A stretch of DNA of 25,877 nucleotides from an uncultured Lachnospiraceae bacterium (GTDB lineage: Bacteria; Bacillota; Clostridia; Lachnospirales; Lachnospiraceae). Positions within the stretch are counted from its first letter, which is position 1. Each line of letters starts with the position of its first letter. The position numbers and the translations under genes are program-made. Positions 1 through 25,877 of the stretch are shown piece by piece. The notes below the pieces were generated by a model. That model was not told the DNA's origin. It was given only the letters and a program-made list of their open reading frames with translations, and ran no database searches. Location of the stretch: assembly GCA_947653315.1 (NCBI GenBank), contig CANTGP010000002.1:1-25877 (forward strand). Direction: 5' to 3'.

Positions 1-116
1 AATCAATGATGCGGCATCCCACCACGCCTGCGGCATTGCAGCCGAATCCCATGCATATGGTTTATCTATATCTGCAATATACCATACGGGGTTATAATAT
101 TAGAAAATAAAGGGAG

Positions 117-147
117 AAAGGGAGCGGTGGCAAGTTCCGCTCCCTTT
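117..147 (-). terminator. Terminator hairpin at the end of the late operon
   Basis: An 11-bp perfect stem (117-127 pairing with 137-147, AAAGGGAGCGG/CCGCTCCCTTT) with a 9-base loop begins 4 bases beyond the stop of the last small gene. On the minus strand the stem is followed by a pyrimidine- and T-rich tract (CTCCCTTTATTTTC). That position fits the end of the whole leftward lysis/tail transcript. The T-run is not pure, so termination efficiency is unknown. The hairpin could also work for a convergent plus-strand transcript entering from the left edge. Confidence 0.7.
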
Positions 148-150
148 GTA

Positions 151-318
151 TTATTCATCGTTTTTCCGTTCCTCTGTTTCTTCCTTTAATCCGGCTGAGT
201 GTTTGCGGATTTCTTTATTCATTTCCCTTACTTCATCCATTGTTTGGCATTTGTCCGTTGCCGTTGTTATCAGCCATGCTATAAATTGCATCTGTTTATC
301 AGTCATAACCTCTGCCAT
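151..318 (-). CDS. Small hypothetical phage protein, last gene of the lysis module
   Basis: This predicts a 55-residue charged, soluble, mostly helical protein with no signal peptide or membrane segment. I do not recognise a family. The start at 318 (Met-Ala-Glu-Val-Met) is preceded by GGAGGAAAGG; an in-frame ATG four codons later is an alternative, and the frame is open further upstream without a better ribosome site. It follows the endolysin gene by 75 bases and is followed at once by the terminator at 117-147, so it is the last gene of the operon. Small helical proteins here in clostridial prophages are usually uncharacterised. Confidence 0.55.
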   Translation of the reverse strand: MAEVMTDKQMQFIAWLITTATDKCQTMDEVREMNKEIRKHSAGLKEETEERKNDE

Positions 319-393
319 ATCCTTTCCTCCGTTCTTTATCAGATTTACTTGCCCCATCCGATAATACCATTATAATATATTCTTACAGCTAAT

Positions 394-1428
394 TCAAACC
401 CTTACGGCTTTTGCCGCGTAATCCGGGCTTCCATACCCTCTGATATAACGCCCGTTTACCGCCATTTCCCGGTATCCCACGGCATCATCCTTATTGCCCT
501 CGATGACCCTGACCGTATTGCCGCAGACGGATACCACAATGCCCACATGCTCCGGCCAGCCGGTACAGTCACCGGTGCCCTTGTCGTCCCAGTCATAAAA
601 GATATAGTCCCCGGCGGACGGGACATGGTCATCATCCTCCACCCAGCGCCCCGCTTTTTGGAAAAGCCCGATCATCCGGCCGCAACTGCATTCCGTCGGA
701 ATGATGTCCGTACAGCCTGCCGCAATGGCCGCCGCCGAAGCAAAAGCGGCACACCAGGAATCCGTATATTTTACCCGGTACCCGTTTGCAAGCGGGGCAT
801 GGCCGTTGTAAATGTCTATAATGGCGCGGTGGGAACCGTCGGCTTCCTTCCGCCCGTACCATCCGACCGCCGCCGATACGACTTTCTGCCTTGCCTCCCA
901 CTCCGTCACGGCGGGTTCCTCCTTCTTTCCCCCGCCCGTAAGAAGGGAACGTATTTCCTCACCGTAACGCGCCCTCCGCCGCCTTGCCCCTTCCGACTGG
1001 TCTGCCGGTCTTTCGTACTTTGTCAGGACGGTATCCGATGCCTCCCGCACCGATACCGCCGACATCAGGGCCTTAAACACCTTTGGGTATCCCTGCAGTT
1101 CCCCGTACATGAATGCAAGCTGCGTATCCAGGTCCCCCACCGACGTCCCGCGTTTCCGGGCAAAGTTTAACAGGTTTTCCTTCCTCGTATGGTAAGTCCA
1201 CTGTGCAAGCCCGTACCCCGCGGCATCCCGGACGAAATTCCCGTACTGCCCGGAATCCACCGCTTCCGTATAGGAATCGTCCGTGTACCCCAGTTTCCTT
1301 TCATAAGTGTTCTGCAGGTTCCTCGGGTTCAGCCCGCTTTCGTCCACCAGGTTCCCCATCAGCCCGTAAATGCCGCAGGGGGACATCCCCCTGGCGGCAA
1401 AGAAATCATAAATCCGTTTTTCGTTCAT
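394..1428 (-). CDS. Two-domain endolysin: phage tail-lysozyme-like glycosidase plus CHAP/NlpC-type cysteine peptidase
   Basis: This 344-residue lysin combines two likely peptidoglycan-cutting domains. Residues about 1-160 resemble the Phage_lysozyme2/tail-lysozyme family: a GxxGNLxxESGLxP motif around residues 22-35, with Glu30 the likely catalytic acid, then a GLAQWT segment near 73-78. After a Gly/Lys/Glu linker (about 164-176), the C-terminal part has Cys226 in a DSWCAAF context and His294 in a PEHVGIV context. Those are the nucleophile and base expected of a CHAP or NlpC/P60-like amidase/endopeptidase. There is no signal peptide, so it would need the holin encoded just upstream, whose stop codon overlaps this ATG (ATGA, 1425-1428). 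No separate wall-binding repeat is visible. The lysin role is well supported; the exact bond cut by each domain is inferred. Confidence 0.9.
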   Translation of the reverse strand: MNEKRIYDFFAARGMSPCGIYGLMGNLVDESGLNPRNLQNTYERKLGYTDDSYTEAVDSGQYGNFVRDAAGYGLAQWTYHTRKENLLNFARKRGTSVGDLDTQLAFMYGELQGYPKVFKALMSAVSVREASDTVLTKYERPADQSEGARRRRARYGEEIRSLLTGGGKKEEPAVTEWEARQKVVSAAVGWYGRKEADGSHRAIIDIYNGHAPLANGYRVKYTDSWCAAFASAAAIAAGCTDIIPTECSCGRMIGLFQKAGRWVEDDDHVPSAGDYIFYDWDDKGTGDCTGWPEHVGIVVSVCGNTVRVIEGNKDDAVGYREMAVNGRYIRGYGSPDYAAKAVRV

Positions 1429-1853
1429 TCCTGTCCCCTTTCCGCTTCCGCCCTGTTTTTCAGTACCTCAATGGCCTTGGTAATGACCGCGGGAATTGGG
1501 ATTCCCATCAGCCCCGCATTCTCAATAATGGATATGGTTTCATTCGCAATAAAGGCAATGACCACGGCATCCCTGATAAAGCTGGAACCCATGACCAAAT
1601 CCAGCCTGCATGCCACCAGCACGACAAGCAGCGTCACGCCTTTCCTGCACAGCCCCTTCCATCCGGCACGGCTTTCCAGCGCGCCGTTTTCCGTTTTTTC
1701 CGATTTATGGAAGACACCGGCAACGGTCAGGCCGGTAACATAATCGATCCCCATGAAAATAAGCAACGTGACAAGTGCGGCATCCCAGCCGCCAAACAGG
1801 GAAGCAATTCCGCTTCCAATCACGCCTATTAAAGTTAACAGTTTCATTTTCAT
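1425..1853 (-). CDS. Holin, TcdE/phage phi LC3-Cph1-type family
   Basis: This 142-residue protein has several hydrophobic segments (roughly residues 4-20, 24-46, 70-86 and 92-112) and a charged C-terminal tail. The pattern matches the Phage_holin_4 / toxin-secretion holin family common in clostridial phages, with an FxGIDYVTGL segment typical of the group. It would form membrane lesions that release the endolysin at the end of infection. The start at 1853 is chosen because GGAAAGGACGG lies just upstream; a longer frame to 1910 lacks a ribosome site. It overlaps the endolysin by ATGA, a classic holin-lysin pair. Confidence 0.9.
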   Translation of the reverse strand: MKMKLLTLIGVIGSGIASLFGGWDAALVTLLIFMGIDYVTGLTVAGVFHKSEKTENGALESRAGWKGLCRKGVTLLVVLVACRLDLVMGSSFIRDAVVIAFIANETISIIENAGLMGIPIPAVITKAIEVLKNRAEAERGQE

Positions 1854-1946
1854 TTTTCCGTCCTTTCCGCACACTGAAAAGGCACCCGCCTGACGCGCAT
1901 ATGGCGCCATACGGATGCCTTAACGTATGCCCTTGGCTGTTATGTC

Positions 1947-2075
1947 CTATTCCGCGGCCAGTTCGGGAACTTCCATGTCATACAGGATTTCCCTGACCTG
2001 TGCCTTAAGTTTTGCCGGAACATCAGTGTAGGCTTTCTTGCCCTTGATGATCAGCAGTGCATATACGGTTGCCAT
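1947..2075 (-). CDS. CD1375-family small phage protein
   Basis: This 42-residue protein begins Met-Ala-Thr-Val-Tyr-Ala and contains LIIKGKK and a VPAKLKxQVxEIL segment. That is the pattern I associate with the CD1375 family of short proteins encoded between tail-fibre and holin genes in clostridial prophages. Function is unknown. The ATG at 2075 follows GTGGAGGAC; the spacing to GGAGG is short, so a slightly upstream GTG is possible. Upstream codons in the same frame (to 2165) lack family similarity and are probably untranslated. Confidence 0.7.
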   Translation of the reverse strand: MATVYALLIIKGKKAYTDVPAKLKAQVREILYDMEVPELAAE

Positions 2076-2154
2076 GTCCTCCACCCCCTTTCCCTGTATG
2101 AAATAAAACAGGACTTCCGGCAGGATCCTTTTCAACCACCCACCGGCTGCCCCG

Positions 2155-2565
2155 TTATTCCGCATTTCCCATCATTTCGTATGCCTCCGTCAGTGCCATC
2201 TGTGTGTTGGTCAGTTCCTCCGCCATTTCACCCAGCGCCGCATCCTGTACCCCCTGTCCCGCTTCGATGGCGTCCATCCTTTTTTCCATGGCATCCTTTT
2301 CCCTGAAGCAGAAGGATGTGAGGACGGTTCCGTCCGCCTGTACGGAAGATGTTTCATTTACCAGCAAAAGCCCCTTATATCTTCCGACGGCCAGCCCGGC
2401 ACCGTTTTTCACCTGCACTTCCGATAAATTGTCTTCCGACAGCCTGTCCCATCCCGCAAGGAATGCCGCCTTGTCCGGAAACAGTACCTTGGCGTCACCC
2501 AGGCTCGCCCCTGTCTCCAGTTCCATTACCGTGCCATCCTTTAACACTAAAGTATCCTTTTCCAT
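2155..2565 (-). CDS. Hypothetical phage protein downstream of the tail fibre
   Basis: This predicts a 136-residue acidic protein with no membrane segment. The first 90 residues look like a small beta-rich domain (alternating hydrophobics, KDGTVMELETG near the start). The last 45 residues form a likely alpha-helical or coiled segment. Start at 2565, with AAGGAAG upstream in the sense strand. Proteins of this shape are often found between fibre genes and the CD1375-holin block in clostridial phages, and may be fibre-associated or assembly accessory factors, but I cannot assign a function. It lies immediately downstream of the invertible fibre segment, outside the inverted repeat. Confidence 0.65.
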   Translation of the reverse strand: MEKDTLVLKDGTVMELETGASLGDAKVLFPDKAAFLAGWDRLSEDNLSEVQVKNGAGLAVGRYKGLLLVNETSSVQADGTVLTSFCFREKDAMEKRMDAIEAGQGVQDAALGEMAEELTNTQMALTEAYEMMGNAE

Positions 2566-2607
2566 ATAATTCTTCCTTTCCTGTTTGCGTGGTGTTTTTA
2601 GTTACTG

Positions 2608-2627
2608 GTGGGATAAACGGCAATTTA
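2608..2627 (+). repeat. Inverted repeat, left crossover site of the fibre switch
   Basis: GTGGGATAAACGGCAATTTA on the plus strand is a perfect 20-base match to the minus-strand sequence at 3298-3279. Within it, TAAA and TTTA form a small dyad around CGGCAA, as expected for half-sites flanking a strand-exchange core. Both copies are read in the same codon phase (GGG ATA AAC GGC AAT TTA), so recombination anywhere inside keeps the frame. Confidence 0.85.
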
Positions 2628-2897
2628 CCTGAATTTGCGATACGGAGGGTAACCACTGCGGCAACTGCGTCTGAATCAACATTCTGCCCTCCTCCGGATA
2701 GTAGCTGGAATTACAAAAATACAATTGTATTAAAAACCAGGTGCCTTCATACAGGAAACAGTACTTATTACGAAAATGCTTTAATATGCAGTCAAATTGC
2801 AAGCAGTTATATCAGGCTGGTCTATGCGAACTCTGAAAATGCAGCCAGTTTTTTAAACACAAAGGCGGAGGTATACCTAATGAAGATTCCGGTATGA
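2608..2897 (+). other. Silent alternative tail-fibre C-terminal cassette (inverted orientation, no start codon of its own)
   Basis: On the plus strand, a frame open from the inverted repeat at 2608 to the TGA at 2895-2897 begins with the codons for G-I-N-G-N-L, exactly as in the expressed fibre gene on the opposite strand, then diverges into 89 different residues ending in KIPV. There is no ribosome site or plausible start at its beginning. Its stop lies 9 bases from the stop of the fibre gene, tail to tail. The cassette is AT-rich (20 G/C of 60 in 2701-2760, against 35 of 60 in 3601-3660 of the constant fibre part). I read it as the stored alternative 3' end of the fibre gene. Residues include a WNYKNTIVL stretch and a Ser/Asn/Tyr-rich tail, consistent with a receptor-binding domain, but no family is recognised. 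Confidence 0.82.
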
Positions 2898-2906
2898 TTT
2901 ATATAA

Positions 2907-3797
2907 TTAAGCTGATCTTTCCCAAATGTATACTGCTTTGTAAGGCGGCATATTGTTATGCGCACCGCCTCCACCGGCAGTCTCATCAGCCGGGGTAGTA
3001 TCTACAGAATTGGCATTCACCGCCCATGCCTGCTCACTGCTTCCCCCGGATGCCGGATGAAAGGATGTATCCGCCCTTATCGTATGTCTGTGGCTTGGCA
3101 TTTCTGCGGCGGTTAATGTGTGTTTTGCCTCGCCTCCGGTTGCATTTGCCTTATATGTGCTGGATGCCCCGAGCAGAAATCTTCCTTCAATTTTAAGCCA
3201 TTTTGTGCCCCCATACACAGCGATAACTTTTGCTTCTGTATTTAGTGTTGTACTATGTATAATCATGCCGACATGAGATAAATTGCCGTTTATCCCACTA
3301 ATCATGTCCGCCAGTGCCTTCCCCTGCACCGCGTCCAGCGGGTTTCCCGGTTCCGTTGCCAGCAGGTTGTTGACAAGCTGTGATTTCGCCAGCAGGTACC
3401 CCTCCATAAAACCTTTTGCAAGGTATTGCCAGTTTGCCACGTCAGCCGTCGGCGGTCCTTCCGGTCCGTCCTTCATGGCCACAAACGTGCTTCCCTCGTA
3501 AAAAACCGCGTCCAGGCGTTCATATTCCGCTTCCGGGTCATACGCACCCTTATACGCTATCCCCACCAGTGCCATTTTCTGGACAAGCTCGTTTATTGCG
3601 CCGACAAAATTATCCCTGTTCCGTGTCTCCAGTTCCGCCGTTTCGCCCAGCGGGAGGGAACTGCCCACGGATTTTACCATGTCCTCATGCAGTACCCGCT
3701 TGGTACCCGTCCCGTCCCCCATTTCCACGATGTAACTGCTTCCGTCCGGGACGGATGCGGCCTTTTCCAGTTCCGTTATTTTTTTCCCTTGGTTCAT
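2907..3797 (-). CDS. Tail fibre/baseplate protein with Gp10-type collar domain; 3' end lies in an invertible segment
   Basis: This is a 296-residue putative fibre. The N-terminal ~167 residues (a short helical segment, a Gly/Asp-rich stretch, then VGIAYKGAYDPEAEYERLDAVFYEGS and a helical linker) form the constant part. From about residue 168 the protein is encoded inside the invertible interval and ends in a collar-like domain: GGTKWLKIEGRFLLG, a TAAEMPSHRHTI segment, and GGGGAHNNMPPYKAVYIWERSA. These are hallmarks of the T4 Gp10 C-terminal/phage collar family found on fibre tips. Start at 3797 gives a proper distance to AGGAGG; an ATG two codons earlier is too close. Likely role: host receptor contact, with the C-terminus exchanged by inversion with the cassette at 2608-2897. 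Confidence 0.85.
   Translation of the reverse strand: MNQGKKITELEKAASVPDGSSYIVEMGDGTGTKRVLHEDMVKSVGSSLPLGETAELETRNRDNFVGAINELVQKMALVGIAYKGAYDPEAEYERLDAVFYEGSTFVAMKDGPEGPPTADVANWQYLAKGFMEGYLLAKSQLVNNLLATEPGNPLDAVQGKALADMISGINGNLSHVGMIIHSTTLNTEAKVIAVYGGTKWLKIEGRFLLGASSTYKANATGGEAKHTLTAAEMPSHRHTIRADTSFHPASGGSSEQAWAVNANSVDTTPADETAGGGGAHNNMPPYKAVYIWERSA
3279..3298 (-). repeat. Inverted repeat, right crossover site inside the fibre gene
   Basis: The minus-strand copy of GTGGGATAAACGGCAATTTA falls at codons 167-173 of the fibre gene and separates the constant N-terminal part from the variable C-terminal part. It is identical over 20 bases to 2608-2627 in the opposite orientation, 691 bp from outer edge to outer edge. 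Flanking bases diverge at once on both sides, so identity is confined to the site, as expected for a site-specific recombination target rather than a recent duplication. Confidence 0.85.
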
Positions 3798-3820
3798 TTC
3801 CATGTCCTCCTGATATCATT

Positions 3821-4936
3821 TTATTTCCCGCACCTGCAGATGGGATGCCCTTCCAGTATGGGGTTCCCAAGGCAGTCCGTGACATAATCGCCCTGCCCCG
3901 TTTCCAGTTTCATCCGCACCATGCCGGTAAACAGCATTTCCTCCAGGTCTTCCAAACGCCCCGCCAGCCCGTCAAGACCGTTCTGCAGGTTCCCTGCCGG
4001 GTCCGACCCCAGCATCCCCTTTATCCGTTCAAACCATGCCAGGAACTCCGCTTCGTTCGTGTTACGGAAATCCAAAAGCTGCTGCGTGATTGCGGCAAGG
4101 TCGGAACTGCCCTTTTCCTCCAGCCGGTCCACGTAGGCGGCAATTTCCTCACTGTACCTGTCATGGAGCTCCTTCCCCTTTGCCGACAGGCTGTTGTAAA
4201 AGTTGTTCATGAGGTCGATCAGGCCGTTGTACGCATCCGTACTGTCCTTTTTCAGCGCGGCAAGGTATGCCGTGATGTCCTCACTGAAAGCCTTATAGGC
4301 ATCCTGCGCCATCTGCACGAACTGTGCATAACTGGTTTCGGATTTATCCACGAATTCATCGTAAAATTTGTTCAACTGCGCAAAAAAGACGTCCGTGTCC
4401 AGGTGGTCGATCATCTGCGTGATATAGCCGCACACGGAACTGTCCGCCCGTGTGTCCGTGATGCTGCTCTGCGTGATGTTTTTCTGTCCGGCGGCCAGCC
4501 GTATGTTGGCAAGGCACAGTTCATAATAATCGCCCGCGTTCGGGCGCACCAGCGCGGGCGGAACCGGCCTTGCGGCTTCCGTGCCCTTCTTTACCACGAT
4601 TTCGACCATGCGGTCCAGGTAATTGCACCGCAGTACCACCCGGTCTACCCTGCCGTATTTCTGCGGCGCCGGTTCCACGGCCAGCCGGTTCACCTCACTG
4701 TCATAGGCAAAATGCCCCCTCACCATGCCGAAACCCGGCTGCACGTCCACCGCCATGCCGCTGCCCGCCCCCAGCACCCGGAAACAGTTTCCCGGCTGCG
4801 CAAGCACCCCGTCGCTTACAAGGCTTGCAAACAGCAGTGCAAACAGGTCGGAGGTTTCCGCCCGGTCAAAAACCGGCATCCCCTCATCGTCCACGCCCGT
4901 GATTTCCGAATCAAAATACCCGTACCTTAACGCCAT
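3821..4936 (-). CDS. Baseplate/fibre-base structural protein (BppU-like N-terminus with long coiled coil)
   Basis: In this 371-residue protein, about the first 170 residues (starting ALRYGYFDSEITG, with DGVLAQPGNCFRV and QPGFGMVRGHFAYD) match a conserved module seen at the start of baseplate upper or fibre-anchoring proteins in Firmicutes siphophages. Residues about 180-330 are rich in Ala, Glu, Lys and Asp with heptad-like hydrophobics (LAALKKDSTDAYNGLIDLMN), suggesting a trimeric coiled coil. The C-terminus ends in a short conserved tail with RMKLETGQGDYVTD. It would link the tail tip to the fibre encoded next (23 bases away). The family label is tentative; the structural role is well supported by position. 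Confidence 0.75.
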   Translation of the reverse strand: MALRYGYFDSEITGVDDEGMPVFDRAETSDLFALLFASLVSDGVLAQPGNCFRVLGAGSGMAVDVQPGFGMVRGHFAYDSEVNRLAVEPAPQKYGRVDRVVLRCNYLDRMVEIVVKKGTEAARPVPPALVRPNAGDYYELCLANIRLAAGQKNITQSSITDTRADSSVCGYITQMIDHLDTDVFFAQLNKFYDEFVDKSETSYAQFVQMAQDAYKAFSEDITAYLAALKKDSTDAYNGLIDLMNNFYNSLSAKGKELHDRYSEEIAAYVDRLEEKGSSDLAAITQQLLDFRNTNEAEFLAWFERIKGMLGSDPAGNLQNGLDGLAGRLEDLEEMLFTGMVRMKLETGQGDYVTDCLGNPILEGHPICRCGK

Positions 4937-4938
4937 CC

Positions 4939-6033
4939 CTATGTCGTCTCCTTCCTGATTATCTTCTTAAAATCCGTCGCGCCGTCATTCCCGAAGATGA
5001 CGCTTAGTGTCCTCTTTGAACCCTCCAGCACTTCCTGGATTTCCGTGATCCGCTTGGAACACTCCATGTCCACGTCGCTGTACCGGTAGGTGCACAGGTC
5101 GCCCAGGTCAAAATCCGTGCCGTAGGCAAGGTTTGCGGCCGGGTCAATGTCACTGTCCACCTTTTCCACGGCGGCATAATCGGACAGCTTTTCAAGCCCG
5201 CGCTGGAACAGCAGGTCCCGGTACTGTGCATCCGTGTAGTTTACCGTGTCGGAATGCTGCTGCAGGTCCCGTGCGTCCACCCACAGTTCCCTGCGCTCCT
5301 CCCCGGGTCCCTGCCGGACGTCCACCTCCACCACCTTCCGTTCCGCGCCTTCCCCTTCCCCCGCCACGTACGCGAAGTTCCTGCAGTCCGACGTGTCGCG
5401 GTCATACTGCGCGTTTTTAATGTTTCGGAAATGGTCGGAAAAGACCGCCCAACTGTTTTCCGTCTGTGAATCCCTCCGGTCGAGCCCCTTCCACACCTCA
5501 TAGGACAGCGTGTTTTCCAGGTAGTCGAAAACAAGGCGCTGCGACATTTCCTGTGTTTTCAGCATGTCGTACAGGCGGGTCCCCACATGGTCCCCCGTAT
5601 TCTGCAGGGTTATGGGACTGCCCCCGCCCCGCGCCCGCCCGAGCCGGATGCCGCGGATTTTCCTTCCCGCATCCGCCGGGTTTATGACATAACGGCTGAC
5701 CACGGAACGCGCCAGCGTCTCGGGGGTCCCGGTCTGGTTAAACGCCGGGAAAAGCACGTTGCTGTCCAGCAGGTGCTCCGCAAAATACCCCTTGCAGTAT
5801 GCCGTCTTCTCCCCTTTTTCCCCGCGCATGAAATTCACTTCCCGGATGACCCCGAGTTCCGTGCGGTCGTTCCGGTAAAGGTACCGTCCCCTGTTTACCA
5901 GGTCAAAGTATTCCGCGGGGACATGGAGCTCGAAAATCCCCGGACTGTAATAGCGGCGGTACCACAGCAGGGTATTGAATACCCCTATGGAACCCATGGT
6001 TTGGAAATCCCCGTCAAATATAATGAACTGCAT
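4939..6033 (-). CDS. Gp37-like siphovirus tail protein (tail-associated hub component)
   Basis: This 364-residue protein begins MQFIIFDGDFQTMGSIG and continues with WYRRYYSPGIFELHVP, the signature I associate with the ReqiPepy6 Gp37-like family of Firmicutes tail proteins. This family acts like the hub (gp27/Tal) at the tail tip. The middle contains a YEVWKGLDRR segment and an ending with FDLGDLCTYRY...KRITEIQEVLEGS, both typical. It starts one base after the Dit stop codon and ends two bases before the next start, so the tail-tip genes are tightly coupled. No lysozyme or peptidase domain is fused, so this tip protein is probably structural only. Confidence 0.85.
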   Translation of the reverse strand: MQFIIFDGDFQTMGSIGVFNTLLWYRRYYSPGIFELHVPAEYFDLVNRGRYLYRNDRTELGVIREVNFMRGEKGEKTAYCKGYFAEHLLDSNVLFPAFNQTGTPETLARSVVSRYVINPADAGRKIRGIRLGRARGGGSPITLQNTGDHVGTRLYDMLKTQEMSQRLVFDYLENTLSYEVWKGLDRRDSQTENSWAVFSDHFRNIKNAQYDRDTSDCRNFAYVAGEGEGAERKVVEVDVRQGPGEERRELWVDARDLQQHSDTVNYTDAQYRDLLFQRGLEKLSDYAAVEKVDSDIDPAANLAYGTDFDLGDLCTYRYSDVDMECSKRITEIQEVLEGSKRTLSVIFGNDGATDFKKIIRKETT

Positions 6034-6034
6034 G

Positions 6035-6952
6035 TCACACCCCCAGGTATTTCGGACGGTAATACAGGTTCACGTCCAGATTCGTATAATTTTCATCCGC
6101 ATCATATTCAAGGTAATTGTCCCCGACCTCCAGTTGGAAGGGGTCCGATTTCCGGTCAATGTGGTGGTAATAATTTGACCCGTTCAGTTCCACCACCTGG
6201 TGGCGCGGGTCCGTGTCAACAAGCAGGACGTCCCCCTGCTCCAGCCCGCATACCACCCGCATGAACTGCCCGGTACCCGTATTGGTGATTTTCGGGTTGC
6301 GCACGGCGCCCCGTTTGGCCACGAACTGGATCTGCACGCCCGTGGGCACGTCCCCGTCATTGGAAAGCACCACTTCCTTATGGAGCGTCCGGTACCCCGT
6401 AATCATGCCGCCCAGCATCAGCCCCCTTGCCCTTTCCGGGTAATCCTTTTTATTTTGGGCGCGCCGTGCAAGGCTGTGCCACGGGAAATGGAACTGTTCC
6501 GTGTAGTGCGCCATGTTTTTCCCGAAGTTGTCGACATTCAGCATGTACGGGTCCGGGCACATCAGGTCGGCGATAATCCCAAGCCTTGTATCCAGGTTAC
6601 GCTGTTCCGCAAACGTCCACCCTTCCAGTTCATAGGTGATGTTCCGGGAAATCCCCATGTTGGTGATTAAGGCTTTCCCCGTGTATTTCGGGTTAAAAAA
6701 CCTGATGACCGCCGCACGGTTTTCCGGGTTATTGCGCCCGCTGCGGAACTTTGCTTCGATGTGTATGGCGCGGGCGCCGATTTTTTTACCGTCCACCGAT
6801 ACCCCGTCCACCAGCGCATTGTCGGACGTGCTTATCCCCAGCTCCGAGGATTCCAGCCCCGATACCGCGGTAATGTCCAAATCCGCGCCCGGTCCCATTT
6901 CCAGCGTCCTGCCGTTGCAGGCAAGTTCGATTTTCAGCGTGTTTACCGTCAT
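6035..6952 (-). CDS. Distal tail protein (Dit-like)
   Basis: This 305-residue protein starts with an overlapping TAATG at the tape-measure stop and precedes the Gp37-like hub, the expected place for the distal tail protein that forms the hexameric ring joining tail tube and tip. A VKTLKIEL-like beta start, a central NPKYTGKALITNMGISRNITYELEGW segment and a C-terminal GDVLLVDTDPRHQVVELNG...Y region resemble the siphovirus Dit/ORF46-type galectin-like C-terminal domain. It is a little longer than many Dit proteins but has no obvious carbohydrate-binding insertion. Confidence 0.8.
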   Translation of the reverse strand: MTVNTLKIELACNGRTLEMGPGADLDITAVSGLESSELGISTSDNALVDGVSVDGKKIGARAIHIEAKFRSGRNNPENRAAVIRFFNPKYTGKALITNMGISRNITYELEGWTFAEQRNLDTRLGIIADLMCPDPYMLNVDNFGKNMAHYTEQFHFPWHSLARRAQNKKDYPERARGLMLGGMITGYRTLHKEVVLSNDGDVPTGVQIQFVAKRGAVRNPKITNTGTGQFMRVVCGLEQGDVLLVDTDPRHQVVELNGSNYYHHIDRKSDPFQLEVGDNYLEYDADENYTNLDVNLYYRPKYLGV

Positions 6953-9900
6953 TACTTCACACCCCCGGCAAATTTCCGGAACGCTTCCCTCTGCGCCCGG
7001 TTTGTCTCCGCCGGTGTCGCCACCGGCACATGGTAATTGTTCTCCTGTTCCATGCGGTTGTCGTTATACACGACCGTGCCCGCGGACGCCAGTGCCAGCG
7101 CCCCGGCCGCGCCGGATGCATTCAGGGAGACTTCCCCCATGGATGCGGCCACCGTGCCCTGCATGGCCGCCAGCAGTTCCCCCGCCTGTTCCCGCATTTC
7201 CCGCAGTGTCCCCGGCATGGACTTCCTTACGCCCTCCATGGTTCCCGGCATCAGCCATTTCCCGAATTCATCACGGAATGCCCTTGACGGGGAATTTATC
7301 CCGAGCGCACCCTTTGCGCTGTCCAGCAGGCTGTTGGCCACGTCCGCAACCTTGCCCTTTAACCACTCCCAGCCGCCTGAAATGCCGTTCCATATGCCGG
7401 TAATGATATTGCTTCCCACTTCCGCCATTTTATCCGGCAGGCCGCTGATGCCGTCCACGACCGCATCGAACAGGCCGCGTGCCGCCTCCGCGCCTTTCCG
7501 TATCATGTCACTGCACCATTCCGCAACCCTTGCCAGTACGTCCGACAGCTTTGCGGCCACTTTTCCGGGCAGTTCCGACAGAAGGGAAATGACGGCGGAA
7601 ACCATGCTGCCGATTGCCGTCCGCGCGTTGTCCAGCATCTGCCTGCCCCATTCCACCGCCTTCGCGATTACATTGGCAAGCCATGTCCATACCTTACCGG
7701 GCAGTTGTGACAGCAGGGAAATGATGCTGGAAATCATGTTCTGTATGGCATTGGATGCCGTGGCCATCATCTGCTGTCCCCACTGGACCACCTTTGTGAC
7801 CACGTTTACCAGCCATGTCCATATTTTACCGGGGAGCTGTGCAATCAGTTTTACGGCGGTGTTTACCACGTTCCGCATTATGGCCTGCGCATTGCCAAGC
7901 ATCTGCTGGCCCCATGCCATTACCTTTTGGACTGTCTCGTCCAGGTATGCGGCCAGTTCTGCGGGCATGCCGGCGATGCCGTTTACAAGCCCCTGTACCA
8001 GGAAGTCCCCCTGCTCCGCCATTACGGTCGACGGGCTGTGTATCCCGAAAAATCCCTTGATGCTGTCCAGCATACCGGAACACAGTCCCCCAAGGGCATC
8101 CCATAATCCGTCCAGCGCACCGGTAATCCCGGCAACCAGCCCCTTAATGACGTTTATCCCAAGGTCAAGCCAGTCTATGCTTTTGAAGAAATTAACCGCC
8201 ATGCCGCCTATGGATTTCAGAAGGTTCGGGATCGCCGTAAGCAGGGACTTAATACCGTTTACCATGAAATTAATGATATCCGTTCCCAGCGTACGCCAGT
8301 TAATGCCGCGTATCAGGCTCACCGCTTTGTTAAAAATACCCTTCAGCAGATCCGGGATATGATGTACTGCATTTGGTATGGCTGCCACAAAACTTTTTAC
8401 CCCGTTCGCAATGGCGGTTATGATGTTCTTACCAAGCGCCAGCCAGTTAAAAGCCGTGAATACGGAAACAACGGCCTGTATAATCTGCGGGATATTGGAA
8501 ACCAAGGTTGGAACCGCCTTTATCAGCCCCATTGCCAGGTTTCCGATCAACTCTATCCCAGCGGCCAGTAATTTCGGCGCATTGTCATTAATTATCCCGG
8601 CTATGTTGGTTATAATGGCGGGAACCATTTCGATGAAAACCGGTATGCCGTCAATCAGGGACTGCGCCAGTGTCATAACCAGGTTCAATCCGGCATCAAC
8701 CAGCAGGCCGATATTTTCACGCAGGGAGCCGGAAAATTCCACAAGGGCCTGCATGGCCGTTGGGATTAAACGGGGCAGGTTGGCCGCAATTCCTTCCGCG
8801 AGCCGGTCCAGTAAACCCGCCCCCGCGGCAGCCGCCTGCGGCAGTGCGGACATCAGGGTATCAAACAGGGTTGACGCAATGTTAACCGCACGTCCCGCCA
8901 GCACCGGAAGCATGCCCGCAACACCTTCCGCCAAAGCCGTAATTATGGTTCCCCCTGCCTGCAGGAAATCCGGAAGCCCGTCGGCTATGCATTCCACAAT
9001 GTCAGTGACAGCCGTGGAAGCAGCCTGGACCATCTGCGGCGCACCTTCGGCAATCCCTTCCGCCAGTTTGCCGATCAGGACTATGGCCGTTGTCCATATC
9101 TCGCCTACACAGGAAAAAAGGCCGGTGACAAGTGACGTGATCAGGCTTGCGCCCGATTCCCCGATTCCCGGCGCGCTTTTCAGGCCGTCACAAAATGACG
9201 TGACCAGACTGACGGCGGCTTCAATGACCGCCGGGGCCGCTTCCGCTATCCTTTGGACAATCTGCGCCAGTACGTTCCCAACAGAACCGACCAGTCCCTC
9301 AAAACCCCCCGTGTCAAAGGCGTCCTTAAGCTGCTGCACCATCCCCTGTGCTTCCTTCACCACGTCCTTTGCCGTGTCCTGCATGGTTTCATACAGGGCA
9401 ACGCCCAGCCCTTCAAGCCCGGACTGCAGGATTACCAACTGCCCCTGCAGGTTGTCCTGCATGATTGCCGCCATTTCCTCCGCCGAGCCGGTGCAGTTCA
9501 TGATGGCGCCGGACAGCTTTTCGAAGTCCTCATCCGATGCATTAACGATTGCCAGCAGCCCCGACATGGCCTCCTGCCCTGCCAGCATGGCGGCATATTT
9601 GGCCTTTTCCGCGCCTTCCGCGCCATATGCCAGCCCGATCAGGCGTTGGACTTCCGCATCATATTTCTTTTGCGTAAGGGTCCCGTCCGCAAGCCGGGAA
9701 TTCAGTGACGCCAGCCGTTCATTAAATTCATCCTGCGGGATCATTAGCTCACCGAAACCGGAACGCAGGTCATTCATGATTTCCTTGAACGACTTCATGT
9801 TACCCTCGCCGTCATCAAGGGTTATCCCGAGTTCCTTCATGGCGGTTTCGGATTCCTTTGTCGGCTTCGCAAGCCGCGTAAGCATGGAACGGAGGGCAGT

Positions 9901-10629
9901 GCCGGCCTGGGATGCCTTAATGCCGCTGTTCGCCATTAATCCGATGGCCAGCGCCGTATCTTCCGCGGAATATCCCAGCGCACCGGCCACAGGTGCGACG
10001 TACTTAAATGTTTCGCCCATCATGCCGACATTGGTGTTTGCATTACTGGAAGCGGCTGCCAGTATGTCGGCAAAGTGTGTTGAATCTGACGCTGACATAC
10101 CGAACGCTGTTAATGCATCCGTCACAATGTCGGAAGTTGCGGCAAGGTCTTCCCCTGATGCGGCGGCAAGGTTCATGATACCCTCAATACCCTTAAGCAT
10201 GTCTTCCGTCTTCCAGCCCGCCATTGCCATGTAATTAAGGGCTTCCGCCGATTCAGTAGCACTGAATTTAGTGGAAGCCCCCATCTCCTTGGCTTTTGCC
10301 GACAGGATGTTCATTGCCGTTTCCGTTGTATTGGCGCCTTCCTCAAAAGAAAGCCCCATTTCTTTTGCCGTCCGGATAATTCCCGGCAGGTCTTTATCCG
10401 CTACCGTTCCCGCGATTGCCTGCACCTGCGACATCCCGGCCTCGAAATCCGAACCGACCTTAATGGCGGCGCCCGCAAGCGCGGTAACCCCCGCCGCGGC
10501 GCCCCCCAAAACCTTTGCCGTTGCCGACAGCCCTTTCTGTGCGGCGCTGCCGATGTGGTCCAGTCCCTTTTGGAACCCCGAACCGTCTATCCTTGTATCA
10601 AATTTTAATGTCCCGTCATTGCCTGCCAT
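6952..10629 (-). CDS. Tape measure protein
   Basis: This 1225-residue protein is the largest in the window. The N-terminal third carries the classic phage tape-measure core (residues about 100-270: LSAKAKEMGASTKFSATES, ALNYMAMAGWK, VAPVAGALGYSAEDTALAIG). The centre is hydrophobic helical repeats. Residues about 890-1070 contain a 44-residue tandem repeat built on LPGKxWTWL...W(G/C)xxM; at DNA level the copies are exactly 132 bases apart near 7565, 7697 and 7829. Two GI(H/N)SPS motifs precede the C-terminus, as in many clostridial phages. It sets tail length (roughly 180 nm by the usual 1.5 angstrom per residue rule, an inference) and is ejected with DNA. It is preceded by the Gp15 chaperone-type gene. 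Confidence 0.95.
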   Translation of the reverse strand: MAGNDGTLKFDTRIDGSGFQKGLDHIGSAAQKGLSATAKVLGGAAAGVTALAGAAIKVGSDFEAGMSQVQAIAGTVADKDLPGIIRTAKEMGLSFEEGANTTETAMNILSAKAKEMGASTKFSATESAEALNYMAMAGWKTEDMLKGIEGIMNLAAASGEDLAATSDIVTDALTAFGMSASDSTHFADILAAASSNANTNVGMMGETFKYVAPVAGALGYSAEDTALAIGLMANSGIKASQAGTALRSMLTRLAKPTKESETAMKELGITLDDGEGNMKSFKEIMNDLRSGFGELMIPQDEFNERLASLNSRLADGTLTQKKYDAEVQRLIGLAYGAEGAEKAKYAAMLAGQEAMSGLLAIVNASDEDFEKLSGAIMNCTGSAEEMAAIMQDNLQGQLVILQSGLEGLGVALYETMQDTAKDVVKEAQGMVQQLKDAFDTGGFEGLVGSVGNVLAQIVQRIAEAAPAVIEAAVSLVTSFCDGLKSAPGIGESGASLITSLVTGLFSCVGEIWTTAIVLIGKLAEGIAEGAPQMVQAASTAVTDIVECIADGLPDFLQAGGTIITALAEGVAGMLPVLAGRAVNIASTLFDTLMSALPQAAAAGAGLLDRLAEGIAANLPRLIPTAMQALVEFSGSLRENIGLLVDAGLNLVMTLAQSLIDGIPVFIEMVPAIITNIAGIINDNAPKLLAAGIELIGNLAMGLIKAVPTLVSNIPQIIQAVVSVFTAFNWLALGKNIITAIANGVKSFVAAIPNAVHHIPDLLKGIFNKAVSLIRGINWRTLGTDIINFMVNGIKSLLTAIPNLLKSIGGMAVNFFKSIDWLDLGINVIKGLVAGITGALDGLWDALGGLCSGMLDSIKGFFGIHSPSTVMAEQGDFLVQGLVNGIAGMPAELAAYLDETVQKVMAWGQQMLGNAQAIMRNVVNTAVKLIAQLPGKIWTWLVNVVTKVVQWGQQMMATASNAIQNMISSIISLLSQLPGKVWTWLANVIAKAVEWGRQMLDNARTAIGSMVSAVISLLSELPGKVAAKLSDVLARVAEWCSDMIRKGAEAARGLFDAVVDGISGLPDKMAEVGSNIITGIWNGISGGWEWLKGKVADVANSLLDSAKGALGINSPSRAFRDEFGKWLMPGTMEGVRKSMPGTLREMREQAGELLAAMQGTVAASMGEVSLNASGAAGALALASAGTVVYNDNRMEQENNYHVPVATPAETNRAQREAFRKFAGGVK

Positions 10630-10644
10630 TTACTAAACCCCCGC

Positions 10645-11262
10645 TTACAATAAGTGCGAAATGTCGCCCCCTTCCGCAAGGATGGCTTCCATTTCCTTTA
10701 CCGCGTCCGTTTTACCCGCGGCTTCGGGCAGCCCGTAAACCCGTTTCATCCGCCGGTAAAACTTTTTCTTCTCCTTTGACATTTTCGCCGGTATTTCCAT
10801 GGTACGGTACGCCATGATTTTACAGAACATCACCGTTTCCGGCGATCCCAGGAACAGGGCACGGAACTGCCACCAGTGGAGCCGGTCCCGTGCCAGGTCA
10901 ATCCCGTATGTTTCCATGAATGCGGCATAAATGTAACCGGCATCGTGTTCATAGGAAAACGCCGGTCCCTTCCCGGATGCCCCCTCCTCCGGTTCCGTTT
11001 CCGCTGTCACGTCCGAGCCGCACCGGTAAAACCGCATGACGGCGTCCAGCGCCTCCCGTACCGTGTCCATGTCTGCCAGCAATGGGAAAATGCCGTCCCC
11101 GTAATACATGCGGAGAACGGAAAACAGCTTTTCATCTTCCGGCACGGACACATCGGCAAGGGTCCGTTCAAACCGGATGCCCGTACGGTAATCCGTGGAT
11201 ATGGGTACCTCCGTGCCTGCCAGCGTGACGCTGTAAGGGAGGTCATCCGCCAGGATGTTCAT
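10645..11262 (-). CDS. Bacteriophage Gp15-family tail assembly protein
   Basis: This 205-residue protein starts MNILADDLPYSVTLAGTEVPI and has a DYRTGIRFERTL segment and an Asp/Tyr-rich YEHDAGYIYAAFMETYGIDL core followed by LHWWQFRALF. These match the Phage_Gp15 family (A118-type phages). It lies between the tail tube/chaperone gene and the tape measure, where other phages encode the gpG/gpGT assembly chaperones, so it probably helps load the tape measure. It overlaps the upstream gene by ATGA (11259-11262). I saw no obvious slippery heptamer producing a gpG-T fusion. Confidence 0.88.
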   Translation of the reverse strand: MNILADDLPYSVTLAGTEVPISTDYRTGIRFERTLADVSVPEDEKLFSVLRMYYGDGIFPLLADMDTVREALDAVMRFYRCGSDVTAETEPEEGASGKGPAFSYEHDAGYIYAAFMETYGIDLARDRLHWWQFRALFLGSPETVMFCKIMAYRTMEIPAKMSKEKKKFYRRMKRVYGLPEAAGKTDAVKEMEAILAEGGDISHLL

Positions 11263-11660
11263 GCGGGACCGCCCTTCCGGTTATGCTTTCTGCCGTATCC
11301 CTGCACCGGCCCGGAACCGCCCTGCGTCCCCTGTGCGTACCTGCCGGAAAACTCCCGGAACTGCTTTCTCTCCGCCTGGTATGCGTCATTAATCCGGGCA
11401 ACGGCTTCCAGGTGCACCATGACGTTCCGGCTTCCGCCGAAAATGCGTCCGGACGTGCCCGGTTCCCAAACGTCATCAAAAAAACCCTCCACGGTTTCAT
11501 TCAGTTCCCGGTACCCTGCCGCCACGCTTTTCCCGGTTCCCTGTTTTCCCATTCTCCCCATTTCCTGCCGGAGCCTGTCGATTGCGGGTTCAAACGCTTC
11601 CATGAAATCCGCGTCCATAAAATCAGCCTGCAGCGTTACCCCGTTGATTTCCATGTCCAT
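11259..11660 (-). CDS. Tail assembly chaperone-like protein (gpG position)
   Basis: This 133-residue acidic/helical protein begins with a short beta motif (MEINGVTLQADFMDADFMEAF) like small tail assembly proteins of Firmicutes phages, and its C-terminus is basic and Gly-rich. It sits directly after the tail tube gene and overlaps gp15 by ATGA, the position of tail assembly chaperones. An ATG two codons later is an alternative start. The exact family is uncertain; the role is inferred from position. Confidence 0.7.
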   Translation of the reverse strand: MDMEINGVTLQADFMDADFMEAFEPAIDRLRQEMGRMGKQGTGKSVAAGYRELNETVEGFFDDVWEPGTSGRIFGGSRNVMVHLEAVARINDAYQAERKQFREFSGRYAQGTQGGSGPVQGYGRKHNRKGGPA

Positions 11661-11686
11661 TCCATCCCATCCTTTCCGTCACCGTG

Positions 11687-12262
11687 TCATTCCGTGGGCG
11701 CCACGGGTTCTTCTTCCGTGTCCAGGTCATATTTTCCCTTGAAATCCCCCTCCGTGAACGTCATGGACACGGTATCGAATTTCCCGAAAACGGGATCGCC
11801 CACGGCATGGAGCGTGCCCGACGCACTGATCTTCTCCCCGCCGCCCCCCGTGAAGTCACTGACCTCATTCGACACGGTGAACTGCCGTGCGGTATATTCC
11901 GCCTTTTCCCCCGTCCTTGCACCGACGGGGTTAAACAGATCCACGCGCACGTATGTGTGCTGGGCATCCGCACCGGTATGGTGGTTGCGCCCATCCTTCC
12001 ACAGCGCATACAGTGCCTTCTGCGAGGGTACCGCATCAAATTCGTAGGAAAATTCCGTTTCGTACCCGATGATGTCGGCAGATGAGGTTACCTCGTTAAT
12101 GTAGGTCGTGGAATCACTCTGTGCGCCCGGACTCTCGTCCAGCTTGGTGAAACCGATCCCGCACAGTTCCATCTTTCCGTTCACTTCCAGGTAGTCCGCT
12201 ATCTGGTTGCGGATCAGCGCGCTCCTCCCGCCCGTAAAAAGCTGTAAATTAAAATTGTCCAT
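11687..12262 (-). CDS. Major tail tube protein with an N-terminal Prp-type tag
   Basis: This 191-residue tail protein has its start at 12262, 9 bases after AAGGAGG, and overlaps the preceding gene by 14 bases. The body (NGKMELCGIGFTKLDES, then TYINEVTSSADIIGYETEFSYEFDA, and a C-terminal Asp/Glu-rich tail) resembles Firmicutes siphovirus tail tube proteins. It begins MDNFNLQLFTGG. That tag is nearly identical to the N-termini of the major capsid and scaffold proteins in this phage, and resembles the L27 leader cut by Prp. If cut after Phe9, the mature protein starts Thr-Gly-Gly. A tag on a tail protein is unusual; see the findings. Confidence 0.85.
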   Translation of the reverse strand: MDNFNLQLFTGGRSALIRNQIADYLEVNGKMELCGIGFTKLDESPGAQSDSTTYINEVTSSADIIGYETEFSYEFDAVPSQKALYALWKDGRNHHTGADAQHTYVRVDLFNPVGARTGEKAEYTARQFTVSNEVSDFTGGGGEKISASGTLHAVGDPVFGKFDTVSMTFTEGDFKGKYDLDTEEEPVAPTE

Positions 12263-12692
12263 TTTTCGGTGCCTCCTTAAAATATTGCAGTTGAAGCTGG
12301 ACCTGGTAGAAAGCATTTTCCATCGTTGCGTCCAGCATAAATCCCGGCGTCAGGACGGTAAGGGCCTGTGCCTCGCACCCCTCCGGCATTTCGGGGAGGT
12401 TCCCGGCCACGCCCTGTCCTTCCACCCAGTTGCAGAAATCCTCATAAAAACTTTCATTCTGTATTGCCAGTATCCTGTCCATGGAATAGGCTTCACGGCT
12501 GTTGAAATTAAACCGGTACTGCCGGATACTGGAACCGTCAACGTATGTCTGTATGACCGGGGACGTTACTTCCGTTGAAAGGGCATATTCCACCGGTTCG
12601 CTCCCCAGCGCGTCCACACGGAAAACCCCGTCCTTCAGGAGGGGGCACCGTAAAAAATAATCTGTCAGCCCTTCAATGATTGATGAAACCAA
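12249..12692 (-). CDS. Minor capsid protein 3-like / tail terminator
   Basis: This 147-residue protein has an FRVDALGSEPVEYALS segment, a VTSPVIQTYVDGSSIRQYRFNFNSRE motif and an NxxFYEDFCNWVE motif. This pattern recurs at the tail-terminator position in clostridial phages and is sometimes mislabelled as a chloramphenicol resistance protein. It lies between minor capsid protein 2-like and tail tube genes. Its likely role is closing the head-proximal end of the tail. The C-terminus overlaps the start of the tail tube gene by 14 bases. Confidence 0.8.
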   Translation of the reverse strand: MVSSIIEGLTDYFLRCPLLKDGVFRVDALGSEPVEYALSTEVTSPVIQTYVDGSSIRQYRFNFNSREAYSMDRILAIQNESFYEDFCNWVEGQGVAGNLPEMPEGCEAQALTVLTPGFMLDATMENAFYQVQLQLQYFKEAPKNGQF

Positions 12693-12698
12693 ATCCGC

Positions 12699-13079
12699 CT
12701 ACCCCCTTTCCGCAGCCCTTTGGATATCCCCCTTATGGGCTGTTTTCATCCTCTCAAACCACTTAGCGCCCCGGCGTGTATCATATGACCGGGATTGGGC
12801 TGTTTGGTAATACTGGAACCGCGCATACGGCGCTATGTATTTTACCTCGCCGCTTCCCATTACCGTTCCCAGCGTCCCCGATTTTTCCAGCATTCCGGTC
12901 CGGAGTGGCACCAGCGGCGAACAGTACCGCAGGACTTCACTGTCAACAATTTCCTGTTTCCGGTTGAACATGGCCGTCCTTTCCTGCCCGAAACCGGAAT
13001 TCCATACCAACCGGCAGGTTGTTTCCCCCGTCCGTATGATGCTCCCCCTTGGCGTGTCTATCCTGTGTACCCCTGCCAT
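12699..13079 (-). CDS. Minor capsid / tail completion protein (HK97 gp10-like position)
   Basis: This 126-residue protein contains SPLVPLRTGMLEKSGT, IAPYARFQYYQTAQ and GAKWFERMKTAHK, the pattern of the minor capsid protein 2 / gp10-like completion family. It starts by a TAATG overlap with the preceding gene. The N-terminal 30 residues precede the usual family core, so a later start (Met at residue 37) is possible, but the overlap favours the upstream ATG. It acts at the head-tail interface during joining. Confidence 0.8.
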   Translation of the reverse strand: MAGVHRIDTPRGSIIRTGETTCRLVWNSGFGQERTAMFNRKQEIVDSEVLRYCSPLVPLRTGMLEKSGTLGTVMGSGEVKYIAPYARFQYYQTAQSRSYDTRRGAKWFERMKTAHKGDIQRAAERG

Positions 13080-13528
13080 TATTTCCCCCCTATCCGCCAG
13101 TGTTTCAGGTAAGGGCTTCCCCCCGCCGTGTTGTCGGCGTACTCCGTGACACGGATCAGGTCAAGCCCGCGTTCCCTTGCGTATGCGGCTATTTCATCCT
13201 CATGCAGCAGGGAATCCCCGCCGGCATATTCACCCCGGACAGCCAGGTCACCCTTTTGGACTGTCCAGTATTTTGCGGCTTCTTCATTGCACAGTCCCGC
13301 ATAATCCAGGTCCCGCATGTATTCCCGGCCATTTTGGACGGCGGCATCCAGCGGTATCCTGATTTTATACTGGACGTCACTGCTCCATACCCCGTTATCC
13401 GCCACCGTGCTTCCCTTTGCCCCCACGCAGGATACCCCGCGGAGCACCGTGGGGATGAAGATTTTCCTCCGCGTTTCCCTGTCCGCCCTGCCGTTAAAGA
13501 CAGTCACGGCATCCGCATTCGTGTACAT
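13079..13528 (-). CDS. Minor capsid protein 1-like head closure protein
   Basis: This 149-residue protein has an early beta strand (ADAVTVFNG), a central IFIPTVLRGVSCVGAKG segment and an ending VTEYADNTAGGSPYLKHWRIGGK. The ending resembles the C-terminus of Firmicutes head-closure/minor capsid 1 proteins. It overlaps the end of the upstream connector gene by 35 bases and the next start by one base. It probably seals the portal channel after DNA packaging. The ribosome site is weak (GGGG only), so translational coupling to the upstream gene is likely. Confidence 0.75.
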   Translation of the reverse strand: MYTNADAVTVFNGRADRETRRKIFIPTVLRGVSCVGAKGSTVADNGVWSSDVQYKIRIPLDAAVQNGREYMRDLDYAGLCNEEAAKYWTVQKGDLAVRGEYAGGDSLLHEDEIAAYARERGLDLIRVTEYADNTAGGSPYLKHWRIGGK

Positions 13529-13916
13529 GCCCGCACCCCGCTTTCCGTGAAAGCCAGCCGGTGGGGAGCAGCCGGATCCGGATTACCCGGTACATGCAGC
13601 GTTTGGCATAATCATCCGCCGTTTCCCCGTCTTTCCGTGCCACCACAAAGGACACGGAAAGGCCGTCCTTGCTTTCCGATTTTATGTTCCCGCCTTCCGC
13701 CGTTTCCCTGGCCGCCGCATGGTAGGCCTCCGCGGCGGCACAGACGGTGTCCTTTATGGCATCCGCCCGTGCCGTGTCCGCGAAAATGTCACCGTTCAGG
13801 CATGTCAGATACCGGATGTATGCCTCCGCCTCCCGTGCGGCACGCAGGAAGTCCTCCCCGGAAGGGATTACGGTACCGCCGTACTCCCCCGTGTAATAAG
13901 AATAATCCGCATGCAT
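13494..13916 (-). CDS. Head-tail connector (gp6/gp15-type adaptor)
   Basis: This 140-residue helical protein has a GGTVIPSGEDFLRAAREAEAYIRYLT start and a VCAAAEAYHAA helix, followed by DGLSVSF and RCMYRVIRIRLLPTGWL. This is the signature of the small helical adaptors that bind the portal from below (SPP1 gp15/HK97 gp6 role). It lies just after the capsid gene. The last ~20 residues are Cys/His-rich (CGHVHECGCRDC) and coincide with the overlap with the next gene; such a tail is unusual and might reflect overlap constraints rather than a metal site. Confidence 0.78.
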   Translation of the reverse strand: MHADYSYYTGEYGGTVIPSGEDFLRAAREAEAYIRYLTCLNGDIFADTARADAIKDTVCAAAEAYHAAARETAEGGNIKSESKDGLSVSFVVARKDGETADDYAKRCMYRVIRIRLLPTGWLSRKAGCGHVHECGCRDCL

Positions 13917-13930
13917 GACAGACCGCCCCC

Positions 13931-14932
13931 TTATGCCCCGGTGTTTGCCTTCGCCGCCGTCAGTACCGCAAACGGGCAGCGCTTTGTCTTGTCCTTCACC
14001 ATGGCATTGATGGGGTTCGGGATTTCCCAGCCAAGCCGCATGACGGCACGCAGCGCCACCATGTCGTTCTGCATCAGGTTGTACATGATCTCACCCGTGT
14101 CGGGGTTTTGGATGATACCCTGGTCAAACAGCTTAAAGGTGATGTCCTGGCGGATGCTGTATACCAGTTGGGAAAAATCCCCGCTGATCATCAGTGCCCT
14201 GCCCCTGTCGAAAGCCCCGTTGCGTGGGAAGCTCATCGGGGAACCGTCCAGCGTGTATACCGTGCCGCCCTGCATGTCGGACTTAAACACCGGCTGTCCG
14301 GTGGTGTCCTGCAGGCCGCGCAGTTTTGCACGCATGGTAATGTCCGCCATGTGCCCGTTTACGAAATACCCGCTTTCCTCAACCTTCGCAATGACGCCGT
14401 CCTCGCCCAGGATGGATTTGTACAGGTCGGCCCCCAGTGTTACGGACGCCCCTGCCTTCGTGGCCGTGGCCACGACATCCTCACGCCATTTTTCCGGCTT
14501 GTCCTCGCCGAATAAAATGGCGCCGTCAATCTTCTGCCCGAAGGCTTCCACCAGCCGGGGGCGGACTTCACCCCAAATGTCATAGTCCGCATCATCAACC
14601 ACCGCTTCGGGAACCGGCACGATGACCGCGATTTCTTCCGCGTAAATCTTCTTTTTGCCCCATGCCATCTCGGTAATCCGTTTCCGTGCGGACCCGCCTT
14701 CCCCGTTAACGAAATATGCCAGCGGGAGCATATCCAGCACTGGCATGCTTGACTGCGCCGAGGTCATGTTGGCCAGCCTTTTCCCCCGCTGCAGCACGGC
14801 GGACTGCTCCACCACGCCCTGGATAATCTCATGGCTTTCCTGTACCGGGATCAGTGCTTCCGCATCCGTCCGGGCAATGCCGGTGCCCCCCGTAAAGGCC
14901 TGTAAATTAAAATGTCTCCTGTTCCTGTTCAT
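13931..14932 (-). CDS. Major capsid protein (HK97 fold) with an N-terminal Prp-type tag
   Basis: This 333-residue protein is recognised by the HK97-fold pattern around ALIPVQESHEIIQGVVEQSAVL, then MPVLDMLPLAYFVNG, VPVPEAVVDDADYDIWGEVRP and a C-terminal NDMVALRAVMRLGWEIPNP. It forms the icosahedral shell. Start at 14932, preceded by GGAAAGGAGAAAAC. It begins MNRNRRHFNLQAFTGG: a basic stretch then the F-N-L-Q-x-F-T-G tag shared with scaffold and tail tube. Cleavage after Phe13 by the Prp homologue encoded upstream would remove a 13-residue leader. This copies the organisation of phage 80alpha, where capsid and scaffold are cut by host Prp. Confidence 0.93.
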   Translation of the reverse strand: MNRNRRHFNLQAFTGGTGIARTDAEALIPVQESHEIIQGVVEQSAVLQRGKRLANMTSAQSSMPVLDMLPLAYFVNGEGGSARKRITEMAWGKKKIYAEEIAVIVPVPEAVVDDADYDIWGEVRPRLVEAFGQKIDGAILFGEDKPEKWREDVVATATKAGASVTLGADLYKSILGEDGVIAKVEESGYFVNGHMADITMRAKLRGLQDTTGQPVFKSDMQGGTVYTLDGSPMSFPRNGAFDRGRALMISGDFSQLVYSIRQDITFKLFDQGIIQNPDTGEIMYNLMQNDMVALRAVMRLGWEIPNPINAMVKDKTKRCPFAVLTAAKANTGA

Positions 14933-14950
14933 TCCCGTTTTCTCCTTTCC

Positions 14951-15556
14951 CTATTTTCCCAGTGCGGCACGGATTGCCGCGTTAATGGATCCATGTGGTG
15001 TCTGTCCCGTTCCGGTCCCGCCGTCCGGCTTTCCCGTGGAAACAACCGTGTAGCCCCTGCCGGTGTAACGGGGGTTCCCTTTCAGGAAAGCGTCAGCCGC
15101 TTTCTTGAAATCGGTCTTGTCATCCACGTTTTTACCGGCCTTGAAAAGGACATAGTCAAGGTCCTCCTGCTTCACGCCTTTGGACCTTAAGTAGTCCATG
15201 TTCTCCATCTCGGCAACCCTTTTCAGCGCATCGTCACGCTGCTTTTCGATATCCGACACGTCGGGCTGGCTCTTTGCCTTTTTCTCCCTGTAATCAATGA
15301 TGGCCGCCGCAATCTCCGCCTCGCTCAACCCCTGCTGCTTAAAGTAACCGGCAAGCGCGTCCCTGGCCGCCCGTTCTGCCCTTGCGTCGGCAATTTCCTC
15401 CGCCTGTTCAAAACTGTAAGTGCCGCCCGTTCCCCCGGCGTTTCCTTTCTGACCGCCGCTGCCGTCCCCGGCTGTTCCCTTGCCGGTGTCGCCGCCACCG
15501 TCACCGCCTTCACCGCCGTCCGTGAAAAGCTGTAAGTCAAACCGTCTTTTTTTCAT
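14951..15556 (-). CDS. Capsid scaffold protein with an N-terminal Prp-type tag
   Basis: This 201-residue protein begins MKKRRFDLQLFTDGG and then has a Gly/Asp-rich flexible stretch (about residues 13-40) and a long helical, charged centre (residues about 45-120), as in phage scaffolding proteins. The C-terminus contains VVSTGKPDGG and GSINAAIRAALGK, typical of the capsid-binding end. Start at 15556 with AAAGGAAAGGA upstream; a TTG two codons earlier is less likely. Predicted cut after Phe11 leaves Thr-Asp-Gly-Gly. It precedes the capsid gene by 18 bases. Confidence 0.9.
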   Translation of the reverse strand: MKKRRFDLQLFTDGGEGGDGGGDTGKGTAGDGSGGQKGNAGGTGGTYSFEQAEEIADARAERAARDALAGYFKQQGLSEAEIAAAIIDYREKKAKSQPDVSDIEKQRDDALKRVAEMENMDYLRSKGVKQEDLDYVLFKAGKNVDDKTDFKKAADAFLKGNPRYTGRGYTVVSTGKPDGGTGTGQTPHGSINAAIRAALGK

Positions 15557-15610
15557 GTCCAATCCTTTCCTTTCCGATATATTCCCGTATTTACTGCCCC
15601 GGCAGGCATG

Positions 15611-15634
15611 AAAAAAGCACCCTTTTCAGGATGC
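15611..15634 (-). terminator. Short rho-independent terminator between prp and scaffold
   Basis: In the minus-strand transcript, GCATCC TGAAAA GGGTGC folds to a 6-bp stem (with one G-U pair) followed at once by TTTTTT. It begins 8 bases after the stop codon of the Prp-like gene and precedes the scaffold start. It is a modest hairpin that probably allows partial read-through, since the capsid genes have no obvious promoter of their own. Confidence 0.65.
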
Positions 15635-15642
15635 GTCATTCA

Positions 15643-15927
15643 CTATAAAAATTCGATTACCGGGTATTCCGCGGCTATCCCGCAGATGCCCAGAAACCAT
15701 GTGTCCACCAGTGCCTTGCCGGTGTCGTTCATTTCCTGCCATTCAATGCAGACATTCCCCCCTTCCACGCTTTCCCGCAGCCCCATACAGGCGATTTCCT
15801 CCAGCCCCCTTATGAGTGTAAGGGTAAGGGCGGAAACGGCGCTGCAGACGATGTCAGAGCCTTCCGGGGCCATGTTTGCATGCCCCGACAGGTGTATTTT
15901 ATTGGGCGTTATTAAAACCGTTATCAT
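15643..15927 (-). CDS. prp: Prp-like cysteine protease
   Basis: This 94-residue protein has the fold pattern of the ribosomal-processing cysteine protease Prp (YsxB family): ITVLITPNKIHLSGHANM then EGSDIVCSAVSALTLTL. His16 and Cys28 lie 12 residues apart, the same spacing as the catalytic His22/Cys34 of Staphylococcus aureus Prp, followed by the conserved Ser-Ala. In Firmicutes Prp cuts the N-terminal extension of ribosomal protein L27, and in phage 80alpha also capsid and scaffold. Here three structural proteins carry a matching tag, so this phage-encoded copy likely processes them. Start at 15927 is the first ATG of the family core; codons further upstream run through the palindrome at 15949-15964. 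The gene lies between two terminator hairpins. Confidence 0.88.
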   Translation of the reverse strand: MITVLITPNKIHLSGHANMAPEGSDIVCSAVSALTLTLIRGLEEIACMGLRESVEGGNVCIEWQEMNDTGKALVDTWFLGICGIAAEYPVIEFL

Positions 15928-15948
15928 ATCCTGCGTCCCCTCCCTCCG

Positions 15949-15964
15949 GTTGCGACGTCGCAAC
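15949..15964 (-). promoter_or_regulatory. Perfect 16-base palindrome upstream of prp
   Basis: GTTGCGACGTCGCAAC is perfectly self-complementary. In RNA it would form a 6-bp stem with an ACGT loop, located between the upstream terminator and the GGAGGGAGGGG ribosome site of the Prp-like gene. It could be an operator for a dimeric regulator or an RNA element affecting prp translation or transcript stability. No clear -10/-35 pair is seen close by, so I cannot say which. Confidence 0.5.
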
Positions 15965-15970
15965 AAATAA

Positions 15971-16003
15971 AAATACCACCGGTTACCCCAACCGACGGTA
16001 TTT
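15971..16003 (-). terminator. Rho-independent terminator upstream of prp
   Basis: The minus-strand transcript contains AAATACCGTCGGTT, loop GGGGT and AACCGGTGGTATTT. This is a 14-bp stem with two G-U pairs that are mismatches on the plus strand, so the hairpin is tuned for leftward transcripts. It is followed by TTATTTG. It starts 3 bases after the stop of the 77-residue gene and so closes the portal-MuF-accessory transcript before prp. Confidence 0.78.
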
Positions 16004-16006
16004 CCA

Positions 16007-16240
16007 TTAGGCTATTTGGTTTTCCAAATCAATGTCAAGGCCGAATTCCTTTAAATCCTGATCCCTGATATCCAGTTCCGTTTTCAGGATGTCAAGCATT
16101 TCGTAATATGCCACGCGCCTTCCCGCCGCAAATTTATCATCGCTGTCCGCCCTGCTTTGCTCGGCCGCTTCATTGGCATTATCCAAAAGCCTTGCAATCA
16201 TGTATTTAATCCCATCCTTTGTTAATGCATCATCCATCAT
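16007..16240 (-). CDS. Small hypothetical protein downstream of the MuF/accessory pair
   Basis: This 77-residue, very acidic, helical protein contains a FAAGRRVAYYEMLDILKTEL segment and a LKEFGLDIDLEN tail. Similar short proteins occur near capsid genes of clostridial phages, without known function. Start at 16240 (adjacent ATGs at 16240 and 16237) follows GGGGTGGTT; a GTG two codons upstream is possible. Base composition is low (25 G/C of 60 in 16021-16080). It may be a second immunity-type gene for the MuF C-terminal domain, or simply an accessory gene. Confidence 0.65.
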   Translation of the reverse strand: MMDDALTKDGIKYMIARLLDNANEAAEQSRADSDDKFAAGRRVAYYEMLDILKTELDIRDQDLKEFGLDIDLENQIA

Positions 16241-16265
16241 AACCACCCCGTTTCTTGGGATTCCA

Positions 16266-16511
16266 TCATGCCATAATCTCCTTCAGGTCAATTTCAGACT
16301 GCACAAAGACCGCCCCGATATCATAATCATCAAAAACGGCTATTTCCCTGCCTGTCTCCATATACGACTGGACTGTTGTCCCGTCAACATCCACCAGCAG
16401 CTTTTTCTTTTCCGCATCCGGAAAATGTTCCTCGATTTTTCTGCACATGTCCTTAAACATTTCAGGACTGTTATCGGGAAAAATATTATAATCAAAGGGG
16501 TATTGTTTCAT
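16266..16511 (-). CDS. Small acidic protein overlapping the MuF gene; candidate immunity protein
   Basis: This 81-residue, acidic protein starts by ATGA overlap at the stop of the MuF-type gene. It contains KKKLLVDVDGTTVQSYM and REIAVFDDYDIGAVFVQSEIDL, a compact alpha/beta pattern with no membrane segment. I do not recognise a named family. Its low GC (27 of 60 in 16381-16440), acidity, small size and strict coupling to a capsid protein with an unusual C-terminal domain are what is expected of a cognate immunity protein in MuF polymorphic toxin loci of temperate phages. That role is an inference. Confidence 0.7.
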   Translation of the reverse strand: MKQYPFDYNIFPDNSPEMFKDMCRKIEEHFPDAEKKKLLVDVDGTTVQSYMETGREIAVFDDYDIGAVFVQSEIDLKEIMA

Positions 16512-18214
16512 AGGCCGAACTCCTTATTGACATCCGCATTGGTTTTGGAAGCCGTTTTGAGGATATCCTCCAGCGCTTCTTCCCTGCTCATGCCCTTTCG
16601 TTTCATTTTACTTTCAACCAGCTCCTCAAAATCAGGTGCCGGTCTTTTTTGCTCCAACGCCTTTGCGGTTTCCACATCAGACATGGCAGACCTTGCCTGG
16701 TGTTTATACTGGTTCCGGAAACCATATGCCTGCCGTGCCTGCTGTTCCAGCGGCAGTGTACCGTCAATTTGGTTTGGAATGTTGTTTACATTTGCATAAT
16801 ACCATTCACGTATGCTTTGGTTGTCCGTTTTTATTATTTCCGCACCGACGTACTGTGCAAGGTTTTTCTTTGGTTCCATTATATCAGAACCGCCCGCGTT
16901 TGCAACCTTTTTCCCCGCTTTGTCCATATCCTCCCGGCGGTTCTTTTCCGCGCGTTCCCGCATTTTCCGTTCCGCCCTGCGTTCCGCGGCGGCGGCACGT
17001 TTGGCGGCCTTTTCCTCCTGCCCCTCCCGCCATTGCTTATAGGTGCGCTGCGAAGGCGCAACACGTCCCGCCATGTCCTGGTAAATGCGTTCCCGCTGTT
17101 CCGGAAGGCCGAACTTCCTGCTGAATTCCTTATATTCGTCCAGCATCGCCTGGTATTTGCACCGCGCATTCAGGATATCGCCGGGATCGGCACCGCCCTG
17201 TTTTAACAGCCGTGCCTTTTCCCGCTGCGCCCGCATCGCCGTTTCCATCTGCCGCTGCTTCTGCGTGGCTTCATAGGCATTGTATTCCCGGCCGCGGTAT
17301 TCCGTCCTCTGCGCTTCCCTCCTGTCCATCTCCGCCAGCCATTCATCGGAATAATTCCTGACGGAAACCCCTTCGATGAAAGGGTAATAAGTGTGGCGGC
17401 AGTGCCAGCCGAGCAGTCCCGCACCCGTCCCGAGCCCGCAGACCTCCACAAGCTGCCTGCGCGTCCACACGCGCCCCTGCCACACCGCATGGCTGGGACG
17501 CGCGCCTGGATGCCAGTCAACCTCATACCTGTCAGTTCCCAGCCTTTGGCCGTTCATGTCCGATATGTGCCCCGTGAGCTGCCCCATCCCCGTAAGCAGC
17601 GCGCGCCTTGCCGCCACGTCCACCCTGTTGCTCCGTCCGGTGGCATAATCAACCGTCCGCAGCCCGGAAGCCGTCATTTCCCCCACGACTTTCCGGATCA
17701 TGGTATTGTAGTCAAAGGCACCTGATGCCATCATGGTAATCGCGTTGTCCAAATAACCGTTGTATATTTCCGCCAGCGGCGTGAATACCGGTTTCCCGTT
17801 CCCCATGTCCACCATGAAGCCCAGCGAACGGGTAATGTTGTACAGTTCGTCATTGGACTGCCGGATCAGGGCGTTGGTAAGCTGCTGCAGCTCATAATTC
17901 TGTTCATACGGGGTGAAGTGTGCGTTGACCTGTTCATATATGGCTTTGCTGCGGACATATTCGGTTTCAATCACTTCGTCATACAGGCGGAAAGTGTCGG
18001 CATAGTCCCCGCCCACCGCCGAACGGATAATGTTTTCCACGTCTTCCGTGCTGTGTCCCAGCACCATGTAGCGCTGGATCTGCCAGTCGGCAGTGGAAGT
18101 AATTTTCCCGGCCTTTTGGATACGGCGGATGATGTCCTTTTCAATTTCCTCCTCCAGCATCCGGTATTTCCTTTCGATACCGGCCTGCAGAACCGACTGG
18201 TATGACCGGTTCAC
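16508..18214 (-). CDS. Minor capsid protein 2 / MuF-type protein with variable C-terminal (toxin-like) domain
   Basis: This 568-residue protein has residues about 1-300 matching the phage minor capsid protein 2 (MuF-type) family: YEVDWHPGARPSHAVWQGRVW (229-250), a GLGTGAGLLGWHCRHTYYPF segment (260-280) and helical flanks. Residues about 396-432 form a Lys/Arg/Glu/Ala-rich linker. From Met446 a separate domain begins: LAQYVGAEI, IREWYYANVNNIP, LPLEQQARQAYGFRNQYKHQAR, then FEELVESKMKRKGMSREEALEDI and KTNADVNKEFGL. Similar C-terminal tails occur, from memory, on polymorphic toxins and on MuF proteins of other Firmicutes phages. The DNA drops from 43 G/C in 60 bases (17461-17520) to 28 in 60 (16861-16920) at the domain border. 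It begins with GTG overlapping the portal stop (GTGA) and is followed by an ATGA-coupled small gene. Capsid role is firm; toxin role is inferred. Confidence 0.85.
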   Translation of the reverse strand: MNRSYQSVLQAGIERKYRMLEEEIEKDIIRRIQKAGKITSTADWQIQRYMVLGHSTEDVENIIRSAVGGDYADTFRLYDEVIETEYVRSKAIYEQVNAHFTPYEQNYELQQLTNALIRQSNDELYNITRSLGFMVDMGNGKPVFTPLAEIYNGYLDNAITMMASGAFDYNTMIRKVVGEMTASGLRTVDYATGRSNRVDVAARRALLTGMGQLTGHISDMNGQRLGTDRYEVDWHPGARPSHAVWQGRVWTRRQLVEVCGLGTGAGLLGWHCRHTYYPFIEGVSVRNYSDEWLAEMDRREAQRTEYRGREYNAYEATQKQRQMETAMRAQREKARLLKQGGADPGDILNARCKYQAMLDEYKEFSRKFGLPEQRERIYQDMAGRVAPSQRTYKQWREGQEEKAAKRAAAAERRAERKMRERAEKNRREDMDKAGKKVANAGGSDIMEPKKNLAQYVGAEIIKTDNQSIREWYYANVNNIPNQIDGTLPLEQQARQAYGFRNQYKHQARSAMSDVETAKALEQKRPAPDFEELVESKMKRKGMSREEALEDILKTASKTNADVNKEFGL

Positions 18215-19659
18215 TGGATCACCTCTGTATCGTCAAACTGCTCCGGAAGGTTTTTGCGGGCTTCCTCCAGTGTCTCCCCGTACCACTTCGCCCTGTACTC
18301 GTCCACCCCCATGGCGCCCATTGCCACATCCTGGCGGTCATTCTGCCGTTCCGCGGTCTTGTCCTCAATAATGCTGTCGTCAAACTGTACCGCCACCTCC
18401 GCATTTTCCTGCAGGCCGGGGACGCCCGTGCTGATGCCTGCCCGGATGATTGTCCGGACAAGCTGGACCAGCACGCGCTCCAGCACCAGCTCATGCTTCG
18501 TCAGGCTCCGGTACATGTCCGAATTCACGCTGATTACTTCCGTGGCCGTTTTCACGCTGCCGTTCTCAAACCGGTAACGGTCAGTCCCGAAACCGCACGA
18601 CATGGAAAGGAAATTCAGGTCGTCCGTGATTCCCCTGCTGTGCTGTTCAATCCGCAGCTCCATGTTTACCTCACGGATCGCCTCCTTCGATTCCGCGTTT
18701 TTGAAGAAATCCTCCGGCAGTTCATAAAATACCGTGTCATTCGGGTCAAAAACCGCGTTCCCGTCCACGCCCGTGACAAATTCGGGCGCGACAAACAGCC
18801 GCTTTTTCCCAAGGGAGAATTCATTGGCGTAGCTGTCATATTTCAGGTCGATGCTGCGCACTATGTCAATCCCGTTCGCAAACAGCGCCACGCCCATCGG
18901 GTTCGTCGTGTCATCATCCGCATTGTTCACGGAATTCAGGCGGTCAATGATGAACATGGGTTTGTCGGAATGCGTTTCGAGCCGTTCGGCCAGCCCGGAA
19001 AAACAGGGAATCATGCGCCACTGTTCGGGCGTTAATTCCGTGCCGCTTCCGGACGTGTCCTCCACAACCGTGTTTTCAATCACATACTGTTTGCCGGTCC
19101 CGCCCGCCAGCGGTTCAATCCTGTGGTATTGGAAATGGACGTATTTCCTGCGCTTATGGGTCTTGCGGAACGTGAAGATGCATTCCCTCACCGTCCTGTT
19201 TTCCCATGAGGTTGGAAAGATGTCCTGCGCACCCACATAGTTAATCCCGATCCTTCCCCCGGTCACGTTCCCGGCTTCATCCGCCTGCCCGTCCCGGATG
19301 TATACCACGTAGGCCACGGTTCCCAGCGCAGCTTTCCGTTCCTGGTATTCGTTCCCCAGTTCACCCCACGCATTGTCCTCCAGGACCCGTTTCACGAAGC
19401 CGTCCGTGGCCTGGTCTGACACGGTGATTGTCACTTTTTCATTCAGCAGCAGGTCGGCCAAATCCTCGCATACCTTTTTCGCCATGCCAAGGGCATACCG
19501 GTTACAGTTTATGGAAGTGCCGTTCCCCCGGTAAACCTTGTACCTGTGGAATTTCCGCACGTTGGAATTGTACCAGCTTTTCCACACCCCTATGGTACGG
19601 TAAAACGCGGCGTCCACCGTGTCAATATCATGGTTTTTAAAATACGAAAAAATGTCCAT
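18211..19659 (-). CDS. Portal protein (SPP1 gp6-like)
   Basis: This 482-residue protein fits the gp6-like portal family: an N-terminal VWKSWYNSNVRKFHRYKVYRG, NRYALGMAKKVCEDLADLLLNEK, a central QDIFPTSWENRTVRECIFTF and a SKEAIREVNMELRIEQHSRG segment. The dodecameric portal is the DNA entry gate and nucleates the procapsid. Its ATG is immediately after the TerL stop codon and its own stop overlaps the MuF GTG start (GTGA). Length is normal for the family. Confidence 0.93.
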   Translation of the reverse strand: MDIFSYFKNHDIDTVDAAFYRTIGVWKSWYNSNVRKFHRYKVYRGNGTSINCNRYALGMAKKVCEDLADLLLNEKVTITVSDQATDGFVKRVLEDNAWGELGNEYQERKAALGTVAYVVYIRDGQADEAGNVTGGRIGINYVGAQDIFPTSWENRTVRECIFTFRKTHKRRKYVHFQYHRIEPLAGGTGKQYVIENTVVEDTSGSGTELTPEQWRMIPCFSGLAERLETHSDKPMFIIDRLNSVNNADDDTTNPMGVALFANGIDIVRSIDLKYDSYANEFSLGKKRLFVAPEFVTGVDGNAVFDPNDTVFYELPEDFFKNAESKEAIREVNMELRIEQHSRGITDDLNFLSMSCGFGTDRYRFENGSVKTATEVISVNSDMYRSLTKHELVLERVLVQLVRTIIRAGISTGVPGLQENAEVAVQFDDSIIEDKTAERQNDRQDVAMGAMGVDEYRAKWYGETLEEARKNLPEQFDDTEVIQ

Positions 19660-21033
19660 TCAGTCTTTCCCTTCGTCATCCCGCTCCCCCACGGGAAGCC
19701 AGTGTTTTATTTTTGTCCACACGCCCATGACCAGGTAGCGCAATCCGTCGACGCAATGGTCGTCAATTTTTACCGGTTCCTCTTTCCCCTTTTCAATGGA
19801 CTCCGGGTCATACGCATACACGCCCATTTCCCTTACAAGGTTTTCCTGTTTGGGGGAAATGCGCAGTATGTCAAAGGTCAGCGCCTTCTGCGTCCGGCTG
19901 ATTCCCAGCTTTACATCATTATCGGCTTCCCGGACGGCCACCGGCACTGCCGCATTCCTGCACGCCCGTTTGATTTCCTCCTGCAGCCCTTTCGCGGAAG
20001 GGTCCAAATAAAGGTAAAACCGCGTGCCCTCCGTACCGTATTGTTCACCCAGTTCCTTCACGAATGCCACAAAGTCCTGCGCATACTCCGACGGGGCTTT
20101 CTGCGTGCCGGATTCCCGCCCGCTGTGGTAATATTCGCCCAGTCCCCGCAGTTTCCCGTGCGCGAAATCCAAACCGGCCGCTTGGAAGGCCGTGGCGTTC
20201 TGCTGCCCGTAATCCCCGCCGATGGCAATCATGGAAAAACGGTCTTCATGCGGAACCGGGACATCCCCCATGTGCCTTTGGGAGAACATGTAATAAATCA
20301 CTTCATCAATGCCTATGCTCTCGCCCAGCCATACCCAGCGGTACTGCCGTTCATCCACCGCCAGCAGCGCTTCCGCCTCCTGTATCAGGTCGGGGCCCAG
20401 CCAGGCTGCGGGGACATCCCTGTAATCGGTATGGACGTGGATGCAGTCCGGACGCTGCTCCATCTTATGCATCCATTTCACGATTCCACTGTTCGGGTTC
20501 TTGGGCGGGTTAAACAGGTAAACCATTTGGAAACCGCCGCTGTTCCCCCTCGCAAAAGTGGCCGCAATGTTAAGGAGCTCGTCCTCCCCCTCCCCGTCGT
20601 CAAAGAACTCCGTCAGTTCGTCCAGTATGACCAGCTTGATCGGTTTATCTTCGTCAATGATGCCCTTTGTATCGTCAATGCCGTCCGAACCCGCGAAATA
20701 CATCGTGGTGCCGTATTTTTTATAGGTAATCTCCATCGGGGATTTCGTTATTTCAAACCGGTTTTTCGGTACCCCCAGCCTGTTGATGCCGCGGAGCATT
20801 TCCTTGTAGACCGTTTTCCGCAGTTTGTTATGGTGCTTGCGGAGCACGACCACGGAACCGGATGCATCACTTATAAGCTGGTATATGCCGCGGATCCCCG
20901 CAAAGCTGGACTTCGTTCCTGCCCTGCCGGATGTCAGGATAATGTGCTTGTAAGTGCGGTTATTGAATATTTCCCGGTACTTCGGAATGATTATTTCCGA
21001 AAGTCTCACCTGCTTCTTTTTCCCGCAAGTCAT
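19660..21033 (-). CDS. terL: Terminase large subunit
   Basis: This 457-residue packaging motor has ATPase motifs Walker A GRAGTKSS (36-43), an atypical P-loop often seen in clostridial phages, and Walker B LVILDEL with Asp138/Glu139. The RNase H-like nuclease has IGGDYG (Asp274), LYLDPSAKG (Asp344) and DDHCVDGLRY (Asp429). The middle SPMEITYKKYGTTMYFAGSDG segment is typical of PBSX-type enzymes. It starts 74 bases inside the end of terS and abuts the portal gene. It probably uses headful packaging, but this cannot be proved from the sequence. Confidence 0.95.
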   Translation of the reverse strand: MTCGKKKQVRLSEIIIPKYREIFNNRTYKHIILTSGRAGTKSSFAGIRGIYQLISDASGSVVVLRKHHNKLRKTVYKEMLRGINRLGVPKNRFEITKSPMEITYKKYGTTMYFAGSDGIDDTKGIIDEDKPIKLVILDELTEFFDDGEGEDELLNIAATFARGNSGGFQMVYLFNPPKNPNSGIVKWMHKMEQRPDCIHVHTDYRDVPAAWLGPDLIQEAEALLAVDERQYRWVWLGESIGIDEVIYYMFSQRHMGDVPVPHEDRFSMIAIGGDYGQQNATAFQAAGLDFAHGKLRGLGEYYHSGRESGTQKAPSEYAQDFVAFVKELGEQYGTEGTRFYLYLDPSAKGLQEEIKRACRNAAVPVAVREADNDVKLGISRTQKALTFDILRISPKQENLVREMGVYAYDPESIEKGKEEPVKIDDHCVDGLRYLVMGVWTKIKHWLPVGERDDEGKD

Positions 21034-21712
21034 TAATTACTTCCACCCCGTCCCCTTCATCTTTTTCCGGCCCCATTCTTGCCGTGTCCGCCTTAAGCCG
21101 TGCGATGCGCGCCTTCTGTTCTTCGGTCGCAAGTTCCCAGTTTTCATGCAGCAGTTCGTTGTACTGCTTAACCATGCTGCGCAGTTCCGCCTGCGCCCTT
21201 GCCTGGGATTTCAGGAAATTCGCCTGCTTGTCCCACGCCTGCTGCACCTCCCATTTTTCACCGGTGACATTACCCGTCCTTTCCTCGACTTTTTCAACGG
21301 TCTTGTCGTCCCTGTCCCGCACGTACATGATCCGCTGGGCGCGGATGATGGCCGCATGGGCAATCCGTATCTGGTCCCACAGGATGTCCAGCGGATCCTC
21401 CGGCGCTTCCCGCATGATGTCAAGGGTTTCCTCCGGAAGGTATTTCCGGAAAAGGCCGTGTTTTTCCGCATTGCTGTTTTTCTCCGGTGCACCGTGCCCG
21501 GCGGCATTCCTGTTGCCCGGCTGTCCGCCTTTTTTCCTTTCCGAACGTTCGCTTTTTTTATCCGAGCGTTCGTTATCCCATTTATGGGTGCTTTTCCATC
21601 TCCTGACCGTCCCCTCCGGCAGCCCCAGCCGTTTTGCAATCTCAACAAGTTTCATCCCCTGCCGGAACAGCTCCTTCGCTTCCGCTATCCTTTCGTCCGG
21701 TTTCCGCGGCAT
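20960..21712 (-). CDS. terS: Terminase small subunit
   Basis: This 250-residue protein has an N-terminal helix-turn-helix (MPRKPDERIAEAKELFRQG...LVEIAKRLGLPEGTVRRW), a basic linker with a GGQPGNRNAAG motif, a central helical region and a charged C-terminus that overlaps terL. It is the DNA-recognition subunit of packaging. ATG at 21712 is chosen because GAGGGG lies 6-9 bases upstream; the three preceding GTG codons are unlikely starts. Two repeats of TCCGA(A/G)CGTTCG lie inside the gene. Confidence 0.93.
   Translation of the reverse strand: MPRKPDERIAEAKELFRQGMKLVEIAKRLGLPEGTVRRWKSTHKWDNERSDKKSERSERKKGGQPGNRNAAGHGAPEKNSNAEKHGLFRKYLPEETLDIMREAPEDPLDILWDQIRIAHAAIIRAQRIMYVRDRDDKTVEKVEERTGNVTGEKWEVQQAWDKQANFLKSQARAQAELRSMVKQYNELLHENWELATEEQKARIARLKADTARMGPEKDEGDGVEVINDLREKEAGETFGNNHSEVPGNIQ
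21540..21572 (+). repeat. Two 12-bp repeats with palindromic core inside terS (pac candidate)
   Basis: TCCGAACGTTCG (21540-21551) and TCCGAGCGTTCG (21561-21572) lie exactly 21 bases apart, about two helical turns. The first contains the perfect 10-bp palindrome CGAACGTTCG. Both are preceded by short T-rich runs. In SPP1/80alpha-type phages the pac site lies within or next to terS, so this is a candidate TerS binding/pac site. It also encodes the repetitive SER/KKSERSER linker, which may explain part of the repetition. Confidence 0.4.
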
Positions 21713-21752
21713 CACCACCACCCCTCATCCGTTTGTTATGGGTATAGTAAAA

Positions 21753-21772
21753 GGGACAGCCGGAGCCGTCCC
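21753..21772. terminator. Bidirectional hairpin just upstream of terS
   Basis: GGGACAGC-CGGA-GCCGTCCC forms an 8-bp stem (one G-U or A-C position depending on strand). Leftward transcripts read TTTTACTAT after it; plus-strand transcripts read ACCTTTTTTT. It lies 40 bases upstream of the terS start and 38 bases from the stronger hairpin at 21811-21848, so the hicAB/early transcript is doubly insulated from the terminase genes. Confidence 0.55.
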
Positions 21773-21810
21773 ACCTTTTTTTAATCTTCCACCATATCCC
21801 GGCGCAAAAT

Positions 21811-21848
21811 AAAAATGCCACGCGTAAATGAATACGCATAGCATTTTT
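21811..21848 (-). terminator. Strong rho-independent terminator after hicB
   Basis: AAAAATGCTATGCGTA, loop TTCATT, TACGCGTGGCATTTTT in the minus-strand transcript makes a 16-bp stem with two G-U pairs that are A-C mismatches on the other strand. Its own 3' arm ends in TTTTT followed by ATTTT. It is the strongest hairpin in the window and sits between hicB and terS. Confidence 0.82.
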
Positions 21849-21916
21849 ACCGCGGGGAGGGGGAATTCCGCCGGTATCACCCACTTCCGACTAATAGCAT
21901 TTTAACACATAAAAAC

Positions 21917-21942
21917 CGGACAAAGCGGACAAAACGGACAAA
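21917..21942 (+). repeat. Three 9-bp direct repeats plus T11 tract upstream of terS
   Basis: CGGACAAA occurs three times at an exact 9-base period (21917, 21926, 21935), followed by a plus-strand tract ending in T11 (21948-21958). It lies in the 272-base gap between hicB and terS. It may be a protein-binding array (TerS/cos-pac site, or a HicB/late regulator operator). I see no good promoter at this site. Confidence 0.5.
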
Positions 21943-21984
21943 CTTTATTTTTTTTTTTACACCCGCCCATTCCGATGCACGGGG

Positions 21985-22383
21985 CTACCGGCCCTGGATT
22001 TTCAACTCGCTCTTAAGCGCCGCCGTTAAGATTGCGGAAAAATTCACCCCCGCTTTTTCGGCTTCGAAGTTCAGCCAGGACGGTATCGTGCAGTTCTTTT
22101 TTACCGCCCTTATGTCGTTTTTCCTGCGGTATTCCCCAAAATCCACGTCCACAAGTGTCACAATGTCCGTATCCGAATCCGTCCTTACCCCCGAAACCTC
22201 TGTCGGCTCCGGCAGTACTTCCCCGTCGTCCTCCATGTCAATACCGACAGCCCCGATCGCGTCCCTTGCCATTTCAATCGCATCCGCCACGTCCTCCCCC
22301 TGTGTATTAATTTCAAAATCGGGGATGTACGCAACGATAAATTTTTCACCCCGTGATAAAATAACCGGATATGCTTTTTTCAT
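21985..22383 (-). CDS. hicB: HicB antitoxin
   Basis: This 132-residue protein has an N-terminal HicB partial RNase H-like fold (KKAYPVILSRGEKFIVAYIPDFEINTQGEDVADAIEMARDAIG pattern, residues 1-45) and a C-terminal ribbon-helix-helix-like segment (CTIPSWLNFEAEKAGVNFSAILTAALKSEL, about 98-127) for DNA binding and autoregulation. It is encoded 28 bases after hicA in the hicA-hicB order and would neutralise HicA and repress the promoter at 22608-22637. Confidence 0.93.
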   Translation of the reverse strand: MKKAYPVILSRGEKFIVAYIPDFEINTQGEDVADAIEMARDAIGAVGIDMEDDGEVLPEPTEVSGVRTDSDTDIVTLVDVDFGEYRRKNDIRAVKKNCTIPSWLNFEAEKAGVNFSAILTAALKSELKIQGR

Positions 22384-22411
22384 TCTGAAAACCTCCCTAA
22401 CATGGTTTTAT

Positions 22412-22585
22412 TTATTTCAGCCCGTTCCGCCTGATAATCGCTTTTGCCAAATCCTCATCCGTTTCCCTGTGCCTTACGATGCTTTCCCTTTTCCCGTCTT
22501 TTTCATAGACGTCATGGTTCCCTCCGTGCCGCTTGAATTTCCAGCCGTTACTCTCCAACAGTTTTACCAGGTCCTTTGTTTTCAT
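22412..22585 (-). CDS. hicA: HicA mRNA interferase toxin
   Basis: This 57-residue toxin (MKTKDLVKLLESNGWKF then KRHGGNHDVYEKDG) has the dsRBD-like HicA fold and the catalytic His24 in the GGNH motif. It would cleave mRNA when HicB is lost. Start at 22585 follows AAGGAGGG with normal spacing; a longer frame to 22606 has no support. With hicB it may stabilise the prophage or block competing phages. It has an independent consensus promoter immediately upstream. Confidence 0.93.
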   Translation of the reverse strand: MKTKDLVKLLESNGWKFKRHGGNHDVYEKDGKRESIVRHRETDEDLAKAIIRRNGLK

Positions 22586-22607
22586 TCCGCCCCTCCTTAT
22601 ACCCACA

Positions 22608-22637
22608 ATTATACGTATATTATGCGCATCTTGTCAA
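22608..22637 (-). promoter_or_regulatory. Consensus sigma-A promoter of hicAB
   Basis: The minus strand reads TTGACA (22637-22632), 18 bases, TATAAT (22613-22608), both perfect consensus hexamers, ending about 10 bases before the hicA ribosome site. The palindrome TATACGTATA (22610-22619) overlaps the -10 and could be a HicB operator. It is the best promoter visible in the window. Confidence 0.88.
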
Positions 22638-22647
22638 TACCCGGATA

Positions 22648-23076
22648 TCACTTTTCCCGTTGCATAAACCTTTGGTATTCCTTCCTTACGCTTTCAGCGG
22701 TAGCCCTTCCCCCCATTTTTACGGCAACTTCTTCCCATGTCATCCCTTCAAAAACCTTATACCTTATAATCCTCTGTATCCTCACGGACGCGCCCGCCAT
22801 TACTTTTTCCGCCTTAACCCTTACCCTTTCCGCGTTTTCCCTGCGCTGCCGCAAAAGCCCCATTTCCCGCTCCGGCTCGGCGCCGCGCCCCATAACGGTT
22901 TCCGCCGCCCCCGATACCGTGAAGCTCCGCGGCTGGTAAGGGAAATCAGGGTTGCTGCCCTTTACCCTGTCAAGTACGGGCTCCCGCTTCCTTAGCTTCC
23001 GTATGTCCTCCTCCGTCTCCTTTACGAGTGCACACGCATCCGCATAAGCCTCCAGTACATCCCTGTTATTCCCCAT
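22648..23076 (-). CDS. Sigma-70 region 4-like late regulator (phage ArpU/RinA-type position)
   Basis: This 142-residue protein has a helical, charged N-terminal part (KETEEDIRKLRKREP, residues about 18-32), a linker with YQPRSFTVSG, and a C-terminal helix-turn-helix (about 95-139: RIQRIIRYKVFEGMTWEEVAVKMGGR...SVRKEYQRFM) resembling sigma factor region 4. Proteins of this kind at the end of the early module often activate the late operon. Start is set at the ATG at 23076 (AAAGG upstream); a GTG at 23085 overlaps the previous stop (GTGA) and is also plausible. Confidence 0.72.
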   Translation of the reverse strand: MGNNRDVLEAYADACALVKETEEDIRKLRKREPVLDRVKGSNPDFPYQPRSFTVSGAAETVMGRGAEPEREMGLLRQRRENAERVRVKAEKVMAGASVRIQRIIRYKVFEGMTWEEVAVKMGGRATAESVRKEYQRFMQREK

Positions 23077-23081
23077 TTCCC

Positions 23082-23357
23082 TCACCCTTTCTTCTGCAGG
23101 TTTTTCAGGAATTCCACAAGATACGATTCGCTGTCCACGGCACTCCGGTATTTTTCATCATACCGTGTGTTCCCGTATCCTTCCTTCCCTTTTTCCAGCA
23201 GATGGAAATAGTACTCGTCCGTCATGTCCTTCCGCCAGTAAAACTGGCGCTGCGGGTACTCCGCCACAAGCCGCAGCATGAAGCCAAGCTGCACGGCATC
23301 CCTTGCGGAACGCCGCATCGTGCGCCTGATTTCCTCCGTAAGTTCGCCGTAATCCAT
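23082..23357 (-). CDS. Conserved hypothetical phage protein
   Basis: This 91-residue protein begins MDYGELTEEIRRTMRRSARDAVQLGFMLR, a pattern I associate with small helical proteins of clostridial phage replication modules, of unknown function. The best ribosome site (AGGAGG, 23391-23396) is correctly spaced for an ATG at 23383 in another frame; that frame meets this one at an A7 run just before the chosen ATG (see findings). A TTG start at 23414 would overlap the helicase gene. Confidence 0.65.
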   Translation of the reverse strand: MDYGELTEEIRRTMRRSARDAVQLGFMLRLVAEYPQRQFYWRKDMTDEYYFHLLEKGKEGYGNTRYDEKYRSAVDSESYLVEFLKNLQKKG

Positions 23358-23394
23358 TTTTTTATCGCCAATGTTATGCCCATGCCCTTCCCTC

Positions 23395-24798
23395 CTATGT
23401 CCGGTATTTGTCAACCCTTGCCTTCAGCGCCTCCAAAAGAGCCGCCTGGCAGTCGCCCTTTTTCTGCAGCGCCCTGACGACATCCTCGTCCACGCTGTCC
23501 TCCACCACAAGATGGTGGATGCGCACCGTGTGTTCCTGCCCCTGCCTGTGGAGCCTTGCGTTTGCCTGCTGGTACAGTTCCAGGCTGTAATTCAGCCCGA
23601 ACCACACCACGTCGCTGCCCCCCTGCTGCAGGTTCAGCCCGTAAGCCACGCTTGCCGGGTGCGCAAACAGGATGTCCGTCCGGCCCACGTTCCAGTCCGC
23701 GATATCCGCTGGGCCCCGCAGTTCCGCCGTCCGCAGCCCTGACTTGGCAAGCGCCCTCTCCAGCCGTTCCAGGTCATGCCGGAAATTGTAAAAGACAAGC
23801 GCATGGCGGCCGTTCAGCTCCTCCACCAGTTCCAGGAATGCCTCCACCTTGTTCCCGTGCACTTCCACGGTTTCCCTGTCCTCCATAAGGCGGCCGTCCG
23901 CGTAACGTTCCGTTGTCCGGTAGACGGCACCGTTGGCAAGCTGCAGCAGCTTCCCGGAAAGCACCACCGCGCTTCCGGCATCCAGTACGCCTTCCGGCAG
24001 TTCCAGTATCCGCTCCCGCTCCATTTCGTCATAGGCTTTCCTTGCCCGGCTGTCCAGCTTCACGTACCGGTAATTGTCAATCCTTTCCGGGAGTTCCAGG
24101 TAGTCCCCCGCCGAAAGGCTGATGCAGATGTCACGGATCCGCTCCCGTATCACGGCATCCGCCCCCGGCAGCGGGTCATAGGAAAAAACGGTCGTCCGGT
24201 TCCTGGATGCCGGGGTAAAGTAATTGTTCCGGTACTCCGTCAGCGTCCTGCCAAGCCTCTGCCCGCCGTCCAGCAGGAAAACCTGTGCCCACAGGTCCGT
24301 AAGCCCGTTGGGGGACGGCGTGCCGGTCAGTTCCACAAGCCTTTTTATGTGGCCGCGCACGTTGCGCAGGCTCTTGAAGCGTTTTGCCTTATGGCTCTTG
24401 AAACTGCTGGACTCGTCAATCACCACCATGTCGAACGGCCAGTCGTTCCGGTAGTGGTCCACCAGCCACGGGACGTTTTCACGGTTTACCACCCATACGT
24501 TTCCCGGGCTGTTCAACGCCCGGATCCGGCGGTTCCTGTCACCCAGTACCGGAAGCACCTTAAGCATCCGCAGGTGGTCCCACTTGGACTGTTCCCGGGT
24601 CCAGGTGTCCTCCGCCACTTTTTTCGGGGCTATGACCAGGCACCGCGACACGAGGAAACGGTTGAAGACCAGGTCATTGACGGCGGTAAGCGTGATGACG
24701 GTCTTGCCGAGCCCCATGTCGAGGAACAGCGCAAGCGTCCCGTCCTGTATGATGCGCGTTATGCAGTATCTCTGGTAATCGTGCGGTATGAATTTCAT
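23395..24798 (-). CDS. SNF2-family DEAD/DEAH-type helicase
   Basis: This 467-residue helicase has motif I DMGLGKT (27-33), motif II DESS (128-131), motif III LTGTPSPNG (157-165), a C-terminal lobe with KVEAFLELVEELNGRHALVFYNF and motif VI QANARLHRQGQ near residue 415. It is a two-lobe SNF2 ATPase typical of Firmicutes phage replication modules, where it may remodel DNA during replication or recombination. The start at 24798 overlaps the VRR-NUC stop by ATGA; the frame continues open upstream into VRR-NUC but without family similarity. Confidence 0.92.
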   Translation of the reverse strand: MKFIPHDYQRYCITRIIQDGTLALFLDMGLGKTVITLTAVNDLVFNRFLVSRCLVIAPKKVAEDTWTREQSKWDHLRMLKVLPVLGDRNRRIRALNSPGNVWVVNRENVPWLVDHYRNDWPFDMVVIDESSSFKSHKAKRFKSLRNVRGHIKRLVELTGTPSPNGLTDLWAQVFLLDGGQRLGRTLTEYRNNYFTPASRNRTTVFSYDPLPGADAVIRERIRDICISLSAGDYLELPERIDNYRYVKLDSRARKAYDEMERERILELPEGVLDAGSAVVLSGKLLQLANGAVYRTTERYADGRLMEDRETVEVHGNKVEAFLELVEELNGRHALVFYNFRHDLERLERALAKSGLRTAELRGPADIADWNVGRTDILFAHPASVAYGLNLQQGGSDVVWFGLNYSLELYQQANARLHRQGQEHTVRIHHLVVEDSVDEDVVRALQKKGDCQAALLEALKARVDKYRT

Positions 24799-25136
24799 CC
24801 CATCCCCCCGTACGGCGCCCTGTTCACCATTTCCCGGAATGTCCCGTCCGTGCCGTGCTGCGCCCCTATGCTCCTGACCGCCGCCTCCGCGGATTCCGTG
24901 TCGTCCACGGCCATGGCCATGCATCCCAGCCGTTCCAGTTCCGCCATGCGGTATTCCTGCTGCTTCCCCGGTTTCTGCCCTTTCCGTTTCAGCTCGACGA
25001 AACCGATCCTTCCCCCGGGGAGGACCACGAGCCGGTCCGGTACCCCGGTGTTGCCGGGCGACACGAACTTGTACGCCTTCCCGCCTGCCTGCGCCACCAT
25101 GGCGCGGAACTTTTTCTCCAGTGCGCTTTCCCTCAT
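24795..25136 (-). CDS. VRR-NUC domain nuclease
   Basis: This 113-residue nuclease has a compact PD-(D/E)xK pattern: GVPDRLVVLPGGRIGFVELKRKGQKP with Asp34, Glu48 and Lys50, then a Gln-rich QQEYRM helix. VRR-NUC enzymes act on branched or flap DNA; here next to the SNF2 helicase (ATGA overlap), a standard pair in these phages. Ribosome site GGCGGG precedes the ATG. Full length for a stand-alone VRR-NUC protein. Confidence 0.93.
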   Translation of the reverse strand: MRESALEKKFRAMVAQAGGKAYKFVSPGNTGVPDRLVVLPGGRIGFVELKRKGQKPGKQQEYRMAELERLGCMAMAVDDTESAEAAVRSIGAQHGTDGTFREMVNRAPYGGMG

Positions 25137-25163
25137 TTTCCCGCCTGCCTTTCCCGCCCGTGT

Positions 25164-25201
25164 GTACGCGTCCGTGTGTCACGTGCGTACGCGTTACGCG
25201 T
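25164..25201. repeat. Three TACGCGT repeats upstream of VRR-NUC
   Basis: GTACGCGT at 25164-25171 and 25187-25194, and TACGCGT at 25195-25201, lie in a GC-rich 40-base block beside an AT-rich block. ACGCGT is self-complementary. Role unknown: it might be a replication or regulator site. Confidence 0.4.
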
Positions 25202-25282
25202 GCGTATCTTTTTCTAAAATCAAGGGTACAGGGGTTATATATACCCTTATTTCCCTTGTTTTTTTATTTATATAGTAAAAAA

Positions 25283-25373
25283 TGTTTAAATGTTTACAAA
25301 TGGTGCCCAAGCCAGTATTTACCGGCGTTTCCGCGCAAACATCAGAATGTTTTTCCCTGTTTACATGATTACA
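25283..25373. repeat. Tandem octamer pairs beside an AT-rich block (possible replication origin)
   Basis: TGTTTAAA-TGTTTACA at 25283-25298 and TGTTTACA-TGATTACA at 25358-25373 are two tandem pairs of related octamers, 75 bases apart. Next to them is a very AT-rich run (about 25236-25282) that could melt easily. The 244-base spacer between VapE and VRR-NUC has no convincing gene; a 64-codon minus-strand frame (25194-25388) covers it but has no ribosome site or family. The combination resembles iterons plus an unwinding element. Confidence 0.4.
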
Positions 25374-25380
25374 TGTCCCC

Positions 25381-25836
25381 TTAAACATTCCCGTCCGGCG
25401 GACGAATGTTCACGTCCGGAATGTCGCGCCTTAAAAAGCCCCTTTGGTGCCCGTATTCGCCGCCAAACCGCAGCGGGCTTTTCTGCCGCTCCCATCCCTG
25501 CAGGTGTTCCAGTATGCCGTTTATCTCCTTTGCATCGGACTTCTTCATGCGGTTATAACCCGCCATCCGGAAGCATTCATTCCATATCTCGATGGCGCAT
25601 ATACGGTCACGGTACATTAAACCGTCTTCCCCGCACCGGTCCTGCATAAACTCCGAATCCAGCCAGTTCCTGCGCTCGTACATGCTCCTGCCGTACCAGT
25701 CTTTCGGTACCCTCTTATCAAGAAATTCCTTTATCATGCCCTCCGAATAGGACAGCTCCCTGTGGTCCTCCTGTGCCCCCTCCGCCAGCCGTTCCGCTGC
25801 TTCCGAAAGAATCAGGCCCTCCCCCAGCCGGTACAA
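25381..25836 (-). CDS. VapE-like DNA-binding/primase-associated ATPase, C-terminal part only
   Basis: This is the end of a virulence-associated E (VapE) family protein: YRLGEGLIL, LSYSEGMIKEFLDKRVPKDWYG, RICAIEIWNECF, DAKEINGILEHLQGWER and LRFGGEYGHQRGFLRRD are typical of its C-terminal ~150 residues. The family is usually several hundred residues long with a P-loop ATPase; none of that is in the window. Reading further upstream in frame gives 11 codons and then TAA at 25870-25872, without a ribosome site near the TTG at 25836. So the gene is either interrupted here or damaged, and the rest lies beyond the edge. Confidence 0.72.
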   Translation of the reverse strand: MYRLGEGLILSEAAERLAEGAQEDHRELSYSEGMIKEFLDKRVPKDWYGRSMYERRNWLDSEFMQDRCGEDGLMYRDRICAIEIWNECFRMAGYNRMKKSDAKEINGILEHLQGWERQKSPLRFGGEYGHQRGFLRRDIPDVNIRPPDGNV

Positions 25837-25877
25837 AATTATTACCGGTAAACAGTTCCGCTCCTGCCATTACCACC

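Follow-up and report, generated by a model that had tools for sequence, protein, structure and literature searches.

Can the tip of this prophage's tail fibre be exchanged by inverting a short piece of DNA, and which class of enzyme would carry out the exchange? The first-pass annotation took the fibre C-terminus to be exchangeable by inversion, and this claim is supported by natural proteins with ends swapped at the junction, by paired crossover cores around a recombinase gene in the genome G307, and by a flip between two relatives (L306 and L307). On these sequence comparisons, the interval 2608-3298 is probably a site-specific switch of the fibre tip that operates by DNA inversion.

Geometry of the cassette

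The window, the whole stretch of 25,877 nucleotides analyzed here, is one entire contig (G000:C2) of a draft genome of 508 contigs that is 81% complete. Late genes of a siphophage-like prophage lie on its minus strand and encode terminase, portal, capsid, tape measure, Dit and Gp37-like proteins, followed by a 371-aa structural protein, the fibre, a 136-aa protein, a holin and an endolysin. The cassette and its neighbors are arranged as follows.

1425..1910, minus strand: holin (PF05105), 84% identical in G307
2155..2565, minus strand: 136-aa protein just past the cassette, in the same place in the G307 prophage and 59% identical there
2608..2627, plus strand: left inverted repeat at the outer end of the silent arm, with core TAAACGGCAATTTA at 2614-2627
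2628..2897, plus strand: silent variable end, 89 codons and stop, in phase with the constant part
2907..3278, minus strand: expressed variable end and stop, a Gp10_C-like tip (PF21939, 38.8 bits, cut-off 27)
3279..3298, minus strand: right inverted repeat inside the fibre gene, with the core at 3279-3292
3279..3803, minus strand: fibre gene, constant part (codons 1-175), which ends in ...ISGINGNL; 171-173 of 173 residues identical in P0001-P0003
3821..4936, minus strand: upstream neighbor of the fibre gene, a 371-aa structural protein (54% identity to its G307 counterpart)
4939..6033, minus strand: Gp37-like minor tail protein (PF14594), 85% identical in L076 and 49% in G307

The layout set out in the first-pass annotation holds on re-examination, from the repeats to the base composition of the arms. 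Comparison of the window with itself recovers 2608-2627 and 3279-3298 as perfect 20-bp inverted repeats bounding 691 bp; stretched to 23 nt, they acquire one mismatched position. At up to three mismatches the window holds only these two copies, and copies at this threshold arose in 0 of 100 dinucleotide-preserving shuffles of it; the own genome has no further copy within two mismatches. Both repeats contain the 14-bp core, which falls within the codons for I-N-G-N-L, and the rare leucine codon TTA (23 of 476 in 19 window genes) is retained at the site.

The fibre ORF (3803..2907, minus strand, 298 aa) stops at 2909-2907 and the silent plus-strand frame, read from a GGG codon at 2610, stops at 2895-2897, leaving nine bases (2898-2906) between the tail-to-tail frames. 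Phase arithmetic places the corresponding GGG of the fibre gene at 3296 on the minus strand, with G-I-N-G-N-L read in the same phase in both arms. The flipped product, put at about 262 residues with 89 new C-terminal ones in the first-pass annotation, is predicted to span 264 codons if translation begins at the ATG at 3803 and 262 if it begins at the third codon, as in natural relatives; one of these, P0004, has 262 residues. Past the site the silent frame runs through 89 codons without a stop, as do 39 of 20,000 base shuffles of the same stretch. The G+C content is 55.4% in the constant part, 48.8% in the expressed arm and 41.2% in the silent arm, with 55.2% for the window.

In the mechanism that we propose, the two inverted sites, which share the core TAAA-CGGCAA-TTTA, would be the substrate of a Xer-type tyrosine recombinase. 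Inversion of the intervening piece would then place the silent 89-residue tip behind the constant part, replacing the Gp10-type tip. Such an exchange may alter the receptor that is recognized, and the phage may have a phase-variable host range.

Natural proteins with exchanged ends

A search for relatives of the fibre found 823 homologous proteins, and the best eleven of the 120 listed were inspected together with P0121. P0001 carries the window's Gp10-type end on a constant part that is identical at 171 of 173 residues. P0002, with all 173 residues of the constant part identical, and P0003, with 171, each bear a further, different end joined exactly at INGNL. P0004 (159/173) has at this same junction an in-frame homologue of the window's silent end (75 of 89 residues identical). 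The silent end is therefore a tip that is read in frame elsewhere; the end of P0121 is 80% identical to it. More ends occur on the related constant parts of P0005-P0010, with the junction at N-S-N-L, and in P0011 the boundary between constant and variable parts is blurred.

The silent 89 residues, which the first-pass annotation had marked for comparison with fibre proteins, thus have homologues among them, but its picture of two ends proves too small. More than two ends exist: the Gp10-type end and those of P0002 and P0003, all on constant parts alike at 171-173 of 173 residues, and the silent end. The P0002 and P0003 ends gave no match in the own genome in a search run without a positive control.

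The silent end had also been described as lacking a recognized fold, a description that structure prediction does not bear out. In a model of P0004, the silent-type arm is beta-rich and lies behind a helix; residues 181-260 have pLDDT values of about 85-92 in a model that is otherwise poor (mean 53.6). Structure comparison gives weak best matches, the ends of phage tailspikes and pyocin fibres among them. The silent-type end as modelled is a compact beta domain, which fits a receptor-binding tip.

Exchanged ends could also arise if the repeat were simply a conserved coding motif, with no site-specific inversion, and ends were swapped between phages by homologous recombination. The site is indeed part of the coding sequence of a conserved protein motif, and ends resembling each other are found behind differing constant parts. 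We nevertheless consider this origin very unlikely: the outer repeat is not needed for coding as the piece is now oriented but still matches over 20 bp, and the comparisons below place such sites beside recombinase genes and tail-to-tail ends.

Flips and crossovers in relatives

Loci L306 and L307 have collinear flanks, 90% and 97% identical over about 4 kb each, between which a 433-bp arm is inverted at 98.4% identity. Their fibre ORFs share the constant part and differ in their ends. This difference is a flip, and an inverted arm between collinear flanks argues against homologous exchange of ends. It took place at a site of the type found in the genome G223, different in sequence from that of the window, and L307 is identical to the G223 locus L067 over 10,804 bases. 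The first-pass annotation had proposed to seek the opposite orientation in related phages; this pair shows two orientations of an arm, at a site sequence other than that of the window.

Crossover at the window's core is suggested by the genome G303, in which contigs C48 and C291 have a common arm, with one base different in 110 beside the core, and diverge exactly at the core. One arm thus stands behind two different upstream sequences, and the same tip recurs in G307. Among the G303 sites (L361, contig C48, 111-170; L362, contig C291, 6341-6410), one with a fibre arm follows an apparent tape-measure gene and another is just upstream of a Dit-like gene. Two G303 contigs start with the same arm, reflecting either a rearranged array or an assembly fork.

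A tyrosine recombinase linked to the site

The fibre constant part was matched in three of 16 genomes of the host genus: the own genome, which was included in the search, G307 and, weakly, G310. In G307 (L262), the core TAAACGGCAATTTA occurs four times, at 7114+, 7756-, 8935+ and 9530-, forming two inverted pairs with the gene for a 329-aa tyrosine recombinase (7828-8817) between them. All four arms are open in phase, giving an array of four ends. The tail regions of G307 and the window are syntenic, with five neighboring genes 49-84% identical; the endolysins of the two prophages gave no match to each other.

The G307 recombinase scores 246 bits against the XerA-type model NF040815 (cut-off 220), and its top-ranking relatives in the PDB are XerC-like, XerA and XerD proteins. 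Two relatives of this enzyme, both slightly below the NF040815 cut-off, have similar settings: one in the genome G033 (43% identical) adjoins an inverted pair with the core TAAATAGTGATTTA, and one in G223 (50% identical) lies amid four Gp10-type ends with a different repeat. The G033 locus (L264, contig C44, 4581-13769) is near the gene for a 1790-aa repeat-type protein and perhaps outside a complete prophage. The site is linked to a tyrosine recombinase of the Xer type, and an enzyme of this class would probably flip the cassette.

The fibre segments of phages Mu and P1 (Gin/Cin) are flipped by a serine-family invertase, with an enhancer bound by Fis as a further element of such switches. The first-pass annotation had assigned the window to this architecture; the comparison stands for the layout, which is the same, but not for the site-linked enzyme. 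A serine invertase supplied in trans might still be imagined to flip the cassette, and contig C29 of the own genome encodes a single small protein of resolvase type (199 aa). The remaining C29 genes appear chromosomal, however, the same core adjoins a tyrosine recombinase in G307, and related sites adjoin tyrosine recombinases elsewhere, which makes a serine enzyme extremely unlikely.

Distribution of the site

The exact core TAAACGGCAATTTA is present in 20 of 395 relative genomes, and in both orientations in only three, all of the host genus (G000, G307 and G303, the last with copies on three contigs). In IMG/VR, the 80 loci listed with the exact core include no inverted pair. Among at least 120 loci fetched with TAAATAGTGATTTA, an inverted pair within 2.5 kb occurs in at least three (L171, L183 and L208), each time around tail-to-tail fibre ends, which again speaks against a mere coding motif. 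In another IMG/VR locus (L003, 5969-8577), inverted repeats of 24 bp enclose a fibre end; past the lysis genes, the Gp10-type end occurs once more, again accompanied by the repeat.

A search of 65 IMG/VR loci that encode a relative of the G307 recombinase found 13 sites of the general pattern TAAA[CT][AG]G[CT][AG]ATTTA in seven loci, and none of the reversed pattern. Six of these seven are among the eight loci whose enzyme is most similar to that of G307 (60-79% identity). To the first-pass annotation, related phages with stops in the silent frame and divergent repeats would have spoken against inversion. This was not the pattern observed: each of the 19 arms translated from sites in eight related loci, chosen for holding site pairs or, in L296, three sites, remains open over some 80 codons at least. 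L296 encodes a 79% identical recombinase beside the core TAAACAGCAATTTA and is otherwise unlike the phage of the window.

Source of the recombinase

A profile search of the contig gave no match to PF00589 (tyrosine recombinases) or PF00239 (serine recombinases). The own genome, at 81% completeness, has three PF00589 matches, none of them G307-like, the best compared being a C59 protein with 27% identity over 149 aa. Contig C59 is phage-like and carries, among DNA methyltransferase genes, a gene for a 268-aa Xer-like tyrosine recombinase (L068, 2102-2908). Since the window holds one inverted pair and one silent end, while the contig lacks a recognizable recombinase and the incomplete genome has no recognized enzyme like that of G307, the flipping enzyme may act in trans, may have been lost or may lie in an unassembled part. 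In our proposal a Xer-type enzyme would be supplied in trans to this recombinase-less copy, from another prophage, from the host or from the unassembled part of the phage.

Loss of the enzyme would imply a locked relic, a cassette that once flipped, lost its recombinase and second pair, and is now frozen in one state with its silent arm intact. The missing recombinase agrees with this. Deletion between two direct sites of a larger, G307-like array would leave the one-pair layout of the window; as the origin of this cassette, active or frozen, it is a guess. We find a frozen state unlikely, as the frame of the silent arm is intact, P0004 and P0121 retain the protein that it encodes, and the 20-bp repeats are perfect. 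Moreover, a recombinase-less inverted locus of Bifidobacterium prophages did flip between two strains (PMC6109161).

An active switch served in trans leads to a more tentative idea, which we regard as possible but rather doubtful: a shared pool of tips, in which phages of these hosts would retain a short Xer-type site within the junction codons of the fibre gene, and one prophage or host recombinase would flip recombinase-less cassettes and even move tips between different phages, much as in an integron. The hints are the G303 arm behind two upstream sequences, its recurrence in G307, a tip behind the core in G303 that by eye resembles that of P0008, and the L296 recombinase.

Relation to known systems

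The closest published system is the Rin shufflon, and the window cassette would, by analogy, work like its smallest form. Described from Bifidobacterium prophages (PMC6109161) and from Eggerthella lenta clade 1 prophages (PMC8778435), it combines a 168-residue constant part of the receptor-binding protein, exchangeable C-terminal ends of about 95-100 residues and short crossover repeats at the junction, which in Bifidobacterium are the 11-bp TTCCCTAACCC. An armless XerD-like tyrosine recombinase adjoins the array, and flips appear in prophage and virion reads (PMC6109161, PMC8778435). The window shares with Rin a constant fibre part, in-phase exchangeable C-terminal ends and a short crossover repeat at each junction, and G307 shares the Xer-like recombinase beside the array. 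In contrast, Rin has several ends and an adjacent recombinase, belongs to other hosts and, in Bifidobacterium, uses a site unlike the window's 14-bp core. As the window has neither an adjacent recombinase nor several ends, we do not class it as a Rin shufflon.

A second comparison is offered by the tRNA-Met prophages 689b-1 and Bb423phi2, which have another inverted locus of about 500 bp with no recombinase adjoining (PMC6109161). The piece that is inverted between the two prophages, at the 8-bp repeat CAGGGTTA, contains a small gene together with the 3′ end of the adjacent one, and the authors propose an invertase in trans (PMC6109161). The short-repeat inversion layout and the absence of a recombinase beside it are as in the window. 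Those genes are without recognized function, whereas the window gene encodes a fibre and a recombinase array with the same site is known in the host genus. In the Gin/Cin segments of Mu and P1 and in Min of p15B, the constant part likewise lies outside and ends are exchanged by inversion (PMC6109161). Gin/Cin and the window both place tail-to-tail alternative fibre ends between inverted sites; they differ in the enzyme, the window's site being linked to a tyrosine recombinase.

Our literature search found no published case of fibre switching for phages of these hosts. The analysis defines a crossover core for such switching and points to a recombinase family that probably performs it. The window represents a minimal form of the cassette whose enzyme would come from elsewhere, unless it is lost or unassembled. 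If the site is shared, the recombinase of a resident prophage could set the fibre tip of another phage.

Prophage context and a second diversification system

Positions 1-55 of the window overlap exactly with the end of contig C109 (8493-8547), which is otherwise chromosomal-looking, and the overlap lies inside a gene that we take to be FeoB-like. The left end of the window is thus probably the attachment junction of the prophage, and the early genes and integrase should lie past its right end. At 21985-22606, a HicB-like and HicA-like toxin-antitoxin pair adjoins the terminase genes.

A scan of 29 predicted window proteins against Pfam gave no reverse transcriptase (RVT_1). Two relatives, L077 (Gp37-like protein 84% identical) and Acutalibacter phage Fontainebleau (63% identical), have a reverse transcriptase gene downstream of the tail genes, near the fibre position:

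L077, 10584-11849: RVT_1 gene
ON453893, 35351-36376: RVT_1 gene

The presence of this gene suggests a diversity-generating retroelement. As the gene occupies the same genome stretch in these relatives, two dissimilar mechanisms of tip variation may substitute for one another at this position.
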